From the NCBI GenBank assembly GCA_000381585.1, contig KB906733.1, positions 883,378-947,377 of the forward strand: 64,000 nucleotides of DNA, written 5' to 3'. The notes below the pieces were generated by a model. It did no database searches and had not been told where the DNA came from. It saw only the letters and a program-made list of their open reading frames with translations. This DNA is from Acidobacteriaceae bacterium KBS 83. Its GTDB lineage: Bacteria; Acidobacteriota; Terriglobia; Terriglobales; Acidobacteriaceae. Made by a program: the position numbers and the translations under genes. Shown one piece after another: positions 1-64,000 of this stretch. Each line of letters starts with the position of its first letter. Within the stretch, counting starts at the first letter, position 1.

Positions 1-322
1 TGACGGCATTCCTTTCCAACTATACCTTTCTGACGGCTCGGACCGCGGTGGGCGATTGGTCTGACACAAGAACGAGTCCCATTGGCTATCCGTTTCATTC
101 TGACGGAGATTCGCTGTAATACACTGGTGGAAACAGAGGTAATGTCCGGCGCCCGCAATTTGCGTCGTATGCTACGGACACGCATCTGTTGTAACGAGGT
201 TGCAACATCCCCGCAGGCTGGGCGAGGCAGACGCTTCGCAGTGAGCCGGCTGCAACCCGAAAGTGCTTTCAACATCCCCGTTCGGCGCTCAAAAGAGGTG
301 GCCGGACTGAAGGCGGAAGACG
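1..322. other. Region upstream of nadA, no gene recognised
   Basis: No convincing gene is seen. A short plus-strand reading frame covers 82-366 but overlaps the nadA start and has no recognisable domain. The heptamer CTGACGG recurs (near positions 30 and 99, with a six-base TGACGG at position 1). The string CAACATCCCCG occurs twice about 60 bp apart, near 205 and 270. A TAATAC hexamer at 117-122 could be a -10 element but has no good -35 partner. The repeats might be regulator sites for nadA, for example NAD-responsive control, but this is only inference. Confidence 0.35.
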
Positions 323-1543
323 ATGGAATTGCTGGTGGAAGATATCCCTGCTGCGCGTGTAGCTGATGCGCCTCTTTCTGGTATAGAGGGCGAAGCTTGC
401 TCGCTTGAGAATTACCTTACTTTGCCTGACCACACGATGGACGGGCGTATCGCTGCTGCGCGCAAGCAGCTTGGCAAGAGCACCGTTCTGCTTGGCCATC
501 ACTACCAGCGCGACGAGGTAATCCGATTTGCGGATTTCACCGGCGACTCTTACCGGCTTTCGAAGATCGCTTCCAACACGGATGCCCGCTATGTGGTGTT
601 CTGCGGCGTGCACTTCATGGCAGAGAGCGCGGATGTGCTGGGCAAGGCTGGCCAGCAGGTGATCCTGCCCGACCTGAACGCCGGCTGCTCCATGGCGGAC
701 ATGGCCGAGATCAGCCAGGTAGAGGACTGCTGGGAGTCACTGGAGCGTATGGGGCTGGGTGAAGACAAGATCACTCCGCTGACCTATATGAATTCCACCG
801 CTGCAATCAAAGCCTTCTGCGGAGAACGCGGGGGACTGGTCTGTACCTCGTCGAACGCAGCGGCGGCTTTTGACTGGGCATTTGCGCGTCGGGAAAAGAT
901 CCTCTTCCTGCCCGATCAGCATCTCGGACGCAACACTGCCTACGCGATGGACATTCCGCTGAACGAAATGGTGGTGTGGGATCCGTGGCAGATCAATGGT
1001 GGTGTTGCGCCGGAGCGCTTGCGCGCGGCGAAGGTGATCCTGTGGAAGGGGCACTGCTCGGTACACCAGCGGTTCCTGCCCAGCCATGTGGATGCGATGC
1101 GGTCGAAGTATCCAGGAATCCGAGTCATCGTGCATCCGGAGTGCCGCTGGGAGGTGTGCCAGAAGGCCGATGCGTTGGGGTCAACCGAACGGCTCATTGA
1201 ACTGGTCGAGAAGGCGCCAGATGGCAGCACCTTCGCCATCGGTACAGAGATCCACCTGGTGAACAGGCTGGCGAAGCAGTTTGCGTCCAGTGGCAAGCAT
1301 GTCATGACACTCGACGATACAGGGTGCCTGTGCACGACGATGTATCGCATCTCGCCGCAACACCTGGCGTGGGCGCTCGAGAACCTGATCGAGGGCCGTG
1401 TAGTGAACCGCATCCAGGTGGACGAGGATGTGAAACACTGGGCCAAGGTTGCGCTGGACCGCATGCTCGAGATCGGCGTTCCCGCGCCCAAGGCGCGGCC
1501 GGCGGAGGCACGGGCCTCCGAGGCGACTCAAAGGAGCGCATGA
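323..1543 (+). CDS. nadA: Quinolinate synthase NadA
   Basis: Cytoplasmic [4Fe-4S] enzyme of de novo NAD synthesis; it condenses iminoaspartate with dihydroxyacetone phosphate to quinolinate. The 406-residue product is at the long end of the family. Family motifs seen are GHHYQRDEV near residue 57, FCGVHFMAESA, LPDLNAGCSMAD (Cys122), VCTSSNA (Cys174), VHPECRWEV (Cys274) and DDTGCLCTTMY (Cys335/337). Three cysteines of this set should ligate the cluster; I did not assign which. No nadB or nadC is in the window, so the pathway is dispersed. The stop overlaps the next start as ATGA, implying translational coupling with the DUF2203 gene. The last 20 or so residues are Ala/Arg/Glu-rich and probably disordered. 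Confidence 0.95.
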   Translation: MELLVEDIPAARVADAPLSGIEGEACSLENYLTLPDHTMDGRIAAARKQLGKSTVLLGHHYQRDEVIRFADFTGDSYRLSKIASNTDARYVVFCGVHFMAESADVLGKAGQQVILPDLNAGCSMADMAEISQVEDCWESLERMGLGEDKITPLTYMNSTAAIKAFCGERGGLVCTSSNAAAAFDWAFARREKILFLPDQHLGRNTAYAMDIPLNEMVVWDPWQINGGVAPERLRAAKVILWKGHCSVHQRFLPSHVDAMRSKYPGIRVIVHPECRWEVCQKADALGSTERLIELVEKAPDGSTFAIGTEIHLVNRLAKQFASSGKHVMTLDDTGCLCTTMYRISPQHLAWALENLIEGRVVNRIQVDEDVKHWAKVALDRMLEIGVPAPKARPAEARASEATQRSA

Positions 1544-1974
1544 AGACGTTCACACTCGAGGAGGCGAATGCGCTGCTGCCGGTAGTGGAGTCGCTGCTGG
1601 GGCAGGTGATCGCGGCAAAAGAAGAGGCCGAGCGGCTGGAGAGCGAAATCCAGTCCCTACGGCAGCGAATCTTCCTTTCGGGTGGTATGACAGTCGACAT
1701 CGCGGGAGTAGCACGCAACCGGACAGAAGGCGAAGCGCAGGTACAGCGAGCTAAAGAAGTGCTGGCGGAAATGGATGTTATCGGCGTGCAGGTAAAAGAC
1801 TTAGATACCGGCCTTCTGGATTTTCCTTGCCGCGTCGATGGTGAGCTGGTGCTGCTGTGCTGGCGGCGCGGAGAAAGTCGCATCGAGTACTGGCATACAC
1901 TCGACGCGGGATTCCGCGGAAGGCAGCCGCTGGACGCCCGGTTCGGGCACGGATGGCGTGACCGGCCGAACTGA
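1540..1974 (+). CDS. DUF2203 family protein
   Basis: A 144-residue cytoplasmic protein whose N-terminus (MKTFTLEEANALLPVVESLL) is the hallmark of DUF2203. A coiled-coil helix of Glu/Lys/Arg heptads follows (about residues 25-50), then a conserved C-terminal part with VQVKDLDTGLLDFPC and the segment GELVLLCWRRGE, both typical of the family. The function of DUF2203 is not established. The start is fixed by AAAGGAG six bases upstream and by the ATGA overlap with nadA, so the two are almost certainly co-translated. The final 20 residues are rich in Arg and Gly. Confidence 0.85.
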   Translation: MKTFTLEEANALLPVVESLLGQVIAAKEEAERLESEIQSLRQRIFLSGGMTVDIAGVARNRTEGEAQVQRAKEVLAEMDVIGVQVKDLDTGLLDFPCRVDGELVLLCWRRGESRIEYWHTLDAGFRGRQPLDARFGHGWRDRPN

Positions 1975-1995
1975 TTTCCGCGAGTTCACGGGGAA

Positions 1996-2030
1996 TTGAC
2001 ACTTCTTAATAACTATTTTCCAATTAGGAA
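1996..2030 (+). promoter_or_regulatory. Candidate promoter/operator of the Fur-type gene
   Basis: A perfect TTGACA lies at 1996-2001 and is followed by an AT-rich stretch (TTAATAACTATTTTCCAATTA) that stands out in this GC-rich sequence. A canonical -10 at 17-bp spacing is not seen. The AT-rich stretch resembles Fur/PerR boxes and lies directly before a Fur-family gene, so autoregulation is a reasonable inference. Confidence 0.35.
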
Positions 2031-2033
2031 GGT

Positions 2034-2492
2034 ATGTCGATTGCACACATCGCGGGGCATTTAAGGTCCGGACAGGATGTCTCCTTTCGGGAGCTGTGTG
2101 CCACCCATGGCCTCACTGTGACGCATCAGCGGCAGGTGCTCTTCGAAGTCATGCAGAGCATTCCCGGACACCCGAGTCCGGAAGAGGTCTACGCGCGGGT
2201 GCAGGAGCGAATTCCTTCCATATCGCTCGCCACGGTGTACAAGAACATTCACTTGTTTATCGCAAGCGGGCTCTTTCGTGAAGTCAGCATGCATCACGGT
2301 TCGCTCCGCGTTGAGATGAACGACCGTCTACATCACCACATGGTCTGTACCCGCTGCAAAGCGATCTACGATCTGGATGAGGAGCAGCTGGGCGACCTGC
2401 CGCATCCGCGCCGGCTACCCAATGGCTTTGTCGCGGAGCGATATTCCGTCGATGTTCTCGGCCTCTGCGCGAACTGCCAGAACCCCGGCTAG
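2034..2492 (+). CDS. Fur/PerR-family metal- or peroxide-responsive repressor
   Basis: A 152-residue DNA-binding regulator. The N-terminal winged helix (about residues 18-85) carries the Fur signatures GLTVTHQRQVLFEVM, GHPSPEEVYARVQ and ISLATVYKNIHLF. The C-terminal dimerisation domain has the metal-site segment HHHMVCTRC and a second CXXC (LCANC), together forming the structural Cys4 zinc site of the PerR/Zur/Fur group. The spacing and the N-terminal His/Arg-rich helix fit PerR better than Fur, but the sequence alone does not settle which metal or oxidant is sensed. A Shine-Dalgarno-like AGGAAGGT directly precedes the ATG. The gene appears monocistronic. Confidence 0.88.
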   Translation: MSIAHIAGHLRSGQDVSFRELCATHGLTVTHQRQVLFEVMQSIPGHPSPEEVYARVQERIPSISLATVYKNIHLFIASGLFREVSMHHGSLRVEMNDRLHHHMVCTRCKAIYDLDEEQLGDLPHPRRLPNGFVAERYSVDVLGLCANCQNPG

Positions 2493-2642
2493 GTCGCAGA
2501 ATAAGCCCTTGCCGGTACGATCTTCCCCCTGTGCATCATCCGGGCATTCCTTCGTTCATGAGCGTTCCGGGCTGCACGTGCGTCGGTGCGATTGTGCCCG
2601 CCGGATCTCGTTGGATGAGATTCGCCTCGGCGCGCATATAGG

Positions 2643-3803
2643 ATGATTGACATGTTGGGCAGACGGCTGTGGGGTCTTGTAGCTTCTTTGTGCGCTTCAG
2701 CGTTGCTGCTTGCTGGATGCGGTGATTTTTTCACCAAGGACACGGGTGGCGGTGGTGGCGGAGGCGGCAGTGTCGGCAGCTACACCTACGTCGGCACGGG
2801 GAGCGGCACGCTGGCCGGCTACTCGGTATCCTCCACCGGTGCACTGGCAACTCTCTCCGGGTCTCCGAGCCAGTTCGCAACTGCGGCAATCAATGGTCTC
2901 GCTGTTACACCGGCCAACACATTCCTGTATGTGGGTGTGGCGGGAACCGGTATCTTCGGCTCGAGCATCAACAGCGGCACGGGGGTGCCGACGCTCATCA
3001 GCAGCAGCGTCCTGGTGCAGGATGTCGCGCCACTCGCGCTGACGGTCGATCCTTCCGGCAAATTTCTGCTGGTCGCGGGGCTGGCCAACGGAGCAGCGGC
3101 GGTTGGTGAGTACGCGATCAATTCCGATGGCACACTTTCCGAAATCACTGGTTCCCCTGTATCGATTGCATTTCCTTCCGGCACGGATACGACCAATCTG
3201 ACAGTACAGAGCATCACTGTCGCGCCGAACAGCAGCTTTGTGTTTGTGACGCTGGGACAACTGGGAGTGGCTCCGTTGCCTTTCAACACAAGCGGAGCAC
3301 TGTCGGCAAACACCGTGAATATCTTTCCAAAGGCGATAGGCGGAGTTACGAATCAAGACTTTGGTGTTGCGGTGAATCCGACCAGCACCGCTTTGTTTTT
3401 TGGAGAAACCAATCTCGGTGTGCGGGTGTTCACGATCGGTTCCACCTTCACGGAGATAAGCGGCTCGCCATTCAAAGCCGGCAGCCAGCCCCGTTCTCTT
3501 CAGTTCGACGGGACCGGGGACTATCTCTACGCTGCGAACTCGACGAACGGAACAATCAGCGGCTTTTCCGTACTCGCTTCCGGCACCCTTACCGCGCTGA
3601 CGGGCTCGCCATTTCCTGCGGTGGGCAATCTGCCCTTCGAGCTCACGATCGATCAGTCAAAGAAGTTTCTGCTTGCAGTGAATTCGGGCGGCAGCCCGGA
3701 TCTGCAGCTGTTCTCCTTTGACGCGACGACGGCCGGAAAAATTGATCCAGGTGCGACGGCGACGAACATTTCAGGGGCTACGGCCATCGCGAGCACACAC
3801 TGA
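2643..3803 (+). CDS. Secreted beta-propeller (lactonase-like) lipoprotein
   Basis: A 386-residue exported lipoprotein: the signal peptide ends in a lipobox LLAGC (Cys about residue 26), then a poly-glycine linker of eight Gly. The rest is a repeated motif of the YVTN / 6-phosphogluconolactonase type (SYTYVGTGSGTLAGYSVS, ITVAPNSSFVFV, GDYLYAANSTNGTISGFSV, LTGSPFPAV), predicting a seven-bladed propeller. Such proteins are abundant in Acidobacteriota; enzymatic lactonase activity is not shown by the sequence and a surface-binding role is equally possible. Two in-frame ATGs (2643, 2652) could start it. A strong palindromic terminator follows 11 bases after the stop. Confidence 0.82.
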   Translation: MIDMLGRRLWGLVASLCASALLLAGCGDFFTKDTGGGGGGGGSVGSYTYVGTGSGTLAGYSVSSTGALATLSGSPSQFATAAINGLAVTPANTFLYVGVAGTGIFGSSINSGTGVPTLISSSVLVQDVAPLALTVDPSGKFLLVAGLANGAAAVGEYAINSDGTLSEITGSPVSIAFPSGTDTTNLTVQSITVAPNSSFVFVTLGQLGVAPLPFNTSGALSANTVNIFPKAIGGVTNQDFGVAVNPTSTALFFGETNLGVRVFTIGSTFTEISGSPFKAGSQPRSLQFDGTGDYLYAANSTNGTISGFSVLASGTLTALTGSPFPAVGNLPFELTIDQSKKFLLAVNSGGSPDLQLFSFDATTAGKIDPGATATNISGATAIASTH

Positions 3804-3814
3804 GCTCGCGCAGA

Positions 3815-3846
3815 ACAAAGGCCGGGACGATCGTCCCGGCCTTTGT
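3815..3846 (+). terminator. Perfect 32-bp palindrome, probable terminator
   Basis: Positions 3815-3830 and 3831-3846 are exact reverse complements (16-bp arms reading ACAAAGGCCGGGACGA), forming a GC-rich hairpin whose descending arm ends in CCTTTGT. It lies 11 bases after the lipoprotein stop. The absence of a spacer and of a long T-run after the stem is slightly unusual, so cruciform formation or a protein-binding role is possible. Confidence 0.75.
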
Positions 3847-3949
3847 CATTGTTCTGGCATTTGTTGAAAAGCGCCGGCTACCTGATCCGGCTTTCCCACT
3901 AACGGGGACTCGCCAGCTTCCACGCTCGCCTGTATATCTGGAAGAGATC

Positions 3950-5254
3950 GTGGTCGAAGAACTATGGAGCAGACGCATTCTCCCTCTCGCTTCGCGCGTT
4001 GTCGTGGCGTGGACAGTCACGCTCGCCTGCGGAGCGGGGCTCTCCGGCTGTCACCGCGCCGCATCCAGCAACGCTGATCTGGTCTATGTCATGGCGAAAA
4101 ATGCGTGGCTGCGTGATCGTGTCGCACCTGTGTCGAGCAAAACCGCTCCCGTCAGCAACGGAGACAAGCTCAAGCTGCTGGATCGTGACCGGCGATTTCT
4201 GAAGGTGCAAACGCTGGATGGCAAGATCGGATGGATCGAAGAGCACTCCGTCATCGATCAGCCAACCTACGATGCCTTTCAGCGCCTGGGGAGTGAGCAT
4301 GCGAAGGATCCGGTAGTCGCCACTGGTGTAGTGCGCGATGAGCTCTTCGCGCATCTCTCACCGGGGCGCGACACAGAGCGCTATTTTCTGCTACCGGAAG
4401 GCGATAAATTGCAACTGCTGGAGCGCGCAAGTATCCGGAAGCTGACTCCGGAGGAGACCTACCGCCAGCAGCAACACAAGGCGGCTGAGGCGCGAGAAGG
4501 CGCTGCTGCCGACCGGCTGATGGAGTTGATCCAGAAGGGCAAGGGGCCAACGCCGAAAGGTCCGATTGAACTGGGCAAAGAGCCCGCTCCGCCATCTGCG
4601 CCGGACAACGCATTTGTCCCCGCGCCTGTAGCGGTCGATCCCAATGCCCCACCCCCGACATATGAAGACTGGTGGCTGGTGCGTGACAGCCACGGCCGTG
4701 TCGGGTGGCTGCTGGCCCGCCGCCTGGACGTGGACGTGCCCGACGAAGTGGTCCGATATGCGGAGGGGCAGAGGATTGTCGGGGCGTACCTGCTGGCCAA
4801 AATTCAAGACGCCGCATCGCCATTTCCCGACCACGAGGCGCCGGAGTACGTGATGGTGCTGAGTCCGTACCAGGATGGGCTGCCCTACGCCTACTCACGC
4901 GTGCGGCTGCTGGTTTGGAATGGCCGCAAGCATCGTTACGAAGGCGGTCTGCGCATGAACGACGTGGTCGGATACCTGCCCGTCACCGTAGGCCATGAGG
5001 TGCTCGACGCGAAGGGCCAGCAGGTACCGACGTTTACATTGAAGCTCGGCGCAGCCGGCGCGATACCGGCGCTGGATCCCGATACCGGCAGATTCATACC
5101 GGTGCCCACAGTCTCAATCAAGTACCGGCTGGACGGGGAGACAGTGAGACGGGTGGACCAAGCCACTGTGGCGATGCCGAAGCTCGCTTCGAGCGCTTCC
5201 GCTGAGGCAGAGAGGCGGAAGGCCGAACGCGCGGCGAAACGGCATCACCGCTAA
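3950..5254 (+). CDS. SH3-like domain lipoprotein
   Basis: A 434-residue exported protein with a signal peptide and lipobox (GLSGC, Cys about 34). Two bacterial SH3-type segments are visible: about residues 45-105 (VMAKNAWLRDRVAPVSSKTAPVS... KLKLLDRDRRFLKVQ...GKIGWIEEHSV) and 125-160 plus the separated WWLVRDSHGRVGWLLARRLDV near 240. SH3 domains of this kind bind peptidoglycan or mediate envelope protein contacts. A Pro-rich linker (about 200-235) separates them, and the C-terminus is Ala/Arg/Lys-rich. The GTG start is supported by GGAAGAG seven bases upstream. Target unknown. Confidence 0.72.
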   Translation: MVEELWSRRILPLASRVVVAWTVTLACGAGLSGCHRAASSNADLVYVMAKNAWLRDRVAPVSSKTAPVSNGDKLKLLDRDRRFLKVQTLDGKIGWIEEHSVIDQPTYDAFQRLGSEHAKDPVVATGVVRDELFAHLSPGRDTERYFLLPEGDKLQLLERASIRKLTPEETYRQQQHKAAEAREGAAADRLMELIQKGKGPTPKGPIELGKEPAPPSAPDNAFVPAPVAVDPNAPPPTYEDWWLVRDSHGRVGWLLARRLDVDVPDEVVRYAEGQRIVGAYLLAKIQDAASPFPDHEAPEYVMVLSPYQDGLPYAYSRVRLLVWNGRKHRYEGGLRMNDVVGYLPVTVGHEVLDAKGQQVPTFTLKLGAAGAIPALDPDTGRFIPVPTVSIKYRLDGETVRRVDQATVAMPKLASSASAEAERRKAERAAKRHHR

Positions 5255-5297
5255 AGTTTGTTGGCCACATGGCGCTTCAATTTGATTGACGAAGGTC

Positions 5298-5993
5298 CTA
5301 TTTCAGCAGCCGGACCTCCCCGGTAGCCAGTTCGTAGACTGCGCTGACGACATCGAGTCGCTTCTCAACTACCGCTTTTGCGATCACCGGATGCGCCTGG
5401 CGTATACGTTGCGCATTGTGGCGAACATTGGCCTCGATCGCATGGTCCAGTTGGTCTGTGGGCCCTTGCCGCATGGCTTCGACCACGCCGGGGGAGACTG
5501 CGTCCAGCAACATCTGCAGATGTCCGGGGAGAGGCTTACGGTCTTTTTCGTACTGCAGCACTGCCTTCACCGCGCCGCAGTTCGTATGTCCCAGGACCAT
5601 GATCAGCGGAGCACCCAGCACTTCGACCCCGTATTCAAGGCTCGCAAGGATGTCCACATTCATGTAGTTGCCTGCAACGCGGCAGACGAAAAGCTCTCCT
5701 GGGTCTCGATCAAAGATGAATTCCGGAGCGACCCGCGAATCTGCGCAGCTTAGGATGGCCGCGATTGGATATTGCGCCTGGGCCCGCGCCGCACGCCCCG
5801 CACTGAAATCTTTCACATCGATCTGATTGCGCACGTATCGAGCATTGCCCTCCATCAACCGCTGGAGAGCAGTGGAGGGCGAAATGTTATTGGGCATTGC
5901 CCGCAGGGCACGAGGCACGGCAGCAAGCGCGGTGGCCGCAAGCACGCCTTCTAGAAAGGTCCTGCGGTTCAGTCCTGCTCCTGCTTCGGTCAT
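5298..5993 (-). CDS. Exported beta-class carbonic anhydrase
   Basis: A 231-residue zinc enzyme that interconverts CO2 and bicarbonate. The catalytic motifs are complete: SCADSR (Cys83, Asp85, Arg87) and GHTNCGA (His136, Cys139). The N-terminus NRRTFLEGVLAATALAAVPRALRA is a Tat-type signal (twin arginine followed by a hydrophobic segment), so the protein should act in the periplasm, unusual but known for bacterial beta-CAs. The start at 5993 is chosen because GGAGGGGG precedes it by about seven bases; an in-frame upstream start (6050) would bury the Tat motif. It converges with the SH3 lipoprotein. Confidence 0.9.
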   Translation of the reverse strand: MTEAGAGLNRRTFLEGVLAATALAAVPRALRAMPNNISPSTALQRLMEGNARYVRNQIDVKDFSAGRAARAQAQYPIAAILSCADSRVAPEFIFDRDPGELFVCRVAGNYMNVDILASLEYGVEVLGAPLIMVLGHTNCGAVKAVLQYEKDRKPLPGHLQMLLDAVSPGVVEAMRQGPTDQLDHAIEANVRHNAQRIRQAHPVIAKAVVEKRLDVVSAVYELATGEVRLLK

Positions 5994-6065
5994 GGTCCGC
6001 CCCCTCCAATCAACCTTTACCGCAAGTGGAGTGTAGACCGGGGGAGCCATCTGGGGAAGTTGATC

Positions 6066-7271
6066 TTAGCTGAGAAAGTCGCGAATCGCAGTCACTACGC
6101 GCTCCTGTTCGTCGTCGCGCAGTTGCGGGAATATCGGGAGTGCAAGAACTTCGCGAGCCGCGCGCTCGCTCTCCGGAAAGGCTCCGGCGCGATAGCCAAG
6201 GGAGGCCAGCGCCTTCTGCTGATGGAGCGCGAGAGGATAGTAGATTTCCGATCCAATGCCGCGCTGCGTAAGCCTCGTCCGCAACTCGTCCCGTCGCGCC
6301 ACACGGATGACGTACTGGTGATACACGTGATGCGCCCTTGGATCGGCCCAGGGCAGCACCAACCCGTGATGCGGATAAGGGCCCGGCTCGACGACCCCGG
6401 TGGCAGTGAAGAGTTCGCCATAACGGGCGGCCAGGGCGCGACGCCGTTGATTCCATTCATCCACATGACGCAGCTTCACCAGCAGGACGGCAGCCTGCAA
6501 GGTATCCAGCCGGCTGTTCCAGCCGATCTCCTCGTGGTAGTAGCGGACCTCCATGCCATGCGCCCGGAGACTGCGAACCCGTCGGGCGATGGCCGCGCTT
6601 GCCGTGGTGACCATGCCGGCTTCGCCGGCGGCACTCAGATTCTTGGTGGGGTAAAAGCTGAAAGCGGCGGCCGCACCGAGTGCCCCTGCAGGGGTGCCGT
6701 CCCACCGCGCCCCAAAGGCCTGGGCAGCATCCTCGATCAATAGGCAGTTGCAGCGGCCGGCCACGCCTGACAGCGCCGTCCAGTCGGCACATTGGCCGTA
6801 GAGATGCACGGGCAGGATGGCCCGAATTACAGGGTGCTTTTCGAGTGCCGCGCCGGTCGCCTTTGGGTCGATGTTTGAGGTACGCGGATCGATGTCTGCC
6901 AGCACCGGCGTGGCTCCCAGCCGGAGGATGGCACTGGCGGTCGCAAAGAAGGAGAAGGCGGTGGTCAGGACGCGATCGCCGGGCTGAACGCCGACCGCCG
7001 CCATGGCCAACCAGAGCGCATCCGTGCCCGACGCGCAGCCGATGGCCTCTGCCACCCCGCAGTGCCGGGCGGCAGCCTCTTCAAACGACGCCACCTCGGG
7101 ACCCAGGACGAAGCGCTGGCTGCGGAACACGGCTTCCACCGCGCTCAGCAGTTCGGGACCAATCTGGGCATATTCACGGGCGAAATCGAGCAGCGGAACC
7201 CCCGTGGGCGCCCCGTCGCCGGGGTCGGCCGAAGATACCTCGGACGTGGTAACGTTGTGCACCGGGGTCAC
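6066..7271 (-). CDS. DegT/DnrJ/EryC1/StrS aminotransferase
   Basis: A 401-residue PLP-dependent aminotransferase of the family that aminates nucleotide-linked keto-sugars for surface polysaccharides. Signatures: GCASGTDALWLAMAAVG near residue 75 (phosphate binding), the LLIEDAAQAFGA segment (Asp/Gln contacting PLP), and SFYPTKNLSAAGEAGM with the Schiff-base lysine. The C-terminal half has WNSRLDTLQAAVL and HHVYHQYVIR, also family-typical. The sugar substrate cannot be read from the sequence, and no glycan gene cluster surrounds it, so it is an isolated member. It is transcribed away from hfq. Confidence 0.9.
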   Translation of the reverse strand: MTPVHNVTTSEVSSADPGDGAPTGVPLLDFAREYAQIGPELLSAVEAVFRSQRFVLGPEVASFEEAAARHCGVAEAIGCASGTDALWLAMAAVGVQPGDRVLTTAFSFFATASAILRLGATPVLADIDPRTSNIDPKATGAALEKHPVIRAILPVHLYGQCADWTALSGVAGRCNCLLIEDAAQAFGARWDGTPAGALGAAAAFSFYPTKNLSAAGEAGMVTTASAAIARRVRSLRAHGMEVRYYHEEIGWNSRLDTLQAAVLLVKLRHVDEWNQRRRALAARYGELFTATGVVEPGPYPHHGLVLPWADPRAHHVYHQYVIRVARRDELRTRLTQRGIGSEIYYPLALHQQKALASLGYRAGAFPESERAAREVLALPIFPQLRDDEQERVVTAIRDFLS

Positions 7272-7498
7272 CAGAGAAGCCTATCGCAACCCCGGGCATA
7301 TTTTCTGCATCCGACACACGTGTCCGACCAGAGTTCTGCCCGGGTGGGCTATACTGCCGCGGGTTTGGGTTGGTACTGACTTTTTTGATGGCCATGTCAC
7401 ACTGCCTTGCAATGGGAGCAAACAGATTCACTTTGCAAACTCTGCACGGTACCGCTTGAACGAAAAACAGTCGCCGCAAGGCATCGGAGATCGGCACC

Positions 7499-7795
7499 AT
7501 GGACAGTAAGCCGGCACAAAATATTCAAGATACTTTTCTAAATACGGTCCGCAAGGACAAGACGCCTATCACCATTTATCTTGTCAGCGGCGTGAAACTG
7601 ACCGGCAGAATCCGCTCGTTCGACAAGTACTCGGTTCTGCTCGAGAACAACAGCCAGGAGCAATTGATCTTTAAACACGCTATCTCGACGGTGGTGAGCA
7701 ATCGGTCCGTGATGCACGATCACCGTCTCGGCCATCCGCCTGCCGCCGTGCCACACACCCCGACCACCCCTCTGCGGCAGGAGGCGGAATCGTAG
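7499..7795 (+). CDS. hfq: RNA chaperone Hfq
   Basis: A 98-residue Sm-like protein forming a hexameric ring that pairs small RNAs with mRNAs. The Sm1 segment ([20 protein letters not shown], about residues 15-34), the YSVLLENN strand and the Sm2 motif [10 protein letters not shown] (about 58-67) are all present. The Lys/Ser/Asn RNA-contact positions look conserved. A basic, His/Pro-rich tail of about 25 residues follows, longer than the minimal Hfq. The adjacency hfq-hflX, separated by about 30 bases, matches the arrangement long known in gamma-proteobacteria. The 227-bp divergent region before it must contain its promoter; TATACT at 7350-7355 is a possible -10. Confidence 0.95.
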
Positions 7796-7826
7796 CACCC
7801 GCGGTTTGCCTCCCCCACCTCGCGGT

Positions 7827-9269
7827 ATGAACAGAGCCGTGCCTTCGAAACCAGCGCGCACGAACCGGTGTGTCTTGGTGTCGGTCGAGTTTTCCGGGCG
7901 GCGGCGCGCGATGTCGCGTGCCGCCGCTCAAGCGCGAGCGGCTGCTCAACCGGCCAAGGTTCTGGAGTCAATAGCTGACCAGCCTGCAGGTGTTTCGGGC
8001 GATGGCCTGACGGAAAGCGCGCCGCGTCTTGCCGCGTCTGGCTTTGATTTCGAGGCCGCCCGCGAAGAATTCCATGAATTGGTGGTGAGCGCTGGCGGCG
8101 ATGTTGTCGCCGAAGTCACGCAGCGCCGGCTTGAACCGGACGCCGCGACGATGATCGGCAAGGGAAAGATCGTAGAGGTGGCGGGGATCACGGCCTCGGC
8201 TGAGGCGGATGTCGTCCTGTTCGATCACGATTTGTCACCGACTCAGTTGCGAAATCTGGAGAGTGAACTCCCAGCACGCGTGGTCGACCGCACCCAACTC
8301 ATCCTTGACATCTTTGCGCGCCATGCGCGTACACGCGAAGGTCACTTGCAGGTGGAACTGGCGCAGCTCGAGTACATGCTGCCGCGGCTCTCCGGGCGTG
8401 GCGCCGCCATGTCCCAACTCGGCGGCGGCATTGGCACCCGCGGCCCGGGCGAGACGAAACTCGAAACCGACCGGCGGCGCATTCAGCGACGGCTGGTGCA
8501 GCTGCGAAGCGACCTTGAGGCTGTGCGCCGGGTCCGCGGGCAGCAGCGCCAGCGGCGCGAGGCGGTGCCGGTCCCGACCATTGCGCTGGTGGGGTATACC
8601 AATGCAGGCAAGAGCACACTGTTCAACCGCCTGACGCACGCAGATGTGCTCGAATCTGCGCGTATGTTTGCCACGCTTGACCCCAAGCTGAAGGCGCTCA
8701 CGCTGCCTTCGCGACGCAAGATTTTGCTGTCCGACACAGTGGGGTTCATCCGCGATCTGCCGCACACTCTCGTCACCTCGTTTCGCGCCACGCTCGAGGA
8801 AGTGCAGAAGGCTGAGGTGTTGATTCACGTGGAGGACGCGGCCAGCCCGATGCGCGAGGAACGTCATCGCGAGGTGGACCGCGTGCTGGCGGAGCTGGAT
8901 GTGCACGGTGCGAAGCAGATTCAGGTGCTTAACAAGAGCGACCTTCTGCCGGAAGTAGAGCGGGTGGGACTGAGTGGACGAACTGATGTGACTTTGTTGT
9001 CTGCGAAGACAGGCGACGGAGTTCCGGAGCTGCTGGCGCGGATGGACGCGGCGCTCTCGGCCGATCCGCTGGAGACGCGAGCTATGACGGTGCCGCAAAG
9101 CGAGGGCGGCGTACTTGCCGCGTTGGGTGCCGGCGCCCGCATCGCGGACCGCACCTTCACTGGAAGCGACGTGACGATGATGGTTGAAGGACCCGCATCG
9201 CTATTGGGGCGCTACCGGCGGTTCTGGCTTGAGAATGGTGGCGGCACGGAAGGAACTCCGAGCGCCTGA
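7827..9269 (+). CDS. hflX: Ribosome-associated GTPase HflX
   Basis: A 480-residue GTPase that splits or rescues stalled 50S/70S ribosomes. An N-terminal HflX domain (about residues 60-245) has the diagnostic glycine-rich [22 protein letters not shown]. It is followed by a G domain with G1 GYTNAGKST (about 255), G3 [10 protein letters not shown] and G4 NKSD. The remaining C-terminal part is short. An in-frame TTG at 7806 is possible; the ATG at 7827 is preferred though no strong ribosome site is seen. The first 40 residues are Ala/Arg-rich and poorly conserved, so the true start may be as far as 7911. Confidence 0.92.
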
Positions 9270-9572
9270 GAATCTGATTTCGTCCCCCTGAAATCGTTAT
9301 AGGCCGGTTTGTCATTTGTTGAAGAGTGCCGAGCTGCAGGGGAAGGGAAGCGGTGCTACGTCCCTTCGACCCTGCATTCAGCAGACCCGGATTGGGTCGA
9401 GATACATACCAGTGTACCCCCGTTGAGGCCTTGGTCAAGAATTTACGAGGATAATATTCATTAACCCAAAACCGTTGATTTGTGCCTCGCGAGGCTGGTT
9501 TGACACCCCAAAATCGGCTCTGTTAGAACCATAGTTTCCAGACTTATTTGCCGCCATCTTCCATCCTGATGG
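9270..9572. other. Intergenic region before the ATP synthase operon
   Basis: No gene is seen in these 303 bases. It should hold the atp operon promoter. A TTGACA-type promoter candidate is listed separately. Near the 3' end, CCATCC-TGAT-GGATGG (9561-9576) forms a small hairpin that contains the proposed ATG of the b' subunit. No a or c subunit reading frame is present. Confidence 0.7.
9500..9529 (+). promoter_or_regulatory. Candidate sigma-70 promoter of the atp operon
   Basis: A perfect -35 TTGACA at 9500-9505 is followed after 18 bases by TAGAAC (9524-9529, four of six matches to the -10 consensus). It lies 44-65 bases before the candidate start codons of the first gene. The spacing is one base above optimum and the -10 is weak, so confidence is moderate. 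Confidence 0.4.
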
Positions 9573-10079
9573 ATGGCACCCTCGGGGACTGCATTGGACC
9601 TAATCCTCCATCAATTGGCTGATCTCTTCCTGCGTTCGATACCGACGGCTGTGCTGTTTCTACTATTGCTTGCCGCCTACCGGGTGCTGGTGCACGCACC
9701 GTTGTTGAAGGTGTTGAGTGAGCGGAGGGAGCGGACAACCGGCGCAATGGCACGGGCAGAGGCGGCAATTCGCGCGGCGGATGCGCGCGCGCAGGAGTAT
9801 GAGGCGAAGCTACGAGCGGCACGGGCGGAGATCTTCCAGGCGCGCGAGCAACGCATGCAGGCGGCCCAGCGCGAACGCGATCGTGTGCTCGACGAAGCTC
9901 GCCACGCGGCGCACGAGAAGGTGCGTACCGAGCGGGAGAGGTTGGATGCCGAGGCCGCAGAGGCGCGTGACGCGCTCGATGCCAGGGCAGATGCCTTGGC
10001 AGCCGAGATTCTTCGGGTCATTCTTCCTTCCGCCACAGGGACTGCGTCTGCAGCCACGATTTCCCGGAGTGCCTACTGA
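9573..10079 (+). CDS. ATP synthase F0 subunit b' (b-type stalk)
   Basis: A 168-residue stalk subunit: one N-terminal membrane helix (about residues 22-40, SIPTAVLFLLLLAAYRVLV), a short basic turn, then a long Ala/Arg/Glu coiled coil (45-155) that reaches F1. First gene of the operon and followed by a second b-type subunit, so a b/b' heterodimer is implied. The ATG at 9573 has no ribosome site and sits in a hairpin; TTG at 9594, after GGGGA, would give a start closer to family members (MDLILHQLADLFL). The stop overlaps the next ATG as TGATG. Confidence 0.82.
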   Translation: MAPSGTALDLILHQLADLFLRSIPTAVLFLLLLAAYRVLVHAPLLKVLSERRERTTGAMARAEAAIRAADARAQEYEAKLRAARAEIFQAREQRMQAAQRERDRVLDEARHAAHEKVRTERERLDAEAAEARDALDARADALAAEILRVILPSATGTASAATISRSAY

Positions 10080-10843
10080 TGCGAGCGCCTTTCCTGCGGC
10101 CGCTGGCCGCCACCCTTCTCGTTGCCGCCGCACTGACGCCGGCGTTTGCGCAGACGCCGGCGGGAGCGCAGCATCCTGCCGCACAGCCGTCCGGTGCACC
10201 CGGAAATCCGGCACCACAGTCCGATAGTGTTTTCATCGACAACAAAACGGCGACATCTCAGAACCTGGCCAAGGCTGAGCAGGAAGACGAGGAATACGTC
10301 TTCAAGCATTCCAAGCCGGTGAGTGCCTTTGCCAGGCTCTTTCACCTGTCTCCGGACGTGGCATCGGGCTTCTTCTGGGCCCTGAACGCCATTCTGCTGT
10401 TCGTTGTTGTGGGCTACTACCTGGTGACGGGTCTGCCGAAGGCCTTTCGCAGCCGACGCCAGCAGCTTGATCGCCAGATCGTGGAAGCGCGCTCTGCAAC
10501 TGAAAAGGCCGACGAGCGGCTGCGCGCGGTAGAAGAGCGGCTGAGCCACCTGGACAGCGAAATCGCTGCGGTGCGCGAGCAGGCCGAACGGGACAGCGCC
10601 AATGACGAAATCCGCATCCGGCAGGCAATGGAGGATGAGAAAAAGAAGATCGTCACCGCGGCGGAGCAGGAGATTACGGCCGCGGGCGCTGCTGCCGAGC
10701 GCCGGCTACGCAAGTTTGCCGCGGAACTGGCGGTTGATCGTGCGACGTCCCGGTTGCACCTGACGGAAGGCGACGATCGTACCCTGATTCAGGAATTTGC
10801 CGCGAGCCTTGGCCACAATGGCAGTCAGGGGGGCCGGAACTGA
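10079..10843 (+). CDS. atpF: ATP synthase F0 subunit b with N-terminal signal-like extension
   Basis: A 254-residue second stalk subunit. Unlike textbook b subunits (about 156 residues) it begins with a typical cleavable signal peptide (residues 1-25, ending AFAQT), followed by an exposed Pro/Ala/Gln-rich segment. Only then comes the membrane helix (about 97-116, GFFWALNAILLFVVVGYYLV) and the charged stalk (120-235). If the signal is cleaved, some 70 residues would lie in the periplasm. Overlaps its neighbours by one base on each side (TGATG), so translation is coupled to b' and delta. Confidence 0.85.
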   Translation: MRAPFLRPLAATLLVAAALTPAFAQTPAGAQHPAAQPSGAPGNPAPQSDSVFIDNKTATSQNLAKAEQEDEEYVFKHSKPVSAFARLFHLSPDVASGFFWALNAILLFVVVGYYLVTGLPKAFRSRRQQLDRQIVEARSATEKADERLRAVEERLSHLDSEIAAVREQAERDSANDEIRIRQAMEDEKKKIVTAAEQEITAAGAAAERRLRKFAAELAVDRATSRLHLTEGDDRTLIQEFAASLGHNGSQGGRN

Positions 10844-11382
10844 TGGCGGACTTTGCGGCACGGTATGCTCGGGCCTTCGCCGATGTGGTTCTGGGCGGCG
10901 GTGTTCCAGCCGACGAGGTGAACGCGCAGATCAACGATTTCGTTGCCACGCTTCATGAAAGCGTGGATCTGCGTCAGGCACTCTTCAATCCCGCGCTGGC
11001 CGCCGACGTGCGCGTGCGGGTCATCGATGCGCTGGCGCCCCGGCTGCACCTGTCGCGTGAGGTGCGCAACTTTCTTGCTGTACTGCTGCGCCACGACCGG
11101 ATGAACGCGATCGGGGAGATTGTTGCCGAATATCGAGCCGAGATGGACCGCCGGCAGGGCATTTCAGAGGTAGAGGTGATCTCCGCACGCCGATTGGACG
11201 CCGATGAACGCTCTCAGATGGAGCAGCAGGTGGCGCGGCTGGCCGGCACACAGGTACGGGCCCGCTTTCGAGAGGATAATGATCTGATTGGCGGCGCAGT
11301 GGTGCGCATCGGCAGCACCATCTACGACGGTTCGGTGCGGGGGCGCCTGGACCGCATGAAGCAGGAACTCGTGGCCGGTTAG
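10843..11382 (+). CDS. atpH: ATP synthase F1 subunit delta
   Basis: A 179-residue delta/OSCP subunit that caps the alpha3-beta3 head and joins it to the b stalk. The N-terminal helical domain shows ARYARAFADVV and the hydrophobic RNFLAVLLRHDR; the C-terminal domain shows VEVISARRLDADE and the family motif DNDLIGGAVVRIGSTIYDGSVRGRLDRM. Length is normal. The start overlaps the preceding stop by one base. A 90-base gap separates it from atpA, the largest within the operon. Confidence 0.93.
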   Translation: MADFAARYARAFADVVLGGGVPADEVNAQINDFVATLHESVDLRQALFNPALAADVRVRVIDALAPRLHLSREVRNFLAVLLRHDRMNAIGEIVAEYRAEMDRRQGISEVEVISARRLDADERSQMEQQVARLAGTQVRARFREDNDLIGGAVVRIGSTIYDGSVRGRLDRMKQELVAG

Positions 11383-11472
11383 CGAAGCCAGCGGTCTGCG
11401 CCACCCGCACAACAGAAGTACTTTTCCGAGACAGATTCAAAGTCGACAAAGACAAGAGAGACGATAGAGAGC

Positions 11473-13092
11473 ATGGCCCAGATCAAGGCAGACGAAATTA
11501 CGCAACTGCTGCGTGAGCAGATCCAGAACTACGACTCCGAGATGCATGTCGACGAGGTGGGCACCATCATCTCGCTCGGCGATGGAATCGCGCGCATCCA
11601 TGGGCTGGAGAAGGTAATGGCCGGCGAACTGATCGAATTTCCGCACGGCGTGGCCGGTCTGGCGATGAACCTGGATGAAAGCGAAGTGGGCGCCGTGCTC
11701 CTTGGCGACTACACCGAACTGCGCGAGGGCGATCAGGTGAAGCGTTCCGGGCAGATCATGAGCGTCGGCGTGGGCCAGTCGCTGGTGGGTCGCGTCGTAA
11801 ATGCGCTTGGCCAGCCGATCGACGACAAGGGGCCCATTGAGAACACCGTTCCCTACCCGGTGGAGCGCCTCGCGCCCGGCGTCGTAGACCGCCAGCCGGT
11901 ACGCGAACCGATGGCCACAGGGCTGAAGGCCATCGACAGCATGATCCCGATCGGCCGCGGCCAGCGCGAGCTGATTATCGGCGACCGCCAGACCGGCAAG
12001 ACGGCGGTGGCGCTCGACACCATCATCAACAACGCAAAGAACAATCTGATCTGCGTGTACTGCGCGATCGGCCAGAAGCGCTCGTCGGTCGCGCAGGTGG
12101 TGAAGACGCTTGAAGAGTACGGCGCGATGGACTACACGATTGTGGTTGCCGCGACGGCATCCGAACCTGCGCCGATGCAGTACCTGGCGCCCTATGCTGC
12201 GACCGCGATCGGTGAGTACTTCCGCGACAACGGTAAGCATGCGTTGATGATCTATGACGATCTTTCGAAGCACGCGGTCGCGTATCGCGAGATCTCGCTT
12301 TTGCTGCGCCGGCCGCCGGGGCGCGAGGCGTATCCGGGCGATGTGTTCTATCTCCACTCACGTCTGCTCGAGCGCTCATCCAAGTTGAGCGATGCCAAGG
12401 GCGGCGGATCGTTGACCGCGCTGCCCATCATCGAGACCCAGGCGGGCGACGTTTCGGCCTACATTCCGACGAACGTGATTTCGATTACCGACGGCCAGAT
12501 CTATCTGGAAACCGATCTCTTCAACTCCGGTGTGCGTCCGGCGGTGAACGTCGGCCTTTCGGTGAGCCGCGTCGGCGGGGCCGCGCAGATCAAAGCCATG
12601 CGGCAGGTTGCCGGCACATTGAAGCTCGACCTGGCGCAGTACCGCGAGCTTGCCGCCTTCTCGCAGTTTGGCTCCGATCTGGACAAGGTGACGCAGAACC
12701 AGTTGAACCGGGGTGTCCGTCTCACCGAGATCCTGAAGCAGCCGCAGTTCTCGCCCCTGCCCACCGAGAAGCAAGTGATGATCATCTTCGCCGGCACCAA
12801 CGGGTATCTGGACGACCTGAAGGTAGAAGACATCCGCGGCTTCGAGGAGGGCCTGTACAAGTATCTTGACTCGGCTCAGTCGCAGTTGCTGAAGGACATC
12901 ATCGAGAAGAAGACGCTCGACGATGATCTCAAGAACCGCATCAAGGCGGCGCTGAAGGAGTACAAGGAGAACTATCTCTCCGAGCACCACGACGCGAAGC
13001 TGAAGGAGTCTTCGGTGAAGCCTTTGAGCGATGAGGACAAGAAGAAGACGGCAGCCGATCAGCCGCAGAAGGAAGTGGCGGCGAAGGCCTAA
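11473..13092 (+). CDS. atpA: ATP synthase F1 subunit alpha
   Basis: A 539-residue non-catalytic nucleotide-binding subunit. The Walker [10 protein letters not shown] lies at about residue 170-178, followed by [16 protein letters not shown], the Walker B region [36 protein letters not shown] and the alpha signature [14 protein letters not shown] with the Arg finger. About 35 extra residues at the C-terminus are Lys/Glu/Asp-rich, a little longer than the usual 505-515 residues. Six bases separate it from atpG. Confidence 0.97.
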
Positions 13093-13098
13093 CGAACG

Positions 13099-14241
13099 AT
13101 GGCAAACGTCCTCGACTTAAAGCGGCGCATCCGCAGTGTGAAGAACACGCGCCAGATCACCAAGGCCATGAAGATGGTCTCTGCGGCAAAGCTGCGCCGC
13201 GCCCAGGAGCGCGCGGTGGCGGCACGCCCCTACGCACAGATGATGGCGAGCGTTATTCGCTCGCTGATGCGGCGCATTGATATCTACAACCCGAAGACCG
13301 GCGAAGTGCGGCACCAGCTGCTCATGCCGCGCGAAGAAAAGAACGTCCTGCTCATCGTCGTTTCCGGTGACAAGGGTTTCGCCGGCGCGTTCAACTCGAA
13401 CATCATCAAGGCGGCGCAGAGGTTCATCGCCACGGAAAATGGCGAGCGCGGCCTGAACGTCGACATCGAGACCATCGGCCGCAAGGCGCGCGACCTCTTC
13501 CGCCGTCGTTATCGAGCCGCGCAGATCACGAGAGATGCCGAAGCCGGCGATCAAAAACCTGCTGAAGAGCTGGAAGGGATGTCACTCGACAGCGAACTGG
13601 AAGAGAAGCCGCTGGTGCGCAAGCGCGGCGAACGGTCGGCCGCGATTGAGGTTACGGGCGATCATCCTGGCATGCTGGAGAAGTTGCGCTTCGATGCAGT
13701 AGCCGAGATCGGGCAGGACATTGTCGATCGCTATATCAGTGGCGAGATCGACGCGGCGTACATGGTCTTCAACGAGTTTCGCTCGGTCATATCGCAGCGT
13801 GTTGTTGTGGAGCGGCTGGTGCCTTTGGCAGAGCCGCCGGGCGAGCACGAGGTCGCGCAGGCGGAAGAGCCGTCGATCGAGGAGCGGGAGCGCGCCGGGG
13901 AAGCCGCATTGAGCGCCGGCGTAAGCCTCCAGGAACCGGACACGCACGAGGCCGACGAAGAAGCGCAGAAGTTCGGGACGGCGGACGTGGACTACATCTA
14001 CGAACAGCCGCCCGAGGAGATGCTGCGCAGTCTGTTGCCGCGCTTTGTCGCCACCCAGCTCTATCGCGGCATGCTGGAGTCGGTCGCCTCAGAGCACGCA
14101 GCGCGCATGACGGCCATGGATTCGGCCTCCAACAACGCCTCCGAGATGATTGACTCGCTGACGCTGACCATGAATCGCGTGCGGCAAGCGGCCATCACCA
14201 AGGAGATCATCGAGATTGTGAGCGGCGCCGCCGCTCTTTAA
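13099..14241 (+). CDS. atpG: ATP synthase F1 subunit gamma with two insertions
   Basis: The rotary shaft of F1. Terminal coiled-coil helices are canonical: RRIRSVKNTRQITKAMKMVSAAKLRRAQ at the start and ASNNASEMIDSLTLTMNRVRQAAITKEIIEIVSG at the end. However the protein has 380 residues versus about 290 in the usual family. The excess is in two acidic stretches, about residues 140-190 (QKPAEELEGMSLDSELEEKP) and 243-297 (EVAQAEEPSIEERERAGEAA and following), both in the central Rossmann-like domain facing the c-ring/epsilon side. Reading frame is intact through both, so they are real protein insertions and not frameshifts. Confidence 0.93.
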   Translation: MANVLDLKRRIRSVKNTRQITKAMKMVSAAKLRRAQERAVAARPYAQMMASVIRSLMRRIDIYNPKTGEVRHQLLMPREEKNVLLIVVSGDKGFAGAFNSNIIKAAQRFIATENGERGLNVDIETIGRKARDLFRRRYRAAQITRDAEAGDQKPAEELEGMSLDSELEEKPLVRKRGERSAAIEVTGDHPGMLEKLRFDAVAEIGQDIVDRYISGEIDAAYMVFNEFRSVISQRVVVERLVPLAEPPGEHEVAQAEEPSIEERERAGEAALSAGVSLQEPDTHEADEEAQKFGTADVDYIYEQPPEEMLRSLLPRFVATQLYRGMLESVASEHAARMTAMDSASNNASEMIDSLTLTMNRVRQAAITKEIIEIVSGAAAL

Positions 14242-14271
14242 GGGGTTACCGCCGTCGTAGACGGCGCATAG

Positions 14272-15822
<1,551 letters not shown>

Positions 15823-15826
15823 AACC

Positions 15827-16255
15827 ATGGCTGATCAGACTCAAGACGGCAAGCTGCAGGTGCGGCTGGTGACCCCGGACCGGGAGCTCGTGGATACCGC
15901 AGCCGATGCGGTGGAACTGCCCGGACGCACCGGCTACCTCGAGGTGCTCTATGGCGCAGCGCCGCTGCTTACGGAACTGGGCACCGGCTTGGTGACTATT
16001 CACGGTGGTGGCGAGGGAAACGATCGCTACTACGTGGCCTGGGGCTTTGCCGAGGTGCTGCCGAATCGAGTGACCATTTTGGCGGAAAGCGCAGAGAAGC
16101 CGGAGCAGATTGATGCGTCGGCCGCTCAACGCGAATACGAACGTGGGCAGAAGATGTGGGATCAGGCCCGCGAAGATCCAGCCCAGTATGAACGTGCGAA
16201 CGAGCTGATGCACGATGCGCAGGCCCGCATGGATGCCAAGGGCGGCAATCAGTAG
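15827..16255 (+). CDS. atpC: ATP synthase F1 subunit epsilon
   Basis: A 142-residue subunit coupling gamma to the c-ring. The N-terminal beta-sandwich has LQVRLVTPDRELVDTAADAVELPGRTGYLEVLYGAAPLLTELG, which is family-typical, and a C-terminal helical hairpin (about 95-138) with the charged Gln/Glu/Arg residues that can act as an ATPase inhibitor. Last gene of the operon; a UUCG-capped terminator follows 25 bases after the stop. Confidence 0.95.
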   Translation: MADQTQDGKLQVRLVTPDRELVDTAADAVELPGRTGYLEVLYGAAPLLTELGTGLVTIHGGGEGNDRYYVAWGFAEVLPNRVTILAESAEKPEQIDASAAQREYERGQKMWDQAREDPAQYERANELMHDAQARMDAKGGNQ

Positions 16256-16280
16256 TCTCACGAGTGCAGAATCTACGATG

Positions 16281-16310
16281 GCCGGTGTTCGCGCCGGCAT
16301 TCTTTTCTTT
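16281..16310 (+). terminator. Intrinsic terminator of the atp operon
   Basis: GCCGGTG (16281-16287), loop TTCG, CGCCGGC (16292-16298) form a seven-base stem with an extra-stable UUCG tetraloop, followed by ATTCTTTTCTTT. The stem, loop and U-rich tail make this the clearest intrinsic terminator in the window. Confidence 0.85.
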
Positions 16311-16490
16311 GGGCGCGATTCCATTCGTTGGAGCGAAGAATCGTCAACTGGCTCAATGGAAAGCCAGCACGACACACGAATGTCTTAGGCTGCATCGGCC
16401 CACCCTGTCTCCCGCTGCTCCGTGCTATTGTTCACTGCGGCAGGACATTGTTTACCTGCTGCCCTCTCAATTCCTGGAGACCCCAAATCG

Positions 16491-18410
<1,920 letters not shown>

Positions 18411-18566
18411 GCCGACGCGGTGTCAAGCAAGGAAGGGCGGCCCACCTGGGGCGCCCGCCAATTTCTTGCAAATGAAGTAACAGTTGGCCAAAACCCGGTC
18501 CAAGCCGGTAGCATCGAAGATTGCGGAGACGACTGTAGCTGCTCTGAAGGGACACGCTCGCGCGCT

Positions 18567-19334
18567 ATGCAGATTCGGACCGAAGAGCAGCAGGCCGCCA
18601 TCATGGTGAACAAGGGAGCAGCATTGAGCTCTGCGGGTATTACGGACCGTGGACGCTGCCGACGCGCCAATGAAGACTTCTTCGTCATGCTCCCCGAGGC
18701 GGGCGTCTTCGTCGTTTGCGACGGCATGGGAGGCGCCGCCGCTGGCGAGACCGCGAGTAATCTGGCAGCGGAGACCGCTGCTGCCGCGCTGGCCAAGGCA
18801 AAGAAGGGTGTGGGAGCGATCCGCGAAGCAGTGCGGCTGGCCAATCGCGCCGTGTACGAACGCGCGCGGCGAGATCGTCGGCTGGAAGGCATGGGGACCA
18901 CGCTGGTCGCGCTCTCGGTAAGCGGCAGTACTGCGTGGTTGGGGCATGTTGGCGACAGCCGATGCTACCGATGGCGCAGGGGCACACTCGAGCGCCTCAC
19001 GCAGGATCATTCGCTCGTTGAAGAACAGATTCGCATCGGCCGTATGACGCGGGAGCAGGCACGGCGATCGCCTATGCAGAACGTCATCACCCGCGCAGTA
19101 GGAACGCGCGCCGAAGTCATCGCGGATGTCCAGGAAATCGAGCTTCGACGTGACGATATGTATCTAATTGCCTCCGATGGATTGACCCGCGAACTCACGG
19201 ACACGGCGATTGCGGGTGTACTGCTGGCTAGTAACAGCGATCTGGACGCGACCTGCGCGAATCTGATTGCCGCTGCAAATGCGGCAGGCGGACGTGACAA
19301 CATCACCTGCGTGCTGGTGCGGGTCGGATCGTAG
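18567..19334 (+). CDS. PP2C-family serine/threonine phosphatase
   Basis: A 255-residue metal-dependent phosphatase of the bacterial Stp/PrpC type. Motifs in order: GITDRGRCRRANEDFF, VVCDGMGGAAAGE, GMGTTLVAL, GHVGDSRCYRWR, LTQDHSLVEEQI, NVITRAVGT, YLIASDGLTREL and GGRDNITCVLV. All metal-coordinating Asp are present. No partner kinase is adjacent. The open frame extends to a GTG at 18420, but its first 50 residues do not resemble the family; the ATG at 18567 gives a typical length. Confidence 0.9.
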   Translation: MQIRTEEQQAAIMVNKGAALSSAGITDRGRCRRANEDFFVMLPEAGVFVVCDGMGGAAAGETASNLAAETAAAALAKAKKGVGAIREAVRLANRAVYERARRDRRLEGMGTTLVALSVSGSTAWLGHVGDSRCYRWRRGTLERLTQDHSLVEEQIRIGRMTREQARRSPMQNVITRAVGTRAEVIADVQEIELRRDDMYLIASDGLTRELTDTAIAGVLLASNSDLDATCANLIAAANAAGGRDNITCVLVRVGS

Positions 19335-19347
19335 GAAGCCGTGGCGG

Positions 19348-19881
19348 CTACGGACTCGAGCTCAGCCGAATCGAAGCAAGGTTGCGCACCCAGCGCGCCG
19401 GTCGCTTATCGTCCGTGTTCACCAGCTTGAATGGTCCGTCCTTGGTGATAGGCTGTCCAGCCTCGCGATCGGCCACAATTACGGTCCCATTGTGAAAGGC
19501 GGGGTCGACCTCGGCGAGGGAGTAGACGACTCGATACTTGTCCGTTCCCTCGGCTACGACGTACATTGCAAGCGCTTTGCCGCGCAGTTTTTGTCCCAAA
19601 GGTGCATCGATGCGCGCCAACAGCAACGATAGCTCAACGCCCTGATAAGTCTCATCTGCGCCGGTATGCTCGTTATGCACCTGAACAGTTTTCGGGGGGA
19701 GCGCATGGAAGTCAGCCGACGAAATGTTGACTTGCTGGCCGCCGGCACCGATCAGTTCGAGTCGAGCGGCGGCGGTAGAAGTAGTTTGCACTGGTGTCGC
19801 CTGTGCTACGGCGGTCGGCGCCGATAGCGCACACGCGAAAGCGAGCAGTGACAAGCTAAGGAGGAGGCCAAACTGTTTCAT
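19348..19881 (-). CDS. Secreted protein with molybdopterin-binding-like fold
   Basis: A 177-residue exported protein with a signal peptide of about 25 residues (ending TAVAQA). The mature part (LELIGAGGQQVNISSADFHALPPKTVQVHN, YQGVELSLLLARIDAPLG, YVVAEGTDKYRVVYSLAEVD, GPFKLVNTDDKRPARWVRNLASIRL) matches the short oxidoreductase molybdopterin-binding fold found as stand-alone periplasmic proteins. No conserved Cys of sulfite oxidase is present, so it probably does not bind a molybdenum cofactor as an enzyme. Overlaps the preceding gene by four bases (ATGA), so the two are one operon. Confidence 0.72.
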   Translation of the reverse strand: MKQFGLLLSLSLLAFACALSAPTAVAQATPVQTTSTAAARLELIGAGGQQVNISSADFHALPPKTVQVHNEHTGADETYQGVELSLLLARIDAPLGQKLRGKALAMYVVAEGTDKYRVVYSLAEVDPAFHNGTVIVADREAGQPITKDGPFKLVNTDDKRPARWVRNLASIRLSSSP

Positions 19882-20549
19882 CGTCCGTCCTTTGCGGCAG
19901 GCGCATGCAGTGAGTGATTTTGCGCGATGCAGCCGGTGTAGGTTGTAAGGAATCGCGTGCGCAGGCTGCGATACTGCTCGATCGTCTGAAAGCGGCGGGT
20001 CAGCGGCTCCTGATTCAGCAGGTAAATACTCGTCGCGATGTGATGCGTGTTGTCGAAGAGCAGGTAGAAGCCGAGTGTGCCGCCTTTGAGCTGGGTTCGG
20101 TCGAGACCATATACCTCGAGGCCGTGCATCGTCGGGGGAAGGCTCGTGTTTGGCATCGCGTCGTGATCAGATGCGATCATGGCTGCGATCTCATCGAGCA
20201 GACTCTGCTTCTCGGAAGCCCAGCTGCCGTCCGGAAGCACCTCCGGCTTTACATTGGCGAAGAGGTTGCCGGCCACTCCGTAGGCAAACATGATCCGTCG
20301 GCCAGCGTGCATTTGGATGGTTTTGGGCCCCTGTGTTGTGTCGATGGTGCGCTGCTGAACACCGGGTGGGAGCGAATCGATCTTCACAATCTGCAATCCG
20401 TCCTCGAAGGTGCAGGATTCGTACTCGTGCAGCGCGTTGGCATCTGCAATTGCTGAAATTTGTGGGGCGTTGGAATCAGTCTGTGCGGGCGCGGTTTGCG
20501 TGGATAGCAGCAGGGCGATCACGACAGGCAACAGGTGCATGGCAGGCAA
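19878..20549 (-). CDS. Secreted protein of unknown function
   Basis: A 223-residue exported protein: signal peptide of about 22 residues (MPAMHLLPVVIALLLSTQTAPAQ). I do not recognise a family. Visible features are HEYESCTFEDGLQIVKIDSLPPGVQQR, a stretch about blood-plain hydrophobic strands GRRIMFAYGVAGNLFANVKPE, and GLDRTQLKGGTLGFYLLFDNTHH. Two cysteines (one near 45, one near the C-terminus) could form a disulfide. It is first in a two-gene operon with the molybdopterin-fold protein, with which it may be functionally linked. Confidence 0.65.
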   Translation of the reverse strand: MPAMHLLPVVIALLLSTQTAPAQTDSNAPQISAIADANALHEYESCTFEDGLQIVKIDSLPPGVQQRTIDTTQGPKTIQMHAGRRIMFAYGVAGNLFANVKPEVLPDGSWASEKQSLLDEIAAMIASDHDAMPNTSLPPTMHGLEVYGLDRTQLKGGTLGFYLLFDNTHHIATSIYLLNQEPLTRRFQTIEQYRSLRTRFLTTYTGCIAQNHSLHAPAAKDGR

Positions 20550-20611
20550 CCGCAGTATATCCGGACGGATGCCACAGCCGAGAGCACGAAGCCGTCATTT
20601 AGAATCGGCGT

Positions 20612-21553
20612 GTGGCGAACGCGAGCGCACTGACCTTTCAGGAACTCCTTTTCAACCTGCAGACCTTCTGGGCAGCCCGTGGCTGCGTACTGCAGCAGCC
20701 GTATGACATCGAAGTGGGCGCGGGCACGATGTCGCCAGAGACGTTTCTCCGTGTGCTCGGTCCGCGGCCCTTCCATGTGGCATATGCGCAGCCGTCGCGC
20801 CGTCCTGCGGATGGGCGCTATGGTGAAAACCCGAACCGGCTCTTCAAGCACACGCAGTTCCAGGTCATCCTGAAGCCACCTCCGGAGCGCATGCAGGAGA
20901 TTTATCTCGAGTCGCTGGCCGCGATGGGCATTGACCTGCGCGAGCACGACCTGAAGTTCGAAGAGGATAACTGGGAGTGGCCTGCCGGTGGGGCGTGGGG
21001 GGTAGGTTGGCAGGTCATGCTGGATGGTCTGGAGATTACGCAATTCACTTATTTCCAGCAGTGCGGCGGACTGGAACTGGATCCCATGTGCGCCGAGTTG
21101 ACGTACGGCCTCGAGCGCATTGCTGCGTTCCTGCAGGACGTCGATTCGATCTATGACATCGTATGGGCGCGTGATCCGCTGACGCAGCGCGCCATCACCT
21201 ACGGCGAAGTACGACTGCAGGAAGAGGTGCAGTTCTCCACCTACAACTTCGAGCACGCCGACGTTTCAAAACTGTGGGAGCATTTCCGCCTTTACGAGCA
21301 GGAGTGCCAGGCTCTGCTCGCCCTGGTGCGCGAAGACGAAGCTGCCCGCAGAGAGCGGGACAGAGTACCCGTGTTGGCGGCATATGACCTCTGCCTGAAG
21401 TGCTCGCACATATTCAATCTGCTGGATGCGCGCGGCGCCGTAAGCGTGACCGAGCGAGTGGGCATCATTGGCCGCATCCGCAATCTGACTGTGGGAGTGG
21501 CACGCGCTTACGCTTCGACGCTTGGCATGCAAGCTGCAGGGCAGGCTGCCTGA
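20612..21553 (+). CDS. glyQ: Glycyl-tRNA synthetase alpha subunit
   Basis: A 313-residue catalytic subunit of the bacterial alpha2-beta2 glycyl-tRNA synthetase. Family signatures: [58 protein letters not shown] and [31 protein letters not shown]. Start is a GTG. It is followed after 27 bases by glyS, the standard arrangement. Confidence 0.97.
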
Positions 21554-21580
21554 GGCTGGCGAGAGGATCGAACGACGAAA

Positions 21581-23698
21581 ATGGCAGAGTTCCTGTTTGA
21601 AATTGGATTAGAAGAGATTCCTGCGCGCATGATCGCGAGTGCGGAGCAGGAGCTGGCTGCGCGCGTGAAGACCATGCTCACGACTGAGAAGCTGGTGGGG
21701 GAGGCGGCTCAAGTACAGAGCTATGCCACCCCCCGTCGGCTGGCGGTCGCGGTGAGCGGAGTGTTGGGGCAGCAAGAGGATGTGACCGATCAGGTCACCG
21801 GGCCGGCGTGGAAGGTGGCCTTCAAGGACGATCAGCCCACGCCAGCGGCACATGCCTTCGCCCGCAAGGCGGGCGTCCCGGTCGAGGCTCTGGTCAAACA
21901 GACGACTCCAAAGGGTGAATACGTCTCGGCTACGGTGACAAAGGCCGGTCGGAGCGCGGCGGAGATCCTGGTGGAGAAGCTGCCCGGTGAGCTGGCTAAG
22001 ATCTACTGGGCGAAGAACATGTATTGGCGTCCGGGAAAGCCGGAGCGCTTTGTGCGGCCGGTCAGATGGATGGTGTCTCTGCTGGACTCAGCAGTAGTGC
22101 CGGTGGAGTTTGGCGGCAAGGTGGCGGGCAATGTGACGTACGGGCATCGCGTGCTCTATGGCGATGCAACGGTGACGATTGACACGCCTGCGGAGTACGT
22201 GGCGCAGCTCGAGTCGGCTTATGTCGTTGCTGACGTGAGTACACGGCGGGAGCGTATCCGGAAGGCGCTGGATCGCGTAACACGTACGGTGGAGGGTGCG
22301 CGCTGGCGTGAGGATGAGCCGCTGGTGGAGACGGTGACGCAGTTGACGGAGTGGCCGAGTGTTGTGCTGGGCACCTTCGAGCGCGAGTATCTGGAGTTGC
22401 CGGATGAGGTCCTGGTGACCGTGATGCGCGATCACCAGAAGTACTTCGCGGTGGATGACGCTAGTCGCAAACTGGCGCCGCACTTCCTCGCGGTGCTCAA
22501 TACGCAGGTGGATGCGGCGGGCGAGGCGGTCATCCGGCACGGCAACGAGCGGGTGCTGCGCGCCCGTTTCAATGACGCACGGTTCTTCTGGACCTTCGAC
22601 CAGAAGACACCGCTTGCCGCGCGTGTGGAGCTGCTGAAGGCGGTAACGTTCCAGAAGGACCTGGGCAGCTACGCAACCAAGACGGAGACGAACCTCCGCC
22701 TCGCCGGCGCGCTGGCGACGCTGGTGACGGCGCGTGGCATTCAGCTCGATGAGCCGGCGTTGCTGACCGCGACGAGACTGGCCAAAGCCGATCTGACGGC
22801 TGAGCTGGTCAAAGAGTTCACCGAGCTGCAGGGCGTTATCGGCGGTTTGTATGCGCGCGCTGAAGGATTGGGCGAAAACGTAGCGCAAGCGATTTACTGG
22901 CAATATCGTCCGGCCGCGGCGGATGACGCGATTCCACCGACGGTCGAGGGTCAGTTGCTCGGGTTGGCCGACCGGATGGCCACCATCGTGGATATGTTTG
23001 CGCTCGGTCTGGAACCAACCGGCTCGAAGGACCCGTTTGCGCTGCGGCGCGCTGCCAATGGCGTGATCCGCATCCTGGCTGAATCAGGCCTGCCGTTGAA
23101 GCTGAGCGAGTTGGAGCGGCTGGCGACGAGTCCACAGCAGGACGCCCTTGCTGAGACGACAGGCTCTGCCGTCGCACGGTTCTTCGGCGAGCGGCTCGAC
23201 TTCTATCTGCGCGAGGTGATGGGTTACAGCTACGACGTGGCGAAGGCGGTTATGGCTGCGGGCCCTGATGATGTTGCGGATGCGATCGCACGCGCGAAGG
23301 CACTGACAGCGGTACGTGCTTCCGATCTCGACGGACATCTTGCGGCGATTTCGGCAGCATTCAAGCGCATCCAGAACATCCTGCGTCAGGCACGCGAGAA
23401 GGGCGAAGCATACGATACAACGGCCGTGGCGAATACGCTGGTCGAGCCGGAGGAGCGGGCGCTGTATGTGCAGTTCAGCTCGGTCGTGCCGGAGGTCGAG
23501 TCGTTGCGTGCGGCCCGTCGTTACGATGAGGCTTTTGGCCGCATTGCGACGCTGCGGCCGGCGGTGGACTTGTTCTTTGACAAGGTGATGGTGATGGCGC
23601 CGGACGCGACGTTGCGGCGAAACCGCCTGTCGCTGATCGCGGAGGTGGCTGCGCGATTTTCCAGCATCGCGGACTTTTCGGAAATAGTCTCGAGCTGA
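21581..23698 (+). CDS. glyS: Glycyl-tRNA synthetase beta subunit
   Basis: A 705-residue tRNA-binding and HD-like subunit of glycyl-tRNA synthetase. N-terminal MAEFLFEIGLEEIPARMI, the FVRPVRWMVSLLDS and MRDHQKYFAV motifs, the TDLTAE-like LADRMATIVDMF and the C-terminal DALR anticodon-binding region (KRIQNILRQAREKG) are typical. Full length. It should assemble with GlyQ to charge tRNA-Gly. Confidence 0.96.
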   Translation: MAEFLFEIGLEEIPARMIASAEQELAARVKTMLTTEKLVGEAAQVQSYATPRRLAVAVSGVLGQQEDVTDQVTGPAWKVAFKDDQPTPAAHAFARKAGVPVEALVKQTTPKGEYVSATVTKAGRSAAEILVEKLPGELAKIYWAKNMYWRPGKPERFVRPVRWMVSLLDSAVVPVEFGGKVAGNVTYGHRVLYGDATVTIDTPAEYVAQLESAYVVADVSTRRERIRKALDRVTRTVEGARWREDEPLVETVTQLTEWPSVVLGTFEREYLELPDEVLVTVMRDHQKYFAVDDASRKLAPHFLAVLNTQVDAAGEAVIRHGNERVLRARFNDARFFWTFDQKTPLAARVELLKAVTFQKDLGSYATKTETNLRLAGALATLVTARGIQLDEPALLTATRLAKADLTAELVKEFTELQGVIGGLYARAEGLGENVAQAIYWQYRPAAADDAIPPTVEGQLLGLADRMATIVDMFALGLEPTGSKDPFALRRAANGVIRILAESGLPLKLSELERLATSPQQDALAETTGSAVARFFGERLDFYLREVMGYSYDVAKAVMAAGPDDVADAIARAKALTAVRASDLDGHLAAISAAFKRIQNILRQAREKGEAYDTTAVANTLVEPEERALYVQFSSVVPEVESLRAARRYDEAFGRIATLRPAVDLFFDKVMVMAPDATLRRNRLSLIAEVAARFSSIADFSEIVSS

Positions 23699-23740
23699 CT
23701 TGCTGTCGCGGTGCGGCCGATTGGGTATGATGGTCGGCCT

Positions 23741-24625
23741 ATGGGTCTTTCTACTCGACGGCAATTTCTGCAAACGAGCGCGGCGGTTTCGGCCTGCGCT
23801 TTGATGAGTACCCACCCCGTCTTTGGCTTGCCGCTCGGGCTGCCGCTCGGGCTTGAGCTCTACTCGGTGCGCGACATGCTGCCGAAGGATTATGCCGGCA
23901 CCCTCAAGAAGGTGGCGGCGCTTGGCTACCGCGAGGTGGAGGCGGCCGGGTACTACGGGCACTCGGCAGCGGACGTGAAGGCCGCGATGGCGAGCGCGGG
24001 GCTGCGATGCGTCAGCGCGCACTACTCATCGGATCTACTCTCGAAGACGCTCGACGACATCATCGCCTTCCACAAGGTGATGGGCGCGGAGTACATCCTG
24101 TGCTCGTACCCAGGGCACAAGAACCCGCCCGCGAAGGGCGCCGAGCACACCTTCACGCTCGAGGACTGGCACTGGAACGCGGAGCAGTTCAACAAGTGGG
24201 GCGCGAAGGTGAAGGCCGCGGGGTTCCGCTTCGGCTATCACAACCACACGCCGGAGTTTGTGGTGGTGGATGGAGTGACTCCGTATGACGAACTGATGAA
24301 GCTCACCGATCCGGCACTGGTGACGTTCGAGATGGATTGCGGCTGGGTGACGGTCGGAGGCGGTGATCCGGTTGCGTATCTGCACAAGTATCCCAATCGT
24401 ATCTCCATGCTGCACCTGAAGGACTTCAAGAAGGCGGCGAAGCCCTTCTCGCCGACCGCTCCGCCGGTTCCGACGGAACTGGGCCGTGGCTCGATCGATT
24501 ATGGGCCGATCTTCGCGGCGGCGAAGAAAGGCACGATCAAACACTACTTCGTGGAGCAGGAGGCGTTCGACGTTCCGTGGGAAGAGTCGCTCAAGATCGA
24601 CGCGGATTACTTAAGAAAGCTGTGA
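23741..24625 (+). CDS. Tat-exported xylose isomerase-like TIM-barrel protein
   Basis: A 294-residue sugar phosphate isomerase/epimerase-like protein. The N-terminus STRRQFLQTSAAVSACALMSTHPVFG is a Tat signal, so it should act outside the cytoplasm. The barrel (about 35-290) carries GLELYSVRDMLPKDYAGTLKKVAALGYREVE, GAEYILCSYPG, FGYHNHTPEF and FEMDCGWVTVGGGDPVAYL, with Glu/Asp/His metal ligands, and MLHLKDFKK. The substrate is unknown. Start at 23741 sits directly before the Tat motif. Confidence 0.85.
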   Translation: MGLSTRRQFLQTSAAVSACALMSTHPVFGLPLGLPLGLELYSVRDMLPKDYAGTLKKVAALGYREVEAAGYYGHSAADVKAAMASAGLRCVSAHYSSDLLSKTLDDIIAFHKVMGAEYILCSYPGHKNPPAKGAEHTFTLEDWHWNAEQFNKWGAKVKAAGFRFGYHNHTPEFVVVDGVTPYDELMKLTDPALVTFEMDCGWVTVGGGDPVAYLHKYPNRISMLHLKDFKKAAKPFSPTAPPVPTELGRGSIDYGPIFAAAKKGTIKHYFVEQEAFDVPWEESLKIDADYLRKL

Positions 24626-25062
24626 TCGAGTCAAAGGGAAGGCGTATCAGACTGATCCAAGCGGCGGCGCTGCTTATATCGTCGCTGATCGTGATCCTTG
24701 GGCCATTGAGTTACCTAAAGAGCGAACAGTATTCCGGTGCCCTGTTTGTATCGGCATGCTGTTTCTCCCCGGGGCTGATGATTTCGTCGGTCGTTGGCAG
24801 TTCATTTGGTGCTCGTAGCATTCATGATCCAAGCTTCATTCTTGCCGGAGTGTGTAATTTTCTGCTTTATTCAGTCGCGCTGTTCTTTCTCTTGAAGGTC
24901 ACCTTCAAATTTGAAATCGTGAGGCAGTGCAATTGGCGCAAGCAAAGCCCTCATTCGATGAGGGCTTTTGTTTCAAGAAACGACTCAGTTTCGGCGAGCC
25001 GATCAGAACGGGATGTCATCGTCGGTGATGCCGGTGTCGCCGTAGTCCGGGGCGGGCTGTGA
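24622..25062 (+). CDS. Small membrane protein, chimeric 3' end
   Basis: A GTG start overlaps the stop of the preceding gene by four bases (GTGA). The first 100 or so residues contain three hydrophobic helices (LIQAAALLISSLIVILG, ALFVSACCFSPGLMISSVVG, ILAGVCNFLLYSVALFFLL) and look like a real small membrane protein. The frame then reads through a good intrinsic terminator (24944-24968) and into the antisense of a truncated ssb copy, so residues after about 107 are probably not native. The gene is best seen as 3'-truncated or with the true stop lost; no family recognised. Confidence 0.5.
   Translation: MIESKGRRIRLIQAAALLISSLIVILGPLSYLKSEQYSGALFVSACCFSPGLMISSVVGSSFGARSIHDPSFILAGVCNFLLYSVALFFLLKVTFKFEIVRQCNWRKQSPHSMRAFVSRNDSVSASRSERDVIVGDAGVAVVRGGL
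24944..24974 (+). terminator. Intrinsic terminator
   Basis: AAAGCCCTCAT (24944-24954), loop TCG, ATGAGGGCTTT (24958-24968) followed by TTGTTT: an 11-bp perfect stem and U-rich tail. It should end transcription of the glyQ/glyS-isomerase side, yet lies within the open frame of the small membrane protein. Confidence 0.8.
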
Positions 25063-25092
25063 GTAGCCGCCTTGGGTGCTGCCGTGGCTATG
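25003..25092 (-). pseudogene. Truncated second copy of the ssb 3' end
   Basis: Read on the minus strand, these bases encode HSHGSTQGG followed by YSQPAPDYGDTGITDDDIPF and a stop. The last 20 residues are identical to those of the intact ssb at 26250-26699. Only three nucleotide differences occur in those 20 codons and all three are synonymous. An in-frame stop precedes the fragment, and no OB-fold part is present, so it is a 5'-deleted remnant. The similarity begins exactly at the stop codon, not before it, which suggests a decayed paralogous gene rather than an att site. Confidence 0.8.
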
Positions 25093-25324
25093 TCATTTCG
25101 TGGAACACTATGAGCAGAAGTCATCCATGGATGTGTAACATTAGGTCTCTATCGAAGACTCTGCGCGCGGTTTCGGCGATTCAGGAATGACAACTCGCTG
25201 ACTCTGGCGTGACATCGTTTCGCCGCTAAAGCAGTATCGTGTGCTCTAGATAAATACCTGACGGGCTAATGCTATGCCAAGAGTCGCATGGAAAATATTT
25301 TCCGGGGCACGACCTCTGCGTCCA

Positions 25325-26188
25325 ATGGACAGAATGCAAATGACGGCAACAAAAGCAAGACAAGGTCTGCTTTCTTTTATCGCGTTCATCATTATCGCGC
25401 CAGCGCTCTGCGCAACGAACGCCGCTATCCATTCCGGCACGCCAATCGAGCAAGGTTTCAACGACATGTACAACCTCGATTTTTCCGCCGCGCATCGTCA
25501 GTTCGATGCATGGGAAGCCGCACATCCCGATGATCCGATGGGACCCGTCTGCCACGGCGCCGCGTTGCTCTTCGCGGAATTCGACCGGCTCGACGTTCTC
25601 GAGTCTCAGCTCTTCACTGACGATGTCCGATTCGATGATCGTCGCAAGCTGAGTCCCGATCCGCAAACCAAACAGCAGCTCATGGCTGCCCTCGACCGGG
25701 CTGATGCTCTTGCCGACAAGGCGCTGCAACGAAACAGCCAGGACGCCAACGCCCAATTCGCGAAGATATTATCTTTCGGGCTTCGCTCAGACTACGCTGC
25801 GCTCGTCGAGAAGCGTGATCTCGCAGCCCTTCGCTACACTAAGCAGGCAAGGCAATTGGCGGAAGCGCTGCTGAAGCAGAAACCGGATGAGTACGACGCT
25901 TATCTCGCAGTAGGCGTCGAAAATTATTTGTCGGGAATCAAGCCAGCCCCAATACGCTGGCTTCTCTCCGCCGGCGGAGTCCAAACCGACAAGGCGCAGG
26001 GGATTCACGACCTAGAGCTGACCGCGGCCCATGGACACCTGCTAGCTCCGTTCGCCCAATTATTACTCGCCGTATCAGCGCTCCGCGACAAGGACCAGGG
26101 CAAAGCCTGCAGGTTGCTCGCAGGTTTGTCGCAGCGTTACCCGCGCAATGCCCTCTACCGACATGAACTCACCCAGAACCACTGCTGA
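25325..26188 (+). CDS. Secreted TPR-like protein
   Basis: About 287 residues with a signal peptide (LLSFIAFIIIAPALCATNAA). The mature part is helical with repeated Ala-rich pairs (NLDFSAAHRQFDAWEAAHPDDPMG, LADKALQRNSQDANAQFAKI, LAEALLKQKPDEYDAYLAVG, RLLAGLSQRYPRNALYRHE), typical of tetratricopeptide-like solenoids. Such exported proteins are numerous in Acidobacteriota; partner unknown. In-frame starts at 25274, 25325 and 25334 are possible; the latter two give a normal signal peptide. It lies between the truncated and the intact ssb copies. Confidence 0.68.
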   Translation: MDRMQMTATKARQGLLSFIAFIIIAPALCATNAAIHSGTPIEQGFNDMYNLDFSAAHRQFDAWEAAHPDDPMGPVCHGAALLFAEFDRLDVLESQLFTDDVRFDDRRKLSPDPQTKQQLMAALDRADALADKALQRNSQDANAQFAKILSFGLRSDYAALVEKRDLAALRYTKQARQLAEALLKQKPDEYDAYLAVGVENYLSGIKPAPIRWLLSAGGVQTDKAQGIHDLELTAAHGHLLAPFAQLLLAVSALRDKDQGKACRLLAGLSQRYPRNALYRHELTQNHC

Positions 26189-26249
26189 TGCGGCCTGACG
26201 AGGTTGGGAACGGCACGGAAGCTCTGGGTGGCGGCGCAGAGATCCAATT

Positions 26250-26699
26250 TCAGAACGGGATGTCGTCGTCGGTGATGCCGGTGTCGCCGTAGTCGGGGGC
26301 GGGCTGCGAGTAGCTGCCCTGACGGCTGCCGCTGTAGCTGCCGCCGCCACCTTCGCCGTCGCCGCGACCGCCGATCAGGACCAGATCGTTGACGACGACT
26401 TCGGTGCGGTAGACCTTCTTGCCGGTGTCCTTGTCGTCCCAGGAGCGGGTGGTGAGGCGTCCTTCGACGTAGAGCTTGTTGCCCTTCTTGACGTAGTCGC
26501 GGACGATCTCGGCGGTGCGGGCGTAGGCGACGACGTTGTGCCACTCGGTGCGGTCCTGCCACTCGCCGGCCTTGTCCTTGTAGCGGTCGGTGGTGGCGAT
26601 GGAGAAGTTGGCGACCGCCTGGCCGCTGGGGAGGAACTTGATCTCCGGGTCCTTGCCGAGATTGCCGAGCAGGGTGACCTTGTTGATGCTCTTTGCCAT
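26250..26699 (-). CDS. ssb: Single-stranded DNA-binding protein
   Basis: A 149-residue tetrameric SSB for replication, repair and recombination. The OB fold (residues 1-110) has NKVTLLGNLGKDPEIKFLPSG, TEWHNVVAYARTAEIVRDYVKKGNKLYVEGRL and YRTEVVVNDLVLIGG. A Gly/Ser-rich linker leads to the acidic tip DDDIPF that binds partner proteins. A second, truncated copy of its 3' end is at 25003-25092. Confidence 0.96.
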   Translation of the reverse strand: MAKSINKVTLLGNLGKDPEIKFLPSGQAVANFSIATTDRYKDKAGEWQDRTEWHNVVAYARTAEIVRDYVKKGNKLYVEGRLTTRSWDDKDTGKKVYRTEVVVNDLVLIGGRGDGEGGGGSYSGSRQGSYSQPAPDYGDTGITDDDIPF

Positions 26700-27071
26700 G
26701 GTTCTTTTTCTTCCTTCGTTTTGCCTGAACGTCGAGGATAGCAGAGGTCACGTTACCCGCCCCCTCCCCCCTCCCGGTGCCGGAGGCACCCTCGGAAGTG
26801 CTCCAGAATGAGTGGCTTAGGCCCCTTCCCGAGGCCTAAAAATGTCCAAACAAAGGACTTAGCCGTAAAAATGTCTATTCATTGGACTTATGGGAAGGCT
26901 GCCGAGGGTGTTTCAAGAGTGCGAGAGATGCCCCTAATTTCATGGTAGCGAATTGGGTGGATGTATTTGGCAGGTTTTTGCTTTTGATTTGCGAGGCTGA
27001 TTCGATTTGGGAATGCCCTTAGTTTTTCTGGCCAGGGACTCGCCCGGTTCATTTAGGGTGAACGGACGGCC
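26700..27071. other. Intergenic region with hairpins and repeats
   Basis: No gene is seen in these 372 bases. They hold a small hairpin GGTGCC-GGA-GGCACC (26776-26790), a second hairpin TTAGGCC/GGCCTAA (26817-26839, nine-base loop) and immediately after it a tandem 25-bp repeat (26837-26890). The cluster looks like a regulator-binding or mobile-repeat locus between ssb and a membrane protein gene. Confidence 0.7.
26837..26890 (+). repeat. Tandem 25-bp repeat with inverted core
   Basis: Two copies at 26837-26861 and 26866-26890 share TAAAAATGTC at the start and GGACTTA at the end, with eight differing bases between. Each is an imperfect palindrome GTC(C/T)A...GGAC, as expected for a dimeric DNA-binding protein. 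The preceding CTTA at 26816-26819 may be the end of a third, decayed copy. Confidence 0.65.
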
Positions 27072-27599
27072 ATGATCGCAGCGGAATATACGCTTACCTA
27101 TGCGGACTACAAAGCGGCACATCGGTTATATCTGCGCTATCGCCCGTGGAGGCTGGTCCCATTTGCAACGGTGGGGACATTGTCGGCCATCGCTGCGTGC
27201 CTGCTTATCCAGACAATTTGGCTGATGGTGGCGGGGAAGGCAGCCCCACCCTGGGCTATGCCCAACCTTTTTCTCCCTTATCTATGGATCGCTCTGGCCT
27301 ATCCGCTGCTTTATTCGATGAATCTGCGGCGGTGCTATCGCATTACGTTCCCGCCAGGTCCCGAAGGAATCGTTCCTCTAGCTTTCGATGACCAACAAAT
27401 CTCGCTTTCCTTCCCTGAAAACATCAAAGTTGAGTACTCGTGGAATTCAATCGTTGGATCTGCAGAAGACAGGAATGGCGCGATTTTTCTCGTAGACAGA
27501 AAGCGGTTCCTGATCATTCCGCGGCGGATCTTAGACGACCCGCAGTGGACGGAGTTGTGGGAATTGGTCGCGGCGAAGGTGGGTCAACGGGCGACGTAA
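27072..27599 (+). CDS. YcxB-like membrane protein
   Basis: A 175-residue protein with two hydrophobic helices (PFATVGTLSAIAACLLIQTIWLMVA near 30-52 and LFLPYLWIALAYPLLY near 66-82) followed by a C-terminal soluble domain (ISLSFPENIKVEYSWNSIVGSAEDRNGAIFLVDRKRFLIIPRRIL). This order and the W-x(n)-F...IIP pattern fit the YcxB-like C-terminal domain family, whose function is unknown. Converges with the next gene. Confidence 0.72.
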   Translation: MIAAEYTLTYADYKAAHRLYLRYRPWRLVPFATVGTLSAIAACLLIQTIWLMVAGKAAPPWAMPNLFLPYLWIALAYPLLYSMNLRRCYRITFPPGPEGIVPLAFDDQQISLSFPENIKVEYSWNSIVGSAEDRNGAIFLVDRKRFLIIPRRILDDPQWTELWELVAAKVGQRAT

Positions 27600-27639
27600 G
27601 GCGTGCTGGCGTGAATTTCCAACTGATTTTGCGCCTTCC

Positions 27640-28392
27640 TCACGCATGGGCGAGGTGACGCATCAGAATTCCGCCCGCTACTGCAATGAGCAGACAGAGA
27701 ACTCCTCCCGCCCCTAGTGCGAAGAACGGGATACGGCGTGGGGTCTCCCGCCGTGCGGGCCGCTGCATCATCCATAGGGCCGCAATGATGGCCAGGTGAA
27801 TGAGCGAGCCGATAGCGCCGGTGCTGTCGTTGAGGGGATCGCCGTTGTGGATGTGGGTGTAGACCGCGCCGAACATGTCGACTGCGAGAGCGAAGACGGC
27901 AGGCAGGACAGTGGCCGGAATGAGCATCGCAAGCGCGGCGAAGACTTCCGTGATCATGATGCACTTTAGGAAGGCAGTCGAATAACCGGATTGGTGGAAG
28001 AAACCAATCATCCAGTCCATGGAAAATGCCTTGCCAATGGCAGCCAAGGCAAATCCAAAGGCAGTGCTGATGCAGAGCGCGGAAAAGACTTCGGGTTCAA
28101 GGAGCAGGGCAGTCCGATCCGTGCGGTGTGCGGCAAGACCGAAGAGCGCTCCGAAGAGAAGTGAGCCGAGATCCGAGATTGCGCCACCGGCGATCTTCCA
28201 AAATGTAAGCTGTGGGTTGGCAGCGCTTCCCATAAAGCAGACGATGCGCAGACCGATCAAGGCGAGGACGATGAAGAAGTAACTACGCGCGACTTGTTCT
28301 GCAGGGAAGCGAGAAGTTATGCGGCTAAAAGCAAGACCTGCGAGAAGACCAACGAGCATTACGGCCAACAGGTAATCGACGCGATAGAACAA
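27640..28392 (-). CDS. DoxX-like integral membrane protein
   Basis: A 250-residue, about seven-helix membrane protein. The C-terminal half (MDWMIGFFHQSGYSTAFLKC, MITEVFAALAMLIPATVLPAVFALAVDMFGAVYTHIHNGDP) resembles DoxX-like proteins, a family linked to redox and thiosulfate metabolism, but the N-terminal half is not recognised. Start is TTG at 28392, supported by GAGG six bases upstream. Assignment to DoxX is tentative. Confidence 0.6.
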   Translation of the reverse strand: MFYRVDYLLAVMLVGLLAGLAFSRITSRFPAEQVARSYFFIVLALIGLRIVCFMGSAANPQLTFWKIAGGAISDLGSLLFGALFGLAAHRTDRTALLLEPEVFSALCISTAFGFALAAIGKAFSMDWMIGFFHQSGYSTAFLKCIMITEVFAALAMLIPATVLPAVFALAVDMFGAVYTHIHNGDPLNDSTGAIGSLIHLAIIAALWMMQRPARRETPRRIPFFALGAGGVLCLLIAVAGGILMRHLAHA

Positions 28393-28616
28393 TAGGTGCC
28401 TCGGGTGAATCTGGAATTACCGGACTTTGGGTATTTTCCAGATTGCAGCGAGTGGTGCAAGTTGCAGATATCAGCAAAAGAGCGGCGTGCTACGGGCAGG
28501 CGTCACAGTCTTACACGCAGACGCAGCGGGACTACCGTTCCACTTTTCAGAAAAATATTTTGATACGCAACCGCTGCTGATCTTTGACCCGGGTTGGGAC
28601 CTGGGTGATCTTCGCT

Positions 28617-28987
28617 TCAGGCCGCCGTGTGCTTGCCAACCGTAAAGGGGTCGCCAATAAGCCAACACCATGTCTGGTCCGGCTGGCGACGTGCAACCTC
28701 GATCGCATACGCGGACATTGGCTGAGGCGAAGACACCGTCCACTGAGTGTGCATCAATACGATATCGCCAGACTGAATCGTCTGCTTGATGCTGAGTCAA
28801 AGATAGCTTTCGCTGAGGCAAGAGGGACCAGCTCGCTTCTTAGTCCTTGCCTGCCATGCTTCGTTTCGCCTGAGCTATTCAGAAAGACGGCTTCCGGATC
28901 GTAGAGAGTGAGGAGCGCCTCAATGTCGCCCTCCGCCATGTACTGTTTGAAAAGGTGGCAGATTTGCTCGGGAGTTGTTGCTGGCAT
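28617..28987 (-). pseudogene. Frameshifted SnoaL-like (NTF2-fold) protein gene
   Basis: The first frame starts at 28987 with an excellent GGAGGAGG ribosome site and encodes TPEQICHLFKQYMAEGDIE...TKHGRQGLRSELVPLASAKAIF, a SnoaL-like fold. It stops early at 28754. The neighbouring frame continues with IKQTIQSGDIVLMHTQWTVS... and WCWLIGDPFTV to a stop at 28617-28619. The two halves join at about 28796/28797, where loss of one base explains the shift. A restored gene would be 123 codons, the usual size. So the gene is disrupted, or this is a sequencing error. Confidence 0.82.
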
Positions 28988-29044
28988 CCGGGACCTCCTC
29001 CCTATCTAGATGCACGGGCTCAGTATTCGCGTAACTCTTTGGCT

Positions 29045-29110
29045 TCAGCGGGACGCGGTCTGCTGCTGGGCGCGGCCGGGCTGGTGCATGACGGCCTGCG
29101 TGCTCAAGGT
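29045..29110 (-). pseudogene. Truncated third copy of the twin secreted-protein gene 3' end
   Basis: On the minus strand, the last codons read QAVMHQPGRAQQQTASR followed by a stop. The intact gene at 29972-30796 ends QAVMHQPGSAQQQTASR. At DNA level about 50 of 54 bases match, starting exactly at the stop codon. The similarity fades after about 70 bases; no more of the gene remains. It is a decayed fragment of the tandem family at 29972-31772. Confidence 0.75.
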
Positions 29111-29168
29111 CAGGATGCGGCACACGCTTAAAGCGTGAGAAGCGTGAGAATGGTCTGAGGCCAATTCC

Positions 29169-29888
29169 ATGGTTGTAGCCTGTCTGGGATCGAGCAGTAC
29201 CGCCGGGCGGGGGCAGGCTTTCGACTGGATTGCCGAGCTGAGCCGGAGGCATCGCAACCAGGACGTTCGCTTTTATAACTTCGGCGTGGGCGGCGATCTG
29301 GCGTACAACGCACTGGAGCGCTTGCCGAAAGTGGTTGCCTGCCGTCCGGACAAGGTTGTGGTGTGGATCGGCGGGAATGATGTGCTGGCGCTGGTTTCGG
29401 CGAAGATAAGGCTGTTCTTTCGCTTGTCGAAACACCTGCCATGCCCGCCTTCGCCGGAATGGTTCCGCGAGAATATGCAGAAGATCGCGCAACGCCTGAA
29501 GGCGGAGACCTGGGCGAGCGTTGCGCTGTGCTCGCTGCCTTCGATCGGGGAAGATCCGGCATCTGCCGATCCGTTTCAGAGCGAGATCAACCGTCGCATC
29601 GAGGAGTACAGCGCGATCATCCGGCAGGTGACGGAGCGGGAGAATTGCGCGTACCTCGCCGTCCATGAAGCCATGCTTGCGCAGTTTCGGGCTTCCCCCG
29701 GACAGGCATTCACACGCTTCCGGTTTATTCCGTTTTATCGAGACGCCTTTCGTGTGCTGGTGCGGAGGAAGAGTCCGGATGAGGTAGCGCGGTTGAACGG
29801 CTGGCGGTTCCATACGGATGGCGTCCATTTGAACAGCAGCGGGGGGATGATTGCGGCCGAGCTGGTGCAGGAGTTCATCGATCGTTGA
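29169..29888 (+). CDS. SGNH/GDSL-family hydrolase
   Basis: A 239-residue lipase/esterase-like hydrolase without a signal peptide. All SGNH blocks are present: GSSST (Ser8, nucleophile), FNFGVGGD (Gly of the oxyanion hole), IGGNDV (Asn70) and TDGVHLN (Asp217, His220). Such enzymes act on acyl or acetyl esters of lipids or polysaccharides. It lies between two copies of the 3' end of the same neighbouring gene (29045-29110 and 29972 onward). Confidence 0.88.
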   Translation: MVVACLGSSSTAGRGQAFDWIAELSRRHRNQDVRFYNFGVGGDLAYNALERLPKVVACRPDKVVVWIGGNDVLALVSAKIRLFFRLSKHLPCPPSPEWFRENMQKIAQRLKAETWASVALCSLPSIGEDPASADPFQSEINRRIEEYSAIIRQVTERENCAYLAVHEAMLAQFRASPGQAFTRFRFIPFYRDAFRVLVRRKSPDEVARLNGWRFHTDGVHLNSSGGMIAAELVQEFIDR

Positions 29889-29971
29889 GAGGCGCGACGC
29901 GGAGCCCGGGTGCATACCACCCTTCGTTCCGGTCGGGACGCCAATTTTCAAGGTGGGCGATGCCCGGTTAG

Positions 29972-30796
29972 TCAGCGGGACGCGGTTTGCTGCTGGGCGC
30001 TGCCGGGCTGGTGCATGACGGCTTGTGCGGCCTGGTCGAGGGTGGGGCTGCCGGGTTGCTGGGTGAAGCGGGAGCGATCGTCGTCTTCCTGGAAGGAAAT
30101 GCTCTTGAAGAGAAGCGCGTTGCCATCCAGATGAATATGAATCAGAGTGAGCTGCCATAGGGACGGAGCGACCTGCTGCTGCTCGATGGCGAATGAGCCG
30201 CCCTGCTTGAGGCGGCCGAGAAGACCTCCTCCGAATGTGACGTCGTGCATAAGGCTGCCATGGACGCTGCGGATGCGGTGCTGGTGATTGTCCGCGACGA
30301 GAACCCCGGTGGCTGCGGCGAAAACGCGCGCCTCGTGAGTAGGCGGCTTGAAGCTGGGATTGGGCACGAAGTGCAGCGTGGTCTCGTCGGGCGTGGTTTT
30401 GAGGACGGTCCAGATAAAGCCCGCCGGCAGGAGCCGGAGCAGGTCATCCACCTGCTGATAGTCGTGCGCGTTTTCTGTCATCTGCTTCTTCTGCGCGTGC
30501 GGGTCGTGGAGGAATTTCTTGATGAGGGTCAGCTGCTCGGGCTCCGGAAGCCCGCGGCCGTCTTTCACAAGCAAGCGATTCACGTCGCCGTTCGGTGTGG
30601 TCGCGACCCATTGCAGGAGCTGCTCCTTGGATTTGACGGAGTGATCGAGATAGATCCACTGGGAGTGGTCGTTCTTATTCGCTGTGCGCTCGGTATCGAT
30701 GATCTGCTGGATCAACTGCTGCGGTGTTTGCGCGCGCAGGAGCACGGCGGGAAACGCGAGCATGGCGAGTGCGAGGAGTTTTCCGCGGCGAGGCAC
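29972..30796 (-). CDS. Secreted protein of unknown function, paralog 1
   Basis: A 274-residue exported protein with a GTG start and signal peptide (LLALAMLAFPAVLLRAQ). Not recognised. Visible segments: QQIIDTERTANKNDHSQWIYLDHSVK near 30, LLRLLPAGFIWTVLKTTPDETTLHFVPNPSFKPP and FGGGLLGRLKQGGSFAIEQQQVAPSLWQLTLIHIHLDGNALLF. The beta-rich repeat pattern (threonine and hydrophobic alternation) suggests an outer-membrane or lipid-carrier-like fold. It is the same length as its neighbour at 30948-31772 and clearly homologous, a tandem duplication. Confidence 0.78.
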   Translation of the reverse strand: MPRRGKLLALAMLAFPAVLLRAQTPQQLIQQIIDTERTANKNDHSQWIYLDHSVKSKEQLLQWVATTPNGDVNRLLVKDGRGLPEPEQLTLIKKFLHDPHAQKKQMTENAHDYQQVDDLLRLLPAGFIWTVLKTTPDETTLHFVPNPSFKPPTHEARVFAAATGVLVADNHQHRIRSVHGSLMHDVTFGGGLLGRLKQGGSFAIEQQQVAPSLWQLTLIHIHLDGNALLFKSISFQEDDDRSRFTQQPGSPTLDQAAQAVMHQPGSAQQQTASR

Positions 30797-30832
30797 GGAA
30801 TAAGGATGCCGGAGGCAGTGAAAGGAATCAAA

Positions 30833-30850
30833 GATTCGTGATCACGAATC
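30833..30850. promoter_or_regulatory. Perfect 18-bp palindrome between twin genes
   Basis: GATTCGTGA and TCACGAATC are exact reverse complements with no spacer. It lies 37 bases upstream of the GTG start of paralog 1 and 98 bases downstream of the stop of paralog 2 (both minus strand). This is the right position for an operator of paralog 1, but could also act as a terminator for paralog 2. Confidence 0.55.
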
Positions 30851-30947
30851 AGGGGCCAGGGGTCAAGGAAATACATTGGACGACGGAGATTGCAGCGCAC
30901 TGCGCCGGCTGGTGGAGCACGCCGACAGCCGGCCGGAGTGGGGTCAC

Positions 30948-31772
30948 TTACTGCGAGGCGCTTTGCTGCTCGGGGCTGGCAGGCTGCTTCATGACTGCCT
31001 GCGCGGCCTGGTCGAGGGTGGGTCTGGCAGGCTGCCGGGTAAAGAGCGAGCGGTTGTCGTCTTCCTGGAAGTTAAGGCTCTTGAAAAGAAGAACTTTGCC
31101 GTCCAGATGAACGCGAACCAGCGTGAGCTGCCATAGCGAGGGGGCGACCTGCTTCTGCTCGATGGCGAAGGAGCCTCCCTGCTTGATGCGGCCGAGAAGA
31201 CCTCCTCCAAAAGTGACGTCGTGCATCAGCTGCCCGTTGGCGCGACGGATGCGGTGCTGCTGGTTGTCAGCAACCAGATCCCCGGTGGCTGCGGTGAGGA
31301 CGTGTGCCTCACGCGAAGGCGGCTTGAAGCTGGGATTGGGCACGTAATGCAGCGTGGTTTCCTCCGGCGTGGTTTTGACCACGGTCCAGATAAAGCCTTC
31401 GGGCAGGAGACTGAGGATCGTGTCAATCTGCTTCAATTCGTGCGCTTTTGCCTCGACCTGCTTCTTCTGGGCGCGCGTGTCGCCAAGGAATTTCTGGATG
31501 CCGGCCTGCTGCTCGGACTCGGGTTGCTGGCTTCCGTTCTTAACCAGGACGCGTTGGACGTTCCCCTGCGGGGTGGTCGCGGTCCACTGCAGCACCTGCT
31601 CCTTCGGTTTGACGGAGTGATCCAGAAAAATCCACTGGGAGTGATCATCCCGGTTCGCAGCGCGTTCGGCCTCGACGACCTGCTTGATGATCTCCTGCGG
31701 CGTTTGCGCGCGCGCGGCGACGAGCGAGAGCGCGAGGGTAGCGAGTGTGAGGATCTTTCCGCGGCAAAGCAC
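30948..31772 (-). CDS. Secreted protein of unknown function, paralog 2
   Basis: A 274-residue homolog of the gene at 29972-30796 with the same layout: signal peptide (LTLATLALSLVAARAQ), AERAANRDDHSQWIFLDHSVK, LLPEGFIWTVVKTTPEETTLHYVPNPSFKPP, FGGGLLGRIKQGGSFAIEQKQVAPSLWQLTLVRVHLDGKVLLF. The GTG start at 31772 is chosen because it aligns with the GTG of paralog 1 (both before a CXRGK/RRGK segment) and yields exactly equal lengths; an ATG at 31817 would add 15 residues. Probably co-transcribed with the upstream sulfur/redox genes (gap 47 bases). Confidence 0.78.
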   Translation of the reverse strand: MLCRGKILTLATLALSLVAARAQTPQEIIKQVVEAERAANRDDHSQWIFLDHSVKPKEQVLQWTATTPQGNVQRVLVKNGSQQPESEQQAGIQKFLGDTRAQKKQVEAKAHELKQIDTILSLLPEGFIWTVVKTTPEETTLHYVPNPSFKPPSREAHVLTAATGDLVADNQQHRIRRANGQLMHDVTFGGGLLGRIKQGGSFAIEQKQVAPSLWQLTLVRVHLDGKVLLFKSLNFQEDDNRSLFTRQPARPTLDQAAQAVMKQPASPEQQSASQ

Positions 31773-31819
31773 GCCTTGTAGAAGGCGGAGGCGGCGAAAC
31801 GGATCAGAGACTATCATTC

Positions 31820-33235
31820 CTATCGGCTTGCTCCGGCAGCCGGCGCGACGAGGGGCAGCTTCGCCGCCTCCCATGCTGCGAAGCCGCCTGCAATCTCCGC
31901 GACGCAAGGGAATCCGCTTCGTTGCAGCAAACTCGCAGCGACAGACGAGCGATAGCCGCCCGCGCAGTAGACCAGGAGGTCGCGGTCTTTAGGCAGGGAT
32001 TCCAGATGATCCGCGAGACGATTGAGCGGGAGGGACAGGCTGCCCTCGATATGTTTCTGTTCACGCTCATGCGGCGTGCGGACGTCCAGCGCCAGCGGGG
32101 GCTGCTTGGAGGAGAGGCGTTCTGCCGCGGACTGCGCGCTAAGGTGCTCGGTGGAGGCGAGCAGGTCGGGGCGTGAGTCGAGCGCGCGCAATCCATTTTC
32201 GAGATAGCCGGCCACGTGATCGAAGCCGATGCGGCCGAGACGGATGGCGGATTCGTGCTCCCGTCCGGGAGTCGCGATGATGACGATGGGATGGGTGCGA
32301 TCGAGCACGGTACCGGCCCAGGTGGCGTACTGGCCGGCGAGGCCGATGTTGATGCTGCCAACCAGATGGGCGGCGGCGAATTCATCGGGCTCACGGGTGT
32401 CGAGAATTTGTGCGCCATCGGCCTGTATGGCCAGGACGGCGTCGAGCGAGAGCGGCTTCATCTCGCGGGCGAGCGCTTCGTCCAGGGTCGGCCTCTCCTG
32501 GCTGTTGAGCACGGCGTCATAGGTGAAGTATGGCGGAGCTTCCGGCTGATCGGCCGTGACGACGCCGATGAATGCTTCCTTGGTCATGGGCTGCAGGGCG
32601 TAGTTCCAGCGGCGCTGTTCTCCCATGGTGGATACGGTTTCCTTGCTGATGGCCTTGCCGCAGAGCGAGCCGGCGCCGTGAGCGGGATAGACCAGGCTCT
32701 GGTCGGGCAGGGTGAGAAGCTTTTCGTGCAGGGAATCGAAGAGCATGCCGCCCAGGTCCGAAGCCGACCAGCCGAGCGCCACTCGCAGATCGGGGCGGCC
32801 CACGTCGCCGATGAAGAGAGTGTCGCCGGTGAGTACGGCGTAGGGCAGGGTGTCGCTGGCGTCGAGGTCATAGACAACGATGGAGACGGACTCCGGAGTG
32901 TGGCCGGGGGTCTCCAGTGTCTTCAGACGGAGGCGGCCGAACTCCAGAATGTCGCCATCGTGGAGAGGCGTGAATGCGTAGGTGGTTTTCGCGGTGCTGC
33001 CGAGATAGATGGTCGCGCCCGCGCGGTCGCGCAGCTCGAGGTGGCCGGCGACGAAATCGGCGTGCAGGTGCGTGAGGAAGACGTGTTTGATGGTGAGCCC
33101 GTGCTCGGAGGCGAAGGCGACGTACTGCTCGATATCGCGTTGCGGATCGACCACGGCTGCCGTGCCGGTCGCCTCGTCTCCGATGAGGTAGGAGGCGTGC
33201 GCCAAGCACGGCAGATAGAATTGCTTGAAGATCAC
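31820..33235 (-). CDS. Persulfide dioxygenase-like protein with two rhodanese domains
   Basis: A 471-residue fusion. The N-terminal metallo-beta-lactamase fold (about 1-220) has LTHLHADFVAGH and the metal His/Asp set of the glyoxalase II / ETHE1 group. Two rhodanese domains follow (about 260-350 and 365-465). The second has the active-site loop LVYCAGGYRS with a catalytic Cys; the first has VIIATPGREHES and lacks it, so it is probably inactive. This class oxidises glutathione persulfide or moves sulfane sulfur. Overlaps the preceding peroxiredoxin stop region (ATGA), so the two are coupled. Confidence 0.87.
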   Translation of the reverse strand: MIFKQFYLPCLAHASYLIGDEATGTAAVVDPQRDIEQYVAFASEHGLTIKHVFLTHLHADFVAGHLELRDRAGATIYLGSTAKTTYAFTPLHDGDILEFGRLRLKTLETPGHTPESVSIVVYDLDASDTLPYAVLTGDTLFIGDVGRPDLRVALGWSASDLGGMLFDSLHEKLLTLPDQSLVYPAHGAGSLCGKAISKETVSTMGEQRRWNYALQPMTKEAFIGVVTADQPEAPPYFTYDAVLNSQERPTLDEALAREMKPLSLDAVLAIQADGAQILDTREPDEFAAAHLVGSINIGLAGQYATWAGTVLDRTHPIVIIATPGREHESAIRLGRIGFDHVAGYLENGLRALDSRPDLLASTEHLSAQSAAERLSSKQPPLALDVRTPHEREQKHIEGSLSLPLNRLADHLESLPKDRDLLVYCAGGYRSSVAASLLQRSGFPCVAEIAGGFAAWEAAKLPLVAPAAGASR

Positions 33236-33912
33236 TTGGCACCCACGGGCTCGGGCTTCTTATCGAGGCTGACGAGGCGCAGGTAAGGCTTGGGTGACTT
33301 CCAGCCTTGCGGATACTTCTTCTTGGCATCCTCGTCGCTCACGGTGCCGGCGATAACGACGTCCTCGCCCGGCTTCCAGTTCACTGGCGTGGAGACCTGC
33401 TCTTTGGCCGTCAACTGCAGCGAGTCGAGGACGCGCAACACTTCGTCGAAGTTGCGGCCGGTGCTCATCGGGTAGGTGAGCATGAGCTTGATCTTCTTAT
33501 CCGGACCGATGACGAAGACGGTGCGCACGGTGGCGTTGTTTGCCGGGGTGCGGCCTTCGCAGGTGTCACCGGCCTCAGCAGGCAGCATGTCGTAGAGCTG
33601 GGCGACTTTGAGCTGGGTGTCGCCGATCATCGGGTAATTGACCTTGTGGCCCTGAGTTTCTTCGATATCGACGAGCCACTTGGAGTGGCTGCTGATCGGG
33701 TCCACGCTCAGGCCAATGATCTTGGTATTGCGCTTTTCGAATTCCGGCTGCAGTCCGGCCATGTAGCCGAGCTCCGTGGTGCACACCGGGGTGAAGTCCT
33801 TGGGGTGTGAGAACAGGATGGCCCAGCCGTCGCCGATCCAGTCGTGGAAGTTGATGGTTCCCTGCGAGGTTTCGGCAGTGAAATTGGGAGCTTCGCTATT
33901 GATACGCAGCAT
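33232..33912 (-). CDS. 1-Cys peroxiredoxin (Prx6-type)
   Basis: A 226-residue thiol peroxidase. Peroxidatic Cys44 lies in the signature FTPVCTTELG. Other family segments are HPKDFTPV, IGLSVDPISSHSKWLVDI, GDTQLKVAQLYDML and TVRTVFVIGPDKKIKLMLTYPMSTGRNF, and the extended C-terminal domain typical of Prx6 (to residue 226). The ATG at 33912 has AGGAGAG eight bases upstream. First gene of the minus-strand operon; together with the next gene it suggests handling of reactive sulfur and peroxide species. Confidence 0.93.
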   Translation of the reverse strand: MLRINSEAPNFTAETSQGTINFHDWIGDGWAILFSHPKDFTPVCTTELGYMAGLQPEFEKRNTKIIGLSVDPISSHSKWLVDIEETQGHKVNYPMIGDTQLKVAQLYDMLPAEAGDTCEGRTPANNATVRTVFVIGPDKKIKLMLTYPMSTGRNFDEVLRVLDSLQLTAKEQVSTPVNWKPGEDVVIAGTVSDEDAKKKYPQGWKSPKPYLRLVSLDKKPEPVGAK

Positions 33913-34130
33913 ACTTCGGTCTCTCCTGATGTCGTGAATTGCTTAAGCCCGGAGTTTTAAACACAGTTCGACGTCTTTCGCCGAAAACGGTGCGATGAGG
34001 AGGAATCTTCGAGTGGAGTTTACGCTTCTCTTGCAACCCGCACAATAAAGCGCCCGGCCAGGAGCCCGGCCAAATCGCAGTGGTCACATGCTGCATCAGT
34101 GTTGTGTTACCGCCCTGCACCATGAGCGCA

Positions 34131-35537
34131 TTACCAGACGTAAGTGCCGACGGAGCCAGCGTTAAGGGATGTGGTGAAGGCTTTGCTTTTGTAGCGGACC
34201 GCGAAATTCTGCGGGGCGTTGCCGGGGTTGGCGACGATGAGGACCTGTTTGCCGTCAGGGGTTTTAAAAGCAACGTTGGGGAGAGTGTCGAGGGTGTTTG
34301 AGTCGATGCGAACGGAGCCCGGCGGAACGAACTTCGACGCATGGGCGATGGCGTACCAGGCGAGGTTGCGCGTCACGTTCGAGCCGTCGATAGTGATGGC
34401 TCCTTCGCAGATGGGGCAGCCGCCGTCGCTGGTGTGAGGGCCGAATTTGGGATCGGCGGCGAGATTCCACATGAGAACATTCCTGCTCCAGTTACGTGTA
34501 GCGCCAATGATGATCTGGGCGACCGGGCGGCTGATGTCGAGGGTCTTCGTTGTCGCAGGCTCGTCGATAACCATCTGCTCGGTGAAGTAGAGATTTTTCC
34601 GCGGGAATGCATTGTGGACCTGAGTCATGGCGTCGACTTTGCCCTCGTAGAGGTGGAAGCCGGAGCCATCGACGTACTTGCTGGCTGCGGGGTTCTTGAG
34701 GATGGAGAGGGGATAGTCGGGGCGATCGAGGTTGTGATCGTAGAGAACGATCCTGGTTTTGATGCCAGCCTTCTGAAAGGCGGGGCCGAGATCGTGCGCG
34801 ATGAATCTGGCCTGGTCGGGCGCCAGCATAAGCATGCTGGGAGTGTTGTTCTCATTGAGCGGTTCGTTCTGGATGGTGATGGTATCGATGGTGATGCCCT
34901 CAGCCTTCATGCCCTGGATGTATTTGACCAAGTAGGTGGCATACGCGGCAAAGTACTCTGGCTTAAGCGAACCCGCCTTGGCAGCGTCGTTGGTCTTCAT
35001 CCATACGGGTGCGGACCAGGGTGAGGCGAGGATTTTGATCTTCGGATTGATCGCCAGGATTTCCTTGAGCACGGGGATGACGTCGGTTTCGTCGGGCGCG
35101 AGCGAGAAGTGCGCCATGTCAGGATCAGTCTGACCTTTGGGGAGGTCGTCATATGTGTAGACATGGTCGTTCATGTCTGATGAACCCACCGTCACGCGGA
35201 GATAGCTGACACCGATGCCGCTGCCATTTGTGGTGAGCAGATCTTGCAGGAGCGCCGCTCGCTTTGCCGCATCCATGTGATGGATGAGCATGGCGCTGCC
35301 GCCGGTGAGCGCGAAACCGAAACCGTCTATCGTCTGGTAGGTCTTGGAACTGTCGACATCGATGATCTGGCCCTTAGCGGCGGAATTTGTGAAAGGCAGA
35401 GAGGGCGATTGCTCTGCGAGGAGCGCGGAGCGGTCGGGATTGGTGAGCCAGAGAGTGGCGGCCTTTTGCGCGTGGGAAGGAACGCAGAACAGCGCAAGGG
35501 CGGAGAAGACAACCGGAGTAACGAATTTCGAGCGCAC
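34131..35537 (-). CDS. GH30-family glycosidase, paralog 1
   Basis: A 468-residue exported glycoside hydrolase of family 30 (glucosylceramidase / endo-glucanase/xylanase class). Signal peptide about residues 1-23 (VVFSALALFCVPSHAQ). Catalytic residues are inferred as Glu225 in TIQNEPLNE (acid/base) and Glu320 in LYFTEQM (nucleophile); TIDGFGFALTGGSAMLI is also family-typical. A C-terminal beta-sandwich ends in FKTPDGKQVLIVANPGNAPQNFAVRY. The GTG start is backed by AGGAGA seven bases upstream. Tandem with paralog 2. Confidence 0.92.
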   Translation of the reverse strand: MRSKFVTPVVFSALALFCVPSHAQKAATLWLTNPDRSALLAEQSPSLPFTNSAAKGQIIDVDSSKTYQTIDGFGFALTGGSAMLIHHMDAAKRAALLQDLLTTNGSGIGVSYLRVTVGSSDMNDHVYTYDDLPKGQTDPDMAHFSLAPDETDVIPVLKEILAINPKIKILASPWSAPVWMKTNDAAKAGSLKPEYFAAYATYLVKYIQGMKAEGITIDTITIQNEPLNENNTPSMLMLAPDQARFIAHDLGPAFQKAGIKTRIVLYDHNLDRPDYPLSILKNPAASKYVDGSGFHLYEGKVDAMTQVHNAFPRKNLYFTEQMVIDEPATTKTLDISRPVAQIIIGATRNWSRNVLMWNLAADPKFGPHTSDGGCPICEGAITIDGSNVTRNLAWYAIAHASKFVPPGSVRIDSNTLDTLPNVAFKTPDGKQVLIVANPGNAPQNFAVRYKSKAFTTSLNAGSVGTYVW

Positions 35538-35683
35538 AGAAGGTCTCCTGACTTGGCAGCGGGCGTCATTCTAGAGATACGTTTGTTGCAGTGTCGAGTT
35601 GGCCTGCCATCTGGACGCGCTTTCACACCCTTTTCGGAATCCCATGTCCCGACTGAGGAAATGGGATTCCGCTGAGGCGCGCA

Positions 35684-37087
35684 CTACCAGACGTAGGTGC
35701 CGACGGAGCCAGCGCCGAGGGATGCGGTGAAGGCTTTGCCTTTATACCGGACGGCGAAGTTCTGCGGGGCGTCGCCGGGGTTGGAGACGATGACGACCTG
35801 TTTGCCGTCGGGGGTTTTGAAGGCGACGTTGGGAAGAGTGTCGGTTGAGTTGGAGTCGATGCGAACGGAGCCGGCCGGAACGAATTTCGACGCGTGACCG
35901 AGGACATAGTAGGCGAGGAGGCGTGTGACGTTGTCACCGTCGATCGTGAGAGCGCCATAGCACCCGGTGCAGCCGCCGTTGTCGGTGTGGGGTCCAGCGT
36001 TCGGATCGGCGGCGAGGTTCCAGAGCAATACGTTCTTACTCCAGTTACGTGATACGCCAATCATGACGTGCGCGACCGGCCTAGCGAGGTTCAATGCAGT
36101 GATGCCGGGCCGCTCAGTGATGGACTGCTCGGTGAAGTAGATGTTCTTTGCGGGGAAGGCGTCATGCACCTGGGTCATGGCTTCGACCTTGCCGCCGTAG
36201 AGATGCCACGCCGAGCCGTCAACGTATTTGCGTGCATCGGGGTCCTTGAGGATGGAGAGCACGTAGGCGGGGTGGTCGAGGTTGTGATCGTAGAGGAGGA
36301 TTTTGGTTTTGATGCTGGCTTTCTGAAAGGCAGGGCCGAGGTGGTGCGCGATGAAGTCGTCCTGCTCGGATTCGAGCATGAGCATGGAGGGGGTGTTCTT
36401 TTCGTTGAGCGGCTCGTTCTCGATGGTGAGCGCGTCGATAGTGATGCCTTCGGCCTTCATGCCCTGGATGTATTTGACCCAGTATTTCGCGTAGGCGGGA
36501 AAGTACTCAGGTAGCAGCACGCCGCCCTGGGCTTTGCCGGTGGTCTTCATCCAGAGTGGCGCGGACCAGGGTGAGGCGAGGATCTTGATCTTCGGATTGA
36601 TGGCGAGGATTTCTTTGAGCACGGGAATGACGTCGGTCTCGTCTGGGGCGAGCGAGAAGTGCGCCATGTCGGGATCCGTTTGACCTTCGGGCAGATCGTC
36701 GTAGGAGTAGACATGGTCGTTCATGTCCGACGAGCCGACCGTCACGCGGAGATAGCTGACGCCGATTCCGTCGCCTTCGGTGGTGAAGAGGTTGTGGAGC
36801 AGCTCGGCGCGCTTCGCGGGATCCATGCGGTGGATGAGCATGGCGCTGCCGCCAGTGAGCGCGTAGCCGAAGCCGTCCATCGTCTGGTAGGTCTTCGCGC
36901 TGTCGACATCGATGACCGGACCGGTGGGAGTGGTGCTGGTGAAGGCGAGTTTGGGGGACTGCTCGGCGAGGAGTGCGGAGCGGTCTGGATTGGTGAGCCA
37001 GAGTGTGGCGTCTGTTTGAGCGAGAGAAGGCAGGGGCAGAAGTGCTATGGCGGATAGCAGAAGCGAGGGAACCAGTTTCGAGGGCAC
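35684..37087 (-). CDS. GH30-family glycosidase, paralog 2
   Basis: A 467-residue close homolog of the adjacent gene, with the same signal peptide layout, ALTIENEPLNE as acid/base Glu and IYFTEQS as nucleophile Glu, and the same C-terminal beta-sandwich. The GTG at 37087 is chosen because GGAGG lies five bases upstream and the sequence aligns with the paralog start (PSKLV versus RSKFV), giving almost identical lengths. An in-frame ATG at 37099 is an alternative. Likely hydrolyses a plant or microbial beta-glucan/xylan; the specificity is not visible. Confidence 0.92.
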   Translation of the reverse strand: MPSKLVPSLLLSAIALLPLPSLAQTDATLWLTNPDRSALLAEQSPKLAFTSTTPTGPVIDVDSAKTYQTMDGFGYALTGGSAMLIHRMDPAKRAELLHNLFTTEGDGIGVSYLRVTVGSSDMNDHVYSYDDLPEGQTDPDMAHFSLAPDETDVIPVLKEILAINPKIKILASPWSAPLWMKTTGKAQGGVLLPEYFPAYAKYWVKYIQGMKAEGITIDALTIENEPLNEKNTPSMLMLESEQDDFIAHHLGPAFQKASIKTKILLYDHNLDHPAYVLSILKDPDARKYVDGSAWHLYGGKVEAMTQVHDAFPAKNIYFTEQSITERPGITALNLARPVAHVMIGVSRNWSKNVLLWNLAADPNAGPHTDNGGCTGCYGALTIDGDNVTRLLAYYVLGHASKFVPAGSVRIDSNSTDTLPNVAFKTPDGKQVVIVSNPGDAPQNFAVRYKGKAFTASLGAGSVGTYVW

Positions 37088-37128
37088 GGGGGCCTCCATG
37101 TAGGCTTTGGAAAGCGCCGCCATTTTAG

Positions 37129-37140
37129 ACAAACGGTTGT
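37129..37140. promoter_or_regulatory. Candidate LacI-type operator of the GH30 pair
   Basis: ACAAACGGTTGT is a near-perfect 12-bp palindrome with ACAA/TTGT arms and a central CG, the form of LacI/GalR-family sites. It lies 42 bases before the GTG of paralog 2. A similar ACGTTTGT string occurs at 35579-35586 upstream of paralog 1. No LacI-type regulator gene is nearby. Confidence 0.4.
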
Positions 37141-37210
37141 TTTCCTGTCCACCTCGAGCGGTACGCGGAAGAGGAGCAAGCGCCCCAGCCTAGTTGGCGA
37201 GATCTTGCGC

Positions 37211-39820
37211 CTAACGCGTCGTGGCAGCGCGGCCAACAGCGGCGACCTGACTGCCCGAGTCCAGCGCTCGCTCGGCTGTGGCAATCTGCAGCTTCCAGTT
37301 TTCAATCGGGGTATCTTCTGTCTTCAACCCGTGAGTGAGGCGGATGAGACGATTCGTGTCGGTCCCCTTCGCGTCAGTGGCACGCTCGCGCAGGAAGTAA
37401 GGCGGAATCGATTGGTAGTACACGGTGGCGCGGACATAGGCGGCGCGCGCGGTTCTGTGATCGATGGGAATCTCGTAGCGCACGACGCTTGTGCCACTTC
37501 CATCCTCGTATGCCGGATCGCACACCTTATCGCCGCGACGGTTCACGCAGGTCCCAACAGGTCCGGTTTGATCCGCATATGGTCCGGAGGAACTCCAGCC
37601 CCTGGGCTGCAAGCGATTGTCTTTCACCTTGTGATCCAGGGCGATGAAGCTTGTCGTGAGAAATCCCTCGGGATTTCTCACCAGCTCCTCATAGATCTGC
37701 ACCTGGTCCTGGCGCCGAATCGGATTCTTTAACCAATGATGCTTCTGGAATCTCTGATGCGTGGGAGTAAAGAACTCCGTCTCCAGCGGGCCGCCGCTGC
37801 CATCAAGAATCACGCCGTCTTCATTGGTCTTCCCTGACTCCCAGAGGACGTGGTTCTTCTCATCCAAAACCTGCAAGTCCACGAAGGCGCGCCGGAATCC
37901 AACACCGGAAGGGAAGCTGTGTCCTGCAAGGTTCGTCACCTGCACATCTGCAATCAGGCGGTTGTTATTCCGCTCGAAGGATTGGACACGAACCTCGGCG
38001 GTCTTCTGGGTCGCACTCTCGAAGCCGCTCGCGATCGCTGTATCGATGCCGGGCGTAGTGGTATCCGGGCTGCGCAGCATGGGATCCAGCTTGTACAGTC
38101 CCAGCTCCGTTCGGAACTGCTTGAACATCTCGAGCGCGAAGATGTTGATGCCTAGCAGAGTGTGGCGGTGGTAGGGATCGCGCTTGGTCAGCACGAGATC
38201 TTTATCCGGGGAGCGAAAATCAACCGGCGGGAAAGTATCGTCCTCGATATTGGCGATCTTGTAGGAAAGCGGATTGTCCTTGTACTCCGTCGGCATGTGA
38301 CAGCTCTGGCAGCTCCGATTGGTGAAGCTGCTGTTCAGCCATTCGAGATATGTCGTCTGCTCGAAAAACTCTGCCGGTTTCCCATTCCTCATCGCGCGCC
38401 GGCCGGAGCTCTCATATACCGGAAGGACGATGGTGTGGCACGACCCGCACAGTTTCGATGATTCAATCTGATTCTTCTCGGTCGCCATGGGCGTCAAGCC
38501 CAAGGCGTTCTTCATCGATAGCTTCTGTACGTTTTCGCGGAACGGACCGTAGATCTCATTCACCGGTCCGAGCTTGAACTTCGCGGTAAACGTCTCAGGC
38601 TTGCCGAGCCCCTCGGCAGCAATGTGGTGGCATACGGCGCACGATATGCCATCTCGAGCGAGCCCACCGTAGACGGAGCGCGCATCCAGAAGGTGTGCCC
38701 TGGTGAAGAGCCCACCGGTATCCGACTTGAACTGCCGCTCGCCCATGACGCCGTGGCAACTGAGGCAGAGATCCTGAACGAACGGTTTGGCGTCCTTCGG
38801 GTGCTCTTCCAGTTTTGGGTGCAGCGCGCTTTCCGAGTTCAGCTGCGAGAAGAAGATCGGGTCACGCCCAGAGAGTCCCATCATGGAGAAGCGCCATTCG
38901 CCATTCGGCGACAGGTTCACGATGGGGTTGGCGAGGGCGGTGGGGAACAACATGCGCGGCAGGTCGGCCATGGTCGGCGACAGGGTGCCGGTTGCATTGT
39001 GGCAGCCTGTGCACTGATCGGAGGTGACAAAATGTCTCGGCGCATCCGCGGGCGCTTTTGCGACCACGTGATCGAGCGATTCGGGAACCATACACGGGCT
39101 GGGGCCGACGATGTCCCGTGTGAATAGATCGCGTGCGAGCCGGTGATGGATGTTGTCATTCGGCGGAGGAGACGAAGGCGGCGGCTCGCCCGGCCCGAGG
39201 ACATGACGCGTAGTGGCGTACGTGGATTGCCCGTTCACCGCCGAGGCGTGGCAGTTGATGCAATACTCGCCGAAGCCGATGCTGGGATAGGCGGCCTCCG
39301 GACACTTCAGCATGGCATCGGCTTCCTGGTCCCCGACCGTCTGCGCGGCTGCTGAGGCCTTCGATTGCGACGAGGAGGTGGGCGAGCCCAGGTCAGCCCA
39401 ATACCAGCCGTCATGCGAACCCTTCGCATCTTTCACCAGGATGGTCCATTCATCGAGCGGCTTTGTGAGCCCGGGGTACTGCTCTTTCACCAGCATTGAG
39501 CCGTCGGGCGGCGAACCCTGACGATGGGTCACTGTCAACCAGCGCCACATCGTGGGAGAGTAATAGACCTTGACGAATGGATGAACGCCATCGGAAGTGC
39601 GCACATTGGGGTCGTGCATCCACCCTTCGCTCCGGTAGCAGAACGCCGCCATAAAGTTCTCGAGCCTGGCCTCGAAGTCCGGGGACGTCGCGGGAGGAAG
39701 GGCTTGGCAGGCACTCTGGGTGTCCACCTGCGTTGCTGCGGCGAAAGCATGCGGCGACAGAGATAACGCCAAGAACGCAGATGCCGCAACGAGCACCAGA
39801 TATTGAATGCGGGGAGTCAT
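37211..39820 (-). CDS. Secreted six-haem cytochrome c
   Basis: An 869-residue exported protein. The ATG at 39820 has GGAGGA five bases upstream; a signal peptide follows (LVLVAASAFLALSLSPHAFAA). Six CXXCH haem sites occur between about residues 185 and 510 (CINCH, CTGCH, CLSCH, CAVCH, CGSCH, CQSCH), so it carries c-type haems and should shuttle or store electrons in the periplasm or on the cell surface. A large C-terminal part (520-869) without haems is beta-rich (FPSGVGFRRAFVDLQVLDEKNHVLWESGKTNEDG) and of unknown role. It is divergently placed with the ferritin gene. Confidence 0.85.
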   Translation of the reverse strand: MTPRIQYLVLVAASAFLALSLSPHAFAAATQVDTQSACQALPPATSPDFEARLENFMAAFCYRSEGWMHDPNVRTSDGVHPFVKVYYSPTMWRWLTVTHRQGSPPDGSMLVKEQYPGLTKPLDEWTILVKDAKGSHDGWYWADLGSPTSSSQSKASAAAQTVGDQEADAMLKCPEAAYPSIGFGEYCINCHASAVNGQSTYATTRHVLGPGEPPPSSPPPNDNIHHRLARDLFTRDIVGPSPCMVPESLDHVVAKAPADAPRHFVTSDQCTGCHNATGTLSPTMADLPRMLFPTALANPIVNLSPNGEWRFSMMGLSGRDPIFFSQLNSESALHPKLEEHPKDAKPFVQDLCLSCHGVMGERQFKSDTGGLFTRAHLLDARSVYGGLARDGISCAVCHHIAAEGLGKPETFTAKFKLGPVNEIYGPFRENVQKLSMKNALGLTPMATEKNQIESSKLCGSCHTIVLPVYESSGRRAMRNGKPAEFFEQTTYLEWLNSSFTNRSCQSCHMPTEYKDNPLSYKIANIEDDTFPPVDFRSPDKDLVLTKRDPYHRHTLLGINIFALEMFKQFRTELGLYKLDPMLRSPDTTTPGIDTAIASGFESATQKTAEVRVQSFERNNNRLIADVQVTNLAGHSFPSGVGFRRAFVDLQVLDEKNHVLWESGKTNEDGVILDGSGGPLETEFFTPTHQRFQKHHWLKNPIRRQDQVQIYEELVRNPEGFLTTSFIALDHKVKDNRLQPRGWSSSGPYADQTGPVGTCVNRRGDKVCDPAYEDGSGTSVVRYEIPIDHRTARAAYVRATVYYQSIPPYFLRERATDAKGTDTNRLIRLTHGLKTEDTPIENWKLQIATAERALDSGSQVAAVGRAATTR

Positions 39821-40154
39821 CCGATCCTCCATGTAGCGATTCCGTCGCCGAGGTTCGGCCCAAAGCACATTGGCGGAGCATCGCCGGCTGGGGAGGGGTG
39901 GCGCAGCGACCCGGCGATGATACACGCCTGGTTACCGGGAAAAGCCAGCGGAATTTGTTGTGGAAACGATGGCCGGGGGCATCGAGGGCATCCGACGCAA
40001 ACGTCCCGTTCGAGAGGCAACTCGCCGGTGCGACGGATGCACTTACCTAGAAGGGCGGAGCAAGTCTGGACCGCAAACGTCGGGCCACGAATTCCAGGCC
40101 GCAAACTCCGAACAGCAAATTCGGGCAACCTAACCAGATAGAGAGGGAGATCCG

Positions 40155-40766
40155 ATGGCTACATCAGGAACGGTTCAACCGGGCGACGTGACGCAACGCG
40201 TCGGCGTCGAGGTCATCCGCGCGCGGGGCGTGGATGTAGAGAAATTGATCAAGATGCTGGTTGCGAATGCGGCAGCAGAGTTCGCCAGCACGTACTACTA
40301 CTACACAATCCTGCGCATGAATCTGGCCGGGCATGAGGACTACAAAGAGATCTGCGAAGATGCGAGGCTCGAAGATCGCGCGCACTGGGAACTGATTGTT
40401 CCGCGGATCTATGAACTTGGGGGCAACCTGCCCAATAGCCTTCCCGAATTTCATGACCAGGCCGGTTGCCGAGCGGCCAAGCTTCCTGATCCGCCAACGG
40501 CGGTGAATATTCTTACGCTGCTGCTAGAGTCGGAGCGATGCGCGATCCGAAGCTGGAGCGCGGTGTGCGACATGACGTTTGGGAAAGATCCCCGGACCTA
40601 CGACCTGGCTGCGCGCATTCTGAACGAAGAGATCGAGCACGAAGCGTGGTTCATCGAACTGCTGGCGCATGAGCGCGATGGGAAGTCGATACCGTCAGGA
40701 CACTTCCGCCGCGGAGAACCCGGCGCGGCGCCGTACAGCAAGAATCGGGGCTTCTATAACCCTTAG
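40155..40766 (+). CDS. DPS-like (DPSL-type) ferritin
   Basis: A 203-residue ferritin-fold protein. Candidate iron ligands are Glu42, Glu73 and His77 ([10 protein letters not shown]), Glu126/127, Glu159 and His162 (NEEIEHE). Two cysteines, Cys129 and Cys138 in [14 protein letters not shown], sit next to the diiron site as in archaeal and bacterial DPS-like proteins, which oxidise iron with peroxide. The TIM- and DNA-binding tails of true Dps are absent. It starts after GAGGGAG at the end of a 229-bp divergent region shared with the cytochrome. Confidence 0.85.
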
Positions 40767-40880
40767 AGCAAAAGCACAGATAACCCGTGTCGAGTGGAGA
40801 CCGGTTCTGAGCAGCCGTTCCTTGAGAGAACGGCTGCGCGAGGAGTTGTGTGCGGTCTTGTACTGTCTGTGCTTTTGCTC
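40766..40880. repeat. 115-bp inverted-repeat element, REP/MITE-like
   Basis: Perfect 15-bp terminal inverted repeats GAGCAAAAGCACAGA (40766-40780) and TCTGTGCTTTTGCTC (40866-40880) bound the element. Nested inside are AGACCG (40798-40803) pairing CGGTCT (40853-40858) and a 10-bp hairpin GCAGCCGTTC / GAACGGCTGC (40811-40820 and 40828-40837). The whole can fold as one long stem with internal loops. It has no gene of its own, begins at the last base of the ferritin stop codon and lies before the ferredoxin gene. No clear target duplication was seen. Confidence 0.75.
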
Positions 40881-40898
40881 GCGAGAGTCGAAGCTGAG

Positions 40899-41240
40899 AT
40901 GACCGAGAGACGGGTCCACCGGGTTGCTCTGGAAACCCCTGAGGGGACTCGTGCACTCGAGTGCGGAGAGGATGAGCACATCTGGGATGCGGCCGCAGCG
41001 AGTGGCATTGCCCTGCCCGCGATCTGTCATCAGGGTCGCTGTCTTACCTGCGCGGGACGCCTGATTGACGGCCGGGTGGAGCATGACCACCCGGATTCCT
41101 ACTTTCCGGAAGATGAGCGCGCAGGATTTGTTCTGCTCTGCCGCGCGATGCCGCAAAGCGATGTGCGCATCCGTACGCATGAGGAGTGGGAGATGCGCGA
41201 ACATCGGCTGGCGCATGGTCTGCCGGCGCCGTATGCGTGA
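40899..41240 (+). CDS. 2Fe-2S ferredoxin
   Basis: A 113-residue plant-type ferredoxin. Ligands Cys43, Cys48, Cys51 (AICHQGRCLTCAG, pattern CX4CX2C) and Cys81 (LLCRAMP) are at normal spacing. The last 25 residues (THEEWEMREHRLAHGLP) extend beyond the fold. Start at 40899 is chosen because the longer open frame (from 40794) would begin inside the inverted-repeat element. It may donate electrons to a nearby enzyme, but its partner is not obvious. Confidence 0.86.
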   Translation: MTERRVHRVALETPEGTRALECGEDEHIWDAAAASGIALPAICHQGRCLTCAGRLIDGRVEHDHPDSYFPEDERAGFVLLCRAMPQSDVRIRTHEEWEMREHRLAHGLPAPYA

Positions 41241-41278
41241 GTGCGGGTTGCGGTCGGCGACCGGACGGAGATGGCGTT

Positions 41279-41908
41279 GTGGGTGTTTATGCGAAATACG
41301 TTCTGCCTCGTGTCATCGATCTCGCGATGAGGAATGTGGAGACGACTCGCCTGCGCGCTGCCTGGATCCCACTCGCTCGCGGCGAAGTGCTGGAGATAGG
41401 GATTGGCTCGGGTCTGAACTTGCCCTATTACTCGCGGGATGTGCAGCGCGTGTATGGCGTAGATCCTTCGATGGAACTTCAGCAGATGGCGCGCAAACGG
41501 GCGACAGTCGAGCCGATTGAGGTCGAGTTCCTGTCGCAATCGGCAGAGGAGACGCTGCCACTCGCCAACGCAAGTGTCGACACCATCGTTATGACGTGGA
41601 CGTTGTGTTCCATTCCAAACCCTCCCAGGGCGCTTCAGGAGATGAAGCGCGTTCTGAAAGCAAACGGGCGCCTCATCTTTCTGGAGCATGGCCGAGCTCC
41701 CGATCCCGGCGTGGCTGCATGGCAACGGCGGATCACGCCGTTCTGGAAACGTATCGGTGGCGGTTGCCATCTGGATCGCCAGGTTGACCAGCTCATCACG
41801 TTGGCAGGGTTTCGGATAGCTGAGCTAGAGACCGGCTATCTTCGCGGACCACGTCCGATGACCTATACCTACCAGGGAGTGGCGGAGACGAGCGACGCCG
41901 CTGTCTAG
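41279..41908 (+). CDS. SAM-dependent class I methyltransferase
   Basis: A 209-residue cytoplasmic methyltransferase. Motif I VLEIGIGSGLNLPYY, motif II RVYGVDPS and the following MTWTLCSIPNPPRALQEMKRVLKANGRLIFLEHG are typical of the UbiE/Methyltransf_11 group; HLDRQVDQLITLAGF follows. The substrate is not known. The GTG start at 41279 is supported by GGAGAT eight bases upstream. It lies 38 bases after the ferredoxin stop and probably forms a unit with it. Confidence 0.85.
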   Translation: MGVYAKYVLPRVIDLAMRNVETTRLRAAWIPLARGEVLEIGIGSGLNLPYYSRDVQRVYGVDPSMELQQMARKRATVEPIEVEFLSQSAEETLPLANASVDTIVMTWTLCSIPNPPRALQEMKRVLKANGRLIFLEHGRAPDPGVAAWQRRITPFWKRIGGGCHLDRQVDQLITLAGFRIAELETGYLRGPRPMTYTYQGVAETSDAAV

Positions 41909-41916
41909 CGGTGGAA

Positions 41917-42243
41917 CTAGCGGCTCCTGCGAGCGAGGCGGCGGTTGCGGAGGTACTTGGCGCCGCCGAGCAGCAGGAGCATGCAGCCGAAGGGCAGGCA
42001 CATCATGGCGACGATGAGCGAAAGCCAGCCCCCATTGGTGTGCGGGCCGTGAATTCCGATCCCGCCGAAGAGGAAGCGTGTGGCGGCGGCCGCGAGGAGG
42101 CCGACGAGGAGCGTCCATAAGGCGCCCTGAAGGAGTGGACGGGTGCCGTCGTCCGGCAACGGAGCACGAGGCGTGCGTGTATGTTCAGCAGGCTGCGACA
42201 TCGCTGCTTTATGTGAGGCCGGATTCGTGACAGGGGTAGACAT
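41917..42243 (-). CDS. Small membrane protein, cytochrome oxidase operon
   Basis: A 108-residue protein with two hydrophobic helices (LLQGALWTLLVGLLAAAATRFLF and SLIVAMMCLPFGCMLLLLGG) and a Pro/Arg-rich N-terminus. Not recognised as a named family. It is the last of six tightly packed genes (two bases after DUF420), so it is likely another assembly or accessory factor. Confidence 0.68.
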   Translation of the reverse strand: MSTPVTNPASHKAAMSQPAEHTRTPRAPLPDDGTRPLLQGALWTLLVGLLAAAATRFLFGGIGIHGPHTNGGWLSLIVAMMCLPFGCMLLLLGGAKYLRNRRLARRSR

Positions 42244-42245
42244 AT

Positions 42246-42812
42246 TCAGCCGTGCCAGCCGGCGAGCATGGCGCCGACGATGACGCCCGTGACGGAGACG
42301 TAGAGCCAGATGGGGTAGGTCCAGCGCGCGAGCTTGCGGTGCGTCGAGAAGCGGCGCGTCAGCGCGAGGAAGAGCGTGATGAGCACCATCGGCAGCGCGA
42401 CCACGGAGAGAAGGATGTGGCTGATGAGGATGGCGATATAAGCCATCCAGATGGCGTTGTGCGGACCGGGAAAGCGCATATCCCCGTGCAGCCAGTGGTT
42501 GGTGATGTAGCTGATGAGGAAGAGGGTGGAGAAGGCAAAGGCCGTGAGCATGGCGGCGCGGTGCGCAACGACGCGCTTGCGGCGGATGAGCAGGAAGCCC
42601 GAGATGAGCGCGATGGCGCTGAGGCCATTGAAGAGCGCGTTGAGCGCGGGCAGGAAGCGCAGGCGCATGTTGTAGGCATCCGGCGCGTGGTGGGCGTAAA
42701 CGAGCCAGAAGAGAAACGCGCATGCGAGCGCGGAGACGGCGAGAATGGCGCCGACGGCGATGCCGGTGGGGAAGGCAGCGGGTTTGTGCGTGGATGCGGC
42801 AGTTGTCGACAT
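42246..42812 (-). CDS. DUF420 membrane protein (CtaM-like)
   Basis: A 188-residue protein with about five helices. NALFNGLSAIALISGFLLIRRKRVVAHRAAMLTAFAFSTLFLISYITNHWLHGD (the first 20 residues suffice as signature) and THRKLARWTYPIWLYVSVTGVIV are diagnostic of DUF420. DUF420 members include CtaM, required for activity of haem-copper oxidase in Staphylococcus. Conserved His residues could handle haem or copper. Its place next to ctaB fits this role. Confidence 0.88.
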   Translation of the reverse strand: MSTTAASTHKPAAFPTGIAVGAILAVSALACAFLFWLVYAHHAPDAYNMRLRFLPALNALFNGLSAIALISGFLLIRRKRVVAHRAAMLTAFAFSTLFLISYITNHWLHGDMRFPGPHNAIWMAYIAILISHILLSVVALPMVLITLFLALTRRFSTHRKLARWTYPIWLYVSVTGVIVGAMLAGWHG

Positions 42813-42817
42813 AACAA

Positions 42818-43651
42818 TCAGGCGGCGGGCTTCTGGGTGCGGCGATTGACGACGGCCCACGAGGCGGCGAAGGTGACGAGGCAGAAGGCGATGGTGACGG
42901 CGAGGTTGATAGCGAGCGAGTGGTCCGTGTGCGCGGCCGGGTCGAGCGAATTGCGCAGAGCGTCGACGCCGTAGGTGAGCGGGTTGGCGAGCATGATGGC
43001 GCGCAGCCAGCCGGAGGCCTTGTCCGCGGGGAAGAGCGCGCCGGAGAGCAGCCACAGCGGCAGCAAGATGAGATTGACGATGGCGTGGAAGGCCTGGGTG
43101 GAGTCCATGGGCCACGCGATGGTGAAGCCGAGCGCGGTGATCTCAAAGCTGACGAGCAGGATGACGACGGCGGCGAGCACCAGACCGGCGAAGCTGGGAT
43201 GCACGCCTGCGAGCGGGGTGAAGCAGAGGAAGATGAGTCCCTGGATGGCGGCGAGGGTGGCGCCGCCGAGCACCTTGCCGAGCACGATCGCTGACCGCGA
43301 GACGGGTGAGGCGATGACGGTGAGCAGGAAGCCTTCGTTGCGGTCCTGAATGAGCGACATCATGGAAAAGATCGCGGTGAAGAGCACGATCATGACGATG
43401 GAGCCTGGGAAGAAGTAGCCGAAGGCGTGGCCGCTGGCACCGGAGTTGCCGGAAGAAAAGGAGTGCGAGAAGCCGGCACCGAAGGCGATCCAGAAGAGCA
43501 GCGGCGAGGCAATGACGCCGATGACGCGGGCGCGCTGGCGATAGAAGCGGACGATCTCACGCTGCCAGAGTGAGTACGAGGGAATCCACAGGCCCGGACG
43601 CGCGGTGCGTATGGCCTGATGATGAGGCGCGGTGGTGGCGACGGTGGCCAT
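42818..43651 (-). CDS. ABC-2 type transporter permease
   Basis: A 277-residue membrane permease with about six helices (VIGVIASPLLFWIAFGAGF, VMIVLFTAIFSMMSLIQDRNEGFLLTV, LAAVVILLVSFEITALGFT, FHAIVNLILLPLWLLSGALFP, the last with the ABC-2 signature). The short EGFLLTVIASPVSRSAIVLGK loop is the usual contact with the ATPase. Start at 43651 follows the NTF2 gene stop by two bases. It pairs with the ATPase at 44064-45089 to form a DrrAB-like exporter. Confidence 0.88.
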   Translation of the reverse strand: MATVATTAPHHQAIRTARPGLWIPSYSLWQREIVRFYRQRARVIGVIASPLLFWIAFGAGFSHSFSSGNSGASGHAFGYFFPGSIVMIVLFTAIFSMMSLIQDRNEGFLLTVIASPVSRSAIVLGKVLGGATLAAIQGLIFLCFTPLAGVHPSFAGLVLAAVVILLVSFEITALGFTIAWPMDSTQAFHAIVNLILLPLWLLSGALFPADKASGWLRAIMLANPLTYGVDALRNSLDPAAHTDHSLAINLAVTIAFCLVTFAASWAVVNRRTQKPAA

Positions 43652-43653
43652 GG

Positions 43654-44064
43654 CTATGCTGCTTTCTCCTGACGGCTGGAGTGGCGCTCGATGACGCGCC
43701 AACCTTGGGGCGAGTTGTGCCAGATGTCGGTGATGAGGAAGTGGCCGCTGATGTCGCGGTCGCCGGGAACGGTGGCTGTCTGGGACCACAGAAGGATCAC
43801 AGCCGCGATGTCGCCATAGACCGAGACCTGGCGGTCAGTGACGGAGCAGTCCGTGATGCGGTAGTCCGGCAGAACGGCGAGCCATTGCGCGTGCGGCATG
43901 ATGCGCAGCGGATGGCCTTCGATGCCGATGATGAGGCGGAAGTCGGGGTGGAGGATCCCTTCCGCCGCGTTCGTGTCGCGCGCGAGGATGGCTTCGAGCC
44001 AGCGATCTTCTGCTGCCAGGACGGCGCTCTCGGCGTTGATTCCGATCTGTTCGCCAGTCGCCAT
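43654..44064 (-). CDS. NTF2-like (DUF4440) protein
   Basis: A 136-residue soluble protein of the SnoaL/DUF4440 type (EDRWLEAILARDTNAAEGILHPDFRLIIGIEG, YGDIAAVILLWSQTA, HFLITDIWHNSPQGWRVIERHSS). Its function is not visible; it may bind a small hydrophobic ligand. It sits between the ABC ATPase (one-base overlap) and the permease, an odd but clearly co-transcribed position. Confidence 0.8.
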   Translation of the reverse strand: MATGEQIGINAESAVLAAEDRWLEAILARDTNAAEGILHPDFRLIIGIEGHPLRIMPHAQWLAVLPDYRITDCSVTDRQVSVYGDIAAVILLWSQTATVPGDRDISGHFLITDIWHNSPQGWRVIERHSSRQEKAA

Positions 44065-45089
44065 CAGTCGATACCTTCCTTTTCCTTAGCGCTTCCATCG
44101 GTGGCTTCGGTCCAGAAGCGATGGCCGGTGCGCTGGATGAAGACGTCTTCGAGGCGTGGGCGGGAGACGGAGACGGCGCGGACTTCGCCGGAGAAGGCGT
44201 CGAGCACAGCGGTAAGGAAGCGGTGGCCGTTTTCGCGCTCCAGCCGGACGGTGTTGCCAAGAACTGTAGGCGAGACTTCGAATCGGCCGGCCATGCGGGC
44301 GGCGAGCGATTGCGCGGCGTGCTCGGTTTCCGTTTCGAAGAGGACGACGTCGCCACCGATGGTGGACTTGAGCTCATCCGGTGATCCCAGAGCCACGAGC
44401 TTGCCTTCGCTCAGGATGGCGAGGCGGTCGCAGTACTCGGCCTCTTCCATCATGTGGGTGGTGACGAGAACAGTGACACCCTCCTGGTCGCGCAGCATGC
44501 GCAGGTACTGCCAGAGGTCGAGGCGCGCGCCGGGATCGAGGCCGGTGGTGGGCTCGTCGAGCAGCAGGACGGCAGGCGAGTGAATAAGACCTTTGGCCAG
44601 TTCGACGCGGCGCTGCATGCCGCCGGAGAGGGTTTCGACGTAGTCCTTGCGGCGATCGATGAGGGCGACGCGCTCCAGCACATCGGCGATGCGGGCACGC
44701 AGATGCTTGCCGCTGAGGCCGTAGAGATGGCCGGCGTGCCGGAGGTTCTCTTCAACGGTGAGCTTGATGTCGAGCGAGCGAGCCTGAAAGACGATGCCGG
44801 TCTGCTGGCGAACCTGAGCCGGCTCCTTCGCGACGTTGAAGCCACGGATGGTGGCGATACCCCCGGAGGGAACCATCAGGGTGGAGAGGATGCGGAAGAG
44901 AGTGGTCTTGCCGGAGCCATTGGGCCCGAGCAGGCCGAAGATCTGCGCGGGCGCGACGGAGAAGGAGAGATGGTCGAGCGCGAGACGGCTGCCGTAGTCG
45001 TGGGTGAGCGACGAGAGCACGATGGGATCGTCGGGACGAGCCGGAGACGGGGCAACTATGGCGTCGGGCTCAAGAGCAGGGGCGGGCAC
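44064..45089 (-). CDS. ABC transporter ATP-binding protein
   Basis: A 341-residue ATPase: Walker A GPNGSGKTT, signature LSGGMQRRVELAKG, Walker B VLLLDEPTTGLDPGARLD and a DrrA-type C-terminal domain (about 240-341). The GTG at 45089 is selected because AAGGAG lies eight bases upstream; the ATG at 45116 would overlap ctaB by 23 bases. Together with the permease it should export a hydrophobic molecule; the link to haem or oxidase assembly is inferred from neighbours. Confidence 0.9.
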   Translation of the reverse strand: MPAPALEPDAIVAPSPARPDDPIVLSSLTHDYGSRLALDHLSFSVAPAQIFGLLGPNGSGKTTLFRILSTLMVPSGGIATIRGFNVAKEPAQVRQQTGIVFQARSLDIKLTVEENLRHAGHLYGLSGKHLRARIADVLERVALIDRRKDYVETLSGGMQRRVELAKGLIHSPAVLLLDEPTTGLDPGARLDLWQYLRMLRDQEGVTVLVTTHMMEEAEYCDRLAILSEGKLVALGSPDELKSTIGGDVVLFETETEHAAQSLAARMAGRFEVSPTVLGNTVRLERENGHRFLTAVLDAFSGEVRAVSVSRPRLEDVFIQRTGHRFWTEATDGSAKEKEGID

Positions 45090-45093
45090 TCGG

Positions 45094-46203
45094 TTATCTC
45101 CTTCCTGCCGTGGCATCCAGCATCATGATGATCAGTAACACCGGAAGATACAGAACGCTCGCCTTGAGCAGCGCGCGGGCGTAGGGGCGCGAGGCGGCGA
45201 ACGATGGCGCTTTGAGAATCTTCGCGAACCGGATGGTGTAAGCCAGATAGCCGATGCCCAGCACCAGGGCAGCGACGGCGTAGATGCCGCCGGAGATGTG
45301 GAAGTACCAGGGCAGCAGCGAGACGGGAATCATGATGACGGCGTAGACGAGCGCTTCGACAACGGTCGACCAGCCGTCGGGCTGGACAACGGGAAGCATG
45401 CGGATGCCTGCGCGGCCATAGTCCTCGCGATAGAGCCAGGCGATGGCCATAAAGTGCGGGAACTGCCAGACGAAGAGAATGGCGAAGAGTGCGACGGCGG
45501 GCCACTCGATGCGTCCGCGTGCAGCGGTCCAGCCCAGCAGCGGGCCCATGGCGCCGGGAAATGCGCCGATGAAGGTAGCGAGCGTGGAGCGGAACTTGAG
45601 CGGCGTGTAGACCGCGACATAGGTAAAGACGGTGAGCAGGCCAAGCGCGCAGGTGACGGAATTGGTGAAGCGCAACAACAGGAGCGAACCCACCGCCACG
45701 GTGGTGAAGGCGGCAAGGAGGCCATGCGGAAGGCTGATGCGTCCGGCAGCGAGCGGACGTCCTGCGGTGCGGACCATTCGGGCGTCGGACTTGCGCTCGA
45801 GAACTTCGTTGAGCGCGGCGGCGCCGGCGGAGATGAGCCCGATACCGACAAGGGTCTCAAGCAGGCCGATGTGGAAGCTGGGGATGGCGGAGCGGACGGA
45901 GCCGAGATAGAAGCCGGCCCATGCGGTGATCATGACCATCGCGGTGACCCGGACTTTGAAGAGCGCCATGTAGTCGGAGAGCAGGCCGGGGGCCGCTTTG
46001 GCGCGGGCGCGGTGCTCAGAGGAAAGTGCCGGCGAAGCGTCGGGCGTGAGAGATCCGGCTTCCGGTCCGTGGGCCAGCGTGGGGCCGTCCCCGGCGGGTG
46101 CGCCAGCGGTGGCGATGCGGGATGTGGCGTGTGTGCTCAATGGCACAGCGTGCTCGCGGCTGAAGATCGGGGTTGCTGCATGAGCGAGGGATGCGCACGG
46201 CAT
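45094..46203 (-). CDS. ctaB: Haem O synthase (protohaem IX farnesyltransferase)
   Basis: A 369-residue UbiA-type prenyltransferase that farnesylates haem B to haem O for haem-copper oxidases. Nine or so helices; the first Asp motif region is ALNEVLERKSDARMVRTAGRPL, the second TAARGRIEW...WQFPHFMAIAWLYREDYGRAGIRMLP. The first 75 residues are Ala/Pro-rich and probably mostly disordered, so the true start may lie later. Heads the six-gene operon down to 41917, which suggests that all serve cytochrome oxidase maturation. Also known as cyoE. Confidence 0.9.
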   Translation of the reverse strand: MPCASLAHAATPIFSREHAVPLSTHATSRIATAGAPAGDGPTLAHGPEAGSLTPDASPALSSEHRARAKAAPGLLSDYMALFKVRVTAMVMITAWAGFYLGSVRSAIPSFHIGLLETLVGIGLISAGAAALNEVLERKSDARMVRTAGRPLAAGRISLPHGLLAAFTTVAVGSLLLLRFTNSVTCALGLLTVFTYVAVYTPLKFRSTLATFIGAFPGAMGPLLGWTAARGRIEWPAVALFAILFVWQFPHFMAIAWLYREDYGRAGIRMLPVVQPDGWSTVVEALVYAVIMIPVSLLPWYFHISGGIYAVAALVLGIGYLAYTIRFAKILKAPSFAASRPYARALLKASVLYLPVLLIIMMLDATAGRR

Positions 46204-46303
46204 GTGTTGCGTGGTGCGCGCCTGTCTTCATGATACCAAGGCGGAGCCGACGCCTCATCGCCATTGCCTCTAGGTTCCTCGCGGGGCTTCGCCGGCAGGC
46301 ACT

Positions 46304-46330
46304 TCCGGGCCGTGCCGATCACGGCCCGGA
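46304..46330 (-). terminator. GC-rich hairpin after the 46.3-kb gene
   Basis: TCCGGGCCGTG (46304-46314), loop CCGAT, CACGGCCCGGA (46320-46330): an 11-bp perfect stem. It lies 12 bases after the stop of the minus-strand gene ending at 46343. There is no clear U-run, so it could be a Rho-assisted or pause site. Confidence 0.6.
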
Positions 46331-46342
46331 GTCACAATGGAC

Positions 46343-46876
46343 TTAGAAGCGGGTCCCCTGCGCTGTTGCGCAGCCTTTAGCGAGGAGGCTGCCATCCGGC
46401 TTGTAGAACTCGATCGATGCTGAGGTTGTCTGGAAGACATTCCGATTGTTGCCCATCTGTATGTTCTGCCGGATGATCTGTTCCTGAACAAGGATGCCAT
46501 TGGAGGTAATCAGGGCGAGGGATCGTGCCTGATAGCGGCGATCGCTGGCATCGCCGTATCCGCCGCCTTTCACGTGCGACCACACGCCGTGGCCGGGTCC
46601 ACGCTCCGCGGGATAGAACATCGGGTTGGCGGTGGTCTCGGTCATGGTGGCACCCTGGGCAAAGGTGAGCAGGGAGTAGAAGGGGATGCCCAGTGGCGCT
46701 CCAGACGAGCAGTCGCGCCGGGCGACCTGAACACTCCAGGTTCCTTCCAATCCGCGCCCGGCGGCGTGCCGGTCGTTGCCATCCTGTGTCCTAGCTGTGG
46801 CGGGCAATGGGATCACGCAGGCCGCCAGCACCGCGGCTGCTGCTGTTCTTTGGATAGCCTTCAAATTCATCTTCAT
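46343..46876 (-). CDS. Secreted protein of unknown function
   Basis: A 177-residue exported protein with a signal peptide (TAAAAVLAACVIPLPATA). Segments GLEGTWSVQVARRDC, PFYSLLTFAQGATMTET, GHGVWSHVKGGGYG and ASIEFYKPDGSLLAKGCATAQGTRF suggest a small beta-barrel. Two cysteines may pair. The start at 46876 is supported by GAGGAG eight bases upstream. It diverges from the CadC-like regulator. Confidence 0.7.
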   Translation of the reverse strand: MKMNLKAIQRTAAAAVLAACVIPLPATARTQDGNDRHAAGRGLEGTWSVQVARRDCSSGAPLGIPFYSLLTFAQGATMTETTANPMFYPAERGPGHGVWSHVKGGGYGDASDRRYQARSLALITSNGILVQEQIIRQNIQMGNNRNVFQTTSASIEFYKPDGSLLAKGCATAQGTRF

Positions 46877-47013
46877 GACTGTTTCTCCTCGCGCGTCGCG
46901 CTCGCTCCGGCTTAAGCTCCGGTTGTGCAGCCACATCCTCCATGTGGCGGCATGGCAAAGTCTTTGGCGCGGCGCTGAAGATTTCTGAATTCTTCTGAAG
47001 GGAAACGGACCGT

Positions 47014-48765
47014 ATGCACCAGGGGGGAAGCTCTATTTACGAGTTCCACGGCTTCCAACTGGACCCGGGCAAGCGTGTGCTGCTCGAAGGCGGAAAGGTG
47101 ATCCCACTGACGCCGAAGGTATTCGACACGCTGCTCTACATGCTCGAACATGCCGGGGAAACTTTCAGCAAGGAAGCGCTGATGCAGGCGGTGTGGCCGG
47201 ACATCGTCGAAGAGAACAACCTGAACCAGCACATCTCTACACTGCGCAGGTTGCTTGGTGAGAAGCGCGGGGAGAACCGCTACATCGCAACCATTCCGGG
47301 CAGGGGCTACCGGTTCACCGCGGCGGTAGTCAGCGTCGAGGGTGCGTCCGCGAAGGCGGAGTCTTCGACAAACCACGGGATGCGGTTGGCGCTTGCGGTG
47401 CTTCCGTTTGACAACATGACGGGCGATGCCGGACGCGCTTACCTGGCCGATGGACTGACGGAGGAGACGATTGCCGCGATGGGGCAGGTCGACCCGGATC
47501 ATCTCAGCGTGATTGGACGCAGGTCGGTCATGCGCTATCGAGAGACGGCGAAGTCCATCGCGGAGATCGGCAGTGAACTTGGCGTTGGGTATGTGGTGGA
47601 GAGCTCGCTGCGCGCGGAAGGGCCGCGATTGCGCATCACGTCCAAGCTGATCCAGGTGCACGATCAGTCGCAGGTGTGGTCGGGATCGTTCGACAGCGAG
47701 CCAGCCAGCATCCTCGCGTTCCAACGCGAGCTCAGTGTCACGATCGCCGAACAGGTGCGGCTGCAGCTCTCTCCTGCGAGGCTGGACGCGGTTCGTCGCC
47801 GTCAGACGAGCCATGCCGAAGCGTATGACCTTTACCTTCATGGGCGCCACTTCTGGTATCAACTCAATCCGACAGGCACGCGCTCGGCGATCGAATATTT
47901 TCAGCGCGCGACGGCACTCGATCCGGAGTACGCGCTTGCCTGGTCGGGGCTGGCGGATACTTATGCATCGAGCCCGGTAAATGGCGATGGAGACCCGCAC
48001 ATCGTTTGGCCCAAGGCACAGGATGCGGCTGGCCGCGCCGTGCGCCTGGCGCCGGATCTCGCAGAGGCGCAGACTTCGATGGCGTTTCTCAAGTTCTGGC
48101 TGGACTGGGACTGGCCGGGCGCGGAGATCGCGTATCGCCGGGCGATCCAACTGGATCCGAATTATCCGCTGGCACACCGCATGCTGGGTGTGGTGCTGGC
48201 ACACATGGGGCGGCACGCGGAGGCAGAAGGCCCGATGCGCCGGGCGCGCGAGCTGGATCCGCTGTATGCCATGCATCATGCACTCTCTGCTCAGGTAGCC
48301 TATGCCGCGCGCGATTTTGAAGGAGCCGTCCGCTGGGCAAGACAGGCGATCATCGTGGATCCGACTTTCTGGATCGGACACTGGCAGCTTGCACAGGCAT
48401 GCGTCACCCTGGGGAGGCTGGAAGAAGCTCTGGGGGCGCTGGCGGATGCCGCACGGTTCAGCCACAACAATACAAAGACCATTGCCTTGCGAGGCTACAT
48501 TTATGCACTGAGTGACCGCAGGGATGCGGCGCGGGAAATACTTCTGGTGCTGGAGGCGCTTGCCCGGGAGCGGTACGTGGCGCCCTACTGCATCGCGCTG
48601 GTGCATCTGGGACTGGGCGAGCAGCCCGCCGCACTGGACGGGCTGGAGCTTGCCTTCGCAATGCGGGACACGCATCTGATATTCCTGCCTATCGACGCCA
48701 AGTGGGACGCTCTTCGGCATCACGAGCGATTCCATGCACTGGTCCGGCGGTGCGGCTTCGCTTAA
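47014..48765 (+). CDS. Winged-helix/TPR transcriptional regulator (CadC-like)
   Basis: A 583-residue cytoplasmic regulator. The N-terminal OmpR-type winged helix (about 8-105) has EFHGFQLDPGKRVLLEGGKVIPLTPKVFDTL, VWPDIVEENNLNQHISTLRRLLGE and YIATIPGRGYRF. A TolB-like middle domain (about 125-260) follows with AVLPFDNMTGDAGRAYLADGLTEETI. The rest is TPR-like repeats (285-583). No membrane helix is seen, unlike CadC, so it likely senses a cytoplasmic partner. This architecture is very common in Acidobacteriota. Target genes unknown. Confidence 0.9.
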   Translation: MHQGGSSIYEFHGFQLDPGKRVLLEGGKVIPLTPKVFDTLLYMLEHAGETFSKEALMQAVWPDIVEENNLNQHISTLRRLLGEKRGENRYIATIPGRGYRFTAAVVSVEGASAKAESSTNHGMRLALAVLPFDNMTGDAGRAYLADGLTEETIAAMGQVDPDHLSVIGRRSVMRYRETAKSIAEIGSELGVGYVVESSLRAEGPRLRITSKLIQVHDQSQVWSGSFDSEPASILAFQRELSVTIAEQVRLQLSPARLDAVRRRQTSHAEAYDLYLHGRHFWYQLNPTGTRSAIEYFQRATALDPEYALAWSGLADTYASSPVNGDGDPHIVWPKAQDAAGRAVRLAPDLAEAQTSMAFLKFWLDWDWPGAEIAYRRAIQLDPNYPLAHRMLGVVLAHMGRHAEAEGPMRRARELDPLYAMHHALSAQVAYAARDFEGAVRWARQAIIVDPTFWIGHWQLAQACVTLGRLEEALGALADAARFSHNNTKTIALRGYIYALSDRRDAAREILLVLEALARERYVAPYCIALVHLGLGEQPAALDGLELAFAMRDTHLIFLPIDAKWDALRHHERFHALVRRCGFA

Positions 48766-48819
48766 TCTCTCAGTGCTCACGCCCAAGTGGTGTAGCGTCC
48801 TGCTCATTGAGCTCTCTGA

Positions 48820-49332
48820 TCAGGGGAATGCCGGGTTGACCGTGATGACTTTGAACGGGTACTTCGTCGTATCGGCTGGGACTGAATTGTCGGAAGGGAT
48901 GACGGCGTCGAACCAGATGACTCCGCGGCCGACCATGAAACCGCGATAATTACCCCAGACGTCATCGGCGGTCGCCTGGAGGATTGCCGCACGCACCTGC
49001 GGGTTGAAGACGCTGTCGTAGTTGGCGAGAAGCTGGCCGCGCGAGCGGACATGAATCTTTTTGTCGGGAGTCGCGAGCAGCGGATAGTTGACGAGCGATG
49101 CGACGGCTTCATGGTCGTTTCGCTTCAGGGCATCCTGAAACTTCCCGAGGAAGGCTATCGCGTCCGGGCAATCGGGTCTCGTGGATGGGTCGGGGTGGGT
49201 GCAGTTTCCCGTCGGCACAGGTTTGCCCGACTGTGCTTGGCCGAAAGCTGGAGACGAGAGCGCGAGGGCGAGCGCAAAAAGAATGTGAAGCGGCTGCAGT
49301 CGAAGAAGTTGAAGCATGCGGAGAATCAGCAT
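48820..49332 (-). CDS. Secreted protein of unknown function
   Basis: A protein of about 170 residues with a signal peptide (LHILFALALALSSPAFGQA). CPDAIAFLGKFQDALKRNDHEAVASLVNYPLLAT and DSVFNPQVRAAILQATADDVWGNYRGFMVGRGVIWFDAV resemble NTF2-like or calcium-binding SnoaL-like secreted proteins, but I do not name a family. Start could be 49332 or 49317; an earlier ATG (49362) would overlap the upstream gene. Confidence 0.62.
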   Translation of the reverse strand: MLILRMLQLLRLQPLHILFALALALSSPAFGQAQSGKPVPTGNCTHPDPSTRPDCPDAIAFLGKFQDALKRNDHEAVASLVNYPLLATPDKKIHVRSRGQLLANYDSVFNPQVRAAILQATADDVWGNYRGFMVGRGVIWFDAVIPSDNSVPADTTKYPFKVITVNPAFP

Positions 49333-49348
49333 CGGCTCGAAGGGGACC

Positions 49349-50434
49349 CTACTCCTCCACATCGCGCTTGACGGCGTATTCGTCGAGGATGACGGCGACG
49401 AGGACGGCGGTGGGGACCGCGACCATGGCGCCCATCACGCCGTCGATGGCGGAGCCGATCAGCAAGGAAACGATGATGGCGAGACCGGGGAGATCGACTG
49501 AGCTCTGCATGATCTTGGGCGTGAGGTAGGAGTTCTCGACCTGCGCGTAGATGCCGTAGGCGATGAGGACATAGAGGACGCGCATCCAGGAGTCCATCGC
49601 AGCGGCGATGATGACCAGCGCAAGGGAGACCATGGCGCCGATGACGGGGATGATGTTGGTGACGCCCATGACGACGCCAAGCGCATAGGAGTAGCGCACG
49701 TGCAGCAGCGTAAAGACGACCGTGGAGTAGACGCCGAGGATGAGCATCAGCGTGGCCTGGCCGAGCAGCCAGCGGCCCATACGGACGTCGGCCTTGAGCA
49801 GGGTCTGGTTCAAACGGTCGCGGCCGGGCTGCGCGAAGAAAGAGAGTATCCAGTGGTAGGCCTTCTCACCTTCCAGCATGAAGTAGATGGTGAGAATGAT
49901 GCCGGCGGCGATCTTGAAGATACCGCTTGCCCAGGTGCTGACCGAGGTGAAGAGATACGTAACAAAGTTGGAAGCGTAATCCTGCAGCCTGGCGTTGAGA
50001 GCGGCGACATCGAGTCGCGAGGCGAAGGGCAGATGCTTGAGACGGCTGAGCATCTCCGGGCCGCGCTCGGGGAGTTCCTTCACGAACTCACGAGCGTCGC
50101 GGGCGACCGGCGGGAGCGCGAAGAGGACGAAGAGTGTAATGGAGCCACCCACGACGAGCAGGATGATGGTGATGGCCGAGCCGCGCCCAGGACTCCATTT
50201 GCCGATCTTGATCTTCTGGACGCCGCGGAGAACGGGCATAAGCACAACGGCAAAGAGCGCGCTGATGTAGAGCAGGGCAATCTCGTGCCGGAGCTGCCAG
50301 GCGACGGTGAGCCCGATGCCGAGCGCGAAGGTGAAGACGATGTCGCTGCGCAGCGTGCGAGTGCGCGGCTTGCGCATCTCCGCATGCTCGAGATTCGTGG
50401 TCTGCAGGTCGTAGCGGCTGATCTTGTCGGGCAT
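49349..50434 (-). CDS. AI-2E family transporter (PerM-like)
   Basis: A 361-residue inner-membrane protein with about eight helices: FTFALGIGLTVAWQL, IALLYISALFAVVLMPVL, AITIILLVVGGSITLFVLFA, a soluble loop, then GIFKIAAGIILTIYFMLEGEKAY, LGQATLMLILGVYSTVVFTLLHV, YALGVVMGVTNIIPVIGAMVSLALVI and the family-specific NSYLTPKIMQSSVDLPGLAIIVSLLIG. Members export diverse compounds or ions; an AI-2 role is not implied. Confidence 0.9.
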   Translation of the reverse strand: MPDKISRYDLQTTNLEHAEMRKPRTRTLRSDIVFTFALGIGLTVAWQLRHEIALLYISALFAVVLMPVLRGVQKIKIGKWSPGRGSAITIILLVVGGSITLFVLFALPPVARDAREFVKELPERGPEMLSRLKHLPFASRLDVAALNARLQDYASNFVTYLFTSVSTWASGIFKIAAGIILTIYFMLEGEKAYHWILSFFAQPGRDRLNQTLLKADVRMGRWLLGQATLMLILGVYSTVVFTLLHVRYSYALGVVMGVTNIIPVIGAMVSLALVIIAAAMDSWMRVLYVLIAYGIYAQVENSYLTPKIMQSSVDLPGLAIIVSLLIGSAIDGVMGAMVAVPTAVLVAVILDEYAVKRDVEE

Positions 50435-50506
50435 GCGGTCGCTCCAAGCTGTGATGCTTAGGTGCGGCTCCTATTAGAGCGGATTTCTCGTGCGGTGCGG
50501 TATTGA

Positions 50507-51190
50507 CTAAAGAGCCGCGGGCTGGCGAGAGTGCCCCGCATCCGATTCTGTCCCTGACAACCAATCCATGATGCGGCCGACAACCTCTGCAGGCGGGACG
50601 CCGGATGTATCGACGGTGAGATGCGCGCGCCGGTAGTGGGGCAGGCGGCGGGCAAGTCGATCTTCCGGGGGCTCGGGTGCGGTGAGCAGTGGACGCACGG
50701 CGGTCTCCTCATCGGCTTCGTCGCAGGTGGTCTGAGTCGTCTGGGGAGCGGCGTTACAGCGGGCAAGAAGCTCGGGGAGCGGGGCGGTGAGAAAGATGGT
50801 CACAGTGCCGGGTGCAGAGGTGGCTTCGCCGAAGAGCAGGTCGCGGACGTCTTCTGTTTCAATGGCGCCGCCGCCGAGCGCAACGATGGCGTGGTTGTGC
50901 TCATAGGCCGGGTCCTGATGCATGGGATCGAGAACGCGTGCGACGGTTTCGGCTTCAAGGCGGCGGAAGTGCTCCTCGCCGTGATGAGCGAAGATGCGAG
51001 CGACCGAGAGGCCGTGCTCCGCGGTGATAAGGGAGTCGATGTCGAGAAGGGGCCAGCGCAGGCGCTCCGCAAGCAGGCGGCCAACTGTCGACTTGCCTGC
51101 ACCCATGAAGCCGGTGAGGACGACGCGTCTGGGCAAGGACTCAGGAGGCGGCATTGGCGAGGATGCAGGCCCGGCGGGGCCTGCGCTCAT
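50507..51190 (-). CDS. aroK: Shikimate kinase
   Basis: A 227-residue kinase of aromatic amino-acid synthesis. Walker A TGFMGAGKST (about 26-35), DIDSLI (Asp52), GEEHFRRLE (Arg77) and GGGA (106-109) are all present. The LID region carries a long extra segment (NAAPQTTQTTCDEADEETAV) and the C-terminus is extended, so it is longer than the usual 170-175 residues. The start overlaps the anti-sigma stop as ATGA, an unusual coupling of a metabolic gene to a sigma-factor operon. Confidence 0.88.
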   Translation of the reverse strand: MSAGPAGPASSPMPPPESLPRRVVLTGFMGAGKSTVGRLLAERLRWPLLDIDSLITAEHGLSVARIFAHHGEEHFRRLEAETVARVLDPMHQDPAYEHNHAIVALGGGAIETEDVRDLLFGEATSAPGTVTIFLTAPLPELLARCNAAPQTTQTTCDEADEETAVRPLLTAPEPPEDRLARRLPHYRRAHLTVDTSGVPPAEVVGRIMDWLSGTESDAGHSRQPAAL

Positions 51191-51480
51191 TTCACTGGTC
51201 TCGAGCCGGAGTTCTGCTTGTCCGAGGAGAGCGAGGTCTGGATGTTCTCCCACACGGCCGGGCTGGGGTCGTGAATGGGGAGCAACAGTTTGGCCTGCTG
51301 CGCAATGTATTCCAGATCGCTGACCAGGGCAGAACATTGCTCGCAAGTTTTCAAGTGTTCCTGCTCTTTCAGGTCGGCTCCGGATTCGAAGAGCTCCGGC
51401 AGCTGGTCCTGAAAATCGGCGCAGGTTGTGGACGGACCCGTTGTTTTCATGAATTCGTTGTTTTTGCCGCCTGCGTTCAT
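51187..51480 (-). CDS. Zinc-finger anti-sigma factor
   Basis: A 97-residue protein with Cys20, His42, Cys46 and Cys49 ([12 protein letters not shown]3CX2C) as in zinc-bound anti-sigma factors of the ZAS type. It should bind and hold the ECF sigma factor encoded just upstream (overlap ATGA). No transmembrane helix is present, so it is a soluble, possibly redox-sensing, regulator. The C-terminal half is poorly conserved. Confidence 0.82.
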
Positions 51481-52199
51481 AGCAAGGCCTCACGCCGGGC
51501 GGTCGTCTGTCCGGTGCGCAGCAGGTCGCGCAGCTTCATGCGCGCCTTGTGCAGTTGCGACTTGCTGTTGCCAATGGAGCACTCCAGCATGTCGGCGATC
51601 TCGTTGTGCTCGTAGCCTTCGACATCATGCAGAACGAAGACGAGCCGGTAGCCTGGGGGGAGATCGGAGACCGCTCGTTCGAGCGTGACCCGATCGATGG
51701 ATCCGGAGAGCATGAGGTCGCGCGCGCCGATGTCCTTGCGCGGGCCATCCTCCTGCGAAGGCTCCAGTGTCTCTTCGAGGGAGACCTGGGGCAGACCCTT
51801 TTTGCGGAGATGCATGAGCACCACATTGACCGCAAGGCGATGCAGCCAGGTGGAGAAGGCTGAGTCGCCGCGGAAGGTGCCGATCTTGCGATAGAGCTGC
51901 AGGAATGCCTCCTGAGTCAAGTCTTCCGCCTCCGCCACATTGCCCAGCATGCGCAGGCACAGCGAGTAGACCCGGCGCTTGTGCAGACTATACAGGCGCT
52001 CGAAAGCGACCGCGTCCCCGGCCTGGGCCGCGGCAATTGCCTCTGCCTCGCCCGCGATCGGCGGATTGCGGCGCAGATGCTGGTTGGACTTCAGACGCTC
52101 GGGAGCCGCCGCCGCGGTGCCCTTGGCAGGTGGGGAAAAGACGCCGTTGGTTACGGATTTTGTCATTTTTATACGGTTGCCCGCCTGTCCGGTCATCAT
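51477..52199 (-). CDS. ECF-type RNA polymerase sigma factor
   Basis: A 240-residue RpoE-like sigma factor. Region 2 (about 50-115) has [51 protein letters not shown], and region 4 (about 160-225) has [45 protein letters not shown]. The first 45 residues are an extra low-complexity stretch. Start at 52199 is chosen for AGGAG ten bases upstream; 52166 is an alternative. Its stop overlaps the anti-sigma start, so the two are coupled. Confidence 0.9.
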
Positions 52200-52342
52200 G
52201 GATATCGTGCTCCTGATCACCCGGAACCTAGTTTGGGAGGCGATGCCTGTCGGACGCCACGGATGGCGTTGGGGTTGCCTTGAGAGAGGCCCGTGGGCTC
52301 GCGCGTAGCCATTGACGCATGCGATGGGGCGTTTCCACGAGC

Positions 52343-52573
52343 TTATGGTCTGACGGCGAGAGGGAAGTCTCCCTTTGCGCCACGATGGAGTTCCACGCGA
52401 ACCGTTGCGCCCGGGAGAAGCTCCCATATTTCGTCGCGAGAGTGGTAGTCCGGCGAGGCGACGAGCTTGAATAGCCCTCCGCCGAGCTTGAGCGCGCGTG
52501 TGGGCCGGAATACTTCAGGGCCGTTGCTCAGAAGGCGCACGTGAAGCTCGATAAAGGATCGCGAGAAGGTCAT
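52343..52573 (-). CDS. Small protein of unknown function
   Basis: A 76-residue protein ([56 protein letters not shown]). It resembles short acidobacterial hypothetical proteins with a small beta-rich domain. Its start lies inside the end of the upstream gene (58-base overlap) with AGAAGAT just before the ATG. Moderate support. Confidence 0.55.
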
Positions 52574-53030
52574 ATCTTCTAGTTTCCCACGAAACGGGCG
52601 TAGAGGTGCCGAGCAGGTCGGAATAGGCGGTCAGCCATTCAGCACCCTTTGCGGCGAAGTCCGTGACGCGGTCCTTCTCGAGAACGACCATCCAGTTGGT
52701 ATCTCTCAGGAACATCACAGGTTTCCCCCGCCAGCTCGAATTTTCGTAGCAATAACGCATATACGGGCTGGCTTGGTCGAGCGAACGTAGATAGCCGAAC
52801 TTCGCCCTAAGATCTCCCGGAGACTTGCCAAGAAGCAAAGGGTAGGCATCGTCATGCGCCATGACGCTTAGGGCACGGTCAGGATCGATCGAAACGATAC
52901 CCCACTTCCACAATACATAGTGGATGTTATGGATGTCGTACTCGTCGGGAAATGCGGCGACCCAGCCTCCAACAAGAAAACACGGGATGAGCACTATACA
53001 TACAAGCGAGATGCGGATCGGTCTCTTCAC
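52515..53030 (-). CDS. Membrane-anchored protein of unknown function
   Basis: A 171-residue protein with one N-terminal hydrophobic segment (ISLVCIVLIPCFLVGGWVAAF). The rest (YDIHNIHYVLWKWGIVSIDPDRALSVMAHDDAYPLLLGKSPGDLR, GKPVMFLRDTNWMVVLEKDRV) is soluble and outside. Not recognised. GTG start with GAGG four bases upstream. Overlaps the next small gene by 58 bases. Confidence 0.6.
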   Translation of the reverse strand: MKRPIRISLVCIVLIPCFLVGGWVAAFPDEYDIHNIHYVLWKWGIVSIDPDRALSVMAHDDAYPLLLGKSPGDLRAKFGYLRSLDQASPYMRYCYENSSWRGKPVMFLRDTNWMVVLEKDRVTDFAAKGAEWLTAYSDLLGTSTPVSWETRRYDLLAILYRASRAPSEQRP

Positions 53031-53044
53031 AGGTCCTCAGCGCG

Positions 53045-54109
53045 CTAGCTTCCCACGAATCGAGCGTAAAGAGTCCGGGCCAAGGCGATGTCTGTCGTGC
53101 CCTGGATGAGGGCTCGGCCATCGGCGAAGAGGGTGAGGGTGTGGGGGCCGCGGCGGAACTGGAGCAGTAGTCCATTCTGGCGGACGTCGCCGTGGGGGCG
53201 GAGGCGTTCGGCGGCGGCGCCGAGGTCGACGGGGCGGTCGTGCTCGTGAATCTGAACGGAGTTGCGACCGCAGAGGGTGATGTGCGGGCGGCCTTCGCCA
53301 CGAAGATGCGCGAAGTCACGCTGGCCGCAGACCTCGCAATCCTGGCGCGGCTGGGCGGCAGAGATCTCGGAGCGGTCGTTCTGCCAAAGGTCCCAGGCGA
53401 GAAGCGAGCGGCGCATCGCCTCGCGCGCGCCGGTCAGGTACTTGAGAGCTTCCGTGACCTGGATGGAGGCAGCAAGGTTCACGGCAGTGTTGAGGATGCC
53501 GGCGGTGTCGCAGGTTTCTACCGGGCCGGTGGGCGGCTTGGGGAAGAGGCAGGCGAGGCAGGCAGTCTCGCCGGGCAGGATGTTCATCGTGGCGGCGTAG
53601 GCGCCGACGGCGGCAGCGTAGATCCAGGCGACCAAATGCTCACCCTGCCCAGGTCTGCTCTGCTCTACCGCGTAGTCGTTGATAAGGTAGCGGGTTTCGA
53701 AGTTGTCAGTGGCGTCGAGGATGAGTTGCGCGCCGGCGAGCAGGGTATGGATGTTGCCCGGAACGAGATCGGCAACATGCGCGCGGACTTTTGTGTCGGA
53801 ATTGAAGCGGGCGATCTGCCGGCGGGCGGCCTCGGCCTTCGGAGTCGCGGCGTCGGCGTCGGCCTCGTCGAAGAGCACCTGGCGTTGCAGGTTACTCTCC
53901 TCGACAAAATCTCGATCGATGAGGATGAGGGTACCGACTCCGGCGCGGGCAAGCAGGGCAGCCGAGGCGGCGCCCGTGGCTCCGCAGCCGACGATGGCAA
54001 TGGTGGAAGCGGCGAGGCGCTGCTGTCCGGCTTCGCCGATGGGCGCGAAGAGGACCTGGCGAGAGTAACGCTCGGTATCCGGAGCGGCAACGGTGATGAC
54101 GCTTTCCAT
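53045..54109 (-). CDS. ThiF/MoeB-type adenylyltransferase
   Basis: A 354-residue E1-like enzyme that adenylates the C-terminus of a ubiquitin-like sulfur carrier. The Rossmann fold begins with STIAIVGCGATGAASAALLARAG; RDFVEESNLQRQVLF (Arg of the nucleotide pocket), LILDATDNFETRYLINDYA and CLACLFPKPP follow, with a CX2C pair (CEVCG) later for zinc. The remaining C-terminal part (about 280-354, HITLCGRNSVQIHEHDRPVDLGAAAERL) is not the usual rhodanese. A carrier protein is not adjacent, so thiamine or molybdopterin use is undecided. Confidence 0.87.
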   Translation of the reverse strand: MESVITVAAPDTERYSRQVLFAPIGEAGQQRLAASTIAIVGCGATGAASAALLARAGVGTLILIDRDFVEESNLQRQVLFDEADADAATPKAEAARRQIARFNSDTKVRAHVADLVPGNIHTLLAGAQLILDATDNFETRYLINDYAVEQSRPGQGEHLVAWIYAAAVGAYAATMNILPGETACLACLFPKPPTGPVETCDTAGILNTAVNLAASIQVTEALKYLTGAREAMRRSLLAWDLWQNDRSEISAAQPRQDCEVCGQRDFAHLRGEGRPHITLCGRNSVQIHEHDRPVDLGAAAERLRPHGDVRQNGLLLQFRRGPHTLTLFADGRALIQGTTDIALARTLYARFVGS

Positions 54110-54255
54110 TGTGTCTAGTATAAGAAGACGCGAGACGGGCCTGCTGGACGCTGGTTTCACCACTGCATCTCATTCAACGTGATTGTTTCAGTGTTTCACG
54201 CCGACGCCAGCTCCATTGGGGAGGATCCCCATGGCGCACTCTCCTGAGAGGCTCT

Positions 54256-57200
54256 TTGACTGTAGTCCGTACCTGCCCTCCCCAGGGAGACCGTAGGAAC
54301 TGCGAACCCGGCTGGTGGTGCGGCGGCCGAGCGCGGCTGCTGCTTTCGCTGCTGATGGCGGCGACGCTGTGTCATGCGCAGATGCTTCCGGCGGGTTCGG
54401 CGCCGGATGGAAATCCGACCGCGCAATCATCGTCACCGGCGCAATTTCTTCCGCAGTCATCCTCGTCGCAGTCCTCCAGATTGCAGACTCGTGAGCCGGC
54501 GGGCAATGCGGCCCTGCCGGGCATCGCGGCCTTTGCAGGGAGCAAGGTGACAGGTATTCGCTTTGATGGTGTCAAGGCGTCGATGCTGGGGCCATTGCCT
54601 TCACAACTGGAGCTGCAGCCGGGTGAGGTGTTGACCGACAGCAAAGTGCGGGAGAGCCTGCGGCGCCTCTACGAAACAGGTCTCTACGAGACGATCCAGG
54701 TGCAGGGGCTGCGTTCCGAAGGGGGCGTCGTCGTGGTGTTTGCCGGTAGGCCGCGGTTGTTCCTGGGTCGGACGCAGATCTTCGGCATCAAGAGCGAGCG
54801 GCTGCTGGCGCAACTTGCGGGATCGACGCGATTGCAGGCCGGGACGCGATATACGCAGCGGAAACTCGATGCATCGCAGGCTTCGGTGGAACAGGCGTTG
54901 ACAGACAACGGCTTCTACGAGGCGAAGGTGGAGCGCCGCGAGCAGCTGGATGCGCCCAACTCGCAGGTCAACATCATCTACAACATCGATCCGGGCCGGC
55001 AGGCGAAGGTCGGCAACGTGAAGGTGGATGGTACGCCGGGGATGTCGCTCGAGCAATTTCGCAAGACCAGCAAGCTGAAGGCTGGCAGCAAAGTAAACCG
55101 GCAGTCGGTGAACCGCGCGCTGACGCGGCTGCGCAAGTACTACGACAAAAGAAAGCGCTGGGCGGGATCGGTGACGCTGGAGGGCAAGGAGTATCACGCC
55201 AACACCAACCAGCTGGACTACACGTTCCGCGCAAGGGAGGGTCCGCTGGTGAGGGTGCAGGTGGACGGTGCGAAGTACGGTCGCGGCGCCATCGAGCGAC
55301 TGGTGCCGATCTACGAAGAGGGCACGGTTGACCTGGACCTGGTGAACGAAGGCGCGCACAACCTGCAGAGCGATCTGCAGGGTAAGGGCTACTTCGATGC
55401 CACAGTGACCCACGAACCGGTGCATAACAGCGCGGACGACATCACGGTGCTTTACAAGGCAGACCGCGGGCCGCTGCATCGGGTGGACTCGGTACGGATC
55501 GAAGGTGCGAAGTACTTCGATCACGACACGCTGGCGGAGCATGTGACGGTGCGACCGGCGAACTTTATCGAGCGGCACGGCACCTACAGCCAGTTGCGGT
55601 TGCAAAGTGACGTTGACAACCTGACAGCGCTTTACCAGGGCAATGGCTTCAGCCACGTGGTGGTGACACCGATCATCAAGGACAAGGACGCCAACAAATC
55701 CGAGGGGCAGCAGTCATTGAAAGAGGCGCACATCGATGTCCTCTACAAGATCGACGAGGGTCCGCAGCAGAAGATCGGCAGCTACACCATAGACGGGATG
55801 CGCAAGATTCCGGTGGAGGAGCTGCGTCCCTCGCTCAATACGGAGGTGGGACAGCCTTACTCCTCGTTGAACGTGGCCGGCGACCGTGACCTCATCCAGG
55901 GTTACTACCTGAGCCACGGCTACCAGAATGCGCAGGTGAACGTCGAGCAGACGGACGATCCGAAAAATCCGGAGCTGGTGGACATCACGATGGATGTGGA
56001 TGAGGGCAACCAGGTGTTCGTCAACAAGGTGCTGGTCTCCGGACTGCACTTTACGCGGCCTACGGTGGTGGCGCCGCGCGTCACCATTCGACCGGGACAG
56101 CCGCTGGACCAGTCGGCGCTGCTCGATTCGCAGCGGCGGCTCTACAACCTGGCGCTGTTCAATGAAGTGGATACGGCGGTGCAGAACCCGTCAGCGGACC
56201 AGCCCCGCAAAAATGTGCTGCTGCTGACCACGGAAGCGAAGCGCTGGGACGTGACTTATGGCTTCGGTTTCCAGGCGCAGACGGGCACGCCTTACCGCAG
56301 CACTCCGTCGGCGGCTTACCTGATCCAGCAGGGCATCAATCCAAGCACCTACAATGCGGGGGCGAATGGACACTTCGGGGTGAGCCCAAACTTCGTCTTC
56401 GACCTTTCGCGTATCAATCTCTTCGGCACCAACCAGTCGCTGTCGCTGCGCACGCAGTACGGCTTTCTGGAGCAGCAGGCGGTGCTGCTGTACCAGTATC
56501 CGGGCCTGTTCAAGAACCCGAACATTACCGGGTCAGTTTCCGGTGGCTATACCAGCAGCCAGAATGTGACGACCTTCTCTGCGTCGTCGCTGTTTTCCAC
56601 GGCGCGTCTGACGCATCATGTGACCAAGCCGACGACGCTGATCTATTCGTGGTCCTACCGCGAGGTGAAGGTAGACCCAGCCAGCATCCAGGTGAGCCTG
56701 GCGCTGATTCCGTTGTATTCGCAGCCGGCGCGCGTAGGCGGACCAGGAATGAACTACATCCGCGACACGCGCGATGATGCGCTGGACGCGCACCATGGGA
56801 CCTTCAACACGGTCGCGCTTTTTCTTTCGGATTCAAAATTCGGCTCACAGGCGAACTTTGCCCGCGTAGACATCACGAACTCGTCGTATTACGACGTGGG
56901 CAAGCGGCACTGGGTATTAGCGCGCCAGACGCGCTACGGGCAGGAGCGAGCCTTTGGCGAGGGCCAACAATTGCTGATTCCGCTCCCGGAGAAGCTGTAT
57001 GCGGGCGGCGCAACATCGCACCGCGGGTTCGCCATCAACGCGGCAGGTCCGCGCGACCCGGAAACCGGCTATCCGTTGGGCGGCGCGGCGGTGATGATAA
57101 ATACGCTGGAGGTCCGGACGCCGTATCCGAACCTCCCGTTGGTTGGTAACAATCTCGGTTTCGTGATCTTCCATGACATGGGCAACGTCTTTAACAGCTC

Positions 57201-57534
57201 GAGCGATGTTTTTCCCAGCTTTATCAACTTCCATCAGCCTTATGAGACGAGCTGCCGCACGGTGCCGACGGTGAATACGAACCCGGACGGCACACTCAAC
57301 GTACAAGAGGCGCTGCCGGCCTGCAGCTTCAACTACTGGTCGCATGCGCTGGGACTGGGGGCGCGGTACCGCACACCGATCGGGCCGATCCGTGTGGATT
57401 CGAGTTATAACCTGAATCCGCCGTGGTTCCCGGAGGTGTATGACTACCAAAGCTCCGTGTCGAACGTGCCGCAGCCGAACATAGGCCGGGCGGCCCATTG
57501 GAACTTCTTCTTCTCGATAGGACAGACCTTCTGA
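54256..57534 (+). CDS. Omp85-family outer-membrane assembly protein (BamA/TamA-like)
   Basis: A 1092-residue outer-membrane protein. After a signal peptide (RLLLSLLMAATLCHAQ) come repeated POTRA domains (about 85-700: VTGIRFDGVKASMLGPLPSQLELQPGEVL, LYETIQVQGLRSEGGVVVVFAGRPRLF, IGSYTIDGMRKIPVEELRPSL). The C-terminal barrel (700-1092) has the diagnostic YAGGATSHRGFAINAAGPRDPETG and ends in phenylalanine (FSIGQTF). The start is TTG, supported by AGAGG four to five bases upstream. Insertion of porins into the outer membrane, BamA- or TamA-like, is its role. Confidence 0.92.
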   Translation: MTVVRTCPPQGDRRNCEPGWWCGGRARLLLSLLMAATLCHAQMLPAGSAPDGNPTAQSSSPAQFLPQSSSSQSSRLQTREPAGNAALPGIAAFAGSKVTGIRFDGVKASMLGPLPSQLELQPGEVLTDSKVRESLRRLYETGLYETIQVQGLRSEGGVVVVFAGRPRLFLGRTQIFGIKSERLLAQLAGSTRLQAGTRYTQRKLDASQASVEQALTDNGFYEAKVERREQLDAPNSQVNIIYNIDPGRQAKVGNVKVDGTPGMSLEQFRKTSKLKAGSKVNRQSVNRALTRLRKYYDKRKRWAGSVTLEGKEYHANTNQLDYTFRAREGPLVRVQVDGAKYGRGAIERLVPIYEEGTVDLDLVNEGAHNLQSDLQGKGYFDATVTHEPVHNSADDITVLYKADRGPLHRVDSVRIEGAKYFDHDTLAEHVTVRPANFIERHGTYSQLRLQSDVDNLTALYQGNGFSHVVVTPIIKDKDANKSEGQQSLKEAHIDVLYKIDEGPQQKIGSYTIDGMRKIPVEELRPSLNTEVGQPYSSLNVAGDRDLIQGYYLSHGYQNAQVNVEQTDDPKNPELVDITMDVDEGNQVFVNKVLVSGLHFTRPTVVAPRVTIRPGQPLDQSALLDSQRRLYNLALFNEVDTAVQNPSADQPRKNVLLLTTEAKRWDVTYGFGFQAQTGTPYRSTPSAAYLIQQGINPSTYNAGANGHFGVSPNFVFDLSRINLFGTNQSLSLRTQYGFLEQQAVLLYQYPGLFKNPNITGSVSGGYTSSQNVTTFSASSLFSTARLTHHVTKPTTLIYSWSYREVKVDPASIQVSLALIPLYSQPARVGGPGMNYIRDTRDDALDAHHGTFNTVALFLSDSKFGSQANFARVDITNSSYYDVGKRHWVLARQTRYGQERAFGEGQQLLIPLPEKLYAGGATSHRGFAINAAGPRDPETGYPLGGAAVMINTLEVRTPYPNLPLVGNNLGFVIFHDMGNVFNSSSDVFPSFINFHQPYETSCRTVPTVNTNPDGTLNVQEALPACSFNYWSHALGLGARYRTPIGPIRVDSSYNLNPPWFPEVYDYQSSVSNVPQPNIGRAAHWNFFFSIGQTF

Positions 57535-58574
57535 TGCAAGCGCGGACCAGGACGGCGTGGTGGTTGGGCATGATGCTCACGGCGATGTGTGCCTCGGCGC
57601 TGACGCCGCAGTCACCGCAGAGCGGTGCGGTGCCGCAGAGCACGCAGGGAACTCCGGCTGCTGCTCCCGCGCAGACGCCCGTCGATACGACGACAGAAGG
57701 GACGAGCGGCCGGTTGAAGGTCGAGTCCAGTAAGAAGCCAGAAGAGAACAAGCTGGCGCCGGACAATGGTGACCTGAACTTCCTGCCGGGGCTGACGCCG
57801 ACCGACGGGGTGGTAAGTCTGGCCCAACAGAAGAGCGGCGACGCACAGATCGCAAGTGAGGCCGCCGCGATGCACGAGAAACCGCTGCTTTTGGACCGGG
57901 CTGTAGCAGTGATCAACGGGCAGGTGATCCTGGCGAGCGATGTGCGCGAACAGCAGCGCTATGCCGTTTTTGAGCCCCTCAGCGCGCCGGGCGGCGAATT
58001 CACCCCGATGCAGGCGATGCAACGGATTGTGAACCGTACTCTGCTGCTGGACCAGATGGCGGAGCAGGAGCTGGCGCCGCCGCCGACGGATACCGAGGTG
58101 GACGAGCAGATTTCCGAGCTGCGCAAACATATACCTGCATGCGACCGGCGGGTCTGCGAGACCGAACAGGGATGGCAGCGCTTGCTGAAGGCGCAGGGCC
58201 TGACCGAGGAGGAGCTGCGCACGCATTGGAAGGAGCGGATGGAGATCCTCGATTTCATCCGGGTGCGCTTTCAGACCGGTATCCGCATCACCAAGCCGGA
58301 GATCGAGACCTACTACAAGCAGCAGCTGGTTCCGGTGTTTGAAGCGCGCAAGCTGAAGCCGCCGCCGCTGGAGCAGGTTTCCGACCGCGTCGAGGAGGTG
58401 CTGTTGCAACAGCACGTCAACGTGCTGCTGGAGGATTATCTGCGCAGCCTGAAGGACACGGGCAGCGTATTGATTCTCGATCCGCAATACAACAGCCTGG
58501 GAAGTCCTTCTCCATCGGGGACCAATCCTGGCGGAGACGTGGCGCAACCATCGCGGAATGGAGTCGACCAGTGA
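57534..58574 (+). CDS. SurA-like periplasmic chaperone (no PPIase domain)
   Basis: A 346-residue exported protein with a signal peptide (WWLGMMLTAMCASALT). The N-terminal SurA domain is clear: LLLDRAVAVINGQVILASDVREQQRY, QRIVNRTLLLDQMAEQELAPPPTDTEVDEQISELR, LTEEELRTHWKERMEILDFIRVRF. The parvulin domain of SurA is absent, and the C-terminus is instead a short helix and Gly/Pro-rich tail. The ATG overlaps the Omp85 stop by one base, so it probably hands outer-membrane proteins to the Omp85 partner. Confidence 0.86.
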   Translation: MQARTRTAWWLGMMLTAMCASALTPQSPQSGAVPQSTQGTPAAAPAQTPVDTTTEGTSGRLKVESSKKPEENKLAPDNGDLNFLPGLTPTDGVVSLAQQKSGDAQIASEAAAMHEKPLLLDRAVAVINGQVILASDVREQQRYAVFEPLSAPGGEFTPMQAMQRIVNRTLLLDQMAEQELAPPPTDTEVDEQISELRKHIPACDRRVCETEQGWQRLLKAQGLTEEELRTHWKERMEILDFIRVRFQTGIRITKPEIETYYKQQLVPVFEARKLKPPPLEQVSDRVEEVLLQQHVNVLLEDYLRSLKDTGSVLILDPQYNSLGSPSPSGTNPGGDVAQPSRNGVDQ

Positions 58575-61500
58575 GCACCACGCCGGTTCCCGCGCCTCTG
58601 CGTCCGCAGCGAAGCGGGTGGCGCCGCTTCGGGCGCATTGTCCTATATGGCTTCCTCGGTTTGACGGTGCTGGTCGGGATCGCGTTCTGGTATGTGCACA
58701 CTGCGTCGTTTGCAAATTATGTGCGGGCGAAGCTGATCGATGTGCTAACCACGGCGACGGGTGGCAGGGTAGAGTTGGCAAATTTCAGCTGGCATCCGCT
58801 GCGGCTCGACGCGGAGGTGGATGGGCTGACCATCCACGGCCTCGAAGCGCCGGGCGAGGTTCCGTATGCGCATGTGGACACGCTGCGAGTGCGGGCGAAG
58901 ATCATCGATCGGTTCAAGAGGCAGATCGGGCTCCGCTCGCTCGAGGTGGAGCATCCGGTCTTCCATCTGATTGTGTATCCCGACGGATCGACGAATCAGC
59001 CGGTGCCGAAGGAGAAGACGCAAAGCAACACGTCAGTGACAGATACGATCTTCGATCTGCAGGCGAACCGAGCGCAGGTGAACAACGGCATGCTGCTGCT
59101 GAATCAGCGCGCTCTGCCGTTCAACGTGGCGGCGAACAACCTGACAGTGACCGTGAACTATCGCCGGCGCCCCGAGGCCTACCTGGGCACGGTGCACGTG
59201 GAGGACTTGACCGCGGAGCGCGGGAAGGCGCCGGAGGTGCATTCGAAGCTCGATCTGAGTGTGGAGGCGGCACGTAATGCGGTGAAGCTGGATGGGTTGC
59301 ATTTTGTATCCGGTGCTTCGAGCTTGAATGCTTCCGGAACGCTGAACGATTTCACGAAGCTCAACTGGCAGATAGGGGCAAACGGGACGATCGATCTGGG
59401 CGCAGTGGCAGCGCTGGGGGCGGTGGATGGGCTCGGCCCCGGTGAGACAAGCCTGCAGATAAAAGGACAGGGGACTGGCGCGAAAGCCTTCGATGTTACC
59501 GGCAATGTGCAGTTGAAGAACGCGAGCTATCGCACCTCCGGTTTGTTGCTGAAAGGCATCAATGCGCGAACCTCGTTGCGTGCGACGCAGGATGAGGTAT
59601 CGCTGCCAGATGTAAGAGTGCGGCTGCGCCAGGGAGGCGGCGTGGATGCGAGCGCGAAGCTGATCAACTATATGGCGCCTGCGCCGCCGGTCGAGCCTGC
59701 GGCTGCAATGCGATCTACCAAAAAAAATGCAGGCAAGACCGCAGCGAAGACAGCACCGAAGGCGCGGCCGCAGCAGGAGGCTGCGATTCATGCGCGGGTC
59801 TTCGGCATCCGGCCGGAGATGGTTTTTGAGGTCATCGAAGTCGAAAAGTACGAAAACCTTGGCTTCGACACGCAGGCAGATGGCACGGCGGATGTGTGGT
59901 GGAAGGGCTCACCCAACGACCTGATGGCGAATGCGAAGGTGGCCTTGGCGCCGCCGCGTCCACCGACGCCGAACGAGGTGCCGGTGACGGGCGCGGTGGA
60001 CGCCACTTTCGCACTGCGCGGGGGCAGACTGGATGCGCGGCAGGTGGAGCTGCACACGCCAGCGTCAAATGTGAACGTGAACGGCCGCGCCGCGTTCATC
60101 CCCATGTCACAGCCGAGTCAGCTGAACGTCGATTTCACGACCAGCAATCTGAACGAATTTAATCGCGCGCTGATCGTGTTCGGGGTGAAGGCGCATGGCA
60201 AGCAAGGCGCGGCGGCCTTTCCGGTGCAGTTGCATGGACAGGCGGGTTTTCACGGAACGGTGACCGGATCGCTGTTGAATCCCGATGCGAAGGGACACGT
60301 CAGCGCAAAGAACTTCGCGACCATCATTGACACAGCGGCTCCTACACATCCGCCGCCGCATCCGGCGACACCGATCAGTGCCGAGCCGCCGCATCCGCCG
60401 CCGATGTCTACGGGCACGCGGCAGACGGTACAGTGGGACGATCTGGAACTGGATGCCGAGTACAGTCCGGCAGTGATCTCCGTGTCCAATCTGTCGCTGA
60501 CAAAGGCGAAGACGGAGATCCATGCCTCCGGGCAACTGCATGCTGCGCACGGGCGGCGCGGCAAGCTGCTCTACAACGACAGTTCGCTGCTGAACGCGAA
60601 CGCGCACATCACTGACGCGAGCGTGACTGACCTGCTTTCGATTGCCGGGGAGAGTCTGCCCGTGACGGGCACGGTCAATCTGAATGCGCACGCCGGCGGT
60701 TCGCTGAAGGCGTTAAGCGGGGGCGGCCATCTGTCGGTTGCAGGCGGGGAGATTTATGGCGAGGCATACAAGGGCCTGAACACGGACCTGAAGTTCGCGG
60801 GTGAGACGGTCGGAGTGACGAACCTGGTCTTCGTTGCGGACGGCGGCCGCATGACCGGCGATGCCGATTACAACATTCAGGCCAATAGCTTCCGCGCGGA
60901 TGCGCAGAGCGAGGGCTTCGATCTGTCGCATATCCAGCGGTTGCAGAGACCAAAGGCGCAGGTGGGCGGCGGATTGAGCTTCGACCTGCATGCGTCAGGG
61001 ACAACGACCGCGCCGCAGATGAACGGCAAAATCGCGCTCGCGAAGTTGGTCCTGAACGGCCAGGCGGCCGGCGACGTGAATGCCGACCTGCACACGACCG
61101 GGAACACACTCTATCTGAATGCCAACGCGCTGTTGGCGCAGGCCAGGTTCCAGGCAGACGGCCAGATGCAGCTGACGGGCGATTATCCCATTCAGACGAA
61201 GCTCACATTTTCCGATCTGGATTTTGCGCCGGTGTTGACGCTGCTCAAGGTGAGCGGTGTGCGAGGCAATTCGCAACTGCACGGAGTGGTGCAGATCTCC
61301 GGGCCGGCCAGGACGCCGAGATTGCTGGATGGCACGGCAGAGATTGACCAGTTCAAAGTGACGATGGAGGGGTTGCCGCTGACAAGCAAGGGGCCGGTTC
61401 GCGCATCGCTGAATGACGGCGTGGTGAAGCTGAATCAGCTGGAGATCGATGCGGAGGACACGAGCCTGACGGCAGGCGGCACGGCCGACCTCCTGGGCGA

Positions 61501-62779
61501 TGGCGGGATGAATTTGCAGGCGAAAGGCGCGATCAACGCAAAGCTGGCGCAGGGCTTCAATTCGCAGATCTCGTCCTCGGGCCATATTGATTTCAACGTC
61601 ACCGCGCAGGGCCCGTTGAAGACGCCGGACCTCGAAGGCCAGTTCAACTTCAAGGACGTGAACCTGGCGTATCAGCAGATTCCGAACGGCATCAGCCACC
61701 TGAACGGGTCGATGGTCTTCAACCAGGACCGGCTGGAACTGCGCAACCTGGTGGGGACAACGGGCGGCGGCACGGTAACGCTGGGTGGATATCTCATCTA
61801 TCAGCAGGGCATCTTTGGCGACGTGACCCTGACGCTGAAGGACACGCGCTTCCGCTATGCGGGACTGAGCAGCTCGGTGGATGCCAAGCTGCGGCTGCAT
61901 GGGGTGCAGAACGCGATGACGCTGAGCGGCAATGTCCAGATCACGCGCTTTCTGGTGGGGCCGAATGTGGACTTTGCCGCGCTGGCGGGCGGGAACGGCG
62001 CCGTATCACCGCCGCCCGATCCGAACGCCTTCGGCAACCGGGTGCGGCTGGACGTGCGTATCACATCCTCGCCGCAGATGGACTTCCAGAACTCCTTCGC
62101 ACAGATCGCGGGCAGCGTGAATCTGCGCATCCGGGGCACCGTGGCCCAGCCCGCAGTGCTGGGCCGGATCAATATTACGGACGGTAAGGCCACCTTCAAC
62201 GGGACTACCTACCAGTTGCAGCATGGAGACATTTTCTTCACCAATCCGGTCAAGATCGAGCCGGTGATCGACCTGGATGCGACGACGCGCATTGAAGAGT
62301 ACGACGTCACGATCGGGTTGCATGGCACGGCCAACAAGCTGACGCCGAACTTCCGCTCTGAGCCGCCGCTGCCGGAGGCGGATGTGATTTCGCTGCTCGC
62401 GCAGGGCCGGACGCAGGAGGAACAGTCAATTTACAGCACGCAACAGCAGCAGGCCGGTGTCAACGGCACGACCAACGCGCTGCTGAGCGGCGCGCTGAAT
62501 GCCACGGTCAGCAACCGGATCCAGAAACTCTTCGGGGTCGGCAGCGTGAAGATCGACCCGACGTATACGGGGTCGCTGGGACAGTCGAGCGCCCGCATTA
62601 CGGTGACGCAGAACATCGGCCAGCAAGTGCTGTTGACCTATTCCACCAGCATCAACTCGACTACCCAACAGCTGATCCAGGCGCAGGTGAATCTGACGCC
62701 GACCTTCTCCGTGACCGCGGTGCGCGACGAAGCGGATGTCTTCAGCCTGCTGTTCAAGGTGCACAAACGATATAGGTGA
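58571..62779 (+). CDS. TamB/AsmA-like envelope protein (DUF490 C-terminus)
   Basis: A 1402-residue protein anchored by one N-terminal helix (residues 24-43, IVLYGFLGLTVLVGIAFWYV). A long beta-rich periplasmic middle part carries many AsmA-like repeats, with a low-complexity His/Pro-rich insertion near 590-615. The C-terminal DUF490 signature is FRSEPPLPEADVISLLAQGRTQEEQ. It bridges inner and outer membranes, probably carrying phospholipids or helping Omp85 insertion. GTG start overlaps the SurA-like stop by four bases; the three form one operon. Confidence 0.9.
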   Translation: MSTTPVPAPLRPQRSGWRRFGRIVLYGFLGLTVLVGIAFWYVHTASFANYVRAKLIDVLTTATGGRVELANFSWHPLRLDAEVDGLTIHGLEAPGEVPYAHVDTLRVRAKIIDRFKRQIGLRSLEVEHPVFHLIVYPDGSTNQPVPKEKTQSNTSVTDTIFDLQANRAQVNNGMLLLNQRALPFNVAANNLTVTVNYRRRPEAYLGTVHVEDLTAERGKAPEVHSKLDLSVEAARNAVKLDGLHFVSGASSLNASGTLNDFTKLNWQIGANGTIDLGAVAALGAVDGLGPGETSLQIKGQGTGAKAFDVTGNVQLKNASYRTSGLLLKGINARTSLRATQDEVSLPDVRVRLRQGGGVDASAKLINYMAPAPPVEPAAAMRSTKKNAGKTAAKTAPKARPQQEAAIHARVFGIRPEMVFEVIEVEKYENLGFDTQADGTADVWWKGSPNDLMANAKVALAPPRPPTPNEVPVTGAVDATFALRGGRLDARQVELHTPASNVNVNGRAAFIPMSQPSQLNVDFTTSNLNEFNRALIVFGVKAHGKQGAAAFPVQLHGQAGFHGTVTGSLLNPDAKGHVSAKNFATIIDTAAPTHPPPHPATPISAEPPHPPPMSTGTRQTVQWDDLELDAEYSPAVISVSNLSLTKAKTEIHASGQLHAAHGRRGKLLYNDSSLLNANAHITDASVTDLLSIAGESLPVTGTVNLNAHAGGSLKALSGGGHLSVAGGEIYGEAYKGLNTDLKFAGETVGVTNLVFVADGGRMTGDADYNIQANSFRADAQSEGFDLSHIQRLQRPKAQVGGGLSFDLHASGTTTAPQMNGKIALAKLVLNGQAAGDVNADLHTTGNTLYLNANALLAQARFQADGQMQLTGDYPIQTKLTFSDLDFAPVLTLLKVSGVRGNSQLHGVVQISGPARTPRLLDGTAEIDQFKVTMEGLPLTSKGPVRASLNDGVVKLNQLEIDAEDTSLTAGGTADLLGDGGMNLQAKGAINAKLAQGFNSQISSSGHIDFNVTAQGPLKTPDLEGQFNFKDVNLAYQQIPNGISHLNGSMVFNQDRLELRNLVGTTGGGTVTLGGYLIYQQGIFGDVTLTLKDTRFRYAGLSSSVDAKLRLHGVQNAMTLSGNVQITRFLVGPNVDFAALAGGNGAVSPPPDPNAFGNRVRLDVRITSSPQMDFQNSFAQIAGSVNLRIRGTVAQPAVLGRINITDGKATFNGTTYQLQHGDIFFTNPVKIEPVIDLDATTRIEEYDVTIGLHGTANKLTPNFRSEPPLPEADVISLLAQGRTQEEQSIYSTQQQQAGVNGTTNALLSGALNATVSNRIQKLFGVGSVKIDPTYTGSLGQSSARITVTQNIGQQVLLTYSTSINSTTQQLIQAQVNLTPTFSVTAVRDEADVFSLLFKVHKRYR

Positions 62780-62910
62780 CTAAGGCGAATCTAGCAGCGT
62801 CTTACAAATGGAAACGAGGAGTGGTAGGCTTCGGGTCGCTGGATTTCCGCGAAAATCCGCGACTTTGAGTCAGGGCGCCGCCCTCCCCGCGCTGTGTAAG
62901 GAGAAAGAGA

Positions 62911-63696
62911 ATGCGCTTTTTGCGAACCATGATTGCCGCCGCTGTGCTGGCTGCTCCACTTGTCACCCTCACTGTTCCACCCGCTGCGTGGGCCGCAGCA
63001 GACGACTCGTCCAAGGACGACGCACAGATCCTGAAAGATGCCCAGAGCAAGCTGAAGAACAAGAAATTCAGCGGAGTGCAGGTCGCGGTGCAGAACGGCA
63101 TGGTGACGCTGACCGGATCCGTCCCGCTCTATGCAGACAAGCAGGATGCGCAGAAGAATGTTGGCAAGGTTAAGAATGTCGTGTCTGTAGTGAACGACAT
63201 CCAGGTGCAGGCGGGCGAGAGTACCGACCAGCAACTGGCGGACAAAATCGGCAAGCAACTGGCCTATGACCGCGTGGGCTATGGCAATGCATTCAACGCG
63301 ATCACCGCGTCGGTTCAGAACGGCGTTGTGACCATGGGCGGGCATGCGCTGGGGCCGGTGGCAAAGGACTCCGCGCTAAATATCGCGAAGCGAACCCCCG
63401 GTGTCACCAATGTGATCGATAAGATCGAGGTAGACCCCGTATCGCCGATGGATGACCGCATCCGCCAGCAAGTGGCGCGCAGGGTCTATGGCTATCCTTC
63501 GCTGAACAAATACGCCATCAATCCAGCGAACCCGATCCGCATTACGGTGATCAACGGCCATGTGATCCTGTCCGGGGTGGTGGACAACCAATCCGACAAG
63601 GATGTCGCGGGCATTCAGGCCAACACCGTCCCCGGAGTCTTCAGCGTGACGAACAATCTGCAGGTGGCGGGACAGCCTGAAGAAAAGCGCCAGTAG
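62911..63696 (+). CDS. Secreted BON-domain protein
   Basis: A 261-residue exported protein: signal peptide (MIAAAVLAAPLVTLTVPPAAWA) then three BON domains (about 35-100, 110-175, 185-255), each ending VVSVVNDIQV, VTNVIDKIEV or VFSVTNNLQV. BON domains bind phospholipids or envelope surfaces, as in OsmY. It starts after AAGGAGAAA and is separated from the TamB-like gene by 131 bases, so may have its own promoter. Confidence 0.9.
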   Translation: MRFLRTMIAAAVLAAPLVTLTVPPAAWAAADDSSKDDAQILKDAQSKLKNKKFSGVQVAVQNGMVTLTGSVPLYADKQDAQKNVGKVKNVVSVVNDIQVQAGESTDQQLADKIGKQLAYDRVGYGNAFNAITASVQNGVVTMGGHALGPVAKDSALNIAKRTPGVTNVIDKIEVDPVSPMDDRIRQQVARRVYGYPSLNKYAINPANPIRITVINGHVILSGVVDNQSDKDVAGIQANTVPGVFSVTNNLQVAGQPEEKRQ

Positions 63697-63778
63697 CGAA
63701 AGAGATAGCTGAGTCGAATCTGTCTCCGATTGCGCCGGTTTTTCCCCGTTAGACTTAAAAGCGGGGAGAAAGCGGCGC

Positions 63779-64000
63779 ATGGCGTTTTGGCGAAGTCTGG
63801 GCACCACGCTCGAAATGATCAAGTGGGAGCACTCGGTGTTCGCGTTGCCCTTTGCGTTGACGGGCGCGGTGCTGGCGGCTGGCGGCTGGCCGCATGCCAT
63901 GCAGCTCTTCTGGATCATCGTCTGCATGATTATGGCGCGCTCCGCCGCGATGGCTTTCAATCGCTGGGCCGATGCGGATCTGGACGCGGCGAATCCGCGC
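63779..64000 (+). CDS. UbiA-family prenyltransferase, 5' part
   Basis: The first 74 residues of a membrane prenyltransferase, cut by the window end. [26 protein letters not shown], then [22 protein letters not shown] with the conserved first Asp motif (NRXADXXXD), match 4-hydroxybenzoate or menaquinone-side prenyltransferases (UbiA, MqnP). GGGGAGA lies nine bases before the ATG. Which of the quinone pathways it serves cannot be told from this part. Confidence 0.85.

What the first reader, a model, noticed from the sequence alone, without database searches (positions are those of the whole stretch)
25003..26331. Intact ssb plus a truncated ssb 3' end flanking a foreign-looking gene
The last 20 SSB codons recur about 1.25 kb away in the same orientation with only three differences, all synonymous. 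This indicates purifying selection before truncation, so a second functional ssb (or a transferred copy) existed. A secreted TPR gene lies between. Homology starts exactly at the stop codon.
Basis: partly seen in the sequence, partly recalled or inferred. Interest (0 to 1): 0.55.

Follow-up and report, generated by a model that had tools for sequence, protein, structure and literature searches.

The report
Recombination scar beside an ssb gene
A soil bacterium's single-strand-DNA-binding protein gene has a leftover 82-letter tail of a second, slightly different version of itself next door, with a copied gene wedged between them; it is most likely an ordinary trace of DNA exchange between close relatives.

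Summary
An intact ssb (26250-26699, minus strand) is followed in the same orientation, 1247 bp away, by an 82-nt copy of its 3' end (25003-25084, 90% identical); a 304-aa gene lies between (25274-26188). Homology stops at the stop codon. All four nucleotide changes peculiar to the remnant are synonymous, and its tail type was seen only in this genus, so the remnant comes from a once-functional, closely related ssb. New here: the intervening gene is not clearly foreign. The 1.09-kb segment that carries it has an 89% copy elsewhere in the same genome (contig C11); both copies look selected, and the protein family is common in relatives. The only congener held has isomerase-ORF-ssb with no remnant and no such gene. 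No tyrosine-integrase gene was found on the same contig. Best reading: an additive recombination event (homology-facilitated illegitimate recombination, or a similar single illegitimate joint) between congeneric alleles brought the gene and left one ssb tail behind. The geometry is that of the E. coli e14/icd scar, without integrating machinery. Seen in no other genome searched, but a known kind of event; interest low.

The parts
26250..26699 (-). intact ssb, 149 aa, with the genus-type tail GDTGITDDDIPF
   Evidence: Pfam PF00436 8.5e-38; only full-length ssb matched in the genome
26250..26331 (-). 3' end of the intact ssb, right copy of the 82-nt direct repeat
25003..25084 (-). ssb 3' remnant, about 27 codons including the stop, left copy of the repeat
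   Evidence: open frame of 29 aa
24944..24968 (.). palindrome AAAGCCCTCATTCGATGAGGGCTTT downstream of the remnant's stop, terminator-like; several other ssb genes of the family have a hairpin at a similar distance
   Evidence: sequence; by-eye comparison with the downstream flanks printed; not on the hit list of the terminator scan
25113..26203 (+). 1.09-kb duplicated segment, 89% identical to own-genome contig C11:32936-34030
25274..26188 (+). 304-aa, weakly TPR-like protein gene with an N-terminal hydrophobic stretch
   Evidence: paralogue 85% identical on C11; dN/dS 0.28 between the copies
26237..26249 (.). 13 nt after the intact ssb stop codon that still resemble the congener's ssb 3' flank
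   Evidence: 10 of 13 match G001, remnant 1 of 13; 8 of 127,974 window positions (both strands) reach 10/13
24577..25062 (+). neighbouring small membrane-protein ORF (X; probable gene from about 24622) whose frame runs through the palindrome and stops inside the ssb remnant

Best explanation
Two diverged alleles of the same ssb gene met in this lineage. One survives complete (26250-26699). Of the other only the last 82 nt remain (25003-25084), cut at an illegitimate joint onto a 1.09-kb segment that carries a weakly TPR-like protein gene. The most economical single event is homology-facilitated illegitimate recombination: incoming DNA from a close relative, carrying [TPR-like gene - ssb], recombined by homology in or upstream of ssb and was joined illegitimately inside the last part of the resident ssb. 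The resident tail, with its own downstream terminator-like palindrome and neighbour X, was left behind as the remnant. A complete ssb was present throughout, so function was not lost. Shown: the repeat, the coding constraint on the remnant, the duplicated segment, and the absence of both in the one congener. Inferred: the single event, its mechanism, and which copy was resident.
For: The remnant's tail type (GDTGITDDDIPF) occurs only in this genus among the 49 ssb loci printed. All four remnant-specific changes are synonymous (expectation 0.22-0.28). Synonymous divergence is similar for the two pairs of copies: TPR-like gene dS 0.26, ssb tail dS 0.36 (5 of 17.7 sites, so a wide error), as expected if both came from one donor. 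Both TPR-like copies look functional (dN/dS 0.28) and 140 of 158 upstream positions match. The intact ssb keeps the congener's 3' flank (10/13) and the remnant does not (1/13), so the two copies had different downstream histories. The congener G001 has isomerase - 144-aa ORF - ssb with neither remnant nor gene. C-terminal-only ssb matches away from contig ends: G000 alone of 61 genomes. In 250 family genomes, 105 gave any match to the ssb tail, and every other match that reaches the last residue lies in an open frame of 155 aa or more. No PF00589 tyrosine recombinase on contig C1 among 13 matches in the genome.
Against: Which ssb copy was resident is not settled: the flank result makes the intact copy the orthologue of G001's, which fits an incoming remnant as well as a G001-like donor of the intact copy. 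The ssb tail is only 81 nt, so dS and the 4-of-4 result rest on few changes. No crossover can be placed along the intact ssb against G001. No donor genome was found. Natural competence of this organism was not tested. Other genes near by also differ from G001 (X, YcxB-like, DoxX-like, GDSL), so several events may be overlaid.
Confidence: 0.5

Rival explanations
1. Old tandem ssb duplication inside this lineage: two paralogous ssb genes diverged under selection, then the TPR-like segment, copied from contig C11, replaced the 5' part of one of them.
For: Same orientation and adjacency; coding constraint on the remnant; the segment's only close copy is in the same genome.
Against: The congener has one ssb at this locus; its second ssb, on another contig and 68% identical, is far more diverged than the remnant and may belong to the 7% contamination. 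Needs two events.
Confidence: 0.22
2. Site-specific insertion at the 3' end of ssb by an element that carried a replacement tail, as prophage e14 does at icd; everything but the TPR-like gene has since been lost.
For: Identical geometry: intact gene, insert, displaced 3' end in the same orientation with mostly synonymous differences; e14 leaves a 163-bp icd' (PMC6379469, passages).
Against: The insert is 1,165 bp with no recombinase ORF (by eye); none of 13 PF00589 matches lies on contig C1; no other ssb-tail scar in 61 or 250 genomes, within the limits given there; the C11 copy of the segment has no ssb tail beside it; the intact tail keeps the congener's flank. Serine recombinases were not searched.
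Confidence: 0.12
3. Insertion into ssb with an 82-bp target-site duplication, after which the outer copy drifted.
For: An insertion flanked by direct repeats is formally what is seen.
Against: An outer copy without function should gain mostly amino-acid changes: 4 of 4 are synonymous. The repeat ends exactly at the stop codon, a coincidence under this reading. 82 bp is very long for a target duplication (recalled).
Confidence: 0.08

Closest known systems
Prophage e14 in icd of E. coli K-12 (icd' scar)
   Same: Intact gene with a complete 3' end, insert, displaced 3' end fragment in the same orientation, few coding changes (PMC6379469, passages)
   Different: Here 82 bp rather than 163 bp, a 1.16-kb insert, no phage genes and no recombinase found
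Homology-facilitated illegitimate recombination (HFIR)
   Same: One homologous and one illegitimate joint can add incoming DNA to the chromosome (PMC3240628, abstract and passages)
   Different: There an observed laboratory reaction in S. pneumoniae, A. baylyi, P. stutzeri and E. coli; here inferred from the scar only
Small-scale gene duplication in Acidobacteria (Ca. Solibacter usitatus)
   Same: Dispersed paralogues without conserved neighbours (PMC3174227, abstract and list of sections)
   Different: That abstract calls most paralogues not recent; this pair is 89% identical in DNA

Membership tests
Bacterial SSB | SSB domain and acidic C-terminal tip ending DDDIPF | tested here: met
   PF00436 8.5e-38; tail read
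e14/icd-type site-specific insertion | Direct repeat of the target gene's 3' end at both ends of the insert | tested here: met
e14/icd-type site-specific insertion | Cognate integrase in or near the insert | tested here: not met
   no PF00589 match on contig C1 among 13 in the genome; serine recombinases not tested
HFIR product | One homologous joint and one joint without extended homology | tested here: inconclusive
   joint at 25084/25085 without extended homology; homologous joint not located
HFIR product | Linear incoming DNA taken up and integrated with RecA | not testable with these tools
   experimental property; not addressed by any search
Transposon insertion with target duplication | Terminal inverted repeats or transposase, short target duplication | tested here: not met
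   no inverted pair of 20 nt or more brackets the insert; no transposase-like ORF noticed in 24.6-26.3 kb (by eye); repeat is 82 nt
TPR protein | TPR repeats above the Pfam cut-off | tested here: not met
   TPR_14 19.8 bits against 23.5; single-sequence model all-helical but mean pLDDT 46

The most novel reading that the evidence does not exclude
A minimal mobile unit that targets the 3' end of ssb, carries a replacement ssb tail and a cargo gene for a helical exported protein, and is moved by a recombinase supplied in trans.
Probability: 0.05. Interest if true: 0.5.

Novelty: new member of a known kind. Interest (0 to 1): 0.2.

Why it matters
It is a well-preserved example of how an essential gene can serve as the homologous foothold for adding a neighbouring gene while a complete copy stays in place. 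The scar records that two functional alleles of ssb, about as far apart as congeners, met in one lineage. It changes no general view.

Tried and rejected
Mobile-unit reading of the segment: the 24940-25290 and 26150-26340 stretches have no third copy in the genome. Plasmid origin: no tblastn match. Viral origin of the gene: none in the viral contigs; viral ssb relatives are at most 54% identical. RNA families (18-34 kb) and tRNAs (whole window): none. X as a clue to the donor: its only strong relative (G272, 42%) is not near ssb on the 2.6 kb read. Conserved context of the TPR-like gene: in the 46 loci compared, none of the neighbour proteins tried was found (most of those loci are only 3-4 kb long). 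Structure: the single-sequence model was too poor to search with. Solved structures: no match. Literature on insertion at ssb 3' ends: no paper held three of the four terms, which is a narrow search.

Full report
What is there. The window lies in a 6.25-Mb genome (contig C1, 883378-947377). Its only congener among the genomes searched is G001, whose ssb contig has the same length (5,754 bp) and gives the same protein matches as JAUTWX010000172.1, 'Acidobacteriaceae bacterium isolate BP_1'. On the minus strand ssb runs 26699-26250. Beyond it come 61 bp, a 304-aa gene on the plus strand (25274-26188), about 190 bp, and a second copy of the last 82 nt of ssb (25084-25003), same orientation, 90% identical. 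The search of the own genome with the ssb protein found these two places only.

Was the remnant ever functional? Compared with the congener's ssb, the nucleotide changes found in the remnant alone are CAG to CAA, TCG to TCA, CCC to CCG and GAC to GAT, all synonymous (polarised by eye from the printed codons). The changes found in the intact copy alone lie in the variable linker and change amino acids; one site is unresolved because all three differ. Without selection 22-28% of changes would be synonymous. The remnant therefore diverged as part of a working ssb and was cut recently relative to that divergence. Its tail type is not seen in the other 47 of the 49 ssb loci printed; the two that have it, L003 and L092, are the same congener contig held twice. 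The donor or sister allele was thus close kin.

What lies between. The 25113-26203 segment has an 89% identical copy at C11:32936-34030 of the same genome. Between the copies dS is 0.26 and dN/dS 0.28, and 140 of 158 upstream positions agree, so both copies appear to be under selection. Relatives of the protein at roughly 40-65% identity are common in the family (58 of 61 genomes have some match, distant paralogues included). By DNA, 69 of 250 family genomes match, the closest outside this genome at 69%. The congener has only a distant paralogue, 30% identical. The gene is therefore lineage-typical and doubled or re-acquired, not evidently foreign.

Synteny. In the congener the order is isomerase, a 144-aa ORF, ssb, a 30796-type gene, a rhodanese-type gene, without the remnant and without the TPR-like gene. 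In the window X, remnant and TPR-like gene stand between isomerase and ssb, and YcxB-like, DoxX-like and GDSL genes stand between ssb and the 30796-type genes. Of the other ssb loci compared, none showed the isomerase or glyS within the stretch held, so the congener is the only informative comparison for gene order. The 13 nt after the stop of the intact ssb match the congener at 10 positions, those of the remnant at 1; 28 other ssb loci match the congener at 0-8.

How it probably arose. Two functional alleles, an illegitimate joint inside one of them, and a gene added between: one additive event such as homology-facilitated illegitimate recombination explains all parts. The similar synonymous distances of the two pairs (0.26; 0.36 on few sites) fit one donor. 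If the segment had simply been copied from C11 into ssb at the time when the two copies diverged, the remnant should have gathered about 5-10 random changes since then (my estimate from the 11% upstream divergence); at most one non-synonymous remnant change is possible. This favours arrival of an already diverged copy. The polarity is open: the flank result makes the intact copy the orthologue of the congener's, while the remnant has the palindrome expected downstream of an ssb and faces the isomerase side. A scan along the intact gene against the congener shows 5-6 synonymous codons per 25 up to codon 125 and 1 in the last 24, too little to place a crossover.

Rivals. The e14/icd scar has the same geometry (PMC6379469, passages), but nothing that could integrate was found: no PF00589 match on C1 (serine recombinases not searched). 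A plain target duplication is disfavoured by the coding constraint and by the boundary at the stop codon. A tandem ssb duplication followed by partial replacement is possible and needs two events.

How common. Of 61 genomes searched with the whole protein, 57 had a match, and C-terminal-only matches away from contig ends occurred in G000 alone; a C-terminal piece in G008 begins at base 2 and one in G046 at base 6 of its contig. With the 33-aa tail, 105 of 250 family genomes matched at E up to 1; all other matches reaching the last residue lie in open frames of 155 aa or more; 145 genomes gave no match and are not informative.

Verdict. Observation confirmed, reading partly right, event ordinary in kind.

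Noticed in passing
window 26746-26990: Dispersed intergenic repeat upstream of ssb with core AAATGTCCAAACAAAGGACTTA: 23 sites with up to 3 mismatches in the genome, 0 for the reversed control; present at the same place in the congener (L063 2004-2256, 76%).
   Followed up: partly
window 24577-25062: ORF X: its only strong relative (G272, L167 1474-1794, 42%) lies just downstream of an ORF with an Rhs core domain (TIGR03696), where an immunity gene would lie; in the window it stands alone and its frame reads through a palindrome into the ssb remnant.
   Followed up: partly
window 29972-31907: Two tandem paralogues (78% identical DNA; no Pfam match for the first); the congener shows one copy in this place.
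   Followed up: no
L062 4928-6567 (contig C11): Two overlapping ORFs beside the second copy of the TPR-like gene look like one broken gene.
   Followed up: no
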